A stretch of 64,000 bases of DNA. Origin: Psychrilyobacter piezotolerans (lineage in GTDB: Bacteria > Fusobacteriota > Fusobacteriia > Fusobacteriales > Fusobacteriaceae). The notes beneath the pieces were generated by a model, which saw only the letters and a list, made by a program, of their open reading frames with translations, was not told the origin of the DNA and made no database searches. The first letter of the stretch is position 1. The number at the start of each line of letters is the position of its first letter. Positions 1-64,000 of this stretch are shown here, piece after piece. The position numbers and the translations under genes were made by a program. The DNA lies in assembly GCF_003391055.1 (NCBI RefSeq), contig NZ_QUAJ01000001.1:124001-188000 (forward strand). The letters run 5' to 3'.

Positions 1-665
1 TCTGTCGATTTCCTCCCATGGGATAGTTTTTTTTCAGGTACACCAAATATAGTTATGAGAGCTGGCAGGACAGAAAATAAAGCCAAAACAATAACCATTC
101 CCCTGACACCTTTCTGGGTATCTCCACCCCCTATAATTTTTATCAAAATCCCCGGTAAGATCATAGCCAGGGCAGTGTATAACAGCCTGAATACAGACTG
201 CCAGGTAGACAGGTTCAGCCTGTCTTCTTTAGTGTTGCCAATTTCCGGGATCATGGCATTATATGGTGCTCCTACGATGGTGTAAAATACAAAAAAAATA
301 GATCCTACACACATCAAATATATAAAAGTCATCCAGTCATTACCTAATACCGGATAAAAAAATGCAATGGTAGACAGTGCCAGGGGTACAGCTCCCGCTG
401 CTATAAATGGTATCCTCCTGCCCCATCTGGTATCCACCCTGTCAGACCAATATCCCACCAAGGGATCTGAGATCATATCTACAGATCTCGATATGATTAA
501 TGCCAAAGATATTAAGATCGGTGCCATTATCGGTGTCAATCCTGAATTTTCAGGGGGCAGATAGTAATACAGCACCCACTGGGCAAATATCTGGTCTACT
601 ATGGCATAGCTGACACCTACCCCATAGAATATCTGGTATTTTAAACTTAATTTTGTTTGTTCCAA
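1..665 (-). CDS. GPH-family sugar/cation symporter (MFS), N-terminal part
   Basis: The window edge cuts this gene; about 221 N-terminal residues are visible. After the first membrane segments comes the typical glycoside-pentoside-hexuronide (GPH) signature: SDPLVGYWSDR near residues 66-76, then TRWGRR at 79-84, followed by alternating hydrophobic helices. The family couples uptake of sugars or glycosides to Na+ or H+ in the inner membrane; the substrate cannot be read from this part. The start is TTG, chosen because GGGAGGT lies 6 bases upstream and no ATG with a better site exists. The reading frame stays open to the window edge. The next gene on this strand upstream is tmcAL, about 70 bases away, separated by a palindrome. 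Confidence 0.8.
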   Translation of the reverse strand, partial: MEQTKLSLKYQIFYGVGVSYAIVDQIFAQWVLYYYLPPENSGLTPIMAPILISLALIISRSVDMISDPLVGYWSDRVDTRWGRRIPFIAAGAVPLALSTIAFFYPVLGNDWMTFIYLMCVGSIFFVFYTIVGAPYNAMIPEIGNTKEDRLNLSTWQSVFRLLYTALAMILPGILIKIIGGGDTQKGVRGMVIVLALFSVLPALITIFGVPEKKLSHGRKST

Positions 666-696
666 ATTTTTACCTCCCAATCATAATTCTACAGAA

Positions 697-724
697 GTAG
701 GGGCAATTCATGAATTACCCCTAC
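697..724. repeat. 28-bp palindrome, copy 1
   Basis: Near-perfect inverted repeat: arms GTAGGGG and CCCCTAC around a core AATTCATGAATT. Related copies lie at 5439-5458 and 8924-8953. It sits just after the tmcAL stop codon. It has no T-tract, so it is not an ordinary terminator. Confidence 0.7.
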
Positions 725-733
725 ATAAATCTT

Positions 734-1915
734 TTAATTTTTATCCATTAATTCACTTTTCATAATTATAGGAAACTTCCTCTCCTCATAGGGACTGACT
801 ATCCCGTATATCCTGTCACATTTTATCTCAAAATTCAGGAGTTCCCTCTCCCTTTCATCTAAGATCAGGCTGACATTTTTTAATCCCGACAGGGGTTTTA
901 TCCTCAAGTTTTCTTTTTTTTCCTTGAGATATCTGCTTCCTGCCTGAGAAAACCCCAATATTTTTACATATGTAGTTCCGGCCTTGGTTTCATCTATTAT
1001 TTTTTTATCTATCTTCAAAAGGATATGGGCCAATACCCTTTGGATCCTTCCATTGGTATATCTCTTGGTCATTAGATTTTTATAAAATTCATGAAAATCC
1101 GGATATTTTACTGCCATCTCAAAAACCCGGTTATCTAAGCCTATTTCCATATCTGCGATAAATTTAAGTTCCTCATAGTTATTTAAAATTTCATATCTCA
1201 ACAGGGGATAGAATTTCTCCAAATAAGTAGGAGTGCCTAAGATCTCAAAACTTTCTGCCGGCATCACTCTTTTTATCTCCTCCACCCTGCCTTCCTTTAT
1301 CATCTCCCTTATGGAGGTGGCACTGGTAATTTCATCTATTATTTCCTTATCATGATACCCCACAGCCTTTCTTTCTATAAGGGTGGGTTCCATGGATGAG
1401 CCCAATTTTCTGATGGCTTTGATATATTCTACCCCCAGTATATCGTTGGGTTTTAGGATACCTTTTTCTCCTAAAAGTTCCTCTATAACAGAGTTTATAG
1501 CATTGGGATAGGATACCCCCTCCTCCATCCTTTCCTTTATCTTTTCATCCACAAGTTTTTTTTCATCTATCTGCAGATAGGCAATTTTTTTTAATTTTTC
1601 TAAGTCCGAAGATTCCGAACCAAAAACTAAAGTTTCCGCCCCTAGTTTATCCAGGATATCCACAGCTCCATGGGAAAATATTTCCGCTGACTGGGCAGAA
1701 TAAAATACAGGCAGCTCCACCACCAGATCTACCCCATTTTTAAGTGCCATACGAGCTCTGGTCCACTTATCGTATATTGCAGGTTCCCCCCTCTGTAAAA
1801 AATTACCGCTCATGACTGCTATGACCAGGTCACCGCTTTTTTTAGCTTCCATCAAATGAAGTTTATGTCCATTATGAAATGGGTTGTACTCTACTACTAT
1901 TCCTGTTGCTCTCAT
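734..1915 (-). CDS. tmcAL: tRNA(Met) cytidine acetate ligase TmcAL
   Basis: 393 residues, the normal size for the TmcAL/YlbM family (COG1323). The enzyme activates acetate with ATP and acetylates the wobble cytidine of elongator tRNA(Met), a cytosolic tRNA modification. The N-terminus has the nucleotidyltransferase motif EYNPFHNGH (residues 9-17) with the HxGH signature, then SGNFLQRGEPA near 36-46, a strongly conserved block of this family. The C-terminal half is alpha-helical with no other domain seen. ATG start with GGAGAG upstream. It stands alone, reading toward the symporter gene. Confidence 0.93.
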   Translation of the reverse strand: MRATGIVVEYNPFHNGHKLHLMEAKKSGDLVIAVMSGNFLQRGEPAIYDKWTRARMALKNGVDLVVELPVFYSAQSAEIFSHGAVDILDKLGAETLVFGSESSDLEKLKKIAYLQIDEKKLVDEKIKERMEEGVSYPNAINSVIEELLGEKGILKPNDILGVEYIKAIRKLGSSMEPTLIERKAVGYHDKEIIDEITSATSIREMIKEGRVEEIKRVMPAESFEILGTPTYLEKFYPLLRYEILNNYEELKFIADMEIGLDNRVFEMAVKYPDFHEFYKNLMTKRYTNGRIQRVLAHILLKIDKKIIDETKAGTTYVKILGFSQAGSRYLKEKKENLRIKPLSGLKNVSLILDERERELLNFEIKCDRIYGIVSPYEERKFPIIMKSELMDKN

Positions 1916-2217
1916 CCTTCTCTCCTTTTTAACTACAGACTCCTCGATCCTTGCTACTATATAACTTTTGAATTCAACTTTTAACTATTTTTTATTGGGA
2001 CTGAGTTTTTTTATTTTTCTTTACCTTATTTTGAATTTTTTACTCATTACCATTATTATACATAATTTTTTTATATTCTTACTATATATTTTAAAAGTAT
2101 TGAAGATATTTAGTATCTATATTATAATACCTTGGTTATTTAAAAATATTTTTTTTGCAATAAACTGATGTTTTTTATTAACAAAATAAATTTAATTTTA
2201 AAAAGGAGTTGGGTTAT
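1916..2217. other. AT-rich intergenic region
   Basis: Divergent gap between tmcAL (minus) and mgtE (plus). A plus-strand open frame at 1968-2168 encodes an almost purely Ile/Leu/Phe peptide with no ribosome binding site; it is what very AT-rich DNA gives by chance. Promoters of both neighbours should lie here. No riboswitch fold was recognised. Confidence 0.6.
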
Positions 2218-2262
2218 ATGGACGATTGTATACGCAGGCTGGATGTGATGAAACAAATGTAA
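2218..2262 (+). CDS. possible 14-residue leader peptide before mgtE
   Basis: A short ORF, MDDCIRRLDVMKQM, starts with ATG 8 bases after AAAAAGGAG and ends with TAA 18 bases before the mgtE start, so it occupies the mgtE leader exactly. It has its own clear Shine-Dalgarno site. Acidic residues at codons 2-3 recall magnesium-sensing leader peptides such as MgtL, where acidic nascent chains destabilise ribosomes at low Mg2+. The regulatory role is inference; the ORF and its site are seen. Confidence 0.4.
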   Translation: MDDCIRRLDVMKQM

Positions 2263-2280
2263 ATCAAAGGAGGACTATAT

Positions 2281-3636
2281 GTGAAGAACATACTTTTAGA
2301 CTTAATCAAAGAAAAAAAGTTTAACAAACTTAAGGAAGAATTGATCAAATTAAACCCAGTTACCATCAGCGAGATAATTAGCGGGGTGCCTACTAGAGAG
2401 GAAACAATAATCTATAGGCTGCTGCCAAAGGAACTGGCAGTAAGATCGTTTTCCTATTTAGAATCCGAGGAACAGTTAAGGCTGATAACCTCATTTTCTA
2501 CAGGGGAAACTACAGAATTAATAGATGAATTATTCTTTGATGATTTGATAGACTTGATCGAGGAAATGCCGGCTAATATCGTAACCAAGATATTGCAGGC
2601 ATCTACCTTTGAAAACAGAAAAAAGATAAACCATTTTTTAAGCTACCCGGAAGAATCAGCAGGCAGCCTCATGACCACTGAATACCTTTCTTTAAAAGAA
2701 GATATGAGTATCGGTGAGGCACTAAAATATATTAGAAGGACAGGAAAAAATTCAGAAAGTATCTATACGGCTTATATTACCGATAAATCCAAAAAACTAT
2801 TAGGAGTTTTGTCTCTCAGGTCAATTATTTTATCTGAATTAGATCAGCAGATATCGGATATATATAAGTCCGATGATATAGTTACTGTAAATACCCTGGA
2901 TGACCAGGAAATTATTGCAGATAAATTTAAAAAATACGACCTCATCTCCATCCCTGTTGTAGACTTAGAGGGAAGATTGACCGGAATAATCACCATAGAT
3001 GATATTGTGGAAGTTATAGAGGAAGAAAATACCGAAGATATGCAGAAGATGGCTGCCATCAATCCCCTTACAGATAAATATATGGATGTAAATTCCCTTG
3101 ATATGGCAAAGAAGAGGATTCCCTGGTTGCTTATCCTTATGATTTCAGCATCTTTTACCTCTGGAGTAATTGGAAAATATGAGCACACTTTGGCCCTCCT
3201 CCCCATACTGAATGGATTTATCCCTCTATTGATGGATACAGCCGGGAATTCCGGTGCTCAGACATCTACCCTTGTAATCAGGGAACTTTCACTGGGAAAT
3301 ATCGGTGTAGGAGACTGGTTTAAGATAATGATCAAGGAATTTAAAGTCAGTTTTCTTGTAGCCATTATCCTGTCTATCGTTAATTTTTTAAGATTATATT
3401 ATCTGGAGATGACTCTTTTTGGAAGGGTTAACAAATTTGAAATTGCATTCGTAGTTTCTTTCACCCTGTTTTTTACTGTTGTTTTAGCAAAACTAGTGGG
3501 AGCACTCCTTCCATTGGGAGCACAAAAATTAAAATTAGATCCCGCTCTTATGGCCGGACCATTAATTACAACAATTGTAGATGTACTAGCCTTGATAGTT
3601 TATTTTTACCTAATTACCACTTTTATGCCTGTATAA
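2281..3636 (+). CDS. mgtE: magnesium transporter MgtE
   Basis: 451 residues with full MgtE architecture: superhelical N domain (about 1-125), paired CBS domains (about 130-255) that sense cytosolic Mg2+, and a C-terminal channel with about five membrane helices (280-451). The pore signature DTAGNSGAQTSTLVIREL and the later GPLITTIVDVLAL segment, carrying the conserved pore Asp, are both present. It is a homodimeric, Mg2+-gated channel in the inner membrane. The start is GTG with AAAGGAGG upstream; the ATG two bases earlier is followed at once by TGA. coaX follows after 10 bases. Confidence 0.95.
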   Translation: MKNILLDLIKEKKFNKLKEELIKLNPVTISEIISGVPTREETIIYRLLPKELAVRSFSYLESEEQLRLITSFSTGETTELIDELFFDDLIDLIEEMPANIVTKILQASTFENRKKINHFLSYPEESAGSLMTTEYLSLKEDMSIGEALKYIRRTGKNSESIYTAYITDKSKKLLGVLSLRSIILSELDQQISDIYKSDDIVTVNTLDDQEIIADKFKKYDLISIPVVDLEGRLTGIITIDDIVEVIEEENTEDMQKMAAINPLTDKYMDVNSLDMAKKRIPWLLILMISASFTSGVIGKYEHTLALLPILNGFIPLLMDTAGNSGAQTSTLVIRELSLGNIGVGDWFKIMIKEFKVSFLVAIILSIVNFLRLYYLEMTLFGRVNKFEIAFVVSFTLFFTVVLAKLVGALLPLGAQKLKLDPALMAGPLITTIVDVLALIVYFYLITTFMPV

Positions 3637-3646
3637 GGAGGACATC

Positions 3647-4414
3647 ATGTTAATAGCATTTGATATTGGAAACACCCATATTGTCACTGGAATCCTGGAT
3701 GACAAAGGAAATTTAATCACTAGTTTTAGGATCGCTACCAAGGATAACATCACCGAAGATGAACTTTTTTCATACTTGAAAAATATTACCGATTTTAACG
3801 AAATCAAATTAACTAATGTTAGGGGGGTTATAGTTTCTTCTGTAGTTCCCGGACTCATCAGAATTTGTGATTACCTGGCAAAAAAATATTTTAACCTGTC
3901 CCCATTAATTATAAATCTAGACCTTAACCTGCCTTTTGATTTCGCAGAAGGATTAAACAACTCCGGATTCGGAGCCGACAGGATAATAGATATAGTACAG
4001 GGGTTAAAATTACATCCAGATAAAGATCTGGTGGTCTTTGATTTCGGAACAGCTACTACCTATGAGATCCTTATAGATAAGGTCTATGTAGGGGGCGGGA
4101 TTTTGCCGGGGATAAATATGTCTATAAATTCCCTCTTCGGGAATACAGCTCAGCTGCCTAAGGTAAAGTTTGAAAATCCACATACCATAGCCGGAAGAAA
4201 TACAGTTGAACAGATCCAAGCTGGAATTTTTTATGGATACACCGGGCAGATCAAAGAGATTATCAGAAAAATCAAGGAGATCTATCCGGATATCTACGTT
4301 ATTGCCACCGGCGGACTGGGTGAGATCATCAGTAAGGAAGTCAGTACCATCGATGAATACCTTCCAAATCTAAGTATTGAAGGGATGTATTCTATCTGGC
4401 TGGAAAATAACTAG
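3647..4414 (+). CDS. coaX: type III pantothenate kinase
   Basis: 255 residues, typical for CoaX, which phosphorylates pantothenate in the first step of coenzyme A synthesis and is not feedback-inhibited by CoA. Visible motifs are the phosphate-binding FDIGNTH at residues 4-10, GFGADRIID in the middle, VFDFGTATT (second acetate-kinase-fold motif) and GGGILPGI. ATG start with AAGGAGG. It follows mgtE by 10 bases, so the two are likely cotranscribed and end at the hairpin at 4426-4457. CoaD, a later enzyme of the same pathway, lies at 61706-62209. Confidence 0.95.
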   Translation: MLIAFDIGNTHIVTGILDDKGNLITSFRIATKDNITEDELFSYLKNITDFNEIKLTNVRGVIVSSVVPGLIRICDYLAKKYFNLSPLIINLDLNLPFDFAEGLNNSGFGADRIIDIVQGLKLHPDKDLVVFDFGTATTYEILIDKVYVGGGILPGINMSINSLFGNTAQLPKVKFENPHTIAGRNTVEQIQAGIFYGYTGQIKEIIRKIKEIYPDIYVIATGGLGEIISKEVSTIDEYLPNLSIEGMYSIWLENN

Positions 4415-4425
4415 ATTATACTTTA

Positions 4426-4457
4426 CCCTCTCCTAATTTAGGAGGGGGATTTTTTTT
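4426..4457 (+). terminator. rho-independent terminator after coaX
   Basis: Nine-pair stem CCCTCTCCT/AGGAGGGGG with loop AATTT, followed by one A and eight T. Confidence 0.9.
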
Positions 4458-4500
4458 AACAGCTAACCTAGTTTAGGAGAGAAAAATAAGAAAGGTGAAG

Positions 4501-5343
4501 TTAAGAAATCTCAAAAACTCTCCCTGTATTAAACTCCTCAATCTGCTCTCCCAATATTTTCTTTAGCACACTAAACCCTTTTTTCCCTGTACAGTGGCCT
4601 GTATAAATATGAGGTATTCCCATTAGTTTTTCTCCTATATTTACCACTCTTTTTTCAGGTTCTGCCAATTTTTTAGTTATATTATTCTGAAGATGAAACC
4701 CTCCTACAAGGCCCTTTATCCTCATATCTGGATACCTGTCCTCCACACTTTTTACCATATTTAATATTCCCCCATGAGAACACCCGGTAAATACTACTAA
4801 TTCACCTTTTTTTTCCTCTATTACCATGATCATCTCGTGGGAAAAGTCATCTGGAATATAGATCTCTCCGGTTTTTTTATAGAGATGGGAATTTCCCTTG
4901 AGAACCTCCCCTTCAGAATGGGTATTTATTATAAAACTTATATTTTTATCTAGTTTAAACTCTTTATCTACCAGAATAAACCTGTCTATATTCTCTTCTA
5001 AAAGTTCATTTTTTACCCCTATATATTTATAGAATCCCAGTCTCTTTGAATAGACCTCTGCTTTAGCTCCTCCACTGATTATTATCTTGGCAGTTTTATT
5101 TATTTCTAAAAATTTAGCCAGCCCTCCTACATGGTCGTAGTGGGCATGGGACAATACCAAATAATCTACCCCTCCTATATCTACCCCTAAGATTTCGGCA
5201 TTTCTGTAAAATAAGTCATCTTTTCCCGTATCAAACAGTATTTTTTTATCTGCTGTCTCTATATGCAGACTCAATCCATGTTGTGATTTAAGATCTTCCT
5301 GTCTGGAATATAGATCGTTTTCAACCAATGTAGTTATCTTCAT
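4501..5343 (-). CDS. MBL-fold metallohydrolase (COG1237 type)
   Basis: 280 residues with a metallo-beta-lactamase fold. The metal motif LSHAHYDHVGG lies at residues 64-74 and later metal-ligand blocks are TGCSHGG and GGFHL, with IYTGHCTG near the C-terminus. This pattern matches the family annotated as 7,8-dihydropterin-6-yl-methyl-4-(beta-D-ribofuranosyl)aminobenzene 5'-phosphate synthase-like proteins. The true substrate in bacteria is not established, so only hydrolase or transferase activity with two bound metals should be assumed. No signal peptide, so cytosolic. Single gene convergent with coaX. Confidence 0.85.
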   Translation of the reverse strand: MKITTLVENDLYSRQEDLKSQHGLSLHIETADKKILFDTGKDDLFYRNAEILGVDIGGVDYLVLSHAHYDHVGGLAKFLEINKTAKIIISGGAKAEVYSKRLGFYKYIGVKNELLEENIDRFILVDKEFKLDKNISFIINTHSEGEVLKGNSHLYKKTGEIYIPDDFSHEMIMVIEEKKGELVVFTGCSHGGILNMVKSVEDRYPDMRIKGLVGGFHLQNNITKKLAEPEKRVVNIGEKLMGIPHIYTGHCTGKKGFSVLKKILGEQIEEFNTGRVFEIS

Positions 5344-5438
5344 ATCCGCCTCCTTTTTTATTTAATTTTAACAAGGAAATATTATTTTTCATAGGTATAA
5401 TATTAAAATAGGAAATCAAAAAAATTGAATTTACGAAA

Positions 5439-5458
5439 GGGTAATTCATGAATTATCC
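5439..5458. repeat. 28-bp palindrome family, copy 2
   Basis: Core GGGTAATTCATGAATTATCC, preceded by TTACGAAA as the end of copy 3 would predict. It lies in the leader of the gene at 5495. Confidence 0.6.
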
Positions 5459-5494
5459 ATACAGTTCGCTATATGCGGTAGGAGGGGAGATTTT

Positions 5495-5932
5495 ATGTCC
5501 GATAAAAGAATTATAGATAGCGATGAGTTACTCCGTTTGATCAAGAACAACTCTAGAAAAAACGAGGGTGAGGAGGGTGAGTTGGACTACGATATATTTA
5601 TCGGTTTTGCCGATGGTACCTATGAAGGAATTGAAGTTGATACCAGTTATCATATCCTCGTTAGGAATGAATTTTTATTTATTTCTCAGATAAAGGAGTT
5701 TTTAGAAATCTGGGAAGGGGGAAATCTGGAAAATGAGGAGGAAAATGCTACTTGGTTTATCTCTGATTATTTCTCCGATGGAAATATCTATGAGTTAGAA
5801 GATGTAGACAGGGTGTTCAAAGAATATATTGTAGAGGGAGATGAATTTATTGTGGTAGGAAGTCATGATGAACTCTTCAAAACTATGATTGAAAATCCAG
5901 GGAAAAGCCTTGTAGTGGAATGGAGTAGATAG
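5495..5932 (+). CDS. acidic protein of unknown function
   Basis: 145 residues, not recognised. It is strongly acidic (many Glu and Asp), without signal peptide or membrane segment, and without Cys. The N-terminal 30 residues look helical and charged; the rest alternates short beta-like stretches (YDIFIGFADGTYEGIEV, EYIVEGDEFIVVG) with acidic loops, suggesting a small alpha/beta cytosolic domain. GGAGGGG lies 8 bases before the ATG, so it is very likely translated. It is monocistronic, ending at a bidirectional hairpin shared with the ferredoxin gene. No function is proposed. Confidence 0.75.
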   Translation: MSDKRIIDSDELLRLIKNNSRKNEGEEGELDYDIFIGFADGTYEGIEVDTSYHILVRNEFLFISQIKEFLEIWEGGNLENEEENATWFISDYFSDGNIYELEDVDRVFKEYIVEGDEFIVVGSHDELFKTMIENPGKSLVVEWSR

Positions 5933-5949
5933 ATTTATTATTTATACTA

Positions 5950-5977
5950 AAAAAAGTAGTCCTAGGACTACTTTTTT
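5950..5977. terminator. bidirectional terminator
   Basis: Perfect 28-nt palindrome: A-tract, AGTAGTCC/GGACTACT stem around TA, T-tract. It lies between convergent genes and can serve both. Confidence 0.9.
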
Positions 5978-5988
5978 ATATAAATCAA

Positions 5989-6159
5989 TTATCCTGCTGT
6001 GATAGCGTCTACTGGACATGATCCTGCACATGCTGAACAATCGATACATGCATCTGAGATTTCATATTTTCCATCTGCGTCAGCTGAAATTGCTGCTACT
6101 GGACAAGTTCCTTCACATGCTCCACATCCGATACAAGCGTCTTTATCAATAATATACAT
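5989..6159 (-). CDS. 2[4Fe-4S] ferredoxin
   Basis: 56 residues, a clostridial-type ferredoxin. Two cluster motifs are complete: CIGCGACEGTCP (residues 9-20) and CIDCSACAGSCP (38-49), each CxxCxxCxxxCP. It carries low-potential electrons in the cytosol for fermentative redox enzymes. AGGAGGT lies 7 bases before the ATG, and a strong promoter with a leader of about 30 bases precedes it, so high expression is likely. It is monocistronic and ends at the bidirectional hairpin 5950-5977. Confidence 0.96.
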   Translation of the reverse strand: MYIIDKDACIGCGACEGTCPVAAISADADGKYEISDACIDCSACAGSCPVDAITAG

Positions 6160-6197
6160 AAGTGTTACCTCCTAAGAATTTGATTTACCTTACCCTT

Positions 6198-6226
6198 AAT
6201 ATACTCTAAATATTTCTGTATGTCAA
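6198..6226 (-). promoter_or_regulatory. sigma-70-type promoter of the ferredoxin gene
   Basis: On the minus strand: TTGACA, spacer of exactly 17, TATATT, about 40 bases before the ferredoxin ATG. Confidence 0.8.
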
Positions 6227-6370
6227 TACTTTTTTTCTTCTCTACCCCTTGTTTTTACTAGGTTTGTTTGGTTATCAAACTATATAGAAATCTTTGTTTT
6301 TTATAAGAATCAAATTTCTCACTCTTTCTATATATTAGAATATATCTTTTTATTCGTTAGTCAAAAATAA

Positions 6371-6394
6371 AAAAGCAACGTGATGTTGCTTTTT
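6371..6394 (-). terminator. terminator of the feo operon
   Basis: Stem AAAAGCAAC/GTTGCTTTT with loop GTGAT; on the minus strand the stem ends in a T-tract. It lies 11 bases after the stop of the small Cys-rich gene. Confidence 0.8.
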
Positions 6395-6404
6395 AGATCT
6401 ATCT

Positions 6405-6548
6405 TTATTTTATCTTACCCTTGGTTTTGCAGGTTTCAGCACTGGGGCATCCCCCGCATTTGGATTCTCCCTTAAATGATTTAAACAAACTTCTCAAAGA
6501 GTAATATGAGATACCTATTAATATTAAACTTAAAAATATAGTTTTCAT
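6405..6548 (-). CDS. FeoB-associated Cys-rich small membrane protein
   Basis: 47 residues: one N-terminal membrane helix (about 3-17, FLSLILIGISYY), a basic stretch, then a cysteine cluster CGGCPSAETC (31-40) and a lysine-rich tail. This matches the small FeoB-associated Cys-rich membrane proteins encoded next to feoB in Gram-positive and related genomes; the cysteines may handle ferrous iron or assist FeoB, but their role is not established. GGAG lies 9 bases before the ATG. It is the last gene of the operon, about 150 bases after feoB, and the feo terminator follows. Confidence 0.85.
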   Translation of the reverse strand: MKTIFLSLILIGISYYSLRSLFKSFKGESKCGGCPSAETCKTKGKIK

Positions 6549-6701
6549 AAATCCACACTCCTTTAACTCTCTCTGATTCTCTCTCTTTCTATAAAGAGAG
6601 AGACCATTTTATTAACCCTCGCTTTAATCACATTTTAAATTAAATTAAATTTAATTTATATCTAATTTAAATATTCGTGAATCGAGAGGGAAGGGAGAGT
6701 T

Positions 6702-8903
6702 CTAAATAAACAATCTTCCTATTTGATAGATCAATGTAGATACAACATATGGTACCAATACCAAGAATCCTGTTACAAACCACATAAATTTATGTCCAAA
6801 CTCCTGCTTTATAGCTGCTAAGGTAACTACACAAGGAACAACCAACAGAATAAATACCATAAATGAATATGCTTTTAATGGTCCCTCTTTATCTCCGGCC
6901 CACAGATTGGATACGGCTTGTACAACTCCGGTTCCCTGTTCCTCTATGGCATCTGCATCTGGTGCTTCGAATAATCCAGCTATTGCACTTACATCTATTA
7001 TACCTAAGAATGAATCCTTTAATGCAACTCCTAAACTTCTAACCTGTTCTGTCAGATCTTCTCCCACGGTAGTAACTTCTTCATTTTCATCTTGGCCTCC
7101 CTCTTCTTTAAGAGGTAATACTTGAGCCATAAATCCTACTACAACTTCCTTAGCTGCTATACTCGGTACAACTGCGGCTACCGCTTCCCATCTGTCTCCA
7201 AAACCTGTTGGTTTCATAATAGGAGCTACTGCTTTTCCAAACTTTGCCATATATGAGTTTTCTGTATCTCCATGATTCGGGAAATAAGTCAATGCCCATA
7301 AAATTATCAATACTCCCATGATTACTGTTGTAGCTTTCTTCAGGTATGATCCTGTTCTTGTGAATGCTGACCTGGTTATCATCTTAATACTAGGTATTCT
7401 ATATGGCGGTAACTCTATTAATAATGCTCTGTCATCGGTTTTAAAATATTCATGTTTTCTAAAAGTTAATCCCACTAGCATAGCTACAAAAATTCCTAAG
7501 AAATATAAACTCATCACTATCATTCCGGCACTCTTACCAAAGAAAGCTGCAGTAAATAATCCATAGACCGGTAGTCTTGCACCACAAGACATAAACGGTG
7601 CCATTAAAGCTGTCAATCTTCTGGATTTCTCATCTTCTAAAGTTCTGGTAGCATAGATGGCAGGTACTGTACACCCAAATCCTAATACCATTGGTACAAA
7701 TGCCTTTCCATTTAATCCCATAGTTCTCATGACCTTATCCATTAAAAATGCTACTCTGGACATATACCCGCTTTCCTCTAATATAGCCAGGAAAAAATAT
7801 AAAAATAACATCAATGGAACGAAGACTAATACTCCTCCAACTCCTGCAATCAATCCATCCAGCACAAATGAACTTAACCAATCTGGTGTTCCTTCTACAA
7901 GGATTCCGGCATATTTACCAATAAATCCATTTATAAACCCGTCTAGCCAGTCCTGTAATGGAGCTGCACCATTAAATACCGTCCCCATAAGACCAGCAAT
8001 TAATATTAAAAATATAGGCAGTCCTAAAACTCTATTGAGTAAGATCTTGTCTACCTTATCTGTAAAATCTAACCTTGACTTCATAGATGTCTTCAATGTG
8101 TGCAGAAGGATCCCCTTTACAGCCCCATACCTGCTCTCTGCAAATACAGTCTCTACATCTTCATCAAATTTATCCTCTATCCTGGCAATAGATTCCTCTA
8201 CTAAATCGATCTTATTTATTCCATATCCTTTCAACTTTCCTAAGAAATGTTTATCAGCTTCCAACAGCTTTATAGTTATAAAATCCATAGAGTATTTTTT
8301 CATTACAGGAATAAATTCATCGCTGTTTTTAATAAATTCCTTTACTTTTTTCATCTCTGATTCTAAAAATTTATCAACTCTCAATTCATATTTAGAATGT
8401 ACCTGTCCTTTATGTTCTTCTGCTACCAGTAAAGCTTTTTCCAGCAGTTCTTTTATTCCTCTATTTTTTAACGCACTGGTTGGAACAGCCTGCATTCCCA
8501 TATGTTCCTCAAAATGCTTTAATTCTAATTTATAGTTTAATTTTTCAAATTCATCTACAAAATTTAATGCCATCAGCATCGGCTTCCCCAGTTCTTTTAA
8601 CAGCATAGTCAGGTATAAATTTCTATCTAAGTTGGTTGAATCTACTACATTTATTACTACATCCGGGTTCTCATTTATGATATAGTCACGAGTGATTTTT
8701 TCTTCCAGGGTATATGGACTGAGGGAATATACTCCCGGCAGATCCACTAACTTAATTGTTTGACCCTTATGCTCAAATTGTGCTTCTTTTTTTTCTACTG
8801 TAACTCCCGGCCAGTTTCCTACCTTTAGGGATGAACCTGCTATTTCATTTATCAGTGCTGATTTACCTACATTTGGGTTTCCTGCAAAGGCTATCTTTAT
8901 CAT
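6702..8903 (-). CDS. feoB: ferrous iron transporter FeoB
   Basis: 733 residues. The N-terminal GTPase domain has G1 GNPNVGKS (8-15), G3 DLPG and a NFVD block at the G4 position; a helical GDI-like region follows to about 280. The membrane part carries the FeoB gate repeats, including GCTVPAIYATRTL and MAPFMSCGARLPVYGLF. It moves Fe2+ into the cell under GTP-dependent control. An acidic loop (EEGGQDENEEV) lies in the late extramembrane segment. feoA is 67 bases upstream, separated by a palindrome; the small Cys-rich gene is downstream. Confidence 0.97.
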   Translation of the reverse strand: MIKIAFAGNPNVGKSALINEIAGSSLKVGNWPGVTVEKKEAQFEHKGQTIKLVDLPGVYSLSPYTLEEKITRDYIINENPDVVINVVDSTNLDRNLYLTMLLKELGKPMLMALNFVDEFEKLNYKLELKHFEEHMGMQAVPTSALKNRGIKELLEKALLVAEEHKGQVHSKYELRVDKFLESEMKKVKEFIKNSDEFIPVMKKYSMDFITIKLLEADKHFLGKLKGYGINKIDLVEESIARIEDKFDEDVETVFAESRYGAVKGILLHTLKTSMKSRLDFTDKVDKILLNRVLGLPIFLILIAGLMGTVFNGAAPLQDWLDGFINGFIGKYAGILVEGTPDWLSSFVLDGLIAGVGGVLVFVPLMLFLYFFLAILEESGYMSRVAFLMDKVMRTMGLNGKAFVPMVLGFGCTVPAIYATRTLEDEKSRRLTALMAPFMSCGARLPVYGLFTAAFFGKSAGMIVMSLYFLGIFVAMLVGLTFRKHEYFKTDDRALLIELPPYRIPSIKMITRSAFTRTGSYLKKATTVIMGVLIILWALTYFPNHGDTENSYMAKFGKAVAPIMKPTGFGDRWEAVAAVVPSIAAKEVVVGFMAQVLPLKEEGGQDENEEVTTVGEDLTEQVRSLGVALKDSFLGIIDVSAIAGLFEAPDADAIEEQGTGVVQAVSNLWAGDKEGPLKAYSFMVFILLVVPCVVTLAAIKQEFGHKFMWFVTGFLVLVPYVVSTLIYQIGRLFI

Positions 8904-8923
8904 TTCTTATCTCCCCTGTCTCC

Positions 8924-8953
8924 TACGGGCAATTTATGAATTACCCCTTCGTA
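8924..8953. repeat. 28-bp palindrome family, copy 3
   Basis: Inverted repeat TACGGGCAATT.../...AATTACCCCTTCGTA in the 67-base space between feoA and feoB. It could process or attenuate the message within the operon, or be a neutral insertion. Confidence 0.6.
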
Positions 8954-8970
8954 AATTTTATTTTTTTTAA

Positions 8971-9207
8971 TTATTTAGTTTCTACAACATCTTTTATTTC
9001 AATATGATTTGCATCTTCTTTTCTGATGGCTATCCCTGTGCCCTTTATTAAAAATTGCTGAGGATCTCCAAGGGGAGCATCTCTTTCTAATTTAATAACT
9101 TCTCCAGATGTGATTCCCATATCTGTCAGTCTTTTTTTCAGTTCTCCTAATTTACCTATCTTTACAATTACTGCCTTTTCCCCTCTGTTCAGTTCTGTTA
9201 ATTTCAT
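8971..9207 (-). CDS. feoA: FeoA-domain protein
   Basis: 78 residues, a single SH3-like FeoA domain, the cytosolic partner thought to modulate FeoB. Typical features are KLTELNRGEKAVI at the start, GELKKRLTDMGITSGE in the middle and the final IAIRKEDANHIEI strand. Normal length. Its ATG has an upstream GGAGGG. It is the second of two FeoA-like genes in this operon, about 90 bases after the first, with a terminator hairpin between them. Confidence 0.95.
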   Translation of the reverse strand: MKLTELNRGEKAVIVKIGKLGELKKRLTDMGITSGEVIKLERDAPLGDPQQFLIKGTGIAIRKEDANHIEIKDVVETK

Positions 9208-9280
9208 CCTGCCCTCCAGTTATATTCCTTATTCAAACCTATTGTTTTATATTATATTTTGAATTTCAAAGTATTCTCCT

Positions 9281-9300
9281 AAAAAAAAGGGCCGAGCCCT
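9281..9300 (-). terminator. terminator overlapping the stop codon of the first FeoA-like gene
   Basis: On the minus strand GGGC-TCG-GCCC followed by eight T. The hairpin begins at the TAG stop of the gene at 9299. As it sits inside the operon it may let only part of transcription reach feoA-feoB. Confidence 0.75.
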
Positions 9301-9526
9301 ATATTTCATCTACAATAATTTTACTTGCCAGCCCGAATCCAACTGCATATTTTGAAGTTTTTGTTTTAAGTATCATATCTCCTCTACAGCTTCCCTCAGA
9401 AACACAGAGACACTCTCCTACACAAAATCCTCTCTCTGAGAGTTTATTCTTAGCCCTATCTCCACCTAATATTTCAACAATTTTTAATGTTCTATCCGAT
9501 GCAGCAAATGTTATTGGACAAGCCAT
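9299..9526 (-). CDS. Cys-rich FeoA-like protein
   Basis: 75 residues with a FeoA-type fold pattern (LGGDRAKNKLSERGFCVGE, then GDMILKT and FGLASKIIV). Unlike ordinary FeoA it holds five cysteines: C3, C34, C38, C40 and C45, the last four close together. This could bind iron or an Fe-S cluster, making it a sensor or chaperone for the transporter, but that is inference. GGAGGG precedes the ATG. It is the first gene after the feo promoter. Confidence 0.8.
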   Translation of the reverse strand: MACPITFAASDRTLKIVEILGGDRAKNKLSERGFCVGECLCVSEGSCRGDMILKTKTSKYAVGFGLASKIIVDEI

Positions 9527-9562
9527 AAGATCCCTCCTAGTACTGATTTTCCTTCTATAATC

Positions 9563-9591
9563 AGTCTACCAACTTATTAAACATTTGTCAA
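9563..9591 (-). promoter_or_regulatory. promoter of the feo operon
   Basis: Minus strand TTGACA, spacer 17, TAGACT, about 40 bases before the first FeoA-like start. No clear Fur box was identified, although the AT-rich flank could hide one. Confidence 0.75.
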
Positions 9592-9932
9592 GAATAAACT
9601 TTGACAATAAAAGTATTTTTATTCCCATATAATTTTTCAAAATATTTTGTTGTTTTTTCACCGAATATATTGAATATATGGTAGGATAACCTTGAGGTTA
9701 TACTAAAAACTTATAACTAAAAAATAGAACGCTGATGCTATGCATACATGGATAATATAAAGATGATCGCAGATTTAATTTTAAGTTAAGAAAAAAATCA
9801 GCGAATATCCGTTAAATCAGATTTAATCCGCGTTCTATGAATTATTAGAAATTTGTAAAAAAAAAACGCTAGTTATAATCTGGGTAATCACGAAAGTAGC
9901 CTAGACAAAAATATAAAAAATAGGGGGATATT
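9592..9932. other. intergenic region upstream of pepP
   Basis: Divergent gap of about 340 bases. It holds repeat words (AATCCGCGTTC type, also near 43454-43590), an A10 tract and, on the plus strand, a TATAAT at 9874-9879 that may be the pepP -10 box with a poor -35. GGGGG lies just before the pepP ATG. Confidence 0.5.
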
Positions 9933-11342
9933 ATGTTTAGTAAAGAAACTTATATTGAAAGAAGAAAAAAATTAAAGGAAGAATTAATAAAAGAAAAAAA
10001 ATCAGGTCTTATTCTTATTACCGGAAACGGTGAAGCTAGTATGGATTATTTAGATAATACCTATGATTTTAAACAAGATAGTACTTTTAGATATTATTTC
10101 GGTATCGACCGGGCTGATATGTTTGGTCTTATAGATTTGGACAATGATAAGGATTACATCTTTGGATATGACTACACCATCTCCGATGTTATATGGATGG
10201 GACCTCAAAACTCTTTAAAGAATGAAGCTCTTAATTTTGGAATAGAAAACACAGGATCATACGATGATTTAAAGCTATTTTTAGAAAATAGCAACGATAA
10301 AAAAGTCCATTATCAGCCTCAATACAGGGGAGATAATATCATCACCTTAGGAGAACTTTTAAATAAAACTACCTGCGAGATCAAAAATGGAAGCTCGGAA
10401 AAACTTTGCTACGCCATAGCTGATCAGAGAAACTACAAATCTTCCGAGGAGATCGAGAAGATAGAAGAAGCAGTCAACGTTACCCGTGCCATGCACTTAA
10501 AAGCCATGCAGACTGCAAAAGCCGGGATGAAGGAATATGAAGTTACGGCAGAGATCCAAGGGGTAGTTTTAGGCAATCACTGCACCAATAGTTTTCCTAC
10601 TATCTGCTCAACTAACGGTCAGACCCTTCACAACCACTATCATGGCAATACCCTGGAGAGCGGAAGGATGCTCCTCATCGACTGCGGAGCAAAATCAGCC
10701 TCAGGTTATTGCGGAGATATGACCACTACTTTTCCTGTCGACGCAAAATTTACTCCTAAACAAGCTGTTATCTACAATATATTGATAGATGCATACGATC
10801 ATGCTGAATCTATATTAAAAGCAGGAATCACATATAAGGAAGTTCATCTGGCTGCTTGTTCTAAAATTGCCCAAGGGTTGAAATCTTTAGGGCTTATTGT
10901 GGGAGATCTGGATAAAGCTGTTAAAAACGGAGTCCATGCACTGTTTATGCCTCATGGATTGGGTCATATGATGGGGATGGATGTACATGATATGGAAAAT
11001 TTTGGAGAGGTTATTGTGGGATATAACGGAGAGGCAAAGTCAACTCAATTTGGATTGTCTTCCCTTAGAATGGGAAGGGTTTTAGAGGATGGATTTGTTT
11101 TCACTGTGGAGCCGGGAATATACTTTATTCCTGAACTTATCAAAAAATGGAAAGATGAGGGGATTAATTCTGAATTCTTAAATTTTGAAAAAATTGAAGA
11201 GTTTCTAAACTTTGGCGGGATGAGATATGAGGGAGACTATGTTATAGAAAATGGCAGATCTCGTAGACTGGGATTGAAGATGCCAAAAACTATTGAAGAA
11301 GTAGAAGCCGAGAGAGCCAAGGCTTACATCAATAGCCTATAA
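9933..11342 (+). CDS. pepP: M24 aminopeptidase P (Xaa-Pro aminopeptidase)
   Basis: 469 residues: AMP_N domain (about 1-150) then a pita-bread M24 domain. The dimetal ligands expected from E. coli PepP can be placed: D250 (LLIDCGA), D262 (GDMTTTF), H345 (HGLGHMMG), E393 (VEPGIY) and E433 (YEGDY), with the catalytic-loop His in MDVHD at 352. The spacing between the two Asp is one longer than in E. coli. It removes N-terminal residues preceding proline, using Mn2+, in the cytosol. No signal peptide. It stands alone in an otherwise minus-strand stretch. Confidence 0.93.
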   Translation: MFSKETYIERRKKLKEELIKEKKSGLILITGNGEASMDYLDNTYDFKQDSTFRYYFGIDRADMFGLIDLDNDKDYIFGYDYTISDVIWMGPQNSLKNEALNFGIENTGSYDDLKLFLENSNDKKVHYQPQYRGDNIITLGELLNKTTCEIKNGSSEKLCYAIADQRNYKSSEEIEKIEEAVNVTRAMHLKAMQTAKAGMKEYEVTAEIQGVVLGNHCTNSFPTICSTNGQTLHNHYHGNTLESGRMLLIDCGAKSASGYCGDMTTTFPVDAKFTPKQAVIYNILIDAYDHAESILKAGITYKEVHLAACSKIAQGLKSLGLIVGDLDKAVKNGVHALFMPHGLGHMMGMDVHDMENFGEVIVGYNGEAKSTQFGLSSLRMGRVLEDGFVFTVEPGIYFIPELIKKWKDEGINSEFLNFEKIEEFLNFGGMRYEGDYVIENGRSRRLGLKMPKTIEEVEAERAKAYINSL

Positions 11343-11618
11343 CTAAACATTTTAAAACCTTCAACACAAAGTAAATAAGATAAAGAGTTACACTAAGAAA
11401 AACTTTTTCTTGGATATAACCTTCCTCTCAACGCAGAGTCACAGAGATCAATGAGATTCACAGAGTTAAATCTTTTTTCTTGGTTAGAACCTACTCCTTT
11501 AATGCTGACTATCGCAATATTCTATGTTTATGACAGTAAACTAATAGTATATTGGTGATGCACACATCGGGTAGGTTCTAACTTTTTTAATTCTGACTTT
11601 TATTTTGACTCTAAAAAT
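11343..11618. repeat. mosaic of short dispersed repeat words
   Basis: No gene. It holds words shared with other gaps here: CAACGCAGAGTCACAGAG (like 15412 and 41167), GAGTTACACTAAGAAAAAC (like 36054), CTTGGTTAGAACCT, and TTGGTGATGC...GGGTAG (like the tandem units at 32994-33073). Confidence 0.6.
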
Positions 11619-11770
11619 GAAGTTTATAGTCGTTGAGCTCCAGCTGTGTTTTTCCTACAATAACGATCGTGTATTACTCAGCTAAGACAACTTATAAATC
11701 TTCTTGAACTTTTACGTCTCATTTTCTTTCAAGAGAAAAGAGACCCGTATTAAAGATGGAATCTTTAGAA
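11619..11770 (+). repeat. structured repeat R1, copy a
   Basis: About 150 bp, beginning GAAGTTTATAGTCGTTGAGC. Stem II GTCTC/GAGAC plus TTTTCT/AGAAAA around TTCAAG; stem III AAAGAT-GGA-ATCTTT. The outer stem GAAGTTTATA has its partner TATAAATCTTC with a bulge. Other copies: 15504, 29712, 35524, 36091, 47667. From its end to 11877 only further repeat words are seen. Confidence 0.8.
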
Positions 11771-11877
11771 TCTTTTTTTGCCACCAATTTACACTAATCT
11801 ATAAACCTTTACTTCTACAACACAGAAACTTTTTTGACACAGATCTTTATAGAGCTAAAATAAAAGATATACGTTTA

Positions 11878-12465
11878 TTAGAATATAACCTGCTCCAATT
11901 CTTCCGTTCCTATAAAATCATAGGGAAAGACCATAAATCCGCCGTCATTATCTAAATCCAGCTCATACCCAAGTTCTTTTGCAGTAATATAATATATATA
12001 CCACACATACTTGGAACAATAAAAACTATTGGTATTTTTTCTCGAACTTATAAAATATCCTTTATCGGTATGTTTTTTTAAGTTTTCTACAAACAGTTTT
12101 TTAAATTTTTCATCGAAATGTTTATATCTCAGTACCATAACCTTCCTGTCTTCATACAGCCAGGAATAGGTATCAATCTCATAATATCCCACTCCTAATT
12201 TGGGATAATCACCTATGGTATCTTCTTTTACCACCATGGCCGCATGGCCGTACCACCCAAGGGGGTCCTTTACAATCTTATTCTTTACTATAATATCTCC
12301 TACCTCTAATTTTTCCGTCCTGTACCTTACCCGTATGATATCCTGCCATTCCCTCTCTACAGGTATACTGGCACAGGATGTAAAAATAAGTAAAAATCCA
12401 AAAAAAATAAGGATTTTAATAAAATTATTTTTTCTTAAAATATATGAATGCTCCATTTCTGCCAC
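11878..12465 (-). CDS. lipoprotein with permuted papain-like (YiiX/YebB) amidase fold
   Basis: 195 residues. A type II signal peptide ends in a lipobox LIFTSC with the lipidated Cys31. The mature part has GDIIV, then YGHAAMV with a candidate His74, and SFYCSKYVWY with candidate nucleophile Cys150. This His-before-Cys order is that of permuted NlpC/P60-like peptidases or amidases of the YiiX/YebB group; the substrate is unknown. The start is GTG with GGGGAG just upstream, or the ATG three codons later; either overlaps the pgeF end by about 35-41 bases, so they are cotranscribed. Confidence 0.75.
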   Translation of the reverse strand: MAEMEHSYILRKNNFIKILIFFGFLLIFTSCASIPVEREWQDIIRVRYRTEKLEVGDIIVKNKIVKDPLGWYGHAAMVVKEDTIGDYPKLGVGYYEIDTYSWLYEDRKVMVLRYKHFDEKFKKLFVENLKKHTDKGYFISSRKNTNSFYCSKYVWYIYYITAKELGYELDLDNDGGFMVFPYDFIGTEELEQVIF

Positions 12466-13159
12466 TTAGCTCCCCGTCCCTTCTGTACGAATGAAATTCA
12501 TCCCTGTAAGTACACCTATTAGAAATTATTATATTTTCTTCCTCTATTCCCAGCCTTGTCAATATCTGTCTGTTAAATTCTATATTATCGTAGTAGTAAC
12601 CGTCTGATTTTATGGAAAATACCAACCTTGTCATCTCCTTACCATACCGCCTGTAGTAAGCCTCAAAGAACTCCTCTCCCACCGGGTAGTTATCAGCAGA
12701 TATCCCTATACCCAACCCGATTATAATATCTTCTACCTTGGAGCCGTATTCAGATATCATCTTTTCTATCATATTTTTCTGGATACCGTCAAAAGCTCCC
12801 TTCCACCCGGCATGGCAGAGTCCCATGACCTCATTTTTCTTGTCATAAGCATATATGGGCAGGCAGTCTGCATACTGGGTAAATAAAACTAAATTTTTAT
12901 TTTTTGTGATAAATCCATCGGTATCCAGGTAGATGTCTTTTACCTCATCTTTTATCACCGCTATATTTGCAGAATGGGTCTGGCCCGCAAAAACTATAGT
13001 TTTATCCTCTATATGCAGAATTTTTTTTATCCTATCTCTAGATACCAAATCTTGCTTTATTATCCTGCTGTCTATCAGATCTTTGGTAGTATAGACTGCC
13101 CCTATCCCCAAATCATCAAATTCCTCTATCTTATAGTATTTATCTTTTTTTATAAACAT
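12425..13159 (-). CDS. pgeF: YfiH/LACC1-family purine nucleoside phosphorylase (laccase domain)
   Basis: 244 residues, full length for the Cu-oxidase_4 (YfiH, PgeF) family. The Zn-site motifs are all present: AGQTHSANI, TQYADCLPIYAYD and GLCHAGWKGAFDGI. Members act on adenosine/inosine phosphorolysis in vitro, and E. coli PgeF edits misincorporated L-Ser in peptidoglycan precursors, so the exact role here is open. Cytosolic. AAGGAG precedes the ATG. The downstream lipoprotein gene overlaps its 3' end. Confidence 0.9.
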   Translation of the reverse strand: MFIKKDKYYKIEEFDDLGIGAVYTTKDLIDSRIIKQDLVSRDRIKKILHIEDKTIVFAGQTHSANIAVIKDEVKDIYLDTDGFITKNKNLVLFTQYADCLPIYAYDKKNEVMGLCHAGWKGAFDGIQKNMIEKMISEYGSKVEDIIIGLGIGISADNYPVGEEFFEAYYRRYGKEMTRLVFSIKSDGYYYDNIEFNRQILTRLGIEEENIIISNRCTYRDEFHSYRRDGELSGRNGAFIYFKKK

Positions 13160-13206
13160 AAGTTCTCCTTTTCAACTCCACCTATATTGTTTTTATTTCG
13201 TATAGT

Positions 13207-13237
13207 AAAAGAAGAATTCCAGTGGAATTCTTCTTTT
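13207..13237. terminator. strong hairpin between argS and pgeF
   Basis: Stem of about 14-15 pairs, AAAAGAAGAATTCC against GGAATTCTTCTTTT, with a minimal loop. T-rich on both strands (TTTTGCTTTTTTT on plus). It ends the minus-strand argS transcript before pgeF. Confidence 0.8.
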
Positions 13238-13263
13238 GCTTTTTTTCTCCTATTTTATACTTC

Positions 13264-13287
13264 GGTTTCTCTAGATTTAGAGAAACC
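13264..13287 (-). repeat. 3'-end hairpin repeat R2 after argS
   Basis: Stem GGTTTCTCT/AGAGAAACC, loop six. It lies 15 bases after the argS stop in the shared context CTCTTCC-TTTTTATGG on the minus strand. Other copies follow ffh, the gene at 46106, and disA. Confidence 0.75.
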
Positions 13288-13302
13288 ATAAAAAGGAAGA
13301 GT

Positions 13303-15018
13303 TTACATTCTGTCTACTGTTTTCATACCTAATAATCCTAATCCCTCTTTTAAAGTCTTGGCTGTTCTGTCAGCAATCAATAATCTAGAGTATAGGATCT
13401 CGTCCTCTTGGTTTAATATCGGGCAGGCATTATAGAAAGTATTGAATTTCTTAGCTAATTCATATAAATAATCTGTGATCAGGTTTGGCTTATACGTTGT
13501 AGAAGCCTTGAGTACCGCTGCCGGGAATTGATTCATATGCAGAGCCAGTGCTTTTTCTGCTTTTTCTATAAATTTCACCCCAGCATTTTCATCTAAGTTT
13601 TTAGAAGCTTCTGCCCCTTTTCTAAGGATAGACTGGATTCTGGCATATGTATATTGTAAATAAGGTCCTGTGTTTCCTTCAAAACTTAAAATCTTATCCC
13701 ATTCAAATATTATTGCACTCTGTCTGTTTTGAGACAGGTCGGCATATTTAACAGCTCCAGTTCCAACTACTTCTGCAATAACGTCTTTTTCCTCGGCCGA
13801 AAGTGTAGGATTTTTTTCCTCTACTACTTCCAACGCTCTTCTTTTGGCTTCATCTAACAGTTCCTCTAATTTGATTACATTTCCCTTTCTAGAAGAGAAT
13901 ATTCCATCGGCAAATCTCATAATTCCAAACCATATATGTTGTTTTTCGATATCCCAGCCCATCATCTCAGTTATTGCGAAAAACTGCTTAAAGTGATCCT
14001 GTTGTCTTTCATCGGTTACATAGATCAATTTATTTACATCGTAGTTCTCTTTTCTGAATTTAACTGTAGCTATATCCGAAGTTGCATATAGGAATGCCCC
14101 GTCTCCTTTTTGTACCAGACACGGATTTAGCTTTGTTTCCTCAGGGAAAAATACAACCTGGGCTCCCTCAGATTCCACAGCTATTTTCTTTTCCTTCAAT
14201 TCTTCTATAACTCCCGGCATTATATCATGGTAGTGAGATTCACCGAAATATGTGTCGAACTCGATATCCAGTCTGTTGTATATATTGTTATATTCATTTA
14301 ACGATACATCTATAAATTCCTTCCAAAGTCTGTGGTTTTCTTCGTCACCTTCATGTAATTTTTTTAATTCCAATCTTGCCTGATCGTTTAATTCCTCGTT
14401 ATCCTCCGATTCCACAGCAAATTTTACATATACTCTCTCTAATTCCTCGATAGGAGTTTCCTTATATGCATCTTTATTCAGCCAGTTTCTATACCCTATG
14501 ATTAATTTCCCGAATTGCGTTCCCCAGTCACCGATATGGTTGTCTGCCACTGTATTATATCCCAAATGATTGTAAATTCTCTTGATGGAATCACCTATGA
14601 TAGTGGATCTAAGATGACCTATATGCATCCTTTTAGCGATATTAGGAGAAGAATAATCTATAATAACATCTCCATGGGTATCTAAAAATGAAAAGTCATA
14701 TTTTTCAGTAGTCATGGTATTTATTCTTTTCCCTAAATATTCTTCCTTTAAGTATATGTTGATAAATCCTGGTCCTGCTATCTCTAACTTTTCGATGATT
14801 TCATTTTCGAAGAACCCCTCTACCAGCTTTGCAGCTATTGCTCTGGGATTTCCTCCTATTATTTTAGAATTCATCATGGCAAAGTTCGTCTGGAAATCTC
14901 CAAATTTATCATTTGCAGTAGGCTGGATATCTACTTCTTTTAATCCTTCTACCCCTTCAAATGAATTTTCCACCATTTTATTAAATATACCTGCTATCTC
15001 TTTTTCAATAAGTAACAT
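13303..15018 (-). CDS. argS: arginyl-tRNA synthetase
   Basis: 571 residues, class I synthetase charging tRNA(Arg). The N-terminal Add1 domain is at about 1-95; the catalytic HIGH motif is MHIGHLRST (HIGH at 132-135). The position of the second class I motif is SSRKGNVI, a normal KMSKS variant for ArgRS. The DALR anticodon domain closes the C-terminus (TGPYLQYTYARIQSILRK onward, ending GLLGMKTVDRM). Start ATG with GGAG nine bases before. Single gene; no T-box or other leader was identified. Confidence 0.97.
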   Translation of the reverse strand: MLLIEKEIAGIFNKMVENSFEGVEGLKEVDIQPTANDKFGDFQTNFAMMNSKIIGGNPRAIAAKLVEGFFENEIIEKLEIAGPGFINIYLKEEYLGKRINTMTTEKYDFSFLDTHGDVIIDYSSPNIAKRMHIGHLRSTIIGDSIKRIYNHLGYNTVADNHIGDWGTQFGKLIIGYRNWLNKDAYKETPIEELERVYVKFAVESEDNEELNDQARLELKKLHEGDEENHRLWKEFIDVSLNEYNNIYNRLDIEFDTYFGESHYHDIMPGVIEELKEKKIAVESEGAQVVFFPEETKLNPCLVQKGDGAFLYATSDIATVKFRKENYDVNKLIYVTDERQQDHFKQFFAITEMMGWDIEKQHIWFGIMRFADGIFSSRKGNVIKLEELLDEAKRRALEVVEEKNPTLSAEEKDVIAEVVGTGAVKYADLSQNRQSAIIFEWDKILSFEGNTGPYLQYTYARIQSILRKGAEASKNLDENAGVKFIEKAEKALALHMNQFPAAVLKASTTYKPNLITDYLYELAKKFNTFYNACPILNQEDEILYSRLLIADRTAKTLKEGLGLLGMKTVDRM

Positions 15019-15302
15019 ATTTTCAACTCCTATTTCTTACAATTTTTATAATTTATTTACTTTATATTTTAACATATTTAATTGGAATTTTGGATTTTTT
15101 TTACCCATATTTTTTTGTCATGGATTTCTAAAATTAAAATCTTTATACTAAACTCACAAAGGAAAAATTAAAACCTTTAATTCTTTGCCACTAATTTACA
15201 CCAATCCATAGAACACGAATCTCTCTCGAGATACACTGAAACTCTATAATTTTCACTGATTAATTTTTTTATTGGTTAGAACCTTTTTGGGGTTCTGACT
15301 TT
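15019..15302. other. intergenic region upstream of argS with repeat words
   Basis: The argS promoter should lie in the first 100 bases. From about 15178 onward there are repeat words seen elsewhere (TTGCCACTAATTTACACCAAT, as near 11778 and 41219; TTGGTTAGAACCTTT). No coding signal. Confidence 0.5.
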
Positions 15303-15403
15303 AATTCCTTTTTCTAGATGTTACTTTACTCCTCAGTATACTTCTTACGAGTTTCATCGTGTCCACCATGCCCGTCAGGCAACCCACTAAGAAACGGGGA
15401 TCT
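15303..15403. repeat. dispersed hairpin repeat R3, copy 1
   Basis: About 100 bp, near-identical to 41404-41504 and partly to 35864-35913. It starts AATTCCTTTTTCTAGATGTT. The inner hairpin is TGCC-CGTCA-GGCA and the outer stem is GTTTC.../...GAAAC. Confidence 0.7.
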
Positions 15404-15503
15404 AAAACCTCTCAACGCAGTGACTCAGAGCTCACAGAGACTACCTTTATTTCTTAGTTAGAACCTTCTATCTTTGACGCAGACTAAATTCTGACTTTTA
15501 ATC

Positions 15504-15652
15504 GAAGTTTATAGTCGTCCAACTACAGCAGTACTGTTCCTACAATGACGATTGTGACTTACTCCACTAAGACAATTATAAACCTTCTTGAACTTTTACA
15601 TCTCATTTTCTTTCAAGAGAAAAGAGACCCGTATCAAGGACGGAAACTTTGG
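15504..15652 (+). repeat. structured repeat R1, copy b
   Basis: Full copy. Stem III is CAAGG-(ACGGAAA)-CTTTG, so the outer pair is C-G where copy a has T-A. Preceded by CTGACTTTTAATC as in copies a and d. Confidence 0.8.
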
Positions 15653-15678
15653 ATCTTTACTATACTCTTCTTTTTTAT

Positions 15679-15701
15679 GGTTTCTCTTCAAAAAAGAAAC
15701 C
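15679..15701 (+). repeat. hairpin repeat R2 (plus orientation)
   Basis: GGTTTCTCTT/AAGAAACC with the shared flanks TTTTATGG and CCGAAG. It lies 27 bases after R1 copy b, as in the composite at 47667-48074. Confidence 0.6.
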
Positions 15702-15909
15702 GAAGTAGTAATGATTAGCACTTTTAAATTTTGAAGACGATCATATCTAACTCCTTCTGTCCTTTGGACATCTTCCTCGCTTCGCGGTGACGATTATTAG
15801 AAATAATTTATAAATAAAAATCATTTCTAAATGTCAAGAGGGAGAATTTATCATAAAATTTTTTACATCAATGAAGATTGATGTTCATTAGTGACTAGTT
15901 TTTTTTCAG

Positions 15910-15932
15910 AAAAAAAGCACAGTTTCCTGTAC
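15910..15932 (-). terminator. terminator of the polysaccharide operon
   Basis: Minus strand GTACAG-GAAA-CTGTGC followed by seven T, 14 bases after the rmlB stop codon. Confidence 0.85.
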
Positions 15933-15945
15933 TCTATATTTTTCT

Positions 15946-17160
15946 CTATTTGTTATACATATTTTCATAGTACTTAGCATAATCTCCAGATACTACATCA
16001 TTTACCCACTCCTGGTTATCCAGATACCATTTAATTGTTTTTTCGATCCCTACAATAAAGGGTGTTTCCGGATAAAAGCCAAGTTCTTTGACTGTCTTTG
16101 TCGGATCTATGGCATATCTTGCATCATGCCCTAATCTATCCTGTACATAAGTTATTAGATCATAATTGATATCTTCAATATTACATTTCACAATACCTTT
16201 GTATTCATCTTTTATCTTTTCCTTGTCACAAGTCACTAGTTTTTTTATTGTATCGATAGTCATCTTCACAATATTTATATTAGTTTCTTCATTGAAGCCG
16301 CCAATATTATAAGCTTCACCTAATCTTCCGCCATCTATTACCATGTCGATACCCTTACAATGATCTTCTACATAAAGCCAGTCTCTGACCTGTTTCCCAT
16401 CTCCGTATACTGGTAGTTTCTTTCCTTCCAGTATATTTTTGATAATTAAAGGAATTAATTTTTCAGGAAAGTGATAAGGCCCGTAGTTATTGGAACACCT
16501 TGTTACATTTACCGGGAAATGATAAGTTTCATCATAGGCCCGAACCAGCATATCAGCACCTGTTTTAGAAGTAGCATATGGTGATCTTGGATCTAAAGGA
16601 GTTTCTTCTGTAAAAAATTCATTACCAAATACTTTAGGTATACTTTCTCTATCTTTCAATATTCTTTTCATTTGGTCATTTGTTACTGCTAATTCTTTTC
16701 CTTCAGGATATTCTCTACACAATGAACCGTAAACCTCATCTGTACTTACCTGTAAAAACTTTTTCCCATCTTTATAGACAGGATATCCTTTGTCATCCTT
16801 AGCAATTGACCAATGCTGTTTCGCCACATCCATCAATATCTGGGTTCCTAGAATATTAGTTTTTAGAAATATCCCCGGATCTTCTATGGATCTATCCACA
16901 TGAGATTCCGCAGCAAAGTTTACCACAGTATCTATATCATGATTCATAAAAATGTTTTCTATCAATTCTTTATTGCAGATATCCCCTTTAATAAAAGATA
17001 CCCTGGAGTCTTTGAAGTCTTCCTTTATAGTTCCTAAATTTCCTGCATAGGTAAGCTTATCTAAAACTATATATTTATCTTCCCTATTCTGTTTTAATTT
17101 ATATTTTAAAAAGTTGGCACCAATGAAGCCCGCTCCGCCTGTTACTAAGTAAGTTTTCAT
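15946..17160 (-). CDS. rmlB: dTDP-glucose 4,6-dehydratase
   Basis: 404 residues, extended SDR. NAD-binding GGAGFIG at 8-14, catalytic STDEVYG at 139-145 with the Asp-Glu pair of dehydratases, and YATSK (195-199). It makes dTDP-4-keto-6-deoxyglucose, the second step of dTDP-L-rhamnose synthesis. It is longer than the usual 330-350 because of inserts near 118-133, 147-185 and 290-325; these are in frame and the core is intact. It is the last gene of the locus, separated from the other rml genes by the flippase, epimerase and glycosyltransferase genes. Confidence 0.93.
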   Translation of the reverse strand: MKTYLVTGGAGFIGANFLKYKLKQNREDKYIVLDKLTYAGNLGTIKEDFKDSRVSFIKGDICNKELIENIFMNHDIDTVVNFAAESHVDRSIEDPGIFLKTNILGTQILMDVAKQHWSIAKDDKGYPVYKDGKKFLQVSTDEVYGSLCREYPEGKELAVTNDQMKRILKDRESIPKVFGNEFFTEETPLDPRSPYATSKTGADMLVRAYDETYHFPVNVTRCSNNYGPYHFPEKLIPLIIKNILEGKKLPVYGDGKQVRDWLYVEDHCKGIDMVIDGGRLGEAYNIGGFNEETNINIVKMTIDTIKKLVTCDKEKIKDEYKGIVKCNIEDINYDLITYVQDRLGHDARYAIDPTKTVKELGFYPETPFIVGIEKTIKWYLDNQEWVNDVVSGDYAKYYENMYNK

Positions 17161-17162
17161 AA

Positions 17163-18119
17163 TTAAATTCTCCTTTTTAATTTTTTTATTATTTTATAGA
17201 TTATTTTTAAAGATATAGGTGGTATTAATAGAACAAAAGGTATGATTTTTACATCAATTACACTAACATATTTTAATGTACTATAATATTTTATATAATA
17301 TTTGAAAGTTAGTATTCTATCTTTTCTTATTAACAAATAATATTTCAAATTAAACAATCCTGATTTTCTAGAATGATCTTTTATTACTTTTCTTTTATCT
17401 GAATCACTATATTTATTTGGTAACATGAATATAAAATTTTTCCAATCTTCTCCAAAAACTTTAAATGGATCTTTTTCCCAGTAACTGCCATTTTTTTTCT
17501 TATTCGTGGTTATTACTTTAAAATTTGACCAACATATTTCCATATTTTTTTTCAATGCCATTTCTAAGAGAATCCCCATTTGAGGGAAATTAGTTCCTAA
17601 ATATTTAATATGTTTCTTTTTTTCAAACACCTTCATCATTTCATCTCGATTATAAATCGTTGCTCCTGTCATTGTTACATGCCAACCCAATTCTAAAAAA
17701 AATTTTTTTCCAGAATTATAATTTTTTTTAGAAAGATTAATTACACGATCTGGTTCTGTATTTAAAATAATTGAAGTATATTCTTTTTCTTTTATTAATT
17801 CCAAAATTTTTTTCAACATTCCTTTTTTTACTTTTAATGAATCTCCTAAATACCATATATAATCTTCTTTAGGTAACATTAAAGTTGAAATACAATTTTT
17901 ATCATGCCCTAATGATTTTTTATTTTTTATATAGTGGATTCCTTCATATTTTTTTTTTAATTCTTTTACAACAAACTCTGTTAAAGAATTATTACTATCA
18001 TCTGAAATATATAAAGGAATTTTGAATTCCTTTAATTCTTCTATTATTTCTAATATATTTTCTTTTAGGATTTCACTTCGATTATACGTAGGAATAGCTA
18101 TTGCAAATTTATTTTTCAT
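17163..18119 (-). CDS. glycosyltransferase family 2
   Basis: 318 residues. The GT-A start AIPTYNRSEILKENI (7-21) and a short acidic patch YISDDSNNS (about 37-45) indicate a family 2 nucleotide-sugar transferase. Later WYLGDS (about 89-94) may be the metal-binding region. A hydrophobic C-terminal stretch (VIDVKIIPFVLLIPPISL) may anchor it to the membrane. Donor and acceptor cannot be told. It overlaps the upstream epimerase by 11 bases. An A10 run in the coding strand near 17948-17957 is a possible slippage site. Confidence 0.8.
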   Translation of the reverse strand: MKNKFAIAIPTYNRSEILKENILEIIEELKEFKIPLYISDDSNNSLTEFVVKELKKKYEGIHYIKNKKSLGHDKNCISTLMLPKEDYIWYLGDSLKVKKGMLKKILELIKEKEYTSIILNTEPDRVINLSKKNYNSGKKFFLELGWHVTMTGATIYNRDEMMKVFEKKKHIKYLGTNFPQMGILLEMALKKNMEICWSNFKVITTNKKKNGSYWEKDPFKVFGEDWKNFIFMLPNKYSDSDKRKVIKDHSRKSGLFNLKYYLLIRKDRILTFKYYIKYYSTLKYVSVIDVKIIPFVLLIPPISLKIIYKIIKKLKRRI

Positions 18120-19056
18120 ATTTTAATGTTGACTCCTTTACACAAGTTTCATAGATATACGTTATTCCTTCTTTTAGTGTTATTAAATCTATTTTTTGTA
18201 TTTTTTGTATTTTTTGTATATCTAATATCATCTTTTTTGAATCCTCTAATCTTGAATCTTTATAAATAATTTCAAATTTTTTATTAGTAATTTCTTCTAT
18301 CATTTCTATTATTTTTTTTATTGAAACCCCTCGCCCTGAACCAATGTTAAAAACTTCATTTTTAATAGTTTTATTTAAAATCAAATTAGAACTTAAACGA
18401 CACAAATCTTCAATAGTTATAAAATCCCTAATTACACTTCCATCGCCCCATATTTCTATTTTTTCATTATTAACTAGTTTTTTTATAAAAATTGGAATTA
18501 TTCCTTGATGTTTTAATTGGTTGATGCTCATTCCATAAGGGTTCGAAGGTCTAATTATTAAGTAATTAAAATTATTTGATTTTGAAGAAAGTTTAATATA
18601 ATTTTCTAACAAAACTTTTGTCCAACCATAATAATTTATAGGATTTAAAGAATCTATTTCTTTGTAAATTCCATTTTCTTTATAATCTCCATAAACTGTT
18701 CCTCCTGATGAAAAATAAATAAATTCCTTTATTTTTAACCGTTCCAATGAATTTATAAGTTTTATCGTTGGGTTTACTACGTTTTCCATTTCTAATTCTA
18801 AGTCTTGTTCATTGCTAGACGGAATTAAAGAAGAAGCTAAATGGATTATTCTTTCTATCTGATATTCCTTTATTATATTTTCTAATTTTTTTATATCTTT
18901 AAGATCACCTTCTATTAAAGTTATGTTTAATAACGATAATTTTGATTTTTTATCATTTACTTTATCATATATATATATTTTTTTTTCTGACTTTAATAAT
19001 TCATTTACTAAATTTACACCTATGAATCCTGATCCACCTATAACCAAAGTTTGCAT
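18109..19056 (-). CDS. NAD-dependent sugar epimerase/dehydratase
   Basis: 315 residues, extended SDR. GGSGFIG at about 7-13 and YYGWTK with the catalytic Tyr and Lys. It resembles UDP-glucose 4-epimerase-like enzymes of surface-sugar loci; the exact product is unknown. AGGAGG precedes the ATG. A 9-bp unit repeated three times near 18193-18220 gives KIQ repeats (QKIQKIQKI) near the C-terminus; changes in copy number would keep the frame. Confidence 0.8.
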   Translation of the reverse strand: MQTLVIGGSGFIGVNLVNELLKSEKKIYIYDKVNDKKSKLSLLNITLIEGDLKDIKKLENIIKEYQIERIIHLASSLIPSSNEQDLELEMENVVNPTIKLINSLERLKIKEFIYFSSGGTVYGDYKENGIYKEIDSLNPINYYGWTKVLLENYIKLSSKSNNFNYLIIRPSNPYGMSINQLKHQGIIPIFIKKLVNNEKIEIWGDGSVIRDFITIEDLCRLSSNLILNKTIKNEVFNIGSGRGVSIKKIIEMIEEITNKKFEIIYKDSRLEDSKKMILDIQKIQKIQKIDLITLKEGITYIYETCVKESTLKYEK

Positions 19057-19080
19057 TTTATACCTCCTGGTAATACAAAA

Positions 19081-20475
19081 TTAATTGTTTTCATATTTCA
19101 ATCTTCTTTTTCCTATAATATCCAATATTATTTTTTCTTTTAACATAATTAATGAAAATAAATATATTAAAATTCCCATTATAATTTTTAATATAAAATT
19201 ATCTAAAAAAGATAAAATTATTAACATAATTATCCCTGAAACTAAAGATTTTAACATTAATTTTATATTGAATTTAAAATATTCTTTAGAATAATATATT
19301 TGAATAAAAGTAACTACTCCTTCTGTTAAAACAGTTGCTAATACTGCTCCCATTGCATTATATTTTTTTATTAAAACAAAGTTTAGTGCAATATTTATTA
19401 TTGCTCCTATTAAAACTGAAATAGTTATTTTTTTTTCATTTTTTGTAGGAATTAAAATTTGACTACCTGTTATATTATTCCAAGTCCAAAATATTATTGT
19501 GATTGACATAACTTGAATCAATATATATATATTTAAATATTCTCCTGTAAATAATAAATTCACTATATCTTTTGCAGTTGCTATTATTCCAAAAATTAAA
19601 CCAACTGCTAATAAAGTCAAATAATCAAATGATGTTTTAATCATATTTTTCATCTCTTCATATTTTTTATTGCTATACATATTAGATATTCTTGGTAACA
19701 ATACTGCTCCTACAGTTGTTATTAAAATCATAGACATAACAATCAATTTATTAGACACATTATAAAAACTTACATATTTTTTATCTATTAAATACCCTAT
19801 CATCAATTTATCTGATAAAGTATATATAGATATAGTTATTTGAGGTATAAATAAGTGTATACTTTCTTTAAAGTGTTTTTTTATATTTAATTTCTGATAT
19901 TTAAATGAGATTTTTTTATTTATTCCTATCCAAAAAATAAAATTAGAAAACAAATTTAATAATGCAACTAAAAGTGCATACTTTTTTAAATCCTCTGGTT
20001 CCTTTACCAATATAAAAAGTAAAATTAATAAAATCATTTTTATTATAATATTTCTAAGTGATATTTTTTTAAAATCTTCTATTCCTTGATAAAACCAAGA
20101 GATATCAAAGATCAATGCAAATATATTTATAGATTGATATAGTATTAATATTTTACTCTCAAAAATATTAATACTTAAAAATAAAACTATAATAGTTATT
20201 AAAACTGTTAGTGTTCTAAATAACTGAATTTCTATAAAGTTCCTAGACAAATTTGTATGATCATTCCTTACATATGCTATTTTTCTACTTCCATATATGT
20301 TACTTCCTAAAGTTGCAAAAATAAGAAAATAAGATATAATTGTAAAATTATACGTATATATCCCCATATTATTCGCATTTAAAACTCTTGTTAAATATGG
20401 TAATGTAATTAATGGAATTAATAAATTTACTAATTGATATAACATCTGATAAAAATAATTTTTCTTAAAACTCAC
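19081..20475 (-). CDS. polysaccharide flippase (Wzx-like)
   Basis: 464 residues with about 12-14 membrane helices, of the MATE/MOP superfamily RfbX type. The start (MLYQLVNLLIPLITLPYLTRVLNANNMGIY) is typical: first helix, then the YLTRVL motif. It should turn undecaprenyl-diphosphate-linked repeat units across the inner membrane. It overlaps rmlD by 11 bases and is followed 24 bases later by the epimerase. Very AT-rich coding sequence. Confidence 0.88.
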   Translation of the reverse strand: MSFKKNYFYQMLYQLVNLLIPLITLPYLTRVLNANNMGIYTYNFTIISYFLIFATLGSNIYGSRKIAYVRNDHTNLSRNFIEIQLFRTLTVLITIIVLFLSINIFESKILILYQSINIFALIFDISWFYQGIEDFKKISLRNIIIKMILLILLFILVKEPEDLKKYALLVALLNLFSNFIFWIGINKKISFKYQKLNIKKHFKESIHLFIPQITISIYTLSDKLMIGYLIDKKYVSFYNVSNKLIVMSMILITTVGAVLLPRISNMYSNKKYEEMKNMIKTSFDYLTLLAVGLIFGIIATAKDIVNLLFTGEYLNIYILIQVMSITIIFWTWNNITGSQILIPTKNEKKITISVLIGAIINIALNFVLIKKYNAMGAVLATVLTEGVVTFIQIYYSKEYFKFNIKLMLKSLVSGIIMLIILSFLDNFILKIIMGILIYLFSLIMLKEKIILDIIGKRRLKYENN

Positions 20476-21313
20476 CTTTCAACTCCATTAAAAATTTATC
20501 TATTCCTTCTTTCCAACTAGGTATTTTCATTCCTATAACTTTCTCTAATTTTTTAGAATCTAACTTACTATACTCTGCTCTTTTAGCTGGTAACTTAAAA
20601 TCACTACTTTTTGCCCTATTTAAAGTTCCATTCCAACCTATAGAATTTAGCACATATTTTGCTTGATCATATTTAGAAGCTTCTCCATCATTAGATAGAT
20701 GATATAATCCATATTGTTTAGTTTTAATTAATTCCCATGAATATTTTGCTAAATCACATGAATAAGTCGGACTAGATACTTGATCATTTACTATAGATAG
20801 TTCATCCCTTCCTTTAGACCAATTTATAACCTGTTTATTAAAATTATTATTTCCTATACCAAATACCCAAGAAGTTCTAACTACAAAACTTTTTTCATAA
20901 TTCTCTAATACTAATTTTTCTCCCTCTGCTTTTGATTGACCATAAATAGATAATGGACTTACTTTATCCTTCTCAGTATATGGAGCTTTTTTCTTCCCAT
21001 CAAAAACAAAATCTGTAGAGTAGGTAATAAGCTCTGCTCCTATTTCCTTTGCGATTAGTGAAAGATCTTTAGGCGCATAGGCATTTAATTTATAACAAGT
21101 TTCTTTATCTTCTTCTGCTTTATCTACATTGTTATATGCAGCACAGTTTATTATCAACTTTATATCTTTACCTTTTATAAATTCTCTAATTTTTTCTATA
21201 TCTGTAATGTCTAATTCTTTATAATCTGTAGCTATATATTCTATCTTTAGTTCATCAAATAACTTTTGAAAATCATAGCCTAACTGTCCATTAGCCCCTG
21301 TAATTAATATCAT
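20465..21313 (-). CDS. rmlD: dTDP-4-dehydrorhamnose reductase
   Basis: 282 residues. ITGANGQLGYDF (3-14) is the NADPH-binding loop; YSTDFVFDG and YGQSKAEGE give the Ser/Thr-Tyr-Lys triad of RmlD. It performs the last step to dTDP-L-rhamnose. Size and end (PSWKEGIDKFL) are typical. It lies 44 bases after rmlC and overlaps the flippase gene. Confidence 0.94.
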   Translation of the reverse strand: MILITGANGQLGYDFQKLFDELKIEYIATDYKELDITDIEKIREFIKGKDIKLIINCAAYNNVDKAEEDKETCYKLNAYAPKDLSLIAKEIGAELITYSTDFVFDGKKKAPYTEKDKVSPLSIYGQSKAEGEKLVLENYEKSFVVRTSWVFGIGNNNFNKQVINWSKGRDELSIVNDQVSSPTYSCDLAKYSWELIKTKQYGLYHLSNDGEASKYDQAKYVLNSIGWNGTLNRAKSSDFKLPAKRAEYSKLDSKKLEKVIGMKIPSWKEGIDKFLMELKGEF

Positions 21314-21357
21314 ATTTCACCTCTTAATTCTGTGATGAGTGACATGTTACTTTCTTC

Positions 21358-21936
21358 TTATAACTTCACTCCACTCTCTACAAACTCTTTTAGTGTTTGC
21401 TGTACCTTATCTTTTTCAGATAATAATATCTCTTCTTCTTTCAATCCATATTTTTCAAAGTTCCAATCGATACTTATATCACTATCATTCCACAATACTC
21501 CTGAATCAAATTCTGGGGCATAATAGTTGGTACATTTATATTGGAATTCGGTATCATCTTCTAAAGTTAAGAAACCATGAGCAAATCCTTCTGGCACATA
21601 AACCATCCTTTTATTTTCTTCTGTTAACTCCACAATATAATGTTGTCCAAAAGTTTTACTTCCATCTCTAAGATCTACAGCTACATCCAATACAGAACCA
21701 GCTATTACCCTTACCAGTTTCCCCTGGGTATGTTTAGTTTGAAAGTGCAATCCTCTCAAAACTCCCTTTTTAGATTTCGAGTGATTATCTTGGACAAATT
21801 CCATCTTCAATCCTATCTCTTCAAAGTCCTTCTTTGAATAAGATTCCATAAAGAATCCTCTGTTGTCTCCAAATACTGTAGGTTCAATAACAACTAATCC
21901 CTCTATCCCAGTTTCTATTCTTTTAAATTTAGACAT
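21358..21936 (-). CDS. rmlC: dTDP-4-dehydrorhamnose 3,5-epimerase
   Basis: 192 residues with the start chosen at MSKFKRIE, which has GGAGGAG 9 bases upstream and follows the rmlA stop by one base; a 14-residue longer frame would run inside rmlA without a site. The cupin fold motifs are present: GDNRGFFMES, KGVLRGLHFQ (catalytic His) and YVPEGFAHGFLTLED. It epimerises C3 and C5 of the 4-keto sugar. Confidence 0.94.
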   Translation of the reverse strand: MSKFKRIETGIEGLVVIEPTVFGDNRGFFMESYSKKDFEEIGLKMEFVQDNHSKSKKGVLRGLHFQTKHTQGKLVRVIAGSVLDVAVDLRDGSKTFGQHYIVELTEENKRMVYVPEGFAHGFLTLEDDTEFQYKCTNYYAPEFDSGVLWNDSDISIDWNFEKYGLKEEEILLSEKDKVQQTLKEFVESGVKL

Positions 21937-21937
21937 A

Positions 21938-22810
21938 TTAGCACTCTCCTCCAACAAGATGAAGCAAGTACTCTCCATAGTGAGATTTTGAAAGAGGCTT
22001 AGCCAGTTCGCAAACCTTTTCCTTATCTATCCATCCATTGTTAAATGAAATTTCTTCTAAACAAGCAACCATTATCCCTTGTCTTTTTTGTACTGTTGAT
22101 ACAAAATTTGCAGCATCTAGCAGCCCTTCATGAGTTCCCGTGTCTAACCATGCCATTCCTCTTCCAAGATTGATAACATTTAAAGTGCCCTCATCTAAAT
22201 ACATCTCATTAAGAGTAGTTATTTCCAACTCTCCTCTGTGGGAAGGTTTTACAGCCTTGGCTTTTTCAACCACTGTATTGTCATAAAAATATAATCCTGG
22301 TATTGCAAAGTTAGATTTTGGATTAGTTGGTTTTTCTTCCAATGAAATGGCCTCTCCTTTTTCATTAAATTCTACTACTCCAAAAGATTCTGGATTAGTT
22401 ACCGGGTATCCAAATATTGTAGCTCCTACAGTTCTTTTAGATGCTTCTGTTACCATTCCTGTAAGTCCGTGACCATAGAAAATATTATCTCCCAATACTA
22501 ATGCACAAGGTTCTCCATTTATAAATTTCTCACCAATTATAAATGCCTCTGCCAGACCATTAGGATTTTTTTGTACTGCATATTCCAATTTCATTCCAAA
22601 GTTACTGCCGTCACCTAAAAGTTCTTTGAACGTAGGTAGATCACGAGGAGTAGATATAATCAATACCTCTCTTATATTTGCTAGCATCAATACAGATAGT
22701 GGATAATAAATCATCGGTTTATCATATATTGGATTGATTTGTTTACTTATTGCCTTTGTTATTGGGTAGAGCCTTGTGCCAGATCCCCCAGCTAAAATAA
22801 TACCTTTCAT
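21938..22810 (-). CDS. rmlA: glucose-1-phosphate thymidylyltransferase
   Basis: 290 residues. The nucleotidyltransferase signature [11 protein letters not shown] (8-18), KPMIYYPLS and the LGDNIFYG metal site are present, as is LDTGTHEGL. It makes dTDP-glucose from dTTP and glucose-1-phosphate, the committed step to dTDP-rhamnose. GGAG site before ATG. First of the rmlA-rmlC-rmlD run. Confidence 0.96.
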
Positions 22811-22858
22811 AACTTGATCTCCTTTAAATATTTTTATTATACTTTACTTCTTATCACT

Positions 22859-23767
22859 TTAATTTTTTAATGTTAATTTATATTTATAATATTCTTCCTT
22901 ATTGATTTTTATCATTTTTAAATATTGGTTTTTAAAAGTTATTAAAAATTTAAATACTAAATTTAAAATTAGTATTGAGTAACTCCATTTTAAACTTTTA
23001 ACTCCATAAACTTTATTAAAATATTTATATCTACTTTCGTACATCATTCTTGACCTATGTTCTTTAAATTCAAATGATTGACCTTCTAAATGTATTATTT
23101 TAGCTTCTGGAATAGAGATAATTTTATATCCTAATTTTTTTACTCTATTTGTCAATTCAGTTTCTTCATAATACATAAAAAAATCTGGATCAAAAAAATA
23201 AGAATTCTCTAAAATTTCTTTTCTAATCATCATATCAGCACCAGTTATATATCCAACTTCTTTCGGAAATTTACTATAATTAAAATCTGCTCTTTTTTTG
23301 AATATTCTTTTTTTTATAGTCGGTATAAGAAAAATTGATTCTATTTCTGACTTTATTGAAGGTAATTTTTGTGAAAATGAGTGTATTGGCACCAATCTTT
23401 GACTGTAAAGGTTGGCACCACATATTCCTACACAAATATTTTTTTCCATATAATCAAATAAAATTTTAATTGCATTATTTACTAAAATAGTATCTGAATT
23501 TAAGAGAAATACATATTTTCCTTTTGAATTTTTTATCCCTAAATTATTTGCCTTTCCAAATCCTAAATTAACTTCACTTTTAATAAATTTTATTTCACTT
23601 CTATATTTGTATTCTTTTTCAAAATAATTTTGTGAACCATCATTAGAAGCATTATCAACTAAAATTATTTCATATTTTAGTTGTTTCGTTTTTTCTATTA
23701 CGGAATTTATTGTTTCTTCTGTTAATTTTAAAGTATTATAATTTATTACTATTATTGAAATATCTAT
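22859..23767 (-). CDS. glycosyltransferase family 2, apparent AUA start
   Basis: 302 residues if begun at ATA. The frame holds a complete GT2 N-terminus: DISIIVINYNT, then EIILVDNASNDGS, GFGKANNLG and FLLNSD at the DXD position, followed by GADMMI and FMYYEETEL, as in rhamnosyltransferase-like GT2. No ATG, GTG or TTG precedes these motifs: an in-frame TAG lies two codons before DIS. The codon at the expected start is ATA, with AAGGTGGTG about 6 bases upstream. The first in-frame ATG (23449) would cut off the catalytic half. So either AUA is used, or a start mutation has disabled the gene. Confidence 0.75.
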   Translation of the reverse strand: MDISIIVINYNTLKLTEETINSVIEKTKQLKYEIILVDNASNDGSQNYFEKEYKYRSEIKFIKSEVNLGFGKANNLGIKNSKGKYVFLLNSDTILVNNAIKILFDYMEKNICVGICGANLYSQRLVPIHSFSQKLPSIKSEIESIFLIPTIKKRIFKKRADFNYSKFPKEVGYITGADMMIRKEILENSYFFDPDFFMYYEETELTNRVKKLGYKIISIPEAKIIHLEGQSFEFKEHRSRMMYESRYKYFNKVYGVKSLKWSYSILILNLVFKFLITFKNQYLKMIKINKEEYYKYKLTLKN

Positions 23768-23770
23768 GTT

Positions 23771-23965
23771 CTACACCACCTTATTTTTTAAAAATGTCCA
23801 TCTCTCTAAAAACATTGGCCACCAATTTAAAAATGCATATAGCATTATAATTGGATTTATATATGTTAATATTAAAATTATTCTATTTAATTTTTTTCTC
23901 CTTGTATAATGAAATAGAGCTATAATAAGCACTATTTCAGTTTGTTTAATTTTTTTAATACATAA
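23771..23965 (-). pseudogene. 3' remnant of an unidentified polysaccharide gene
   Basis: Open frame of 64 codons with no start, beginning after an in-frame TAA and ending at the TAG just before the GT2 gene. The product is hydrophobic with basic patches (FHYTRRKKLNR, then INPIIMLYAFLNWW), as at membrane C-termini of some glycosyltransferases. It probably is the tail of a gene whose 5' part was lost at the IS110 junction next to it. Family not recognised. Confidence 0.45.
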
Positions 23966-24152
23966 TTAATATAGACGCTGTGGATTAGTGTTTTCTCCTA
24001 TATCTTAGACTATTTTCTTAAGGCTCTAATCGTAATTCATGTTTAATTGTTAATTAATTAGATAACGCTCGACGTTTTATATATAGCAATGATACGTTAA
24101 CATAGTTTTTATGGATCACAACATCAAATAAATTATTCAAGGAGTGATAACT

Positions 24153-24221
24153 ATGATTTTTGTTGGTATCGATGTTGCTAAAAATAAACACGATTGCCAT
24201 AATTTTGACTCTTCCAAATAA
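24153..24221 (+). pseudogene. IS110-family transposase remnant
   Basis: AAGGAGTG then ATG and 22 codons: MIFVGIDVAKNKHDCHNFDS, the characteristic RuvC-like start of IS110 transposases (GIDVAK, catalytic Asp), ended by a TAA. The rest of the transposase is missing. The 150-200 bases upstream (about 23970-24152) may be the old left end, where IS110 elements encode their bridge RNA. Only the truncated start is seen. Confidence 0.8.
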
Positions 24222-24291
24222 ACGATCGAAACAAAATTTTCTTTTCTAAATTTTTTAGAAGGTTTTTACAACCTTTAAAAATATTTTAAAA

Positions 24292-25326
24292 TTAGTTTTT
24301 TAAAAAATAAATCTGATACGGTATGTATGCCGATTTATCACTTTTAGTAGATATAATTATTGTTGCTAAAAATAATATCATCATGGCTAAATAACAAATA
24401 TAATTTAAAATTTTATATTGCTTAAAACATAATATCATCTGAGGAATAATCAGTATATAGAATATCAAATAAAATATTGATCCTCTGATCCCAGCATGTC
24501 CATATTTTATTAATGATATATATACTAAACTTCCAATTGTAATAGCATTAATATAAATATTATTATCACTATTTTGTTCTCGCAATCTATCACTTAACAT
24601 AACTGTAGCTAACATTAAAAAAATTACTAAATAATATATTATTTCTCCGCCACTGCCTTTATGATCCTCAACATAAACTGAATAATTTGGAATAAATTTG
24701 ATAATTAGAAATTTTAGAACTTTATCAAAAAAAAAGCTTCCACCTAATAAAAAAGTCAATATAAATTTATTAAATTTAATTTTTTTTAAAAAATATAATG
24801 GCAGTATAACAATTGCACTTTTATGCACTAACGTAGCTATGCATATTGTAGTTATATATTTTAAAATATTATTATTTTTAATATACTTAACAGAATACAA
24901 AGTTATTGATAAAGCCATATATTGCCTCATCATGCTAAGTGATCCTAAAAAAAACATTGGGATACCTAAATATACATACAAAGAAAGAGTTTTGTTCGCA
25001 CTATTTTCTTTGATTGCAATATACAAGTAATATATTATAAAAATTCCATATAATATTATTAATACTTGTGGATAATTTATAAACCAAGTTATTTTTAAAA
25101 AAATCTTATTTATTAATTCTATTCTATTATATGCCTCAAGATAATCTGTTGATTTAGTTGCCCAATTATAATATCCCATAAAATCATAACCAACATCATA
25201 TCTTAAAATTGTAAACAATAACATTATTATAATATTTAGTTTGTAACCTAAATCATTATCTTTATAATAATTTTTAAAATATAATATTAAACTTAATATT
25301 ATCAATAACAATACATAAATAATCAT
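24292..25326 (-). CDS. EpsG-like polysaccharide polymerase (Wzy role)
   Basis: 344 residues, polytopic (about 9-10 helices). The block LRYDVGYDFMGYYNW (about residues 42-56) and the following layout match EpsG-family proteins, which act as repeat-unit polymerases in surface-polysaccharide loci. It is the only Wzy candidate in the locus. ATG start overlaps the GT2 stop by four bases. Coding sequence is extremely AT-rich. Confidence 0.75.
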   Translation of the reverse strand: MIIYVLLLIILSLILYFKNYYKDNDLGYKLNIIIMLLFTILRYDVGYDFMGYYNWATKSTDYLEAYNRIELINKIFLKITWFINYPQVLIILYGIFIIYYLYIAIKENSANKTLSLYVYLGIPMFFLGSLSMMRQYMALSITLYSVKYIKNNNILKYITTICIATLVHKSAIVILPLYFLKKIKFNKFILTFLLGGSFFFDKVLKFLIIKFIPNYSVYVEDHKGSGGEIIYYLVIFLMLATVMLSDRLREQNSDNNIYINAITIGSLVYISLIKYGHAGIRGSIFYLIFYILIIPQMILCFKQYKILNYICYLAMMILFLATIIISTKSDKSAYIPYQIYFLKN

Positions 25327-26276
25327 ATTTTCCCTTCTTCCCTGATTCTTACTAGAAATAATTTTATTAATTTTTTTATAATTTTAAAATTTATATTCTT
25401 AAAAAATATAAATAATATTTTTTTTGATTTAAATTCTTTAAATATTTTTTTTCTATATTCTTTTTGTTTCATCTCTTTTTTTAAAAATGGAGTTACGATG
25501 TTTGCAATAATTATTCTTGATATATTACCATTCCATTTTTTCTCTAATCTAAATTTTTCAAGTTCTTTCACTACATAAAATTTATCTTCGACTAATTTAA
25601 TACTATTTATGACATTTATGGAATTAGTTGTTGAACCCATTCTTTCTCTTCTATAAAAATATAAAACTTTATTTATAAATTTTACTTTTTTTGCTTTATA
25701 AAATAATTGAGGTAAAGCTAGTGCATCTTCGGCAAAAATTCCTTCTTTAAAACAAAAATTTAATTTATTCAAAAACTCTCTTTTATAAAGTTTATCACAT
25801 GGTCCCACAGCAGGATCTAATTCAAAATAATCAATACCTGATAATACTTCACTATTATATTCTATAAACTTATATGGAAAATTTTTTTCTAAATTTTCAA
25901 CAAAATAATTTTCATACAAGCATTGCACTATATCTAAATCATTTTTTTTTGCTTTTTCATACATAATTTTAAACATATCATAATCTATAAAATCATCACT
26001 ATCTATAAATGATATATACTCACCACTAGCACTTTTTAAACCCAAATTTCTTGCTGATGATTGTCCACCATTTTCTTTTATTATTAATTTTGTCTTTTTA
26101 GGATATTTAATTTTATACTCTTTCAGAATTTTCAAACTATAATCTGTTGAACCATCATCAACCAATATAACTTCTAATTCTTTTAAAGTTTGTCTGTATA
26201 CAGTCTCTAAACATTCTTCTAGATACTCATCCACATTATACACAGGAATAATTACAGATATTTTAATTTTATCCAT
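25323..26276 (-). CDS. glycosyltransferase family 2
   Basis: 317 residues with the start set at MDKIKIS, which has GAGGTGGG six bases upstream; a longer frame by five codons lies inside the previous gene. GT-A motifs: SVIIPVYNVDEYL, EVILVDDGSTDYS and SFIDSDDF. C-terminal half basic and hydrophobic (FFKNINFKIIKKLIKLF), a likely membrane-associated tail. It overlaps the upstream GT gene by 8 bases. Sugar unknown. Confidence 0.88.
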   Translation of the reverse strand: MDKIKISVIIPVYNVDEYLEECLETVYRQTLKELEVILVDDGSTDYSLKILKEYKIKYPKKTKLIIKENGGQSSARNLGLKSASGEYISFIDSDDFIDYDMFKIMYEKAKKNDLDIVQCLYENYFVENLEKNFPYKFIEYNSEVLSGIDYFELDPAVGPCDKLYKREFLNKLNFCFKEGIFAEDALALPQLFYKAKKVKFINKVLYFYRRERMGSTTNSINVINSIKLVEDKFYVVKELEKFRLEKKWNGNISRIIIANIVTPFLKKEMKQKEYRKKIFKEFKSKKILFIFFKNINFKIIKKLIKLFLVRIREEGKI

Positions 26277-27327
26277 TATATCCCACCTCATTAAATACTT
26301 TTCTCATATTTTTCACATAGCTTTTAAAAGAGTACTTCTCTAGATAGATTTTTCTTGATTCATTTTTAGATTTTTTGAAATCACTCATTAATTTTTCTAT
26401 AAATTCATCTTTAGAGTTACAATTTCCACCAACCAATGAACAATCAATATCAAACCCTTCAAAAGCTTCTGTTGTTCCATAAATAAGTTTTCCAAACATC
26501 ATTGCCTCTGTTGTTTTTGTTTTCATTCCAGATCCAGAAAAAATTGGACAAACAACAACTTTAGTTTTATAATAAAACTCATCCACATTTTCTACTGTCC
26601 CGATAATTTCAACGTTATTTCTTGTATATTGATCTTTTAAACACTCCATTCCTTTTCCTATTATTTTTAATTTCCCCTGTACATGTGGCATAACATTCTC
26701 AATAAACCAGGTTATCCCTTCGACATTTGCAAAAAAATTAGATCCAACAAACAAGTAATCAATTTCATAATTTTCTATTTTATTTTTGTTAAACCTATCT
26801 TTTAATGATAATGGAATTATTTTGTAATTATCTCTTTTATAAATTTTGTTTAGCTCTTTTCCATCACGCTTATTTAATAAAATTATTTTGTCCGAATATT
26901 TCGCTGATAGTTTTTCATTATAATATACTGAAGGAAGTAAAATAATATTTTTCTTACCCTCGATCTTTATCTTTTCTTTTATATATTTATAATCAATATT
27001 ATGAAAAAAAGTTATTATTTTTATAGTTTTATAATATCTTTTTATCTTCAAAATCATTCCACCATTTAAAGAACCATCAAAAAAAATATAATTATACTTG
27101 TTTTGTTCTATTTTTTCCATTAGTAGATTTTCATCTTTTCTAGTTAAACCTACACCACGAAGTATTAAAAGTTGAAATATTTTTTTTATTTTATTAGGGT
27201 TCTTTTTTATTATAAATTGATCCAATTTTCTTTCACCAAAAACCTCAATTAGCGACTTAAAATTTGTATCACTTACAATACCTCCTCCAGTTTTATCACT
27301 TTCATAACCAACATATAAACACTTCAT
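26269..27327 (-). CDS. glycosyltransferase, GT-B fold (GT1/GT4-like)
   Basis: 352 residues. The C-terminal half has a GT-B nucleotide-sugar site: LFVGSNFFANVEGI, then VCPIFSGSGMKTKTTEAMMFGK with the conserved Gly-rich turn and Glu of the Glycos_transf_1 domain. The N-terminal domain starts LYVGYESDKTGGGIVSD. No signal peptide or membrane helix. Neighbours on both sides are GT2 genes. Confidence 0.85.
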   Translation of the reverse strand: MKCLYVGYESDKTGGGIVSDTNFKSLIEVFGERKLDQFIIKKNPNKIKKIFQLLILRGVGLTRKDENLLMEKIEQNKYNYIFFDGSLNGGMILKIKRYYKTIKIITFFHNIDYKYIKEKIKIEGKKNIILLPSVYYNEKLSAKYSDKIILLNKRDGKELNKIYKRDNYKIIPLSLKDRFNKNKIENYEIDYLFVGSNFFANVEGITWFIENVMPHVQGKLKIIGKGMECLKDQYTRNNVEIIGTVENVDEFYYKTKVVVCPIFSGSGMKTKTTEAMMFGKLIYGTTEAFEGFDIDCSLVGGNCNSKDEFIEKLMSDFKKSKNESRKIYLEKYSFKSYVKNMRKVFNEVGYNG

Positions 27328-27338
27328 CTAATTCTCCC

Positions 27339-28085
27339 CTAAACTTTATATCTCCTATATCCATACCATAAATAATTTATAAAGTAATAAACACTTTCAA
27401 TTCGAGTTAATTTTTCTATTTTTCTATTTATTTCCCATTGAAATTTAATAGCATCTATTTTACTACTAGATCTAGAGTTTCCCAATACCCTATATTGAGC
27501 TAATGATTCTTCCACTCCATAACTATCTGTATCTTTTAAAATTTCTAACCATAATACATGATCTTCGCTCATTTTCAATTCTTTAAAATATTTTTTCCCT
27601 AATTTTTCGCAATTATAAATAACAGTTAAACACCCCATTATATTTCCCTTTAAAGATTCGTGATAAGTAACATTTTTAGGAACTTTTATTTCTCCCCTTA
27701 TAGTCCCATTTTCATTTATCTTTTCATATCCCGTATAGGAAATTAAAACTTTATTTTTTTTCATAAAAGATATCTGTTTTTCTAATTTTTCTTTTTTCCA
27801 AAGATCATCCGCATCTAAAAAAGCTATATATTTTCCTTTAGCTAATTCTATTCCCTTATTTCTAGTCTTAGTTACACCACTATTTGCTTTATTTTCAATA
27901 AGCTTTATTCTCTTTTCTTGCTCTGCTAATTTAACAACCAAATTATAGCTATTATCTTTTGAACAATCATCTACTATAATCATTTCCCAATTTTTATAAG
28001 TTTGACCTTGTACAGAATTTATTGTTGCTTCAATATATTTTTCTGCATTATACAACGGAGTTATTATTGATACTAATTCTTCCAT
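27339..28085 (-). CDS. glycosyltransferase family 2
   Basis: 248 residues, compact GT2. SIITPLYNAEKYI, EMIIVDDCSKDNS, GVTKTRNKGIELAKGKYIAFLDADDLW (DXD at the end) and SEDHVLWLEI are in the standard order, resembling teichuronic-acid/LPS GT2 enzymes such as TuaG. Cytosolic with no membrane segment. Twelve bases precede the next gene in the operon. The 124 bases between it and manC hold no gene. Confidence 0.9.
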   Translation of the reverse strand: MEELVSIITPLYNAEKYIEATINSVQGQTYKNWEMIIVDDCSKDNSYNLVVKLAEQEKRIKLIENKANSGVTKTRNKGIELAKGKYIAFLDADDLWKKEKLEKQISFMKKNKVLISYTGYEKINENGTIRGEIKVPKNVTYHESLKGNIMGCLTVIYNCEKLGKKYFKELKMSEDHVLWLEILKDTDSYGVEESLAQYRVLGNSRSSSKIDAIKFQWEINRKIEKLTRIESVYYFINYLWYGYRRYKV

Positions 28086-28209
28086 TTTGCCTCCATTTTT
28101 CTATGATTTCACATTTTAATAAAACCTTTTTTGACACAAATTTCACCGCGATAAAAAAAGGAAACGTATTAAAACAAAACTTCTTTTTTATAATTTATTT
28201 TAAATAAAT

Positions 28210-29595
28210 TCAATTTCTAGCAAAATCATCTTCTAATCTCACTATATCATCTTCCCCGGTATATTCTCCTACCTGTGCTTCGATCATAACCACCGGTATC
28301 TTTCCTTCATTGGATAATCTGTGTACTTGACCCATCTTGATATAGGTACTTTCATTAGGTCTTACTAATTTCACTTCATCTCCTACAGTTACAGTAGCCG
28401 TTCCTGATACAACTATCCAGTGTTCATTTCTGTGAAAATGTTTTTGTAAACTTAATCTTTTTCCCGGCTTTACCTCTATCCTCTTTACTTTATATCCTGG
28501 AGTGTCTACCAATACCTCATATGTTCCCCATGGTCTGTGGGCTTTCAAATGAATATCGGGCAAAGCTGACCCTTCTTTTTTTAACCTTACTACCCTTTCC
28601 TTTATCTTCTGGCTGGACCCTTTCTTACTGATCAATAATGCATCCTCTGTATCTACTACAATCAGGTCCTCCACATCTATTAATTCAGTCTGCTTCTTGG
28701 TCAGTACAAAATTGTTATTTTCATCGTTAGGTAACTCTTCAGCCAGTGCATCAAAACTTCCAACATCCGACCACTTTATATCAGATGGTATTACCTTCAC
28801 TATTTTTGATTTTTCCATGACAGCGTAGTCTATGCTGTCATGTGGAATATTTAACATATCATCCATTTTTATTCTCATCTGCTTCTCTTCTAAACTAACT
28901 CTTCCTTCATAGGCTGTCTTACTTGCTTCATATATTTCAGGTGAATACTTTTTTAGTTCCTCCAAAAATACCCCTGCCTTGAAACAAAACATCCCGCTGT
29001 TCCAATAATAATTTCCGGCTTCTAAGTACTTTGTAGCTGTCTCAAAATTAGGCTTCTCATGGAACGCCTTTACTGCAAAACCTCTAACTTGTTCCCCGTC
29101 TTTGTCTAAAGAAGGGGCTAGGGGAAGTTCGCTTTCTATATATCCAAACCCAGTTTCAGCAAATCCTGGAGTTATCCCGAAGGTAACCAAATTATCTTCT
29201 TCAGCCAGCCTTTTTGCTTCACTTAATCCTTTTTCATATTCATATTCATCCTTTATCAGATGATCCGATGGTGTCACCAATACTATCTCATTGGGATCCA
29301 GATCAAAGCATGCTAAAGCTATTGCAGGAGCAGTATTTCTTCCAACCGGCTCTAGTAAAAATTTAGCATTTTGAAAGTTATACTTTTTATCCTCTTCCAA
29401 CTGATCGATTGCTAGAAAATACTGCTCCGTATTTGATATAATAAAATTACTGTCACATACCTTATTATTTCTCTCAACCGTCAGTTGAAATAATGACTGA
29501 TCATTAAATAATTTAACAAACTGTTTCGGCATAAGGGTCCGGCTCACAGGCCATAACCTAGTCCCATTCCCGCCGCATAATATAATATTTTTCAT
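28210..29595 (-). CDS. manC: mannose-1-phosphate guanylyltransferase/mannose-6-phosphate isomerase
   Basis: 461 residues, bifunctional type II enzyme. N-terminal pyrophosphorylase domain: CGGNGTRLWPVSR (7-19) and MPKQF; FHEKPNFETA is the second conserved block. The C-terminal cupin (about 345-455) holds the isomerase signature QKHFHRNEHW with metal-binding His residues. It supplies GDP-mannose, so mannose or a GDP-mannose-derived sugar should be in the polymer. No phosphomannomutase gene lies here. Confidence 0.94.
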   Translation of the reverse strand: MKNIILCGGNGTRLWPVSRTLMPKQFVKLFNDQSLFQLTVERNNKVCDSNFIISNTEQYFLAIDQLEEDKKYNFQNAKFLLEPVGRNTAPAIALACFDLDPNEIVLVTPSDHLIKDEYEYEKGLSEAKRLAEEDNLVTFGITPGFAETGFGYIESELPLAPSLDKDGEQVRGFAVKAFHEKPNFETATKYLEAGNYYWNSGMFCFKAGVFLEELKKYSPEIYEASKTAYEGRVSLEEKQMRIKMDDMLNIPHDSIDYAVMEKSKIVKVIPSDIKWSDVGSFDALAEELPNDENNNFVLTKKQTELIDVEDLIVVDTEDALLISKKGSSQKIKERVVRLKKEGSALPDIHLKAHRPWGTYEVLVDTPGYKVKRIEVKPGKRLSLQKHFHRNEHWIVVSGTATVTVGDEVKLVRPNESTYIKMGQVHRLSNEGKIPVVMIEAQVGEYTGEDDIVRLEDDFARN

Positions 29596-29711
29596 AAACT
29601 TTTTTCTCCCTATCTTTCTTTTTTTTAAAGTAACCTAAACTATCTTTTTATCACAGGTTTTCTCAAATTATCCAACACTAATAAATTCTTTTTTTATTGG
29701 TTTTAAAATCC
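29596..29711. other. short repeat-word region upstream of manC
   Basis: Start of a 501-base gap. Holds ATCACAGGTTTTCTCA-type words also at 29875-29920. No gene. Confidence 0.4.
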
Positions 29712-29863
29712 GAAGTTTATAGTCGTTAAGCTTCAGCTGTAATGTTCCTACAATGACGATCGTGTTTTACTCACTAAGACAATTATAAACCTTCTTGACC
29801 TTTTCGATTACATTTTCTGTCAAGAGAAAAGGTAATCCGTATCAAAGGCGGAATCTTTGGAAC
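29712..29863 (+). repeat. structured repeat R1, copy c
   Basis: Full copy. Stem II is GATTAC/GTAATC, against GTCTC/GAGAC in copy a and GTTA/TAAC in copies e and g. Stem III is CAAAG/CTTTG. These compensating changes are the best evidence for a conserved fold. Confidence 0.8.
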
Positions 29864-29980
29864 TTCCTTTTTGTCACAGATTATACAGATTTTCTTGGAT
29901 TACCCAACCCTAAGAAATTTAATTCCCTTACACTAAGAGTAGCTAAAAAAATTCTAATCCTTTATTTTTGACTTTCAATC

Positions 29981-30056
29981 GAAGTTTATAGTCGTTACTC
30001 TCCAGCTGTAAAGCACCTACAATGACAATCGTGACTTACTTTTTAAAACAACATAT
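29981..30056 (+). repeat. structured repeat R1, partial copy d
   Basis: First half only: GAAGTTTATAGTCGTTACTC through CTACAATGACAATCGTGACTTACT, after which similarity is lost. It lies about 120 bases after copy c. Confidence 0.65.
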
Positions 30057-30096
30057 CGCAAATAGTCTTAATTTATAAATCAATTTTATTGATTTA

Positions 30097-31392
30097 CTAT
30101 CTCCCTTTTACGGACAACACCGTCTTAACTGTTTTAAAAAATATCCCTACATCCATCACAAAATTTTGATGTTTTATATAATACAGATCAAATTCCAGCT
30201 TTCTCAATGAATCCTCTGTTGTGGCTCCATAGGGATACATTACCTGTGCCCATCCTGTAACCCCTGGCTGCACCGCATGCCTTAGATTATAAAAGGGCAG
30301 TTCCCTTTCTAATTCCTCCACATAGGGTACACTTTCCGGCCTGGGTCCCACAAAGGACATCTCCCCTCTGATTACATTTAATAACTGCGGCAGTTCGTCC
30401 AGTCTTGTTTTTCTCATGAAATGCCCTATTTTTGTAACTCTGGGATCCCCTTCAGTAGTCCATGATTCTTTATGGGGGTCAAACCCCACCTCTGCCCAAT
30501 TCTCCTTGGTTATCATACTTCTAAATTTGAACATCTTAAAAGGTTCATTTCCAAGCCCTACCCTTATTTGAGTAAATAACAGCGGTCCGGCTTCCTTCTT
30601 ATCCAAAAGTCCTGCTATCTTTAGTAAGACTGCGGTTAGCAGCATTATAGGCAGAGCCGGAATAGATATTATTATAGCCATCACTATATCAAACAGCCGC
30701 TTTACCCTTCTCTGAAGGGTATTATGCAGGATGTTAAATCCCAGGCTGTAGAGCAGCCATCTTTCGTCTATCTTAGTCACATCTATCTTTCCTTCTACTT
30801 CTTCATTAAACTGCCAATATGTCTGTATTTTTTTTCCCTTTAACTTAAGGTCCAATAATAAGTTTTGGTGATTTTTCAGGATAGCTTTTTCAGTAATTAT
30901 TATCATGTCTATTTTCTTTTCAGAGACAATTTCTTTCAATCTGTCCACACCTTCGCAGCAGCATTGACCTGTGTATACATGTCTATCTGAGTTAATTATA
31001 CTTTGTTTTATCTTATCAATCAGATCGTTTTCTCCCGCTAAGAGCACATTCATCTTGCTATTATTTAAAGCTGCCAATATGTATTTAATCAGATTTGCAA
31101 TTATAATCAAAATAAGGAACACAGTAAATTCTTTTTTACTCTTTGTAAAGAAATAATTTATACTTCCTAAGACTGTATTAATCAAAACGGAATATACTAT
31201 ATCATTTTTTTCCAATTTCCCATTGCTGAAATCCAAATACCCAACAAGGTAATACGCCAATCCCATAATTAAAAACATAAGATAAAAAGCAGCATTATCT
31301 GTCCTATTAAATATATGAAATAATTTGTAATATGCCGTATACATTATTATAAAAAATATTATTCTTGACAGTATATTTTTGCTGTGTCGCAT
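30097..31392 (-). CDS. polyprenyl-phosphate sugar-1-phosphate transferase
   Basis: 431 residues. Four or so N-terminal helices (about 10-110), a Rossmann-like middle (VLLAGENDLIDKI), then the bacterial sugar transferase domain: RVKRLFDIVMA, GPLLFTQIRVG, FKMFKFRSM, TRLDELPQLLNV and MSFVGPRPE. It loads the first sugar of the repeat unit onto undecaprenyl phosphate, like WbaP/WcaJ. It starts 67 bases after wzz in the same operon. First sugar not predictable. Confidence 0.92.
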   Translation of the reverse strand: MRHSKNILSRIIFFIIMYTAYYKLFHIFNRTDNAAFYLMFLIMGLAYYLVGYLDFSNGKLEKNDIVYSVLINTVLGSINYFFTKSKKEFTVFLILIIIANLIKYILAALNNSKMNVLLAGENDLIDKIKQSIINSDRHVYTGQCCCEGVDRLKEIVSEKKIDMIIITEKAILKNHQNLLLDLKLKGKKIQTYWQFNEEVEGKIDVTKIDERWLLYSLGFNILHNTLQRRVKRLFDIVMAIIISIPALPIMLLTAVLLKIAGLLDKKEAGPLLFTQIRVGLGNEPFKMFKFRSMITKENWAEVGFDPHKESWTTEGDPRVTKIGHFMRKTRLDELPQLLNVIRGEMSFVGPRPESVPYVEELERELPFYNLRHAVQPGVTGWAQVMYPYGATTEDSLRKLEFDLYYIKHQNFVMDVGIFFKTVKTVLSVKGR

Positions 31393-31459
31393 CTGCTCCT
31401 CTCCCCTTTTTTTACTCTTATTATTTTACAAAGTTTCTGTGCTGAAGTTTACTGGTTTT

Positions 31460-32413
31460 TTAATTCTTAAAATCAACATTTTCAAAAAATTCCTTCATGA
31501 AGGCTGCAAAGATCCCCAGGAATAACCCCAGTATCAGCCCCATAGCTACTATCATCATAGATTTACTCTTTTCCTCCACCTTATAAATAGATGATAATTT
31601 TTCAATCTGCTGGTTTAAATTTTTATCCTCTTTGAGCCCCTCTATTCCTACAGCTTGATCATAATATTTCTCATACAGAGCTTTATCACTATCCATCTCT
31701 TGCAATAAACTTGGATTAGTTATAGATAACATTGATATTATCTCTTGATTTTCCAATATTGAAACTGGCTGTTGTTTTATTATCTCCGCTATATTCTTTT
31801 CGCCCTCTTTAACTTTTTTTTCATATAAATTTCTTTTCTGAATAATAAAATCATCTTCGGTATCAATAGCATTTATTATTATAGCTGCTTTTTCTTTATT
31901 TATGATATCTATATATAAAGCTATTAACTTTTCACTCAATCCTTTATTAGCTTTGATATTGGAAATTAAGGAATAGTATTTTATTTCTTTTTTACCCTCA
32001 TCCATAACTTTATTTATTTTAATGCTGTTATTTATAAATTCCCTTTTTTCATCTTCATTAAGAATCTTATCTTTGTTTTTAGTTTGAGAATATTTGTTGA
32101 ATTCTTCATTTTTATAAAATTCATCTACTACTTCATTTTTTAATAAAATATCTTCGATAATAAATTTTTTTATTGTAAGATCAGCTTTTTTATTATAGTA
32201 TGAATCGTTAAAATCTATAAGTTTAAAATTCTGCCCAAATTTCTCTATTTTATTAGCCTTAATATAAAAAGCTCCTCCTACACTCATAAGGGTGATTATT
32301 GCAGCGGTTAACAATATTAAACCTTTGTTTTTAAGTAATATTTTAATTAAGTCCACTAAATCTATCTGATTTTCATATTTCCTTACTTCATTTTTTAAAA
32401 TTTCTGTACTCAT
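31460..32413 (-). CDS. Wzz-type chain-length regulator
   Basis: 317 residues: N-terminal helix (about 33-52, GLILLTAAIITLMSVGGAFYI), a long periplasmic helical region, and a C-terminal helix (about 288-306, MMIVAMGLILGLFLGIFAAF) with the small-residue pattern of Wzz proteins. No tyrosine-kinase domain, so it is more like an O-antigen Wzz or YveK-type partner than Wzc. First gene of the operon. GGAGGAGAG precedes the ATG. Confidence 0.88.
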   Translation of the reverse strand: MSTEILKNEVRKYENQIDLVDLIKILLKNKGLILLTAAIITLMSVGGAFYIKANKIEKFGQNFKLIDFNDSYYNKKADLTIKKFIIEDILLKNEVVDEFYKNEEFNKYSQTKNKDKILNEDEKREFINNSIKINKVMDEGKKEIKYYSLISNIKANKGLSEKLIALYIDIINKEKAAIIINAIDTEDDFIIQKRNLYEKKVKEGEKNIAEIIKQQPVSILENQEIISMLSITNPSLLQEMDSDKALYEKYYDQAVGIEGLKEDKNLNQQIEKLSSIYKVEEKSKSMMIVAMGLILGLFLGIFAAFMKEFFENVDFKN

Positions 32414-32504
32414 CTCTCTCCTCCATTTTTTCTTTTTCCTTTCACCATATCATAATTAATTAGATTAATTAAATTTTTACATAATCTTTTCCACAATATT
32501 TTTA

Positions 32505-32527
32505 GACCCTTCTTAACAGCCCCTGCA
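32505..32527 (-). promoter_or_regulatory. JUMPstart-like element (tentative)
   Basis: Minus strand TGCAGGGGCTGTTAAGAAGG resembles the enterobacterial JUMPstart core GGTAGCTGTTAAG. Further upstream in the same leader is CTCGGCGGTTTG, partly like the ops core GGCGGTAG. Such sites recruit NusG paralogs (RfaH) in long polysaccharide operons. Similarity may be chance. Confidence 0.2.
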
Positions 32528-32624
32528 GTCACACATCACCTTGTGAATAATTTTGTTTAAAATTCAATTCACAATTTACAGGGTTTTGTTATTTAATTAC
32601 AAACCGCCGAGTTAATCCAGTATT

Positions 32625-32653
32625 ATTATATCATTAAATTCCATGGTTTTTAA
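32625..32653 (-). promoter_or_regulatory. probable promoter of the polysaccharide operon
   Basis: Minus strand perfect -10 TATAAT with weak -35 TTAAAA at spacing 17. The RNA start would be about 205 bases before the wzz ATG. Confidence 0.4.
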
Positions 32654-32993
32654 GTTTTTTTTAATGATTGATTTGATTTGACATTTCTACTTATTAAAAT
32701 ATATAACATACAAAATTCATGATCTTGATATTTTTTTCACTGATTTGTTGTTTTATTCATATTTCTTATATAAAAACAAATTGTTTATCTCAGCCCCAAC
32801 AGAATAATGAAATATCTCAATTCGAAGTTTACAAAAACACAATACTCAAGTTTATTACATTTTTTAAAGTTATGCAAATATTTCAATAAAGATGGTACAT
32901 CTCATTTTGTAAAATAAGCTCTATCTCAAAATCCTATGTTTACGCAGTAAACTAATATCTCAAGATTCTTAGATTATGTAATAACCTCTAGAA

Positions 32994-33073
32994 ATCTTGG
33001 TGATGCCCCTTGCGGGTAGCATTTTGGTGATACCACTCGCTGGTAGATATTTGGGGATATCTCTTCCAGTTAG
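32994..33073. repeat. three imperfect tandem repeats of about 27 bp
   Basis: Units end at 33019, 33046 and 33073, each built as TTGG(T/G)GAT...(G/C)(G/C)(G/A)G(T)TAG. A single related unit lies at about 11550-11580. No ribosome binding site or codon signal, so not taken as coding. Confidence 0.5.
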
Positions 33074-33200
33074 AATTTTTTTAACGCTGACTAAATTCTG
33101 ACTTTTCGGATTTAAACCCATAAATATCAAGGTATCTCTAATTATAACTTTTAAAACCTGAGTCATCTCTGCCTAACGTTTTTTGTGACTATTTTTGTAT

Positions 33201-33226
33201 AAAAAAGAACCCTCTCGGGTTCTTTT
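33201..33226 (-). terminator. terminator after rpsP
   Basis: Stem AAGAACCC-TCTC-GGGTTCTT; on the minus strand it ends in six T, 20 bases after the rpsP stop. Confidence 0.9.
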
Positions 33227-33246
33227 AAAATTTTATTTTAATAAAA

Positions 33247-33510
33247 TTAGTTTTTCTTTGACTCTTCAAACTTAGCCCAAATTCCAGCTTTAGTTAATAA
33301 AGATTTAACAGTTCTTGTAGGTTGAGCTCCGTTTCCTAATAATCTTAAGATTTCTTCCTCTTTTAACACTACTTTAGAATCTTCTAAAGGATAGTAGTTT
33401 CCTAAGAAAGCTATTGCCTTTCCATCTCTTTTTTGTAATGCTTCCATTGCTACTACTCTGTAAACAGGTCTTTTCTTGCTTCCTAATCTAGTTAATCTGA
33501 TTTTTAACAT
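33247..33510 (-). CDS. rpsP: 30S ribosomal protein S16
   Basis: 87 residues from MLKIRLTRLGSKKRP, the universal S16 start, with AAAGGAG eight bases before; a seven-codon longer frame has no site. NYYPLE, VVLKEEEI and GAQPTRTVK are the expected S16 blocks. It folds into the 5' domain of the small subunit. It follows ffh by about 160 bases, a common neighbour in bacteria. The gap before it holds an R2 hairpin. Confidence 0.97.
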   Translation of the reverse strand: MLKIRLTRLGSKKRPVYRVVAMEALQKRDGKAIAFLGNYYPLEDSKVVLKEEEILRLLGNGAQPTRTVKSLLTKAGIWAKFEESKKN

Positions 33511-33631
33511 AATTAATTCTCCTTTTCTCATTTTAATTTATTTAATAATTTATTATAATTTGCGACTCTTTTCGTCCTAACGGACACCTTTCTTTTAAGA
33601 AGAGAAAGGAATACTTATTCATTCCAACCTC

Positions 33632-33657
33632 GGTTTCTTTGTACTTAAGAGAAACCA
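33632..33657 (-). repeat. 3'-end hairpin repeat R2 after ffh
   Basis: Stem GGTTTCT/AGAAACC, 14 bases after the ffh stop, in the shared flank CTCTTCCTTCTTATGG on the minus strand. Confidence 0.7.
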
Positions 33658-33670
33658 TAAGAAGGAAGAG

Positions 33671-34999
33671 TTAAAACGGTAATTTAAACCCTTTGCCCAT
33701 CTTAGGCATTCCCTTACCGCCGCCGAACATCTTCATCATACTCTTCATCTGTTCAAACTGTTTCAGCATCTTATTGATATCATGAACCTGGGTAGCAGAT
33801 CCCCTGGCTATCCTTTTTTTTCTGCTGGAATTTATAATCTTTGGTTTTCTTCTTTCTTCTACAGTCATAGACTGTATAATCGCTTCGGTCTTTTTCATCT
33901 CTTTTTCTGCCGGTGCTAGATCCCCTAGATCCCCTACTCCCGGTAACATCTTCAGGATATTTCCGATAGGTCCCAGTTTCTTTATATTTTGCAATTGTTT
34001 TAGAAAATCTTCTAAGTCAAATTCTTGCTTTCTTAATTTTTCTTCCAGCAACCTGGCTTCATCTTCATCTATGGCACCTTGAGCTTTTTCAACCAGGGAA
34101 ACTACATCTCCCATCCCCAAAATCCTGGATACCAGTCTTTCAGGATGAAATAATTCGATATCCTCCAGTTTTTCTCCTACACCGATAAACTTGATCGGCT
34201 TTCCTACCACTGCTTTGATCGATAGTGCGGATCCACCTCTGGTATCTCCATCTAACTTCGTCAGTACTACACCATCTATATTTAAAGTTTCATTGAAACT
34301 GCTTGCTAGATTAACTGCGTCTTGACCAATCATTGCATCTACTACTAATAGTATCTCTTGAGGTCTGACTTTTTTTCTTATCTGATTTAACTCCTCCATC
34401 AGATTTTCATCTATATGAAGTCTTCCTGCTGTATCCAGGATTATGTAAGTTGCTTCCTCTGCTCTGGCTTTTTTTACACCGGTTTCACAAATATTTACAG
34501 CATCCTTACTTCCCTCTTCATAGTATACCGGTACACCGATCTGATCTCCTAACACTTGAAGTTGCTTCATAGCTGCCGGTCTGTATATGTCCGCTCCTAC
34601 TAAAAATGGTTTCTCTCCATTTTTTTTCAAATATTTAGCTAACTTAGCTGCAAAGGTAGTTTTACCTGCCCCTTGTAACCCGGCTAACATAATTATCGTG
34701 GGACCCCTGTGAGCTTTAGTTAATCTTGCATTTGTTCCGCCTAATAGTTCTGTCAATTCATCATTTACTATCTTTATGAATTGCTGTCCTGGATTGATTC
34801 CGCTGAGGGTGTTTTCTCCTACAGCTTTTTCCTTTATTTTATTTACAAAGTCCTTTACCACACGGTAGTTAACATCAGCTTCCAACAATGACAGCCTTAC
34901 TTCCTTCAGGGCAGCCTTTATATTATCCTCTGTTAATTTTCCATGTCCCCTTACCTTTTTAAATATTCCTTGGAATTTACTTCCTAAATTATCTAACAT
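33671..34999 (-). CDS. ffh: signal recognition particle protein Ffh
   Basis: 442 residues with the start at MLDNLGSKF (AGAGGTG five bases upstream); a longer frame would overlap ylxM. N-domain about 1-90; G-domain with GLQGAGKTT (P-loop), DTAGRLHID, TKLDGDTRGG; Met-rich M domain at the end (MKSMMKMFGGGKGMPKMG) that binds 4.5S RNA and signal sequences. It targets nascent membrane proteins. Follows ylxM by 10 bases. Confidence 0.97.
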   Translation of the reverse strand: MLDNLGSKFQGIFKKVRGHGKLTEDNIKAALKEVRLSLLEADVNYRVVKDFVNKIKEKAVGENTLSGINPGQQFIKIVNDELTELLGGTNARLTKAHRGPTIIMLAGLQGAGKTTFAAKLAKYLKKNGEKPFLVGADIYRPAAMKQLQVLGDQIGVPVYYEEGSKDAVNICETGVKKARAEEATYIILDTAGRLHIDENLMEELNQIRKKVRPQEILLVVDAMIGQDAVNLASSFNETLNIDGVVLTKLDGDTRGGSALSIKAVVGKPIKFIGVGEKLEDIELFHPERLVSRILGMGDVVSLVEKAQGAIDEDEARLLEEKLRKQEFDLEDFLKQLQNIKKLGPIGNILKMLPGVGDLGDLAPAEKEMKKTEAIIQSMTVEERRKPKIINSSRKKRIARGSATQVHDINKMLKQFEQMKSMMKMFGGGKGMPKMGKGFKLPF

Positions 35000-35009
35000 A
35001 GAACACCTC

Positions 35010-35324
35010 TTATATATCAAAACTTGCTATTAAGCTGTCTAACTTTGCTTCACTATAATCTGCCTTCAGTTCTTTCAAACTGTCCCTTATCTCTTTCTCT
35101 CTCTTTAAGAATCCTATCTTTTCCTCATACCCCTTTAAAATCTTGATTCCCCTCTTGATATTATCATAGACTGCCTGTCTGCTGATACCGTGAGATTTTG
35201 CAATCTCCGAAAGGGAAAAATCATCTTCAAAGTGTTCTTCCATATAGGTTCTTTGTTTGTCACTTAAAAGGTTGCCGTAGTAACCTAATAAAATTGAAAT
35301 CTCTAAAAATTCTTTTAATTCCAT
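35010..35324 (-). CDS. ylxM: YlxM-type helix-turn-helix protein (UPF0122)
   Basis: 104 residues. The N-terminal half is a sigma-70 region 4-like helix-turn-helix: LLSDKQRTYMEEHFEDDFSLSEIAKSHGISRQAVYDNIKRG, with the recognition helix SRQAVYDNI. The YlxM/p13 family is nearly always encoded just before ffh and may modulate SRP. C-terminal third is charged helix. Confidence 0.95.
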   Translation of the reverse strand: MELKEFLEISILLGYYGNLLSDKQRTYMEEHFEDDFSLSEIAKSHGISRQAVYDNIKRGIKILKGYEEKIGFLKREKEIRDSLKELKADYSEAKLDSLIASFDI

Positions 35325-35523
35325 AATTTACCCCTGTATTATAATATATCTCCACCATTATGTCAAGTGTTTTTTCTTTACATTAAAACTATTATATCAA
35401 ACTTCTTCCACTATCTCAACTTTTAATTATTTTTTTGACTTCTAACCCATAGAACGCGGATTATATCTGATAATAGCTATGATGTTCACAGATTAAATTC
35501 TTTTTTTCTTGGTTTTTAAAATC
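35325..35523. other. upstream region of ylxM with repeat words
   Basis: First part of a 1064-base gap. The ylxM promoter should be in the first 80 bases. Contains AGAACGCGGATTA words and CACAGATTAAAT. No coding signal. Confidence 0.4.
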
Positions 35524-35678
35524 GAAGTTTATAGTCGTCCATCTACAGCTGTAGTGTTTCTACAATGACGATCGTGACTTACTCCACTAAGACAATTATA
35601 AACTTCTTGAACTTTTTCGTTAATTTTTCTTTCAAGAGAAAAAGTAACCCGTATTAAGGGCGGAACCCTTAGAACTTT
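35524..35678 (+). repeat. structured repeat R1, copy e
   Basis: Full copy, the best-formed: outer stem GAAGTTTATA/TATAAACTTC perfect; CTACAGCTGTAG palindrome inside; stem II GTTA/TAAC plus TTTTTCT/AGAAAAA; stem III TAAGGG/CCCTTA. Confidence 0.85.
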
Positions 35679-35821
35679 ATTTTTGACACAGATTACACAA
35701 ATCTAAAATCTAATTTACACAGATTAAAACATTTTATTTTTGGTTAGAACCTTCTTTTAATTTTTACTTTAAATTTAATTCTTTTTCTATTGTTTGCTCT
35801 GTTTATTAAGTTTTAAAAATC

Positions 35822-35840
35822 GAAGTTTCTAGCCGTCAGA
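35822..35840 (+). repeat. R1 fragment f
   Basis: Only GAAGTTTCTAGCCGTCAGA, the first 19 bases of R1 with changes, just before the R3 fragment. Confidence 0.4.
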
Positions 35841-35863
35841 TTCTCTTCTTTAATTTTGAACTT

Positions 35864-35913
35864 AATTCTTTTTCTAGATGTTACTCCACAGTATATTTCT
35901 TGCAGGTAGAACC
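35864..35913. repeat. R3 partial copy
   Basis: AATTCTTTTTCTAGATGTTACT through TATTTCTTGCAGG, then similarity to R3 ends. The hairpin part is missing. Confidence 0.55.
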
Positions 35914-36090
35914 TTTTTCTCCACCAACCTGCACTAATTTTATAAAACTTTTATAGCCATTATACAGAAGTCTTCTAATCATTTTTAGTCACAGATTTTC
36001 TCAGATGATTTAAATTCAAAACCTTTAATTCTTCATCACAAAGAACTGAGATAATGAGTTACACTAAGAAAAACTTTCTTGGTTTTGAAC

Positions 36091-36245
36091 GAAGTTTATA
36101 GTCGTTGAGCTTCAGCAGTACTGTTCCTACAATGACGATCGTGACTTACTCCACTAAGACAATTATAAACTTCTTGAACTTTTTCGTTAATTTTTCTTTC
36201 AAGAGAAAAAGTAACCCGTATTAAGTGCGGAATCCTTGGAACTTT
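36091..36245 (+). repeat. structured repeat R1, copy g
   Basis: Full copy, very close to copy e over the second half but with CAGCAGTACTG in place of CAGCTGTAGTG. Stem III (AAGTG/TCCTT) is imperfect. Confidence 0.8.
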
Positions 36246-36290
36246 ATTCCCTCCTTTTATGGTTCCCAGAGGGCACCAAATTTAGGATAT

Positions 36291-36321
36291 AAGAGAAAGA
36301 CAGCGGAGCTGTCTTTCTCTT
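36291..36321. terminator. strong 14-bp hairpin
   Basis: AAGAGAAAGACAGC-GGA-GCTGTCTTTCTCTT, perfect. Only a weak T-run follows on plus and none on minus, so its role as terminator is uncertain. Confidence 0.45.
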
Positions 36322-36344
36322 AACTTTTTTATTAAAACCGAAGC

Positions 36345-36376
36345 AAAAAAGGATTTGAAATTTTCAAATCCTTTTT
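36345..36376 (-). terminator. terminator of the dicarboxylate symporter gene
   Basis: Stem AAAAAGGATTTGAA/TTCAAATCCTTTTT around ATT, ending in T on the minus strand, 12 bases after the stop. Confidence 0.88.
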
Positions 36377-36388
36377 ATTTATTTCCAA

Positions 36389-37621
36389 CTATGCATCTTT
36401 TAGTACAGATTCTACTGCTGTATCTTCCGACAGCATCTTTTCCACGATTACCGCACAAGAAGCGTCTCCCAGTACATTTGTAGAAGTTCTCATCATATCA
36501 AACAATCTGTCTACCCCGAAGATAAGCGGCAAGGCTGTTACCGGAATTCCTGCTGCTACCAGTACCGCCACTACCAACAATGCCGGCCCAGGGACTCCTG
36601 CTGTTCCAATTGCTCCCAATACAGAAGTTAAAATTATTGCTGTATATTGAGCCATTCCCAATTCTACACCAAACATTTGAGCAAAGAATACTGCTGTCAA
36701 TGCATATAACATGGCATTTCCATTCATATTAATTGTGGCTCCCAGGGGTAAAACAAACGATGTCACTTCCTGCTTTACACCTAAATTTTCACACTCCTGC
36801 TTGTTTATAGGGAGGGTAGCCATAGATGAAGCTGAAGCAAATGCTAATATCTGAGTTTCTTTCATCCCTTTTAAGAATGTCAACGGATTCATCCCGCCTA
36901 AAATTTTTACCAGCATAGGAATCAGTACAAAGTGGATCACTCCCAGTGTAACGGTAAAAGCAGCCAATAACTTAAGCACCAACACCATTATATCCATCCC
37001 AAACAGTGCTATTGAATTAGTCATCAATCCAAATACTCCCAGTGGCGCAATGATCAATACTTTTTTTATCATCCAGATCATCCCATCATTTACAGTATCC
37101 AAAATATCCGTCACCGGCTTCTGCTTTTTCTCATCCATTGTAGATAATGCTATTCCGAAGAACAATGCAAAGAATAATATTTGCAGGATGTTTCCGCTGA
37201 CCAATGATTCAAATGGATTTGCAGGGATAACCCCCTGAACCGTATCCCAAAATCCAGCTACATTTGAATTTTCCGCATATGTAGCTGCATCTGTCATCAA
37301 TGAATCCGGAACTTTTACACCTAAACCAGGTTTAAATATATTTCCTGCCAATAACCCCAACACCACAGATACTGCTGATGTACCTAAATAATAAGCTATT
37401 GTAAATACCCCGACCTTCCCTGCTGACTTTGTCTTTCCAAGTGCTGCCGAACCGGAGATAATACTAAAAAATACCAAAGGTATAACCAGCATCTTAATTA
37501 AGCCGATAAAAATATTTCCCAGTGGTGCAAAGATCACACCCTTTTCTCCTAAAAATGCTCCTGCCGCGATACCTAATACCATTGCTATCAATATCAATGT
37601 ACTGTTGCTTACTCTTTTCAT
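36389..37621 (-). CDS. dicarboxylate/amino acid:cation symporter (DAACS)
   Basis: 410 residues, GltP/GltPh fold: eight helices and two re-entrant loops. HP1 shows as FASASSMATLPIN, the NMDGT-like unwound motif of TM7 as ATINMNGNAML and HP2 as GVPGPALLVVAVLVAAG; the TM8 Asp/Arg region is FGVDRLFDMMRTSTNVLGDA. It brings in glutamate, aspartate, C4-dicarboxylates or serine/threonine with Na+ or H+. TM7 reads NMNGN rather than NMDGT, as in several sodium:dicarboxylate relatives. Single gene. Confidence 0.92.
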   Translation of the reverse strand: MKRVSNSTLILIAMVLGIAAGAFLGEKGVIFAPLGNIFIGLIKMLVIPLVFFSIISGSAALGKTKSAGKVGVFTIAYYLGTSAVSVVLGLLAGNIFKPGLGVKVPDSLMTDAATYAENSNVAGFWDTVQGVIPANPFESLVSGNILQILFFALFFGIALSTMDEKKQKPVTDILDTVNDGMIWMIKKVLIIAPLGVFGLMTNSIALFGMDIMVLVLKLLAAFTVTLGVIHFVLIPMLVKILGGMNPLTFLKGMKETQILAFASASSMATLPINKQECENLGVKQEVTSFVLPLGATINMNGNAMLYALTAVFFAQMFGVELGMAQYTAIILTSVLGAIGTAGVPGPALLVVAVLVAAGIPVTALPLIFGVDRLFDMMRTSTNVLGDASCAVIVEKMLSEDTAVESVLKDA

Positions 37622-37866
37622 CCTTTCACTCCCTAAATTAACAAAATATTTATTTCATGTATAAACTTTAATCAGTTAAAATTATAATATGATTATACTA
37701 AATTTAAATAACTAATTGAAATATCTAAATAGTATTGTATTTATACGAAAAAGAAATAAATAAAACTTGGACTACATTCTATTTTTCATCTATGTTATCT
37801 GTGTGCGAAAAGGTTTTAATATGCTATAATAACAATAAAAAAATATGCTAAATTTAGGAGCTCAAA

Positions 37867-38616
37867 ATGACATTAAATAAAATACTTAAAATCTCTGCCT
37901 ATGCAGGGAAAATGATCTTAGAAAATGGCGGTGAAACCTATAGATCAGAGGATATCGTAACTAGAATTTGCGATACCCATGGTGCCACTTCCGACTGTTT
38001 TGCTACCCTGAGTGGTATCATCGTAGCTGTCGCAAAGGACGATAAAACTCTTTCAACCGTTATCCGTATAAAATCCAGGACGGTAAATTTGGAAAAGGTA
38101 CACCAAATAAATGACCTTGCCAGAGATGCAAAAAACTATAATTGTGATGAATTCATGGAAAAACTTAAAAGCATCGATGGAACACCTAGATATTCTATCC
38201 TTTTTAATCTTTTAGCTCATGCTGTAACCGCAGCTTCCTTTGCCATACTTTTTGGCGGAACTTTAAAAGATTTTTGGGGAACACTTCCCATCGGGGCTGC
38301 AGTCTACCTGTTGTCATATTCATTCAGTAAGTATGAATTAAACGGTATCTTTGTAAATACATTGGGAGGAGCCTTCAGCGCCTTCCTTGCCTATTACTTC
38401 TTTTCTATTGAATTTATCGATAATATCGATAAAGCTATCATAGGTTCCCTCATGCTGTTAGTTCCAGGCCTGGCTCTAACCAATGGTATCAGAGATATTA
38501 TTGCAGGAGATTATATGACAGGAATGGCTCGGGGGACAGAGGCTCTCCTTGTGGCCACATCTTTAGCTGTAGGGACAGGGGCGGCTATCAGTCTCTGTTT
38601 AGGAGGTAAATTTTAG
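37867..38616 (+). CDS. threonine/serine exporter, large subunit (ThrE N-domain, YjjP-like)
   Basis: 249 residues. The N-terminal soluble part (about 1-110) holds the ThrE/DUF1212 pattern GKMILENGGETYRSEDIV and NDLARDAKN; five hydrophobic segments follow from about 118. In two-gene members the soluble-plus-membrane half (YjjP) pairs with a small membrane half (YjjB), which is the next gene. Predicted to export threonine, serine or succinate-like acids. GGAGCTC precedes the ATG. Confidence 0.88.
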   Translation: MTLNKILKISAYAGKMILENGGETYRSEDIVTRICDTHGATSDCFATLSGIIVAVAKDDKTLSTVIRIKSRTVNLEKVHQINDLARDAKNYNCDEFMEKLKSIDGTPRYSILFNLLAHAVTAASFAILFGGTLKDFWGTLPIGAAVYLLSYSFSKYELNGIFVNTLGGAFSAFLAYYFFSIEFIDNIDKAIIGSLMLLVPGLALTNGIRDIIAGDYMTGMARGTEALLVATSLAVGTGAAISLCLGGKF

Positions 38617-39066
38617 ATGTTTATACAAATTTTATTCGCTGTTTTGGCCACCTTTGGTTTTGGAATTATCTTTAATATCCGGAGAGAGAAGCTGATTTTT
38701 TCAGCTCTTGTAGGAGGAATAAGCTGGGGAACCTACTTATTCTGCTTAGAGCTTAGCACCTCTATTATTCTTGCTTATTTCGCCTCATCTGTTGTCCTGA
38801 CCATTTGTTCCGAAATCTTTGCCAGACTCCTAAAAACTCCGGTTACGTCTATCCTTATAAGCGGATTGATACCATTAGTTCCCGGAAGCGGTATATATTA
38901 CACTATGTTTTATATATTAGAAAAAAATATGGAACAAGCTATCTACAAGGGAACCGAGACCCTGTTTATTGCAGTGGCACTCTCATTTGGAATAGTAGTT
39001 GTTTCATCCCTTGTAAGAATCATTAAAACCGGACAAACAAACAGGTATTCAAGAAATATTTCTTAA
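38617..39066 (+). CDS. threonine/serine exporter, small subunit (YjjB-like)
   Basis: 149 residues, four to five membrane helices, DUF3815/ThrE_2 pattern: FGIIFNIRREKLIFSALVGGISW and the PLVPGSGIYYTMFYIL block. It begins directly after the stop of the preceding subunit, so the two are translationally coupled. Ends at a strong terminator. Confidence 0.9.
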   Translation: MFIQILFAVLATFGFGIIFNIRREKLIFSALVGGISWGTYLFCLELSTSIILAYFASSVVLTICSEIFARLLKTPVTSILISGLIPLVPGSGIYYTMFYILEKNMEQAIYKGTETLFIAVALSFGIVVVSSLVRIIKTGQTNRYSRNIS

Positions 39067-39074
39067 TAATTTAG

Positions 39075-39107
39075 TAGGAGCTTTATTTAAATAAAGCTCC
39101 TATTTTT
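39075..39107 (+). terminator. terminator after the exporter genes
   Basis: Perfect palindrome TAGGAGCTTTATT/AATAAAGCTCCTA followed by five T. Confidence 0.88.
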
Positions 39108-39257
39108 ATATCTTTATACAGTTTTATTTTAATCCTAATATAATTCAAATAATTTCTTAATTTAGCTTTTTTACTTAATTTATTATATACTGGAAGAGGA
39201 AAATTTGATTTTAAATGCGAATAGAAAAATTAAACTAAAGTTTAGAAGGAGATATAG

Positions 39258-41126
39258 ATGTTACAGGTTACTATGGATAAAATAAGTAAATATTATGGCT
39301 CAAATTTAATATTAGATGATATCTCCCTCCGAGTAATAGAGGGTGAAAAAATTGGTTTAATCGGTAAAAACGGAAGTGGTAAATCGACTATATTTAAAAT
39401 AATCTCTAAAATAGAAGATTACAGCAGCGGAAATCTGACCTTACAAAAAAACCTTAAAATTGGGTATTTAATACAAGATTTCACCAACTTTTTAGAAAAA
39501 GATGTCAATGAAGTCCTATATAGTGGATTTGAGGACCTTTTAGCCATTGAAAATAACATTAACAACTCTTTGAAACTAATTGAAGACTGTACTTCTCCTA
39601 CCTACAATGATGATCTGATAAATTACGGTAAATTACAGGAGGAATTCGAGTCTCAAGGCGGTTATGAGATAGATGAAAAAATTAAAAAAATCAAGTTAGG
39701 GTTAAAGATTCCTGATGAATTCTTGAAAAAAAAGATTAGTGAGCTTAGCGGAGGGGAAAAAAATAGAGTTTTTCTTGCAAAAGCTTTAGTAGATGAACCT
39801 GATCTATTGTTATTAGACGAGCCTACAAACCACCTGGATCTTAGTTCTATAAAATGGTTGGAAGAATTTGTTAAAGGGTATAAAAAAAGTATTTTTTTAA
39901 TTTCCCATGACAGGTATTTTTTAGACAATACCATCGATAAGATATACGAATTAAATGATAAAGGCATCGAGATATTCAACGGAAACTATAGTTACTATGT
40001 TGTAGAAAAAGAAAGAAGATACCTTAAAGAATTAGAAATATACTTGGCTCAAGAGAAAAAAATCAAACAGATGGAAGATGCCATTAGAAGGTTCAGACAC
40101 TGGGGAAGCAACGGTGATAATGAATCTATGTTTATCAAAGCTGAAAATATGAGAAAGCGTATAGAGAAAATGGAAAAAATAGATAAACCAAAAATTGAAA
40201 AAAATATTTCATTTGATTTTGACAGCCAAGGGAGAAGCGGTAAAAGAGTTATTAAAGTTGATAAAATTTCTAAGGAGATCAATAACAAACTGCTATTTAA
40301 AAATATCTCTCTAGACCTGTATCTAGGCGAAAGATTGGGTATCGTCGGATCTAACGGCAGCGGTAAATCTACACTTTTAAAGATGATCTTAGATGAAGCA
40401 GAGGGTATTACTCTAGGAAGCAGCTTAAAGATAGCTTATCTTGATCAAAACCTCACATTTACAAATTATCAGTCTACTCTAATTGATGTTTTTAGAGATG
40501 AAAGTATCGTCAAAGAATCCGACCTTCATAGGAGTCTGGCAAAGTTTCATTTCTATTGTGAAGATTTAAATAAGAAAATAGAATCTCTTAGTGGCGGCGA
40601 AAAAGCCAGATTAAAATTAGCTATCATGATAAATAATGGATTTAACCTTCTTATTTTAGACGAACCTACAAATCATCTGGATCTTCATTTCAAAGAAATT
40701 TTAGAAGAAACACTGGCTTCATTTAATGGGACTCTTTTATTTATTTCCCACGACAGATATTTTTTAAATAAAATTGCAAATAGGATTATTGAATTAAAGG
40801 ATCAGACTTTGTATGATTATCCCGGTAATTTTAATTACTACTTAGATCAAACTTCGGAAGTAATAGTAGAAGCTGTAAAAAAAGATAGAGCAGATACCAG
40901 AGTTAGAGACAATCAAAAACAAAAAAATGATGAACGCCGGTTAAAAAAATTAAAAACTCTTGAAACAAAAATTTTAAAAACTCTTGATAATTTAGAGGTT
41001 GATATCTCTCTAAACCAAGGTGATTACACAAAACTAGGTAATCTAATTATAGAAAAAGAAAAAATTGAAACAGAATATGAAATTTTATTGGAAGAAACCT
41101 TTGAATTGGAAGAGCTTTTATCTTAA
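39258..41126 (+). CDS. ABC-F family ATPase
   Basis: 622 residues, two ABC domains without membrane part. Domain 1: GKNGSGKST (36-44), LSGGEKNR, LLLLDEPTNHLD; domain 2: GSNGSGKST, LSGGEKAR and LLILDEPTNHLD. The inter-domain linker (about 240-320) is basic and helical, and a coiled-coil C-terminus (about 545-622) resembles Uup-like members. ABC-F proteins act on the ribosome E-site in translation rescue or, in some cases, drug resistance; no leader peptide typical of resistance ABC-F genes was found, so a housekeeping role is more likely. GAAGGAG precedes the ATG. Confidence 0.93.
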   Translation: MLQVTMDKISKYYGSNLILDDISLRVIEGEKIGLIGKNGSGKSTIFKIISKIEDYSSGNLTLQKNLKIGYLIQDFTNFLEKDVNEVLYSGFEDLLAIENNINNSLKLIEDCTSPTYNDDLINYGKLQEEFESQGGYEIDEKIKKIKLGLKIPDEFLKKKISELSGGEKNRVFLAKALVDEPDLLLLDEPTNHLDLSSIKWLEEFVKGYKKSIFLISHDRYFLDNTIDKIYELNDKGIEIFNGNYSYYVVEKERRYLKELEIYLAQEKKIKQMEDAIRRFRHWGSNGDNESMFIKAENMRKRIEKMEKIDKPKIEKNISFDFDSQGRSGKRVIKVDKISKEINNKLLFKNISLDLYLGERLGIVGSNGSGKSTLLKMILDEAEGITLGSSLKIAYLDQNLTFTNYQSTLIDVFRDESIVKESDLHRSLAKFHFYCEDLNKKIESLSGGEKARLKLAIMINNGFNLLILDEPTNHLDLHFKEILEETLASFNGTLLFISHDRYFLNKIANRIIELKDQTLYDYPGNFNYYLDQTSEVIVEAVKKDRADTRVRDNQKQKNDERRLKKLKTLETKILKTLDNLEVDISLNQGDYTKLGNLIIEKEKIETEYEILLEETFELEELLS

Positions 41127-41139
41127 AAGTTCTTTTTTT
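41112..41139 (+). terminator. terminator overlapping the ABC-F stop codon
   Basis: Stem GAGCTTTTA-TCT-TAAAAGTTC then seven T; the stop codon TAA is the start of the right arm. Confidence 0.8.
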
Positions 41140-41403
41140 TACAGATCTATAAAAATCAAAACCTTCAACGCGGAGACACAGAGATCACTGAGATACGCAG
41201 GGTTAAATATTTTTTTGTCACCAATGTTCACCAATCTTTAAATATTCTACTGCTATAACACAGAAGTCTTTTTTAACACAGATTACAAAGATTTAAAATC
41301 TAAGATATACGGTTATTAAAATTAAGTATACTAAAAAACTTAATTTTAAATGTATCACAGGTCTAAAACCTTTTTTTCTTGGTTAGAACCTTTCTTTTCC
41401 TTT
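41140..41403. repeat. mosaic of dispersed repeat words
   Basis: CAACGCGGAGACACAGAG (41167), CACCAATGTTCACCAATC (41219), AACACAGATTACAAAG and TTGGTTAGAACC. No coding signal. Confidence 0.55.
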
Positions 41404-41504
41404 AATTCCTTTTTCTAGATGTTACCCTACTCCTCAATAGATATCTTGCGAGTTTCGTCGTGCCCAACATGCCCGTCAGGCATCCCACTAAGAAACGGGG
41501 ATCC
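41404..41504. repeat. dispersed hairpin repeat R3, copy 2
   Basis: Full copy matching 15303-15403: hairpin ATGCC-CGTCA-GGCAT, outer GTTTC/GAAAC, end GAAACGGGGATCC. After it (41505-41700) lies a degenerate R1-like tail and nothing else. Confidence 0.7.
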
Positions 41505-41702
41505 ATGGTCTTCCTCATATAACATCATTTAGAAAAAGTGAGATTTTCTTTCCTCTATTTCTTTTGCTCATGAAAAGAAATGGAGTCAGTTAAGTGTGAC
41601 ACCCTTAGAACCTGTTTTTGTCACGAATTTATAAAACTTAAGCCTCTACACTAAGTCCACTAAGAAAAAGCTGGAAAGATCACTAAAAAAAAAATTTTTG
41701 GT

Positions 41703-41733
41703 AAAAAAAAAGCGATAGAATAAATCTATCGCT
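41703..41733 (-). terminator. terminator of the cold-shock gene
   Basis: Minus strand AGCGATAGA-TTTAT-TCTATCGCT followed by a long T-tract, 20 bases after the stop. Confidence 0.92.
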
Positions 41734-41752
41734 TAACTTTCAAATAAAGAAA

Positions 41753-41953
41753 TTATACAGTTTCGATGTTTGAAGCTTGAGGACCTTTAGCACCTTCAGT
41801 GATTTCGAAAGTTACTTCTTCCCCTTCTTTTAAAGTTTTGAATCCTTCTTTGTTGATTTGAGAGAAATGTGCGAAGTAGTCGTTTCCATCTTCAGCTTGG
41901 ATAAATCCAAATCCTTTATCGTCATTAAACCATTTAACTGTTCCTTTTAACAT
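41753..41953 (-). CDS. cspA: cold-shock protein
   Basis: 66 residues, one OB-fold CSD. RNP1 is KGFGFIQ, RNP2 region DYFAHFS, ending PQASNIETV. It binds single-stranded RNA or DNA and melts structures in the cold. A leader of about 110 bases separates its promoter from GGAGGT and the ATG, like the structured leaders of other csp genes, so post-transcriptional control is plausible. Confidence 0.95.
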
Positions 41954-42071
41954 GTGTGTTACCTCCGTAAAATTTTAATACAGTAAAGCTTTCTCAAAAT
42001 CCATTTAACTTCAATCCCAGAAGGGTTTCTTACTCAATGAAACTTTTGTTTAACTTCCTGTTACTATCCAT

Positions 42072-42100
42072 ATGATACTACACCCATTATACTTTGTCAA
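42072..42100 (-). promoter_or_regulatory. promoter of the cold-shock gene
   Basis: Minus strand TTGACA, spacer 17, TATCAT, directly downstream of the hflX stop codon. The RNA would begin about 110 bases before the csp start. Confidence 0.7.
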
Positions 42101-42113
42101 GTATTTTTACTTT

Positions 42114-43421
42114 TTATACCAAGAATAAATTGTATCTGTTGATATCATGTCCGTTTAAATAGGCCCTCACATGGAGGCCGTCATCTAAATATTTATGCTC
42201 TACAACCTTGGTGTTCTCCAGTATATAGTTAGCCATAGATCCACTTTCAAAGGGAATAATTAAATCTACAACCTTATAATCTTTCATTATTTTCCCCTCT
42301 ATTTCAGAGATCAAGTGATCTAATCCATCACCAGTCAGGGCAGATATCGGCACCGTCATTTCCAATGGATCGGTAATTTCCAAAAGTTCTTTAGAATTTA
42401 ATCTGTCTTTTTTATTTTGCACTATTATATACGGGATTTCCTGGGCTCCCAATTCCTTCACTACATTTTTAGTAACCTTCAATTGATGTTCATATTCCTC
42501 ATTGGATACATCTACCACATATAACAACAGGTCTGCATCTTTTACCTCTTCCAACGTAGACATAAAGGCATCAACCAGAGTATGGGGCAATTTATTTACA
42601 AATCCTACTGTATCAGTCAATATAAACTCCAAATTATCCTTTAATTTTACCTTTCTATGAAATGGATCCAATGTAGCAAACAGCATATCAGCAACTGGTG
42701 ACTCGTGTTTACTCTTCAATGGATTATTTACCCTTAAGAAAGTATTCATCAAAGTGGATTTCCCTGCATTTGTATATCCTATTAGAGCTACTGTCTGCAG
42801 GTGGCTCTTTTTTCTCTTACTTTTTTGAACTTCCCTTTGTTTTTTTAACGCCTCTATAGATCTTTCTACATCCCTTATCCTTTTATCGATAGTTCTCCTG
42901 TCCAGTTCCAACTTTTTTTCTCCCAGTCCCCTGGATCCTATTCCTCCGGCTTGTTTCGACAGCTGGGTACTTCCTCCTACAATTCTGGGTTTTTCATATC
43001 TCAATCTGGCTAATTCGACCTGTAATTTTCCTTCCTTACTCTTGGCTCTGTTGGCAAAGATATCCAAGATTAAACTGGTTCTGTCTATTATTTCCATATC
43101 TAAGATACTCTCCAGATTTCTTATCTGGATCCCGGAAAGTTCATCATCTACAAGGAGGATATCAGCACCATATCTGGCCGCCAATGCCTTTATCTCCTCT
43201 ATTTTCCCACTTCCTAAATAAGTTCCTGCCTCTATTCTGTTTTTTCTTTGACTTATTGTATAAACCGTTTCTATCCCTGCAGCATGGGATAATTCCTTTA
43301 ACTCTGCCAGAGAATCTTCTAAAGATACGTTGCTTTTTCTGGCAAAGACCTCTATCCCTACAACTATAGCCTTTCCAATAACACTGTCTATAAAACCTTT
43401 TACTTTTCCTGGTCTTCCCAT
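42114..43421 (-). CDS. hflX: ribosome-associated GTPase HflX
   Basis: 435 residues. N-terminal HflX domain (about 20-130, with GTYLGSGKIEEI and DDELSGIQIRNLE), coiled helix with QAGGIGSRGLGEKKLE, then the G domain: GYTNAGKST (G1), LFATLDPFHRK, DTVGFVNKLP (G3) and NKKD (G4). It splits stalled 70S ribosomes under stress. AAAGGAG before ATG. The 200 bases upstream hold only repeat words (AACACGGATAACGCGGATT type). Confidence 0.95.
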   Translation of the reverse strand: MGRPGKVKGFIDSVIGKAIVVGIEVFARKSNVSLEDSLAELKELSHAAGIETVYTISQRKNRIEAGTYLGSGKIEEIKALAARYGADILLVDDELSGIQIRNLESILDMEIIDRTSLILDIFANRAKSKEGKLQVELARLRYEKPRIVGGSTQLSKQAGGIGSRGLGEKKLELDRRTIDKRIRDVERSIEALKKQREVQKSKRKKSHLQTVALIGYTNAGKSTLMNTFLRVNNPLKSKHESPVADMLFATLDPFHRKVKLKDNLEFILTDTVGFVNKLPHTLVDAFMSTLEEVKDADLLLYVVDVSNEEYEHQLKVTKNVVKELGAQEIPYIIVQNKKDRLNSKELLEITDPLEMTVPISALTGDGLDHLISEIEGKIMKDYKVVDLIIPFESGSMANYILENTKVVEHKYLDDGLHVRAYLNGHDINRYNLFLV

Positions 43422-43629
43422 AAATCTCTCCTTTTTTTAACACAGATTAAACTTTAACAATAGAACACGGATAACGCGGATTTGATAGATAATCACAGAT
43501 TTTTATTTTCTTGATTTTAATCTCGAATTTAAAATTCTGTTTCTTTTCCTTAATATATCCGTGTATGCTTCAGCATCCGCGTTCCATTTTTTTCGTATTA
43601 ATTCGCATCATTCGCGGTTCAGCATTTTT

Positions 43630-43875
43630 TTAATCTTCTATTATTTTTTTCAATTCTTCATACTCTTCCTTGGTGATCTCTCCCTTAGCCAGCCTCATCT
43701 TCAGCCTTTCCAAAGGAGTTTCTGATTTCTGAAGAAATTCGCCTTCCTTCCCCTTCATAAATCTATATACTAAGTATAACAATATTATAGGAAAAATAAA
43801 ACCCGCTACTCCTCTAAACAGCATAAAGACCCAATAAACTCCCCCTGGTAATCCATCCATCATATGATAGCCCAT
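43630..43875 (-). CDS. small membrane protein with SHOCT domain
   Basis: 81 residues: one or two hydrophobic segments (about 12-43, VYWVFMLFRGVAGFIFPIIL) and a C-terminal SHOCT motif (PLERLKMRLAKGEITKEEYEELKK). SHOCT motifs mediate oligomerisation in many small membrane proteins. It starts one base after the histidine kinase stop, so it is coupled to the two-component system and could be its accessory or target. Function unknown. Confidence 0.8.
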   Translation of the reverse strand: MGYHMMDGLPGGVYWVFMLFRGVAGFIFPIILLYLVYRFMKGKEGEFLQKSETPLERLKMRLAKGEITKEEYEELKKIIED

Positions 43876-43876
43876 G

Positions 43877-45253
43877 TTATACCTCCTTTGATACTTTTTC
43901 CAGTGTAAACCAAAATTTCACACCATCACTCACATTCTCTACACCAAATTTTGACCCGTGTCTTTCCAGGATCCCGTTGACTATGGTGAGGCCGAGACCT
44001 GTCCCCCCATACTTTCTATTTCTGGATTTCTCTACCCTGTAAAATGCTTTCCAAATATTTCCTAACTTATCTTCCGGAATGGAAGATCCTGTATTTATTA
44101 TCTCTACCCTGGCTTCATCTCCCTCAGTTTCTAAGTTTACCCTGAGTTCGCCGTTATTCTCCACATAGGATACACCATTACTCAAAAGGTTATTTACAAC
44201 CTGTCTTATTTTAAATTCGTCTCCTAAAACCATCAGATTTTCCTCTAAATTCAGGATTAAACTTACACCCTTATCTGCCAGATCGATCTTATATTTAGAA
44301 CTCTCTTCCCTCAGCAGATCAAATAAGTCTAATTTTTCCAGCTTTATATCCACTATTTTTTCCTCTAATTTTATAAGTTTTATCAGTTCACTCAAAAGGG
44401 TGCTTATATTATTCCCCTCAGAGATAATAGTCCTAAGATACTCCTTCCCCTCCTCCTTATTTTCAATCAGGTCATATAGGAGCATCTCGGCATGGGTATT
44501 TATTACCGTTACAGGGGTTTTTATCTCGTGGGTTACACTGGCAATAAATTCCTTCCTGAGTTCATCGATCCTCCTTCTTTTTTCTACCTCATCTTTCAGC
44601 TTCATATTGGATAATTTTAACTGTCCTATATTTTTTTCCAGCTCCGAGGAAAGAAAATTTATATTATCCCCTAATTCTTCCAGTTCGTCCCCGCTTTTTA
44701 TGTTGGCCCGGTAGGAAAAATCCATGTTTACCATCCTTCCGATAATAGAATTTAAAGCTATTATTGGTCTTGTGATATGGAGGGAAAATATATATACAAA
44801 AAAAAGTGATCCTATCAATATAGCTATTCCCTCATAGATATAAAATTCATTGACTATTCCAACTGTACTTCGTATAGAATCCATGGAGATTCTCAGAGTT
44901 ATAAACTGCCCCGTTGGAAGGAGTTTATAATATTCTAAATGCTGCATCCCCCTGTGTTCGATTACCATGTTCCCCTCATTATTTTCATCCAATTCATATC
45001 TCGCTATACGCCTGGGATTTATTTTACCCATCATATTTATTGTAATATTATATTTTTGTGCATAGGTGTCTAACTCTTCCTCTGTGGGAACTTCCTCAGA
45101 TATCAGTTTACGTACTTCCTTTATCTGAGCTATCCTTCTGTTGGAATAAAAATCCTCCAAATAGTTGTTATTTATGTATATCCCCCCGATTATAACCAGG
45201 GATACAAGGGCAAGGGAAAAGATAAATACCTTATGAGTCAATTTTAATTTCAT
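43877..45253 (-). CDS. sensor histidine kinase
   Basis: 458 residues: TM1 (about 8-28), extracytoplasmic sensor domain (about 29-140), TM2 (about 145-165), HAMP (about 165-215), HisKA with ASVTHEIKTPVTVIN, whose His is the phosphorylation site, and HATPase_c with QVVNNLLSNGVSYV (N-box), GTGLGLTIV (G2). The response regulator gene overlaps its start by four bases, so they form a pair. The signal is unknown. Confidence 0.92.
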   Translation of the reverse strand: MKLKLTHKVFIFSLALVSLVIIGGIYINNNYLEDFYSNRRIAQIKEVRKLISEEVPTEEELDTYAQKYNITINMMGKINPRRIARYELDENNEGNMVIEHRGMQHLEYYKLLPTGQFITLRISMDSIRSTVGIVNEFYIYEGIAILIGSLFFVYIFSLHITRPIIALNSIIGRMVNMDFSYRANIKSGDELEELGDNINFLSSELEKNIGQLKLSNMKLKDEVEKRRRIDELRKEFIASVTHEIKTPVTVINTHAEMLLYDLIENKEEGKEYLRTIISEGNNISTLLSELIKLIKLEEKIVDIKLEKLDLFDLLREESSKYKIDLADKGVSLILNLEENLMVLGDEFKIRQVVNNLLSNGVSYVENNGELRVNLETEGDEARVEIINTGSSIPEDKLGNIWKAFYRVEKSRNRKYGGTGLGLTIVNGILERHGSKFGVENVSDGVKFWFTLEKVSKEV

Positions 45254-45900
45254 CTCTTGTCCACCTCAAACTTATAACCTATCCCCCTTACGGTTGTTAT
45301 ATGCTCAGCACCGATTTTTTTCCTCAGGGTTTTTATATGGGTATCCACAGTTCTATAATCTCCATCGTAGGCAAAGTCCCATACGTCCGCTAATATTTTT
45401 TCCCTGTTCAGAGCTATCCCCCTGTTCAATATCAAATAATTCAATAGTTCAAACTCCTTTGGAGATATATTAGTATCCTTCCCCTTGATATATACTTTAT
45501 GGTTGTTTAAGTCAACCTCTAAAATACCGTATTTTTTTTTCCCCCCTATTAAATTGAGAAGTTTTTTCACCCGTGTAACCAATATTTTCAGACTAAATGG
45601 TTTCTTCAGGTAATCGTTGGCTCCTACCTCCAGCCCCTCTACCTCGTCATCCTCCTGAGATTTTGCTGTAAGCATCAGGATGGGCAGACTGGACTCCTGT
45701 CTGACCATCTTCAGCACTTCTATACCATTTACCTTGGGCAGCATCCAGTCCAGTATAATTAAATCTATCTTCTCACTATAGAATATATCCATAGCTTCTG
45801 CCCCGTCACGGGCTTCCAACACCTCAAATTCATTTATTTCCAATATTTTTTTTATTACTTTTCTTATGTTCTCCTCATCTTCTACAACCAGTATTTTCAT
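45250..45900 (-). CDS. OmpR-family response regulator
   Basis: 216 residues from MKILVVEDEEN; a GTG four codons earlier would have no room for a ribosome site, while AAGGAG lies 11 bases before this ATG. Receiver domain with acidic pair E7-D8, phospho-acceptor D51 (LILDWMLP), K102-type switch (LKKPF), and a C-terminal winged helix (SPKEFELLNYLI, DYRTVDTHIKTLRKKIG). First gene of a regulator-kinase-SHOCT operon. Confidence 0.93.
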   Translation of the reverse strand: MKILVVEDEENIRKVIKKILEINEFEVLEARDGAEAMDIFYSEKIDLIILDWMLPKVNGIEVLKMVRQESSLPILMLTAKSQEDDEVEGLEVGANDYLKKPFSLKILVTRVKKLLNLIGGKKKYGILEVDLNNHKVYIKGKDTNISPKEFELLNYLILNRGIALNREKILADVWDFAYDGDYRTVDTHIKTLRKKIGAEHITTVRGIGYKFEVDKR

Positions 45901-46026
45901 AGGTAGATCCACTCCTTTTTTTTCTCAATAATCCCTCTTGTGGTTTCCCCCTCGGAACCCATTCCTCTTTGGCGTTTGCCCTTTGTCAAAGGGTAAACTA
46001 CAGTAATAGCTTAGAAGCATTACGTT

Positions 46027-46051
46027 GGTTCCTCTTTACTAAAGAGGAACC
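46027..46051 (-). repeat. 3'-end hairpin repeat R2 after the gene at 46106
   Basis: Stem GGTTCCTCTTT/AAAGAGGAACC with loop ACT: relative to the copy after argS, T-A pairs have become C-G on both arms. Flank CTCCTTCTTATGG on the minus strand as in the other copies. Confidence 0.75.
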
Positions 46052-46105
46052 ATAAGAAGGAGGAGTTCTAGGGCGAGAGAGGGTTCTTTTTATTATCCCC
46101 TATTA

Positions 46106-46747
46106 TTATGAAATTAATGTGAAGACTGTTTTCACCCCTGCCTCTCCTGCTGTCCATAGGGTTTTCATATTTTCCATTAAAAATCCATAAAAATCGGGAT
46201 CTATATAGGAAGCTATTCCCAAAAATAAAAGTAAAAAAGACCCTGTCGGCCTTATTAATTTTCCCTCTTTCCTCTTATTTAATCCAAGGAGCAGCAGCCC
46301 CAGAATTAAAAATAAGATGGTCTCCTCTATGGATCTGCTGAGTTTTATACCTGTCATAAATGAAATTACAGTAAATAAAATAAAGAGAGTAACACTCCCC
46401 ATTTTTTTTATCTTTCTATTTAAGATTGGAATGTGCAGAAGAGCACTACCATTCCAGCCGTTGGGAAATAGATCATAGAGAAAATGTATTCCCATTCCTA
46501 TGGAAAAACCCATTATAAAATATCTGAATCCCGTCTCTTTCTCTCCTCCAAAACCTAAAAACCCGCCCTGTTTATTTAAATATATGTATATAAAAAAAAG
46601 TGTGATCAACGGACTGTGAGTCAGTATAGACCTGTGTTTTAATTTTAATTTGAAATCCCAGTCCGGGTATTTTATCCCTATGAATACAGAGAACAACCCC
46701 AAAACTAAGCCTATTATGTCTATCGCTGTAAAATCTAAATTATGCAT
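46106..46747 (-). CDS. polytopic membrane protein, DUF457/YdjM-like
   Basis: 213 residues with five to six membrane helices. The block HRSILTHSPLIT (about residues 37-48) and later GMGIHFLYDLFPNGW match the His/Asp pattern of YdjM-type inner-membrane proteins annotated as metal-dependent hydrolases. No activity is proven for such proteins. Single gene; about 280 bases of repeat-word sequence lie upstream. Confidence 0.6.
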   Translation of the reverse strand: MHNLDFTAIDIIGLVLGLFSVFIGIKYPDWDFKLKLKHRSILTHSPLITLFFIYIYLNKQGGFLGFGGEKETGFRYFIMGFSIGMGIHFLYDLFPNGWNGSALLHIPILNRKIKKMGSVTLFILFTVISFMTGIKLSRSIEETILFLILGLLLLGLNKRKEGKLIRPTGSFLLLFLGIASYIDPDFYGFLMENMKTLWTAGEAGVKTVFTLIS

Positions 46748-47028
46748 CTTCCCTACTCCTGTCTTTTTTTATTATCCATTCAAAATTTGAGCCGCTAATG
46801 ATCGTAAATAAAGTTTTTTTCATCACTAAGAAAAGAGAACTCAAAGGTGCACAAAGAAAATATAGTAACCGGTTACGCGCAACTTATTGCTTTTTAATGA
46901 ATACTTCGTGTAACTCTTTATCTCATCTCTTTGTGATTATAATTTTGTGTCAAAAACTATAATTTGAGTCTATTAATGTTATTTGCGGTTTGTTTTTTTA
47001 CCAGTAAAACATTAATAATCATTGGTGT

Positions 47029-47562
47029 TTAATTATACTCCAATATATTTTCATAGGCCCTGTATCTTTCCTCTCCCAATATCTCCATCATCTCGATGTT
47101 GGAGTAGATCACACCATTTTTTCCTATGTAGATCTCTATTTTTTTTATTTCTTTTTTGGTGAATCCATAATATTTTAATGTCTCAGGAGGAGCTGAGTTT
47201 ATCTTCAATTTATTTAAAGTCCCACCGTCTCCCGCCTCTATATTCTTAGACAATTTTTCTACACTCTTTTCTCCTATCCCGTCTATCCTGGACAGGTCTT
47301 CCAAGCTGTCTACCCTTCCCAGTATTTTTTTATATTCAAATATTTTTTTGGCAATACCAAGACTTATTCCTGCTTTTAAATAATCTTCTAATTGGGCATC
47401 GTTTATATTTAATTTTTTATTTTTATCTATGGTGCCAAAGATCATCTCTTTTTTTAATTTTATACTCTTTTTTTCAGGTCTTATCTTATTATAGACAAAA
47501 CCTGTTGTTAATATCACTATGATTATGATAATCAACTTTATATTCTGATTCAAGGTTCCCAC
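47029..47562 (-). CDS. ComEA-like helix-hairpin-helix protein
   Basis: 177 residues: N-terminal membrane anchor (about 8-25, IKLIIIIIVILTTGF), then two HhH repeats: KLNINDAQLEDYLKAGISLGIAKKI...LEDLSRIDGIGEKSVEKL and KLKINSAPPETLKYYGFTKKEIKKIEIYIG. ComEA proteins bind DNA outside the membrane during natural transformation. Together with pilT at 49820 this hints at a competence or type IV pilus capability, but no comEC or pilin gene is in view. A second, degenerate HhH is unusual in ComEA. Confidence 0.7.
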   Translation of the reverse strand: MGTLNQNIKLIIIIIVILTTGFVYNKIRPEKKSIKLKKEMIFGTIDKNKKLNINDAQLEDYLKAGISLGIAKKIFEYKKILGRVDSLEDLSRIDGIGEKSVEKLSKNIEAGDGGTLNKLKINSAPPETLKYYGFTKKEIKKIEIYIGKNGVIYSNIEMMEILGEERYRAYENILEYN

Positions 47563-47666
47563 ACCTCCTCAAATTCTCTTTGCAACTACTAATATTACTA
47601 AATTTCATTTTTTTAGTCACAAATTACACGAATTATCACTAATTCTTTTTCTTGGTTTTAAATTCC
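47563..47666. other. repeat-word gap upstream of the ComEA-like gene
   Basis: First part of a 661-base gap. Contains CACAAATTACACGAATTATC and TTTTCTTGGTTTTAAATTC words. No gene. Confidence 0.4.
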
Positions 47667-47820
47667 GAAGTTTATAGTCGTTGAGCTACAGCTGTACTGT
47701 TTCTACAATGACGATCGTGACTTACTCGCTAAGACATTTATAAACCTTCTTGAACTTTTTCGCTAATTTTTCTTTCAAGAGAAAAAGTAACCCGTATTAA
47801 AGATGGAATCTTTAGAACCT
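47667..47820 (+). repeat. structured repeat R1, copy h
   Basis: Full copy. Stem III AAAGAT-GGA-ATCTTT, identical to copy a; stem II left arm GCTA has one mismatch to TAAC. A minus-strand open frame (47738-47980) crosses it but is not taken as coding. Confidence 0.8.
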
Positions 47821-48005
47821 CTTCTTCTTTACGATTTCCCCCAGTCAACCTAAGTTGCCACTTGTAAAAAAGACCTAAGGATCCCATCCTTAACTGGCTC
47901 TGTTTCAGATATCGCGAGTATGTTATTTTCTCTAATAACATTAGAAAAAATAACAATGCGAAAAAAGTAGAGAAAAGCAAGAAGATTCTTACTCTTCCTT
48001 CTTAT

Positions 48006-48074
48006 GGTTTCTCGATCACGAGTACGAAAAATTTACTTTTAGTAAAAATAAATTTTACGATGTGAAGAGAAACC
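48006..48074 (+). repeat. hairpin repeat R2 with a longer loop
   Basis: Arms GGTTTCTC/GAGAAACC, flanks TTATGG and CGAAG as in the other copies, but 53 bases between the arms that themselves fold (TTTACTTTTAGTAAA). It follows R1 copy h, as R2 follows R1 copy b. Confidence 0.6.
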
Positions 48075-48223
48075 GAAGCAATAACCATTTGATGTTATTT
48101 GAGTAAGTCAAAGGTAATGTCCGTCTTTTTATAGCTACAGTCCTCGTTATACTGCGGAACTTATTCTGTTGGACGACTAAGTAGAATATTCACTGAGAAG
48201 CTAGGGAACATCTAAAAAAAGGG

Positions 48224-49618
48224 TTATTTAAATAATTCCAATTTTTTAGGCAGCCTCTCCCTCATCTGTCTCACATAGGCTATGGGTTCCTTGGGGCTCA
48301 CTATCCTCTTTATCTTATCCACAGTGAGACTTTCAGTTACCACAGATTTAGTGATGGCTCCCCCGCCTAATCCAAGGGTGGACTGGTTTTCCTCTATCAT
48401 CTCAATATTAAATATCGATTCTGTCCCCTCTACAGCAAAGCCCATATTTTCTCCCCATTCAAGGCTGTTTTTCTGCCTGTACATATAATAGGGTTTCATC
48501 TTTTTCCCTTCTGTAACCTCATATAATTTTTCTTCTATCTTTTCATAGTCAAGAGGTGCCGGTTCATGAATATCTTTAAATAAAACAGAAGCTTTTTTCA
48601 AGGCAAGTACATGGGTCGTCAGGTTTTCAGCAGGATATTTTTTCAGCTCCTCCAGGGTATATAATATATCCTCTGTAGTCTCTCCCGGAAGTCCCAGGAT
48701 CAGATCCATATTTATTATAAGTCCTATTTTTTTAGCGTAGTCAAACATATCATCAAATTTATCCCTGTCCAATGGACGATTCAATTTTTCTAAAGTTTTC
48801 AGATTAAATGTCTGAGGGTTTAAACTTATCCTCTCAACTCCGTAAGATTTCATTATGTCTAATTTTTTAAAGGTAAGTGTATCTACCCTCCCGGCTTCCA
48901 GGGTAAATTCTTTTAGATAGGTTAAATTTATATTGTCTTTTATTGATTTTAAGACCCTTTCCATATCAACCTCTGTCAATATACTGGGTGTTCCTCCTCC
49001 AATATAGAGAGATTCAATCCTGTTGGAAGTTCCCTTTAAAAATTCCCCTGTAAGAGCAATCTCCTCCAGGAGAGTTTCTACAAATTCATTGTAGTATTTA
49101 CCGATCTTCCCCTTCATCTCATAGGAAGCAAAGGAACAGTATCTGCATTTTGTCGGGCAGTAGGGTATTCCTATATACATATTTATATGATCCCGGTTGA
49201 GAAATTCCATCTCTTTTTTAACCACATCTATGAGTAATTTTACTTTCTTAGGAGTCACCAGATATAGTTCATTTAGTAATTTTTCTATCTCCTCATAGGT
49301 GTATGCGAGATTTAAAAACCTTCTCACTAATTTTGTCGGTCTTACCCCTATTAGTCCTCCCCAGGGATATTTTTTATCCATTAATTTCAGGAGTCCCACC
49401 TTGGACATGACCAACCTCTGGTCCTCCAGTCTGTCCAAATTATTTTCATATGAAAACACAATTTTCTTCCCTGCTGCCTCTAATTCCAATTCCAAGAATC
49501 CATCACATCTTTTTTCCGTAATAATTATTTCTTCATCCACTAACTCCGGTATAAGAACCCGGATAAATTCCTTTAGATTGTTTTTTTTTATCTCAAAATT
49601 TAATTTAATATTTTCCAT
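48224..49618 (-). CDS. hemZ: HemZ-type coproporphyrinogen dehydrogenase-like radical SAM protein
   Basis: 464 residues. After an N-terminal domain of about 150 residues comes the radical SAM core with CPTKCRYCSF (the three cluster cysteines), GGGTPSIL, ISLNPQTFN and DLILGLPGET. This long form, with the extra N-terminal domain and the LGLGGGAITK end block, is that of HemZ of Bacillus and relatives. It may oxidise coproporphyrinogen III anaerobically, but HemN-like proteins also include HemW, so the reaction is inferred. The site before ATG is weak (GGAG 14-15 bases away). Confidence 0.85.
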   Translation of the reverse strand: MENIKLNFEIKKNNLKEFIRVLIPELVDEEIIITEKRCDGFLELELEAAGKKIVFSYENNLDRLEDQRLVMSKVGLLKLMDKKYPWGGLIGVRPTKLVRRFLNLAYTYEEIEKLLNELYLVTPKKVKLLIDVVKKEMEFLNRDHINMYIGIPYCPTKCRYCSFASYEMKGKIGKYYNEFVETLLEEIALTGEFLKGTSNRIESLYIGGGTPSILTEVDMERVLKSIKDNINLTYLKEFTLEAGRVDTLTFKKLDIMKSYGVERISLNPQTFNLKTLEKLNRPLDRDKFDDMFDYAKKIGLIINMDLILGLPGETTEDILYTLEELKKYPAENLTTHVLALKKASVLFKDIHEPAPLDYEKIEEKLYEVTEGKKMKPYYMYRQKNSLEWGENMGFAVEGTESIFNIEMIEENQSTLGLGGGAITKSVVTESLTVDKIKRIVSPKEPIAYVRQMRERLPKKLELFK

Positions 49619-49819
49619 CTTATTTATTTATTTCTCCAATCTTTTCTAAAATTTTATAAATTCAAATTCTCCTACCACGAATTACACGAATAAAATCCAA
49701 TCGAAATCAAAATACCCGACACGGATAACATCGATTTATTAGGATTGTCTATTAGCGTTATTCTTGGTTCAATTTTTAATCTATATCTATAAGTTTTTCT
49801 TACTTCTTATTTAAATATT

Positions 49820-50845
49820 CTATAATATTCTGCTTTTATATTCCTCTCTACTTATGATTCCTTTATCGAATAGGGCTTCCAAAGATTTTTCCATGGTTAT
49901 CATCCCAAATCTGGCTCCTGTCTGTAAAACAGATGGTATCTGGTGGATTTTCCCTTCCCTTATGAGGTTTCCTACAGCCGGATTTCCTACTAATATCTCC
50001 AAAGCAACTCTTCGGCCGGTGCCATCTTTCGTTGGAACCAACTGCTGAGCTATTACCCCCCTCAGAGAAGTAGACAGCTGAGACCTGATCTGTCCCTGTC
50101 TTTCTTTGGGAAACACATCTATTATTCTGTCTATTGTTTTGGCCGCACTGTTTGTATGGAGAGTTCCAAAAACCAGATGACCTGTCTCAGCTGCTGTGAT
50201 TGCAGCCTCTATAGTTTCCAAGTCTCTCATCTCCCCTACAAGGATTACATCGGGGTCCTGTCTGAGGATATATTTTAATGCTGTTTTAAATGAAGCGGTA
50301 TCCGACCTGATCTCCCTCTGTTCTACCACACTCTTCTTATGGCTATGCATGTATTCTATAGGATCCTCTACAGTTATTATATGATGTGCTTTTTCCTCAT
50401 TTATCTTGTCTATCATAGCTGCCAGAGTAGTTGATTTACCACTCCCTGTAGGTCCCGTCACCAACACTAACCCATTTTTATACTCTGTAAATTGTTTCAA
50501 GGTTCCCGGTAATTTCAACTGTTCAAAGGTAGGAATTTCAGTATTCAATACCCTGATGGTTATTCCAACTGTTCCCCTCTGCATATGGATATTTGCCCTG
50601 TATCTTCCCAGCCCTGCAACTCCAAAGGCAAAATCATATTCATGATGTTCCTTAAACTCTATGTATTGATCTTCCGACAGGATTGTTTTAGCCATCTCCT
50701 CCAAATTTTTAGGCAGCATCTTGTCAAAATCACCTGTGTCTAACAGTTCCCCGTTTATTCTGATCATAGGTGGTCTGCCTACTACAAAATGAATATCCGA
50801 TCCTCCTACCTCATTAGCCTTCTCCAAAACTTTTCTTAATTCCAT
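49820..50845 (-). CDS. pilT: type IV pilus retraction ATPase PilT
   Basis: 341 residues, normal PilT size. GSDIHFVVGRPPMIRINGEL is the conserved N-terminal domain; Walker A GPTGSGKST, Asp box ITVEDPIE, Walker B DPDVILVGEMRD, and the His box AETGHLVFGTLHTNSA are all intact, as is the C-terminal EILVGNPAVGNLIREGK. It powers pilus retraction for twitching or DNA uptake. No other pilus gene is adjacent; the GNAT gene lies 10 bases upstream. Confidence 0.95.
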   Translation of the reverse strand: MELRKVLEKANEVGGSDIHFVVGRPPMIRINGELLDTGDFDKMLPKNLEEMAKTILSEDQYIEFKEHHEYDFAFGVAGLGRYRANIHMQRGTVGITIRVLNTEIPTFEQLKLPGTLKQFTEYKNGLVLVTGPTGSGKSTTLAAMIDKINEEKAHHIITVEDPIEYMHSHKKSVVEQREIRSDTASFKTALKYILRQDPDVILVGEMRDLETIEAAITAAETGHLVFGTLHTNSAAKTIDRIIDVFPKERQGQIRSQLSTSLRGVIAQQLVPTKDGTGRRVALEILVGNPAVGNLIREGKIHQIPSVLQTGARFGMITMEKSLEALFDKGIISREEYKSRIL

Positions 50846-50855
50846 AAAATCTCTC

Positions 50856-51359
50856 CTATTTTATTATATACTGTTCATACAGCTCATTATTATCCTCTGC
50901 CAGGCCCATAAAAACACCATTATTTTTTATAATTATTTTTTTCGAGCCCTCATTATCAGAGGTACAGGATACTCTCACTTCTTTTATCCCTAGTTCTCTG
51001 GCCTTCTCCAGTCCCAGCCCCAATATCTTCGTCCCATATCCTAAAAATCTTTTTCTAGGAGGTATATCATAGCCTATATTTCCATGAACAGGTATACTCT
51101 CATGTCTTATTTTTATGATCCCTCTAATTTCTTTTTCTCTCCTATCTACAAGCCAGTATTCAGTAGCAGCAACATCACCTTTAGGCAGAGTTATCCCCAT
51201 CCTCAATTCTTCTACCCTTCTTAAGTAGCTGTCAAAATTGTCTGCGGCCTCCATATATGAATAATACAGAAGGTCATTATCTTCCTGGTAATCAAATATC
51301 ATCTCTCTAAATTGTTTTTCAAGTTTTTTTACAGGTAATATTAATTTTATTCCTATCAC
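50856..51359 (-). CDS. GNAT-family N-acetyltransferase
   Basis: 167 residues. The GNAT core is seen as ATEYWLVDRREKEIRGIIKIRH, then IGYDIPPRKRFLGYGTKILGLGLEKARELG, where the R/Q-x-x-G-x-G acetyl-CoA loop is RFLGYG. Resembles PhnO/YjcF-like acetyltransferases for small substrates. Ten bases before pilT, so cotranscribed; the link is not understood. Confidence 0.88.
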   Translation of the reverse strand: MIGIKLILPVKKLEKQFREMIFDYQEDNDLLYYSYMEAADNFDSYLRRVEELRMGITLPKGDVAATEYWLVDRREKEIRGIIKIRHESIPVHGNIGYDIPPRKRFLGYGTKILGLGLEKARELGIKEVRVSCTSDNEGSKKIIIKNNGVFMGLAEDNNELYEQYIIK

Positions 51360-51533
51360 CTCCTAATTTTCATTTTAATCCTTTTGAAACCGCTAATGTC
51401 ACAAATCAAAGTCAAAACACTTGATACGGATGACACAGATAAACTTCTAATTTACAAAATCAAATAACTCAACCACCAATCAATGCTGATACTCACTAAT
51501 ATCTAAAGAAATACCAGTTATTGACTATAATTA

Positions 51534-51560
51534 AAAACAAGGAAAAAAATTCCTTGTTTT
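51534..51560 (-). terminator. terminator of hldD
   Basis: Arms AAAACAAGGAA/TTCCTTGTTTT with A/T loop, ending in T on the minus strand, about 55 bases after hldD stops. Confidence 0.82.
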
Positions 51561-51615
51561 CATCTTTAAAATCCTATTCTTTTTATTCTACAGTTCTTTT
51601 AAATATCCTTTAAAT

Positions 51616-52614
51616 TTATAGATATGGATTTTCTTTAGCCAAATGATTTTGAACGTAATCCTTTACTCCCTCTTCCAATGTATGGAATTCCTCTGTATAT
51701 CCCACTGACTTTAATTTTTTCATCTCCGCACAAGTATAATATTGGTATCTTCCTCTAAGATCCTCAGGCATCGGTACATACTCTATAACTTTAGATTCTT
51801 CCAATGAATAGTCATCTGCACCTGCTCTTATTGCATTTAATGCAAGATCTTTAAAACTTCTGGCAACTCCGGTTCCTATATTATAGATTCCTGATTTATC
51901 CTCGCTCTCTATAAAGAACTTTAATACCTTTACTACGTCTTTTATATAAACGAAGTCCCTCAACTGACCTCCGTCTTCATATTCAGCCTTATGAGATTTA
52001 AATAATTTTACCTTCCCATCTTTCTTATATTGATTGAAAGCATGAAATACCATGGATGCCATTCTGTCTTTATGGTATTCCTGAGGTCCGTATACATTAA
52101 AAAACTTTATTCCAACCCATTGTTTAGGAGTTCCCTCCTGCTTAAATGCCCAGTCATCAAAGAATTTTTTAGAGTATCCATATTTATTCAGTGGTTTTAA
52201 TTTTTTTAACTCCTCCGGACTTACATCATCATCATATCCTAATTCTCCCAATCCATAAGTGGCAGCAGATGAAGCATAGATGTAGTTTATATCCCTTTGT
52301 GTACAGAATTCCCACAATTTTTTAGTGTATTCGTAGTTATTTTCCATCAGGAAATCCATATCTGTTTCAGTAGTTGCAGAACATGCTCCCATATGCACCA
52401 CTGCTGTTATTTTTTCTGCATTTTCCTCCACAGACAACCATTCAAACAAATCATTTTTATGTACCCAGTCATAGTAGTCTCTGTCCCTTATATTTAACCA
52501 CTTATCTTCTTTTTCTAATTCTCCAGATAAGATGATATCATTTCTTCCGCCTTCATTTAATTCCCAAGTTAATGCACTGGCAATAAACCCACATGCTCCT
52601 GTAATCAATATCAT
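51616..52614 (-). CDS. hldD: ADP-L-glycero-D-manno-heptose 6-epimerase
   Basis: 332 residues, extended SDR. GACGFIAS at 6-13 replaces the common GGAGFIG; the catalytic pair is in YGYSKKFFD. IILSGELEKEDKWLNIRD near the N-terminus and GVKFFNVYGPQEYHK are typical of HldD/RfaD. It makes the heptose precursor of the LPS inner core, showing that the cell builds heptose-containing LPS. GGAGG precedes the ATG. Single gene. Confidence 0.93.
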   Translation of the reverse strand: MILITGACGFIASALTWELNEGGRNDIILSGELEKEDKWLNIRDRDYYDWVHKNDLFEWLSVEENAEKITAVVHMGACSATTETDMDFLMENNYEYTKKLWEFCTQRDINYIYASSAATYGLGELGYDDDVSPEELKKLKPLNKYGYSKKFFDDWAFKQEGTPKQWVGIKFFNVYGPQEYHKDRMASMVFHAFNQYKKDGKVKLFKSHKAEYEDGGQLRDFVYIKDVVKVLKFFIESEDKSGIYNIGTGVARSFKDLALNAIRAGADDYSLEESKVIEYVPMPEDLRGRYQYYTCAEMKKLKSVGYTEEFHTLEEGVKDYVQNHLAKENPYL

Positions 52615-52825
52615 ATTCCTAAACCTCCAATTGTTTTAGTTTTAGATTTTTTTATAACCTAATTTTAACATAATTATATATGGATGAGCAAGAAAACTCA
52701 TTTATTTCAGCCTTATTTTTAGAAATACGATATTTTTTTAAAAATATATTTAGGTCATGGGGATTCTATACACAATGGTATAAAAAATAACCGATAATAA
52801 TAAAAACATTAGAGATGTTGAATGT

Positions 52826-52854
52826 TTGACACAGTATATTTAATATGCTAGTAT
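52826..52854 (+). promoter_or_regulatory. promoter of trxA
   Basis: TTGACA, spacer 17, TAGTAT, about 45 bases before the trxA start. Confidence 0.8.
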
Positions 52855-52898
52855 TACTTAAAGATGTTTGTAATCAACATAATTTAGGAGGGGTTTTA

Positions 52899-53207
52899 AT
52901 GAGTAAAGTTATATATACCGATGAAGCTGGTTTCGATACTGTTATCCAAGATGGGATTGTTTTAGTTGATTTTTATGCTGACTGGTGTGGTCCTTGTAAG
53001 ATGTTAGCTCCAATTTTAGATGAATTATCTGAAGAAGTTACTGCCAAGATCGTCAAAGTAAATGTAGATGATAATCCTGGATTATCTCAAAAATATGGTG
53101 TTAGAAGTATCCCTACTATGATAGCTTTTAAAAATGGAGAAGCTGTGGATCAAATAATAGGACTGGTTCAAAAAGGAGATTTAACTAAAAAATTAAATTC
53201 ATATTAA
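52899..53207 (+). CDS. trxA: thioredoxin
   Basis: 102 residues from MSKVIYTDEAGFD, with TAGGAGG 7 bases upstream; an 18-codon longer frame would run into the promoter. WCGPC active site at 28-32 within FYADWCGPCKM, cis-Pro loop RSIPTM. General disulfide reductant in the cytosol. Monocistronic: own promoter and terminator. Confidence 0.97.
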   Translation: MSKVIYTDEAGFDTVIQDGIVLVDFYADWCGPCKMLAPILDELSEEVTAKIVKVNVDDNPGLSQKYGVRSIPTMIAFKNGEAVDQIIGLVQKGDLTKKLNSY

Positions 53208-53211
53208 GAGT

Positions 53212-53236
53212 AAGGGTCTTCGGACCCTTTTTTTTT
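53212..53236 (+). terminator. terminator of trxA
   Basis: AAGGGTC-TTCG-GACCCTT with an extra-stable UUCG loop and a T-tract. Confidence 0.95.
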
Positions 53237-53237
53237 G

Positions 53238-53265
53238 GTTGAAATCATAGAAATTTATGTTATAC
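53238..53265 (+). promoter_or_regulatory. promoter of lptD
   Basis: TTGAAA, spacer 16, TATACT, about 55 bases before the ATG, directly after the trxA terminator. Confidence 0.65.
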
Positions 53266-53318
53266 TTTATCTACTATAATGGAAAAAAATTGCTTAAAAC
53301 TAGGGGAGACATGATGAT

Positions 53319-56300
53319 ATGAAAAATTTGAATTCAAAGTCCCTTGCTATCCTCCTATTTTGTGTTGTTCAAACATCCTTTGGTGCAAACGACATAAATA
53401 AAGCGGCTTCAGCAGGGCTTTTTTCGACTGTAAGTGATATAAGTAAAGTTAGCACCTCCAGTGATGGTACTGCTATCTCCAGCGAAAGTTTAGTTATCGA
53501 CACAAAAAACGATACCCTGACAGCTGATGGCGGGGTAAAGTTTCAATACCAGGGCTTAAAACTCCAAGCCTTCGGATTTAAAAGGGATAGGGAATCAAAC
53601 ATAGTTACTGCTACTGGGGATGTCAGGATCCAAATGGGAGACTACCCTAACCAGGCCAGGATCGATTCCAATAAAACCCTTCTTTCATTGGACAGCAGTA
53701 CCTTAAAATACTATGACAGTATATCCTATATGGAAGTAGGTACAGTAACTGGTGCCCAAGCTCCCAATGACAGAATATACTTTGGCGGGGAAGTAGGAGA
53801 ATATAATGAAGAAGCTTTTACCCTGAAAAATGCCTGGTTTACTACCGACTTTAGTATCTTAGAGACTGGGGATTATAAGAAGGGAGGGTATTACCTCGGG
53901 GCTAAAAAATTAAAAATTATACCGGATAATAAGGCTGAATTCCAGGATATCGACCTATTTATAAACGATTATAAGGTAGGCTGGTTCCCATGGTATGCAG
54001 TCAATATCAGACAGGGTTCCAAGGTACCGCTTTTCCCTGTTTGGGGAGACAGTACCGATTATGGATTTCATATATCCAGCGGTATAAACTATGGAGATAA
54101 TGACAGTAAGTACTTTAAAGGTGGTATAGCTCCTAAATTTGCCGACAAGCTGGGACTCTTAGTTGGAAGGTTTGAAAACTGGTATGACCTGGGAAATTAT
54201 GGACAGGGCTTAGTTACTGCCGATGATCTGTTGGTAGTAAAAAAAGATAGTTCTGTCGACGATAGATGGGACCTGGCTGCCAATCATGAATATAAAGATG
54301 ATAGTGGTTACCTGAAGTTAGGACTGCAGAGTACAACAGTAAATAAGATAAGTGCTTTAGAAGATCATAGAGATGATCTTGAAAGAAGTGGATTCTATGA
54401 CCCTACCAGCCCCAACTATGGGGGGGAGGAAAGAAATGACGGTGAAACCATTAATTTCATCACCTTGGATTCTGAGTTTGAAGATATAGGGGAAAGAAAT
54501 GATATCACCCTTTATTCTAAGGTTAAGATGTTAGCTGGAGGAGAGGATGCCTACAGACAATTAGTAGATGACCGAATGGACGATGCCTCTTTTGGTTCCC
54601 AGTTAGATAATAAATTATACACCGATCTCGGGTTCACCAAAGATAACGAAGATTATATGATATCTGCCTACTACGACTATCTAAAGGATCTAGACCCCGG
54701 TTCTACATCTAAGGCAGACGATGACCAGTCCAGGCGTGAAAATTTCGGATTTGCGTTCAACCTAAAGGAAACTAAGATAGACTTTGCCTACGATCATGAA
54801 AGGGGAGATAAACTGAGAAAACTCAGATCTTGGGAACGTAGTCCCGATTTAGAGGATATCACAAGACTTCAAGGGGGAAGTATAAACTATGTTCCCTGGT
54901 CTGTATATGAATACGATAAAGATGACAGCGATAAGATCAGACTACACCTTGGAGAATATGATCTGGGCAGCAGCGGAGCAACCTATAAGGTTAAGTTTGA
55001 CAGTCTTCAATCTGAAAAGGAATTAAACCTGGATAATGATCCATTTAGGGAAACTGCACAGTCAAACAATCCCGACTTTAACAAAAGGGATCAGCAGTAT
55101 AACAAGGAAGAGAATATTATCTACAATAAAAACAGGGATGATAAGGTTGCAACTGAATTTTTCTATGATCAATATAGATTGGAACTTACCTTGGGGCACT
55201 CCAAACAAGAGGTCTGGGACAGGGAAGGTATATATAATTACAATGAATTAGAGGAAAATGATGCCTATAATATCTATATCAACGAATCTGATTTTGTCCA
55301 AATTGAACTGGAAGATAAAAGACTTCACCTAGGTTACTTAGGTGAAATGGGGTTAAGATATAATCTGAGATACGATGATTATACAGATGGGTACGACTCC
55401 TATTCCGGTGATAACAGCGGCGGAGACTCCTCTTTAAGGCACCAGGTGGACTTCAATCATAAACTTACCCTATTGGATAACACCAACAACCATTTTAGAA
55501 ACCTGGACTTTAAATTAAACAATGAATTTAATTATTTTGGCCAACTTTACTCCTATGACAATGGAAGCCGTAATGGTGATTCCACATATAATGGACAGGT
55601 CAGGTTAAAGAACAAGGACAGCATCCATGAATTCAAAGACAAGGTTACATTGGATCTCGGTAACACTACAACTGTCTACAGTACCGGATATAAACAGAGT
55701 AATGACGGCTTTGACAGAGATGTGAAAAGAGGGGATCTCTTTACCAACAACATCGATTTTTTAGTCAACGATGAGAAAAAATTGAACCTGTACTATGATC
55801 TGGATAAGAGGTTTACCCGTGGGGAGCTTACCCCTGCCGGCTATGCCTTTGACGATGAATATAATGACCTTACCAGCAATAAATTCGGTGGTAGTTATTA
55901 TATAAATGAAAGTTACAGGTTCTATTACAGCCATGAAAAAATTGATTACACCCTCATGGAATCTCAAAATATTCCTACTACCGATCCAAACTATAACTAT
56001 GGTGCCCATGAAAAAATATCGGAAAGTACCTATGGATTGGAGATAAAAGATGAGCTGGATCTCTATAACCTTACATATACCCATGCTTCCGATGACAGAG
56101 AAGATAACAATATGGATACTTTAAATATTAAAAATGATGTTATCGGTGCCAGTTATTTAAATGGCGGAGAAGTAGAACACTTCTATCGTGCTACCTACGG
56201 GATATATAAATATGGGCCGTCTCAAAATTTAAAGGATTATTCTGCAGATCAGGTTTCATTTAAATATGAATACAGGGACAAAAGATTTACCGATGAAGAA

Positions 56301-56978
56301 TTAAGGAGTTATGCCGCAGCTGAGTATAATAAAGGCAAGTTAGAGATCACACCGGCCGAGATAAGCCGGGTGAAACAGATCTTAAATGAGAGAAATGACA
56401 ATCAGCTGGACTTTAGTTTAAACTCTATTATGTTAGAAGAGATGAATCGTCCTGAGTATAAAAAATACTTCACCCTTTCCCTCATGGCGAAAGTACATAG
56501 GGAAGCCTATGACCAGAGTAATGATTTTTTTGGAAGTTTAAAGGAATTCGAAGGAGATGTTTATGGGTCATATAAAAGGTTTGGCCTGGGATATAAATAT
56601 CGCGAAGAAGCCAATTTTAATAGCAGTTATGACAGGGATATCACCAAGCAGGAGCACGAATTCAGGCTCCGAGCCGGGATAGGAAAACCCAGTCAGGGGT
56701 GGAACATAAAATTATCCTATAAAACCGAAATTGACAACGATGATGAATACGGTATCTATCTTGGAAAGGAGACGGGATACTATGAATGGTCTGTTGGGTA
56801 TACCAAAGATTACGACAGAACTACCAAATCATATGACGATCGTTTAGCTCTTCAATTTACTCTGCTTACATTCCCAGAAAATCCTCTCTTGGGTATCGGA
56901 TACAAGGATAAAGATGGAAGTATGACTCCTAAACTATGGCTTGGCAGCGGAGTAGAGGTAGATGAACTAAACAATTAA
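53319..56978 (+). CDS. lptD: LptD-like LPS assembly outer-membrane protein
   Basis: 1219 residues. A signal peptide (about 1-22, cleaved near SFGA) is followed by an OstA/LptA-type jelly-roll at about 50-140, seen in SESLVIDTKNDTLTADGG and TATGDVRIQ. The rest is Tyr-, Asp- and Lys-rich with many alternating strands, and ends in a strand (TPKLWLGSGVEV), as in a large outer-membrane barrel. LptD inserts LPS into the outer leaflet. It is much longer than E. coli LptD (about 780), through extra barrel or loop strands. Only two Cys exist at the signal peptide and none later, so the disulfide control known in E. coli cannot operate. GGGGAG precedes the ATG, and no terminator follows. Confidence 0.8.
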   Translation: MKNLNSKSLAILLFCVVQTSFGANDINKAASAGLFSTVSDISKVSTSSDGTAISSESLVIDTKNDTLTADGGVKFQYQGLKLQAFGFKRDRESNIVTATGDVRIQMGDYPNQARIDSNKTLLSLDSSTLKYYDSISYMEVGTVTGAQAPNDRIYFGGEVGEYNEEAFTLKNAWFTTDFSILETGDYKKGGYYLGAKKLKIIPDNKAEFQDIDLFINDYKVGWFPWYAVNIRQGSKVPLFPVWGDSTDYGFHISSGINYGDNDSKYFKGGIAPKFADKLGLLVGRFENWYDLGNYGQGLVTADDLLVVKKDSSVDDRWDLAANHEYKDDSGYLKLGLQSTTVNKISALEDHRDDLERSGFYDPTSPNYGGEERNDGETINFITLDSEFEDIGERNDITLYSKVKMLAGGEDAYRQLVDDRMDDASFGSQLDNKLYTDLGFTKDNEDYMISAYYDYLKDLDPGSTSKADDDQSRRENFGFAFNLKETKIDFAYDHERGDKLRKLRSWERSPDLEDITRLQGGSINYVPWSVYEYDKDDSDKIRLHLGEYDLGSSGATYKVKFDSLQSEKELNLDNDPFRETAQSNNPDFNKRDQQYNKEENIIYNKNRDDKVATEFFYDQYRLELTLGHSKQEVWDREGIYNYNELEENDAYNIYINESDFVQIELEDKRLHLGYLGEMGLRYNLRYDDYTDGYDSYSGDNSGGDSSLRHQVDFNHKLTLLDNTNNHFRNLDFKLNNEFNYFGQLYSYDNGSRNGDSTYNGQVRLKNKDSIHEFKDKVTLDLGNTTTVYSTGYKQSNDGFDRDVKRGDLFTNNIDFLVNDEKKLNLYYDLDKRFTRGELTPAGYAFDDEYNDLTSNKFGGSYYINESYRFYYSHEKIDYTLMESQNIPTTDPNYNYGAHEKISESTYGLEIKDELDLYNLTYTHASDDREDNNMDTLNIKNDVIGASYLNGGEVEHFYRATYGIYKYGPSQNLKDYSADQVSFKYEYRDKRFTDEELRSYAAAEYNKGKLEITPAEISRVKQILNERNDNQLDFSLNSIMLEEMNRPEYKKYFTLSLMAKVHREAYDQSNDFFGSLKEFEGDVYGSYKRFGLGYKYREEANFNSSYDRDITKQEHEFRLRAGIGKPSQGWNIKLSYKTEIDNDDEYGIYLGKETGYYEWSVGYTKDYDRTTKSYDDRLALQFTLLTFPENPLLGIGYKDKDGSMTPKLWLGSGVEVDELNN

Positions 56979-56986
56979 TAGACTTT

Positions 56987-57015
56987 TTGACATTTTGAAC
57001 TAAATATGTTAGAAT
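56987..57015 (+). promoter_or_regulatory. promoter of the thrS leader
   Basis: TTGACA, spacer exactly 17, TAGAAT. The RNA would start near 57022, about 30 bases before the leader ORF. Confidence 0.85.
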
Positions 57016-57050
57016 TTTCAGATAATAATATTTCAGCAGGAGCTTAGACT

Positions 57051-57089
57051 ATGAGATTACTTACCACCACAACGGATACTTTTTTTTAG
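57051..57089 (+). CDS. threonine-rich leader peptide of thrS
   Basis: 12 codons and TAG: MRLLTTTTDTFF. Five of twelve codons are Thr (ACC ACC ACA ACG, then ACT), and four are consecutive. AGGAG lies 8 bases before its ATG. It lies between a strong promoter and a terminator ahead of the threonyl-tRNA synthetase gene, just where an attenuation leader such as thrL of the threonine operon should be. Ribosome stalling on uncharged tRNA(Thr) would report threonine shortage. The ORF is seen; its use is inferred. Confidence 0.8.
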   Translation: MRLLTTTTDTFF

Positions 57090-57102
57090 GATTTGTAAAT
57101 AT

Positions 57103-57145
57103 ACAGATCTTATTTCCCTTGTAAAATTATAAGTTTTGTATCTGT
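57103..57145 (+). promoter_or_regulatory. leader hairpin overlapping the antiterminator arm
   Basis: ACAGAT-CTTAT (57103-57113) can pair with ATAAG (57129-57133) and ATCTGT (57140-57145) leaving a 6-base bulge. The right arm contains GTATC (57138-57142), which also complements GATAC inside the leader ORF (57075-57079) and GATAC in the terminator (57178-57182). Mutually exclusive structures are thus possible. Confidence 0.55.
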
Positions 57146-57164
57146 CTGGAATGAAAAAATATTT

Positions 57165-57201
57165 AACCCATCTAGATGATACTCTAGGTGGGTTCTTTTT
57201 T
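57165..57201 (+). terminator. attenuator terminator before thrS
   Basis: Stem AACCCATCTAGA-TGATAC-TCTAGGTGGGTT, 12 pairs with one G-U, then C and six T. It ends 45 bases before the thrS ATG and after the leader ORF, with no gene in between for it to end. Confidence 0.85.
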
Positions 57202-57246
57202 GTAAAAAAAATTATATTATATAAAAAACTGAGGAGTGATGTAAAG

Positions 57247-59160
57247 ATGATTAAGATAACTTTACCAAGCGGGGATATCAAAGAATTTGACAGCCCGGTA
57301 AATATGTTTCAAATTGCCAAAAGTATAAGTAATTCACTGGCTAAAAATGCTGTAGCAGCTAAGGTCGACGGAAAATTAGTGGATATGGCTACAATGCTTA
57401 GCGAAGATGCTGCTGTGGAACTTATCATGCCTAACAGTGAAGAGGGAATAGAGATCATCAGACATTCCACTGCACATCTTATGGCTCAAGCTGTAATCAG
57501 ACTTTTCCCTGAAACTAAAGTAGCCATAGGACCGTCTATCGAATATGGATTCTACTATGATTTTGATCCTAAAGAGCAGTTTACAGAGGATGATCTGGCT
57601 AAGATCGAAGCTGAAATGAAAAAAATAGTCAAGGAAGATATCATTATAACTAAAGAAGATATCTCCAAAGAAGATGCTATAGCAAGATTTAAAGAAGCAG
57701 GAGAGGACTATAAGGTAGAGATTATTACTGATATTGCACAAGGAGCTCTTACTCTTTATTCCCAGGGTGAATTCACAGACCTATGTCTTGGACCTCACGT
57801 ACCTTCTACTAGATATTTAAAATCATTTAAACTTATGTCGGTAGCCGGTGCTTACTGGAGAGGAGATTCTTCTAACAAGATGTTACAAAGAATTTACGGT
57901 ATAGCCTTTGACTCAGATAAAGCATTAAAACTTCACCTGAAATTCTTAGAGGAAGCTGAAAAAAGAGATCATAGAAAATTAGGTAAGGAATTAGATCTAT
58001 TCTTCATGAGTGAATATGGTCCAGGATTCCCATTTTGGTTACCAAAGGGAATGGAATTGAGAAACGCACTGGAAAACCTTTGGAAGTCAGAACATAGAAA
58101 GGCCGGATACCAGGAAGTTAGAACTCCTATCATGCTTAACAAGGAATTATGGGAAACTTCTGGTCACTGGTTTAACTATAAGGAAAACATGTACCTTTCT
58201 GAAATAGATAAACATGAATTTGCTATAAAACCTATGAACTGTCCTGGAAGTGTTTTAGTATACAAACACGACTTACACTCTTATAAGGATTTCCCTATTA
58301 GAATGGGTGAATTAGGTATCGTACACAGACATGAATTCTCTGGTGCATTACACGGATTATTCAGAGTTAGAAACTTTACACAGGATGATGCTCATATCTT
58401 TATGACTCCGGATCAAATCGAAGAGGAGATCATAGGAGTTATCAACTTAATCGATAAATTCTACAACAAGTTATTTGGATTTGAATACCATATCGAACTA
58501 TCTACTAAACCTGAAAAGGCTATTGGATCGGATGAGATATGGGATAAAGCTGAATCAGCACTAGAAGGAGCTATGAAAAAAATTGGATTAGATTATAAAT
58601 TAAATCCAGGAGACGGAGCATTTTATGGTCCTAAGTTAGACTTCAAAATCAAAGATTGTTTAGGTAGAGAATGGCAGTGTGGAACTATCCAGCTTGACTT
58701 CAACCTTCCTGAAAGATTTGATATGAACTATATTGGAGAAGACGGAGAAAAGCATAGACCAGTTATGGTTCATAGGGTAGTTTATGGTTCAGTTGAAAGA
58801 TTTATCGGAATCTTAATTGAGCATTTTGCAGGTGCATTCCCGCTATGGCTGGCTCCTACACAAATAAAATTACTGACTCTAAACGATGAAGTAGTTCCAT
58901 ACGCTAAGGAAGTTATGGCTGAATTAGCCAAAGTTGGAATCAGATGTGAATTAGATGACAGAGCAGAAAAAATAGGATATAAGATCAGAGAGGCCAACGG
59001 TCAATACAAAATCCCTGTACAGCTTATCCTAGGAAAAGCTGAGGCTGAAGCTTCGGAAGTTAATGTAAGAAGATTTGGTTCAAAAGACCAGGAAACTATG
59101 AAATTAAATGATTTCATTTCTATGATCGCAGAGGAAGCAAAGGTAAAATTTGATAAGTAA
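57247..59160 (+). CDS. thrS: threonyl-tRNA synthetase
   Basis: 637 residues from MIKITLPSGD, with GAGGAG upstream; the frame is open for 37 codons more but that part lies over the attenuator. TGS domain (1-63), editing domain with HSTAH at 73-77, class II core with motif 2 FRVRNFTQDDAHIF and motif 3 GSVERFIGILIEH, Zn ligands including MNCPG, and the C-terminal anticodon domain. It charges tRNA(Thr) and edits Ser-tRNA(Thr). Controlled by the leader just upstream. Confidence 0.97.
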   Translation: MIKITLPSGDIKEFDSPVNMFQIAKSISNSLAKNAVAAKVDGKLVDMATMLSEDAAVELIMPNSEEGIEIIRHSTAHLMAQAVIRLFPETKVAIGPSIEYGFYYDFDPKEQFTEDDLAKIEAEMKKIVKEDIIITKEDISKEDAIARFKEAGEDYKVEIITDIAQGALTLYSQGEFTDLCLGPHVPSTRYLKSFKLMSVAGAYWRGDSSNKMLQRIYGIAFDSDKALKLHLKFLEEAEKRDHRKLGKELDLFFMSEYGPGFPFWLPKGMELRNALENLWKSEHRKAGYQEVRTPIMLNKELWETSGHWFNYKENMYLSEIDKHEFAIKPMNCPGSVLVYKHDLHSYKDFPIRMGELGIVHRHEFSGALHGLFRVRNFTQDDAHIFMTPDQIEEEIIGVINLIDKFYNKLFGFEYHIELSTKPEKAIGSDEIWDKAESALEGAMKKIGLDYKLNPGDGAFYGPKLDFKIKDCLGREWQCGTIQLDFNLPERFDMNYIGEDGEKHRPVMVHRVVYGSVERFIGILIEHFAGAFPLWLAPTQIKLLTLNDEVVPYAKEVMAELAKVGIRCELDDRAEKIGYKIREANGQYKIPVQLILGKAEAEASEVNVRRFGSKDQETMKLNDFISMIAEEAKVKFDK

Positions 59161-59166
59161 AAACTA

Positions 59167-59198
59167 AAAAAGGAAGATGCACAGGCATCTTCCTTTTT
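59167..59198. terminator. terminator of thrS, possibly bidirectional
   Basis: AAAAAGGAAGATGC-ACAG-GCATCTTCCTTTTT, perfect 14-pair stem. Confidence 0.92.
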
Positions 59199-59222
59199 GC
59201 TTACCCTATATCATCTAGCTTT

Positions 59223-59245
59223 GTTTAGCCCTACGAGGGAGAAAC
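59223..59245 (-). repeat. 3'-end hairpin repeat R2 variant after disA
   Basis: GTTT.GCCCT-ACG-AGGG.GAAAC: same position and flank (CCTCTTCCTTTTAGG on the minus strand) as the other R2 copies, about 25 bases after the disA stop, with the stem sequence replaced but still paired. Confidence 0.55.
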
Positions 59246-59270
59246 CTAAAAGGAAGAGGGTCAGAGGGTT

Positions 59271-60332
59271 CTATTTTTCCCACTCCGCTGTCATCTTCAA
59301 TCTTTTTATCCCTTTTTTTATGGATCTGGCTTTAAACATACTGATCCCTCTTATCTCCATCAATTCCTCTTCTGTCAGTTCCAATATTTTGGATAAAGTT
59401 TCGTATTTACTGATTATTTTTTCAGTGTCTTTTCTCGTAATCCTCGTGACCTTATTTAAGATCCTATATCCCCTTGTGTCTAACTCCATATCAAAGGTAG
59501 CTGCTGATCTGCCGTACCCCAAAGCACCCGCTATATTTTCCGACTCCAAGAGTTCCAAATCTCCTAATTCCAACAGCCTTTCCTTTACTTCAGCTGCACC
59601 AAATTCCTCTTCCAACCCTAGATTTATATAGTCTCTTATGAAATTTTCCTCTTCCTTCAGAACCCCTTTAAATAGTTCCTCCAACTGGATCTCTAAAAAT
59701 TTCCCTTCCGATCCTAATTCTATTATTGAATGTTCCACTTCTACCCTTATCCTTACCAGCATCTCAAACCTTTGGAGAACTGTCACAACCTCTGAAAGGG
59801 TCACCATTCCGTCAAATTCTAAAAGGGTAATATTTTGTAAGGCTCTGTCCAATACATGTTTATACCTTTCAAAGGTTTTCATTGCCTGGCTGGCTTCAAT
59901 CATTATATCAGCCAGGTTTTTCACCTTATATCTAAAATCTCCCTTATAGAGGGTGATCCGGTTCCTTCTTTCTGAGATAGCTATAACTAAATTATCCGTC
60001 TGTTTAGCTACCCTTTGAGCTGACCTGTGTCTGGTTCCGCTTTCATTTGTTTTAAATGATTTATCTGGCTGCAGATGTACATTGGCATATTTAATTTTTG
60101 TAGCGTTCCCATCTAAGATGATAGCACCATCCATTTTGGACAGCTCATGGAGTCTTTGAGGAGTAAACCTGCAGTTTATTTCAAATCCACCATCTATAAG
60201 GTCTTCTAAAGTATCATTGGCATCCAAAACTACCAGAGCACCAGTCCCGGCATCTAAGATGTTATCCAAACCTTCTCTAAATACCGTTCCAGGGGTTACC
60301 TGGGAAAATATTTTCTTTAAATTATACTCCAT
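59271..60332 (-). CDS. disA: diadenylate cyclase DisA
   Basis: 353 residues from MEYNLKK, which has GAGGTG 5 bases upstream and follows the radA stop by two bases; the two-codon longer start lies on the radA stop. DAC domain with catalytic MDGAIIL and TRHRSA, a helical linker, and a C-terminal HhH DNA-binding domain (EEELMEIRGISMFKARSIKKGI). It makes cyclic di-AMP while scanning DNA for branched structures. Directly after radA, whose product inhibits DisA in Bacillus. Confidence 0.95.
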   Translation of the reverse strand: MEYNLKKIFSQVTPGTVFREGLDNILDAGTGALVVLDANDTLEDLIDGGFEINCRFTPQRLHELSKMDGAIILDGNATKIKYANVHLQPDKSFKTNESGTRHRSAQRVAKQTDNLVIAISERRNRITLYKGDFRYKVKNLADIMIEASQAMKTFERYKHVLDRALQNITLLEFDGMVTLSEVVTVLQRFEMLVRIRVEVEHSIIELGSEGKFLEIQLEELFKGVLKEEENFIRDYINLGLEEEFGAAEVKERLLELGDLELLESENIAGALGYGRSAATFDMELDTRGYRILNKVTRITRKDTEKIISKYETLSKILELTEEELMEIRGISMFKARSIKKGIKRLKMTAEWEK

Positions 60333-60334
60333 AA

Positions 60335-61693
60335 TCACCTCATCCTCTCTGCAAGTTCTGCTAAATTTTTTAGGTATATCATCTTTAAATTATAACTATT
60401 ATTTTCAATCTCTTTCTTATTGGAATGAGGGAGATAAACACCTGAAAACCCCAACTTTTCCAATTCTTTCAGCCTTTTATCCACGAAGGATACTTTTCTT
60501 ATCTCTCCCCGCAGACCAAGTTCTCCAAGTGCTGCTATCTTTTGACTGATCTCTATCCCCTTGGTTATAGAGATCATTGCCATTACTACTCCTAAATCTG
60601 CCGCCCCGTCATAGATCTTTATTCCTCCTGGGATATTTACGAAAACATCCTTAGAGGACAGGTTTAATCCTATCTTTTTTTCCATAACGGCATTGAGTAT
60701 CTGCACCCTGTTTCTGTCAAACCCCTGTACTACCCTCTTTGGAATTCCAAAGGGGGATTCATTCACCAAAGTCTGAACCTCCAATAAAAATATCTTGGTC
60801 CCTTCCAATACAGGAACCACTATACTTCCGACATTTTTTTCATCCCGTTCACTGAGAAAAAATTCCGAAGGATTTTTTACCTCTACCATTCCTTTTTCTT
60901 CCATATTAAATATTCCAAGCTCGTTGGTAGATCCAAATCTATTTTTTAAACTTCGTAAGATCCTATAGAAGAGTCCCTCTTCTCCCTCAAACTGCAGCAC
61001 CGAATCCACCATATGTTCCAATAATTTCGGCCCTGCCACCTTCCCGTCTTTGGTAATATGTCCTACTAAAAAGAAAGATATATCGTGGGTTTTAGCCAAT
61101 TCCACTATCTTTAGGGTACATTCCCTTATCTGAGTGGTAGTTCCCGGGATGGAATCAAAATTTGAACTGTATAAAGTTTGGATGGAGTCCACCACAACTA
61201 CCTTGGGTTTCTTCCTGATAACATAATCATAGATAGATTCCATCTCTGTCTCCGACATGATAGATATATTATTTCCAGATAAACCCAACCTGTCTCCCCT
61301 GTATTTTACCTGAGCCGGTGATTCCTCCCCGGATATATAAAGTACCTCTCCATACTGGGAATATTGATCTACAGCCTGCAGGAGCAGGGTAGATTTCCCT
61401 ATCCCGGGATTTCCTGTCAAAAGGACTACTGCTCCCTTTACAAGACCTCCTCCCAGCACTCTGTCAAACTCATTAAATTTCGTGGTATATCTATAGTTTT
61501 TTTCTACTTCTACATCTTTAAAATTAACTACCCTGGTGTTGCTGATTTTTTTTTTAACACTGCTTTTAGAAGAAGCACTGCTGACCTCTTCCTCCAATGT
61601 TCCCCAGCTGTCACATTCCGGGCATTTCCCCAGCCATTTAGAAGATTCATAGCCACAGTCTGAGCAGATATATACAGTTTTTAATTTAGCCAT
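60335..61693 (-). CDS. radA: DNA repair ATPase/helicase RadA
   Basis: 452 residues. Zn finger C10-C13, C26-C29 (ICSDCGY, GKCPECDSWG); RecA-like core with GNPGIGKST; the RadA-specific KNRFGSTNELG; and a C-terminal Lon-like domain with VFVNIPGGIKI. It helps branch migration in recombination repair and transformation. It lies between coaD (12 bases upstream) and disA. Confidence 0.96.
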   Translation of the reverse strand: MAKLKTVYICSDCGYESSKWLGKCPECDSWGTLEEEVSSASSKSSVKKKISNTRVVNFKDVEVEKNYRYTTKFNEFDRVLGGGLVKGAVVLLTGNPGIGKSTLLLQAVDQYSQYGEVLYISGEESPAQVKYRGDRLGLSGNNISIMSETEMESIYDYVIRKKPKVVVVDSIQTLYSSNFDSIPGTTTQIRECTLKIVELAKTHDISFFLVGHITKDGKVAGPKLLEHMVDSVLQFEGEEGLFYRILRSLKNRFGSTNELGIFNMEEKGMVEVKNPSEFFLSERDEKNVGSIVVPVLEGTKIFLLEVQTLVNESPFGIPKRVVQGFDRNRVQILNAVMEKKIGLNLSSKDVFVNIPGGIKIYDGAADLGVVMAMISITKGIEISQKIAALGELGLRGEIRKVSFVDKRLKELEKLGFSGVYLPHSNKKEIENNSYNLKMIYLKNLAELAERMR

Positions 61694-61705
61694 GAATTCA
61701 CTCCT

Positions 61706-62209
61706 TTAACCCTTATTTTTTATCTCTTTTGCCCTTTTTCTTACATCCTCTACTATCTCCGGTGAAATAAATTCATCTATCTTTCCACCATGGAGTGCCA
61801 CTTCCCTTACCAGGCTGGCACTGAGATAGAGACTTTCCCTTGATCCAGGTAAAAATATTGTTTCTACCTGATTATCTGAAAGGGATTTATTTGTAAGAGC
61901 CAGCTGCAGCTCATATTCATAGTCAGAAACAGCCCGTAAACCTCTCACTACAATATTAGCCTTATTTTGTAAAACAAAATCTACCAACAATCCATCAAAA
62001 GTCTTTACTTCTATATTATCTAATTCCGATAAACATTTTTCAACCAATGCTTTTCTTTCCTCTAAATTAAACCAATATTTTTTGTTGTGGCTGTTTAAAA
62101 CACCCACTATTAATTTATTTGAAAATTTACTGGCACGTTTTATAATATCTAAATGCCCCTTAGTTATAGGATCAAAACTTCCTGCACATACTGCTACTAT
62201 TTTTTTCAT
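61706..62209 (-). CDS. coaD: phosphopantetheine adenylyltransferase
   Basis: 167 residues. Nucleotidyltransferase signature GSFDPITKGHLDI with TKGH, and the PPAT blocks RGLRAVSDYEYELQLA and FLPGSRESLYLSASLVRE. It makes dephospho-CoA from 4'-phosphopantetheine and ATP. It starts just after the rng stop (one base), so coupled to it. Confidence 0.96.
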   Translation of the reverse strand: MKKIVAVCAGSFDPITKGHLDIIKRASKFSNKLIVGVLNSHNKKYWFNLEERKALVEKCLSELDNIEVKTFDGLLVDFVLQNKANIVVRGLRAVSDYEYELQLALTNKSLSDNQVETIFLPGSRESLYLSASLVREVALHGGKIDEFISPEIVEDVRKRAKEIKNKG

Positions 62210-62210
62210 C

Positions 62211-63686
62211 TTACATCTCCATTACTATTTCATAGTCATTATTGTTTTTTTCTTCATTTTTCTTATTTTTTTTCAGGACAAATTCCTTGTTACGTAATTT
62301 TAAATATCCTGTTATAAACTCTATATAAGCCTCACAAATAAAGTCGTACAACTCCGCACTCGTAGCAAGCCTTATTCTCCTAATATCATCATCTTCCCCT
62401 ATTTCTCTTATTTCTCTCATTATATCCAGGATAATACTCTCTTTAGATTTCACTGTTCCTGTCCCATCACAGCACGGACAAGGTTTTTGATAGTATTTAG
62501 CCAGGGGGCTTCCCTGTCTTTTTCTCGTCATCTCAACCAGCCCAAGATCTGTAAAATGAATGATATTATTTTTTATCCTGTCTTTTTTTAAGCACTGCCC
62601 CAATACTTCCACTACTTTCAGCTTGTCTTTTTCCACCTTCATATCGATAAAATCTATGATGATAATCCCACTGAGGTTTCTAAGTCTCAGCTGTCTTGCT
62701 ATCTCTATGGCTGCTTCTACATTAGTTTCCACTACCGTCTCTTCCAGGTTCGTCATCCCTGTATTCCTGCCTGTATTCACATCTATACTTATGAGAGCTT
62801 CTGTCTTTTGGATGATCAGATATCCCCCGCAGTCTAACCAGACCCTTTCATTTAGAGCCGCCTCCAATCCCTTGGTTACATTGTAGTGATCGAAAATATG
62901 GAGGGAACTCTCAAATAATTTCACCTTGGTTTTAAATGTATTGTCGGAAAATGCCCTTACATAGTCCACTATCTCCCAATACCTTTTCTCATCATCTATT
63001 ATCAACTCATCTATTTGATTGGAAAAAACATCCCTTACAGTTCTTGTAACCATATCGTTATCCTGGTATAGAATCTCTCCTGCACGGCTTTTTTTAAAAC
63101 TGTTCTCTATATTTTTCCATTTTTTTACCAAATATTCAATCTCCCTTTCAAAATGAAGATTAGTTTTATCCTTAGCTGCAGTCCTTATAATAACCCCCAT
63201 CTCATCAGGTTTTATCTTGTGGATTGCGGTTTCCAGCCTCTCTCTCTCTTCAGGCTCCTTTATCTTTTGCGAGATAGCAATATGGCTGTCGTTTGGCATC
63301 AGAACCAAATATTTTCCAGGTATAGTATAGTGGGTAGTCACACGAGCTCCCTTATCACCCCGGGGTTCCTTTACTATTTGGACTATTATTTCATCTCCTA
63401 CACTGAGGATCTCCTCTATGGGTCTATTGCTGTTTTTTACACCACTCAGATATTTTTCCTCAAATTCACGCAGATCCCGGACATGCAAAAAAGCATTTTT
63501 TTCTGTGCCAATATCCAAAAATGCTGATTCCATTCCAGGTAATACATTGGCTACCCTAGCCTTATATATATTACCATTTATTCTATTTTGTTCGTTCCTC
63601 TGTATAAAAAATTCTGTGAGTTTATCTTCCTCTAAAAGAGCTGCTCTCTCCTCGAAATCACTTATACTTATTATTATCTGATTCAT
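62211..63686 (-). CDS. rng: ribonuclease G/E family protein
   Basis: 491 residues. S1 RNA-binding domain (about 35-125, with MESAFLDIGTEKNAFLHVRDL), catalytic core with SIDVNTGRNTG and IIIDFIDMKVEKDK holding the metal Asp residues, and the Zn-link CPCCDGTG. No long C-terminal scaffold, so it is RNase G type. It processes 16S rRNA and decays mRNA. A poly-Lys/Asn tail (KKNKKNEEKNNND) precedes the C-terminus. Its ATG overlaps the stop of the upstream gene (ATGA). Confidence 0.94.
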   Translation of the reverse strand: MNQIIISISDFEERAALLEEDKLTEFFIQRNEQNRINGNIYKARVANVLPGMESAFLDIGTEKNAFLHVRDLREFEEKYLSGVKNSNRPIEEILSVGDEIIVQIVKEPRGDKGARVTTHYTIPGKYLVLMPNDSHIAISQKIKEPEERERLETAIHKIKPDEMGVIIRTAAKDKTNLHFEREIEYLVKKWKNIENSFKKSRAGEILYQDNDMVTRTVRDVFSNQIDELIIDDEKRYWEIVDYVRAFSDNTFKTKVKLFESSLHIFDHYNVTKGLEAALNERVWLDCGGYLIIQKTEALISIDVNTGRNTGMTNLEETVVETNVEAAIEIARQLRLRNLSGIIIIDFIDMKVEKDKLKVVEVLGQCLKKDRIKNNIIHFTDLGLVEMTRKRQGSPLAKYYQKPCPCCDGTGTVKSKESIILDIMREIREIGEDDDIRRIRLATSAELYDFICEAYIEFITGYLKLRNKEFVLKKNKKNEEKNNNDYEIVMEM

Positions 63687-64000
63687 AATATACCACTCTC
63701 TAAAATTTTATTTAAGATTTCTTTCCTAGTATATTCTATCCTATTTACCACTACTTTTTCCAGTGATAAACTATTATCTCCCTTTATAGTCATCTTTTTT
63801 CCAAAAAATAACTTGTTTTTTTTATTCATCCCTACTATTTTAGAGATGTTTTTCTCATGGGTAACTATATCCAAAGTTTCTAAATTTAGTGATCTTAAAA
63901 ATCTACCATAGATTTCTGTCTCAATAGTTTCCTTAAAAGCCGGATGAAAAGGTCCTGCTTTTATTACCCCCTCTTCACAAAGATCGTCGGAGGGCTGCAG
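63683..64000 (-). CDS. C-terminal part of a probable radical-SAM (Elp3-like) protein
   Basis: The frame is open through the window edge; 105 C-terminal residues are visible, with the block AGPFHPAFKETIETEIYGRFL, which resembles the C-terminal region of bacterial radical-SAM proteins of the Elp3-like group commonly located next to rng. The catalytic part lies outside the window, so the call rests on a short match and gene order. Overlaps rng by four bases. Confidence 0.5.
   Translation of the reverse strand: MQPSDDLCEEGVIKAGPFHPAFKETIETEIYGRFLRSLNLETLDIVTHEKNISKIVGMNKKNKLFFGKKMTIKGDNSLSLEKVVVNRIEYTRKEILNKILESGIL

Follow-up and report, generated by a model that had tools for sequence, protein, structure and literature searches.

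A threonine-codon leader upstream of thrS in Psychrilyobacter piezotolerans very probably acts as a ribosome-mediated transcription attenuator

The window analysed here is a 64,000-nucleotide stretch of the Psychrilyobacter piezotolerans genome, and all features of the thrS locus described below lie on its forward strand. It contains thrS, which encodes a threonine–tRNA ligase of 637 amino acids (57247-59160; TIGR00418, 732 bits) and is preceded by the ribosome-binding site GAGGAG at 57231-57236. The next ORF upstream (53319-56978), putatively lptD-like as judged by eye only, ends 9 nt before a promoter, TTGACA-17-TAGAAT (56987-57015), that matches the consensus at 11 of 12 positions. This promoter is followed by a second ribosome-binding site, AGGAG (57038-57042), and by a 12-codon ORF, MRLLTTTTDTFF (57051-57089), with the codons ATG AGA TTA CTT ACC ACC ACA ACG GAT ACT TTT TTT TAG. 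Five codons specify threonine: the run ACC ACC ACA ACG at 57063-57074, which we regard as the putative regulatory codons, and one more at 57078-57080. Between this ORF and thrS lies a 12-pair intrinsic terminator (57165-57201), with its stem at 57165-57194 and a T tract reaching 57201; one such structure was found, and 0.2 were expected in shuffled sequences. A promoter-like site between terminator and thrS is absent from the window's own genome, referred to as G000 in the genome comparisons.

The RNA between leader ORF and terminator can adopt alternative structures. Directly after the stop codon, hairpin A (57090-57109) pairs a strand A5 (57090-57097) with a strand A3 (57102-57109). A3 doubles as the left arm of a second stem, P1 (57103-57145; 57103-57113 with 57129-57145), an anti-antiterminator that coincides with the P1 of the Rfam family RF04312. 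The right shoulder of P1 is in turn the left arm of an antiterminator (57138-57150), whose right arm (57171-57182) lies within the 5' arm and loop of the terminator. This duplex has a predicted stability of about -14 kcal/mol (p 0.003 against shuffled spacers). A first-pass annotation of the locus, made from the letters alone, had already described the promoter, the ribosome site and Thr-rich ORF, the 12-bp terminator with T-tract, the antiterminator and a GTATC (57138-57142) able to pair with either of two GATAC sites, and all of its coordinates proved right. The early hairpin that it had placed 14 bases past the ORF stop does exist (57103) but is P1 itself; the one that is conserved begins 0 nt past the stop, at 57090, and competes with P1. 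Its remark that no T-box motif is seen was borne out, with no covariance-model match to RF00230 at the leader up to an E value of 5. The Rfam Thr_leader model likewise matched neither the locus, at E values up to 5, nor any of 13 related loci, at E values up to 10, and no other Rfam family matched the leader convincingly.

For 98 Fusobacteriota genomes, we oriented and compared the regions upstream of thrS, using as a specificity control a search for short ORFs with four of five identical residues, run for all 20 amino acids. Thr runs occurred in 12 genomes of five genera, compared with four genomes for Ser and one each for Gly and Gln; threonine alone among the amino acids is enriched upstream of thrS. 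In the genus of the window, the ORF reads MRLLTTTT[D/N]TF[F/I] (G000, G055, G056, G057, G059 and G061); elsewhere it reads MNSYMIKSTTTTSTTS (G054), MLYGVFF[D/H]TTTTLTN[K/N] (G042, G043 and G044), MLGYFSSTTKTTI (G045) and MFKITTTTTNTFYRFGLVR (G048). G040 and G041, which represent a weak sixth genus, carry MNKFINIQITYTAK with two Thr codons only and an unchanged architecture. The peptides diverge outside the Thr run, and the Thr codons of G042 and G044 differ by synonymous changes only. In one alignment, the thrS spacers and the His spacer reached a mean column identity of only 56%, too low to support a covariance model.

The remaining parts recur with similar regularity. The ORF stop and the terminator are separated by 75-101 nt in every thrS leader, a promoter with 11-12 of 12 consensus matches sits at the equivalent position in four of the six leader-bearing genera, and a hairpin begins 0-3 nt past the leader stop in five of the six, the equivalent stem of G048 starting inside the end of the ORF. 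Pairing of the antiterminator left arm with the terminator 5' arm is found in all genera, at -9 to -15 kcal/mol. The first-pass annotation had read the locus as having the layout of ribosome-mediated attenuation and had suggested an alignment of related thrS leaders, which bears it out: Thr codons, terminator and antiterminator pairing are retained in other genera, while peptides and RNA differ.

The same annotation had named relatives without the ORF as evidence against its reading. Many such relatives exist, including one of the window's own genus (G058). The leader is lineage-restricted, being missing from Cetobacterium-like, Fusobacterium-like and Leptotrichia-side genomes; in leaderless genomes thrS mostly starts a few tens of bases past the preceding gene. 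In G058 another gene lies upstream of thrS, reflecting either a rearrangement or a misassembled MAG; the thrS upstream region of G060 ends at a contig end. The threonyl-tRNA synthetase of the window is 91-97% identical to those of seven genomes of its own genus and 77% identical to those of Cetobacterium genomes, which places the genome in Fusobacteriaceae. Two leader-bearing genomes have promoter-like sites past the terminator, a near-consensus TTGAAA-17-TATAAT between attenuator and thrS in G045 (L094 3465-3493) and a further site in G057; the switch would be bypassed in these cases.

All leader parts, their conservation and their capacity for alternative structures are established. Based on these observations, we propose that the leader very probably works by ribosome-mediated transcription attenuation, through which the supply of charged tRNA-Thr would set the expression of thrS; the order of events is predicted from folding, and ribosome stalling and the effect on expression are predictions too. 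The short ORF, which has a Shine-Dalgarno sequence and five Thr among 12 codons and is conserved in five genera, would be translated into the leader peptide; an intrinsic terminator separates it from thrS; and folding predicts a mutually exclusive antiterminator that responds to ribosome position, weakly so for some species. The first-pass annotation had left undecided which hairpin a stalled ribosome blocks, and the best answer appears to be a chain of five segments, in which A5 would be covered once a ribosome has reached the stop codon. Transcription from the promoter at 56987-57015 would yield a leader RNA carrying the ORF. When tRNA-Thr is uncharged, the ribosome would stall on the Thr run and leave A5 exposed; A5 would then pair with A3 and block P1, the antiterminator would form and RNA polymerase would continue into thrS. 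When threonine is plentiful, the ribosome would reach the stop codon and cover A5; A3, now free, would form P1 with 57129-57145 and so take the antiterminator strand, whereupon the terminator would form and transcription would stop before thrS.

We examined this model by folding the leaders with the ribosome footprint masked. When a ribosome placed on the Thr codons masked the ORF, the predicted probability that the spacer sequesters the terminator 5' arm was 0.47-0.96, compared with 0.01-0.46 in free RNA; G057 was an exception, with 0.66 already in free RNA. Shuffling the spacer abolished this change in most genera (p.047 for G000,.007 for G054,.033 for G044,.233 for G045,.007 for G048 and.013 for G040). 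Combining one representative per genus gave a Fisher p of 1.3e-5, or 9.5e-5 when G042 replaced G044; G056, G042 and G045 were individually not significant. When the modelled ribosome was shifted from the Thr run onto the stop codon, the probability of P1 rose in 10 of 11 thrS leaders, from 0.01 to 0.39 in G000 and from 0.03 to 0.61 in G042. Across 41 leaders for Thr (thrS), His, Pro and aromatic amino acids, the gain in P1 exceeded that obtained with shuffled A5 (Wilcoxon p 0.001, an optimistic value because the leaders are related). The A5-shuffle test was not significant for G000 alone (p 0.18) and ran in the opposite direction in G057; neither G057 nor G056 showed a clear effect in the folding tests. 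At equilibrium, the antiterminator probability in G000 was 0.69 both with the ribosome stalled and with it at the stop, so that discrimination in this genome would rest on kinetics.

The most serious competitor keeps the attenuator and changes its order of events. Here, the Thr-codon strand (57072-57079) would pair with 57138-57145 unless masked by a stalled ribosome, as in the classic order, and the hairpin after the stop would serve merely for pausing or insulation. We consider this possible, if rather unlikely. ORF-spacer duplexes occur in all genera, they are strong in G048 and in G040/G041 (p<0.004), and ORF masking releases the antiterminator in the folding calculations. However, the duplex, which the first-pass annotation had proposed and which does exist in the window, is weakly supported there (p 0.18 in G000) and is likewise not above chance in G042 and G045 (p 0.87 and 0.51), and a change from GGATAC to AAATAC weakens the pair in G057. 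Moreover, the part that the thrS leaders have in common with His and aromatic leaders is the A5/A3/P1 layout. The two pairings may also act together, and in G048 and G040/G041 pairing of the Thr-codon strand with the antiterminator strand may add to the effect of the chain.

The proposed chain through A5, A3 and P1 also connects thrS to RF04312, the trpB motif, which was published as a strong riboswitch candidate of Firmicutes and Fusobacteria its authors noting that they could not exclude a classic attenuator (PMC11109978). The window matches this family weakly at 57100-57203 (29.4 bits, E 0.08; gathering score 59), and four further g1 thrS leaders match at 30-36 bits in equivalent position and strand (G056, 36.3 bits). 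As in the published description (PMC11109978), P1 and an intrinsic terminator are present in the window, and the right shoulder of P1 holds the antiterminator. None of the loci examined reached the gathering threshold, the best scoring 58.0 bits, and scans of 395 and 391 genomes from two classes returned no match above the cut-off, although the second scan, owing to its stricter limit, also failed to recover a sub-threshold case that was already known.

A codon-run ORF preceded by a Shine-Dalgarno sequence lies directly 5' of the RF04312-like RNA at 27 of 30 loci in Fusobacteriota and 43 of 53 in Clostridia and Bacilli. The 83 loci are related and hence not independent, and one of the 43 (G117) was discounted as its upstream Pro-rich fragment resembles the end of a normal gene. 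Comparable ORFs occur in about 0.6-1% of shuffled sequences. The runs, of His, aromatic, Leu or Pro codons, often fit the gene behind them: HHHHH ahead of hisZ in Clostridioides difficile, HHH ahead of hisS, FFFSFF ahead of a sodium-dependent transporter, PIPP ahead of putP, FWYFYYF ahead of DAHP synthase and WQSHW ahead of TrpX. Phe/Tyr-rich leaders precede BrnQ-like carriers in Clostridia (L381, L395, L397 and L401), at odds with the family name; this suggests that these carriers move aromatic amino acids.

A different reading of the same RNA would have a metabolite or a protein control the terminator, as a riboswitch of the kind proposed for the trpB motif or through autorepression by the synthetase, with the ORF incidental. 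The weak matches of the g1 thrS leaders to RF04312 (29-36 bits) point this way, as does E. coli thrS, which is autorepressed. Yet the Thr run is retained although the RNA has diverged beyond good alignment, and RF04312-like loci follow ORFs with varied, often gene-fitting codon runs, none of which a ligand-binding RNA would need; we therefore regard this reading as very improbable. That an ordinary terminator of the upstream gene lies behind a chance ORF, with thrS constitutive, deserves almost no credence: many relatives do carry thrS directly after the upstream gene with no leader, but a near-consensus promoter stands ahead of the terminator in most leaders, and the Thr-specificity control together with the recurrence across genera had already made it unlikely.

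A scan of 2.02 Mb of the 3.36 Mb own genome for ORFs with a Shine-Dalgarno sequence and a codon run, followed by a terminator and a downstream gene, placed the attenuator proposed for thrS among several similar leaders. Ahead of asnA (TIGR00669; G000:C13, L291), MFKLIMISNNNNNNNNNNNNMRGFVDR contains 12 consecutive Asn codons and is followed by a terminator. Trp runs precede trpE (MIRITWWWKS...) and trpS (VSKGFTWWWKN..., with a GTG start), asd follows MYIKNMMTTIITLT, and a gene for an amino-acid ABC substrate-binding protein follows ...TVHHHHHR. The asd pathway leads to Met, Thr and Ile as end products. The RF04312 search added a leader, MFNQMFAIRHHHHH, ahead of hisZ. As background, the scan returned some fourteen more candidates with no fitting gene, and matches at dapF and leuA were dropped as they showed no fitting codon run. 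Several Fusobacteriaceae genera have poly-Asn leaders ahead of asnA, and three have Trp leaders ahead of trpS. A single T-box match turned up in this genome; it scores 72.5 bits, below the cut-off, and precedes an asnS-like gene (L210:3246-3421, G000:C28), so that one amino acid would be read by two RNA sensors, a 12-Asn leader at asnA and a T-box at the asnS-like gene. Leader-peptide attenuators would then constitute a broad amino-acid regulon in Fusobacteriaceae, thrS included.

Taking these loci together, we think it likely that a widespread attenuator design exists in Fusobacteriota and Clostridia, consisting of codon-run ORF, A5, P1 and terminator with exchangeable runs (His, Phe/Tyr/Trp, Leu, Pro, Thr or Asn), that the thrS leader represents one of its branches, that the trpB motif is its downstream half and no riboswitch, and that the substrates of uncharacterised transporters can be read from the leader codons. 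The reading of RF04312 as half an attenuator applies to the sub-threshold RF04312-like RNAs of these groups and would be an extrapolation for the whole family.

Most known leader-peptide attenuators come from Proteobacteria, Actinobacteria and a few bacilli. Among aminoacyl-tRNA synthetase genes, such control has been described for pheST, trpS and leuS (PMC1262725), for hisS paralogues of bacilli (PMC2965389) and for cysS (PMC8632094). In the literature searched, neither thrS attenuation nor leader peptides of Fusobacteriota were described; the 2010 survey by Lopatovskaya et al. (cited in PMC4833913) may list related predictions. The class of mechanism is known; the sources searched contain no precedent for the target, the phylum, the arm after the stop codon or the connection with an orphan riboswitch candidate. 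Compared with the synthetase attenuators of gamma-proteobacteria, Streptomyces and Rhodobacterales and the hisS/hisZ leaders of bacilli, the thrS leader shares with the pheST, trpS/leuS, cysS and hisS/hisZ systems a codon-run peptide and a terminator before a synthetase gene, but differs in phylum, in synthetase and in having its alternative strand A5 past the ORF stop. In Firmicutes, thrS is under the control of a T-box, which senses charged tRNA-Thr by way of a terminator, and for Fusobacteria none was reported in 2008 (PMC2494555); the thrS leader described here would sense the same signal by the same kind of output, but has no T-box. With the enteric thr and his attenuators (Rfam Thr_leader and His_leader) it shares runs of Thr or His codons and mutually exclusive hairpins, but its target is a synthetase and not biosynthesis, and the Thr_leader model does not match it even at E 5. 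The enteric his attenuator, like the chain proposed for the thrS leader, uses more than four segments. With RF04312 it shares the succession of P1 and terminator and an antiterminator located on the right shoulder of P1, whereas it scores 29-36 bits against a gathering score of 59, and RF04312 was published with no leader ORF. This comparison offers a direct, testable answer for the trpB motif as an orphan riboswitch candidate, and the leader codons offer a route to predicting the substrates of NSS, BrnQ-like and ABC transporters.
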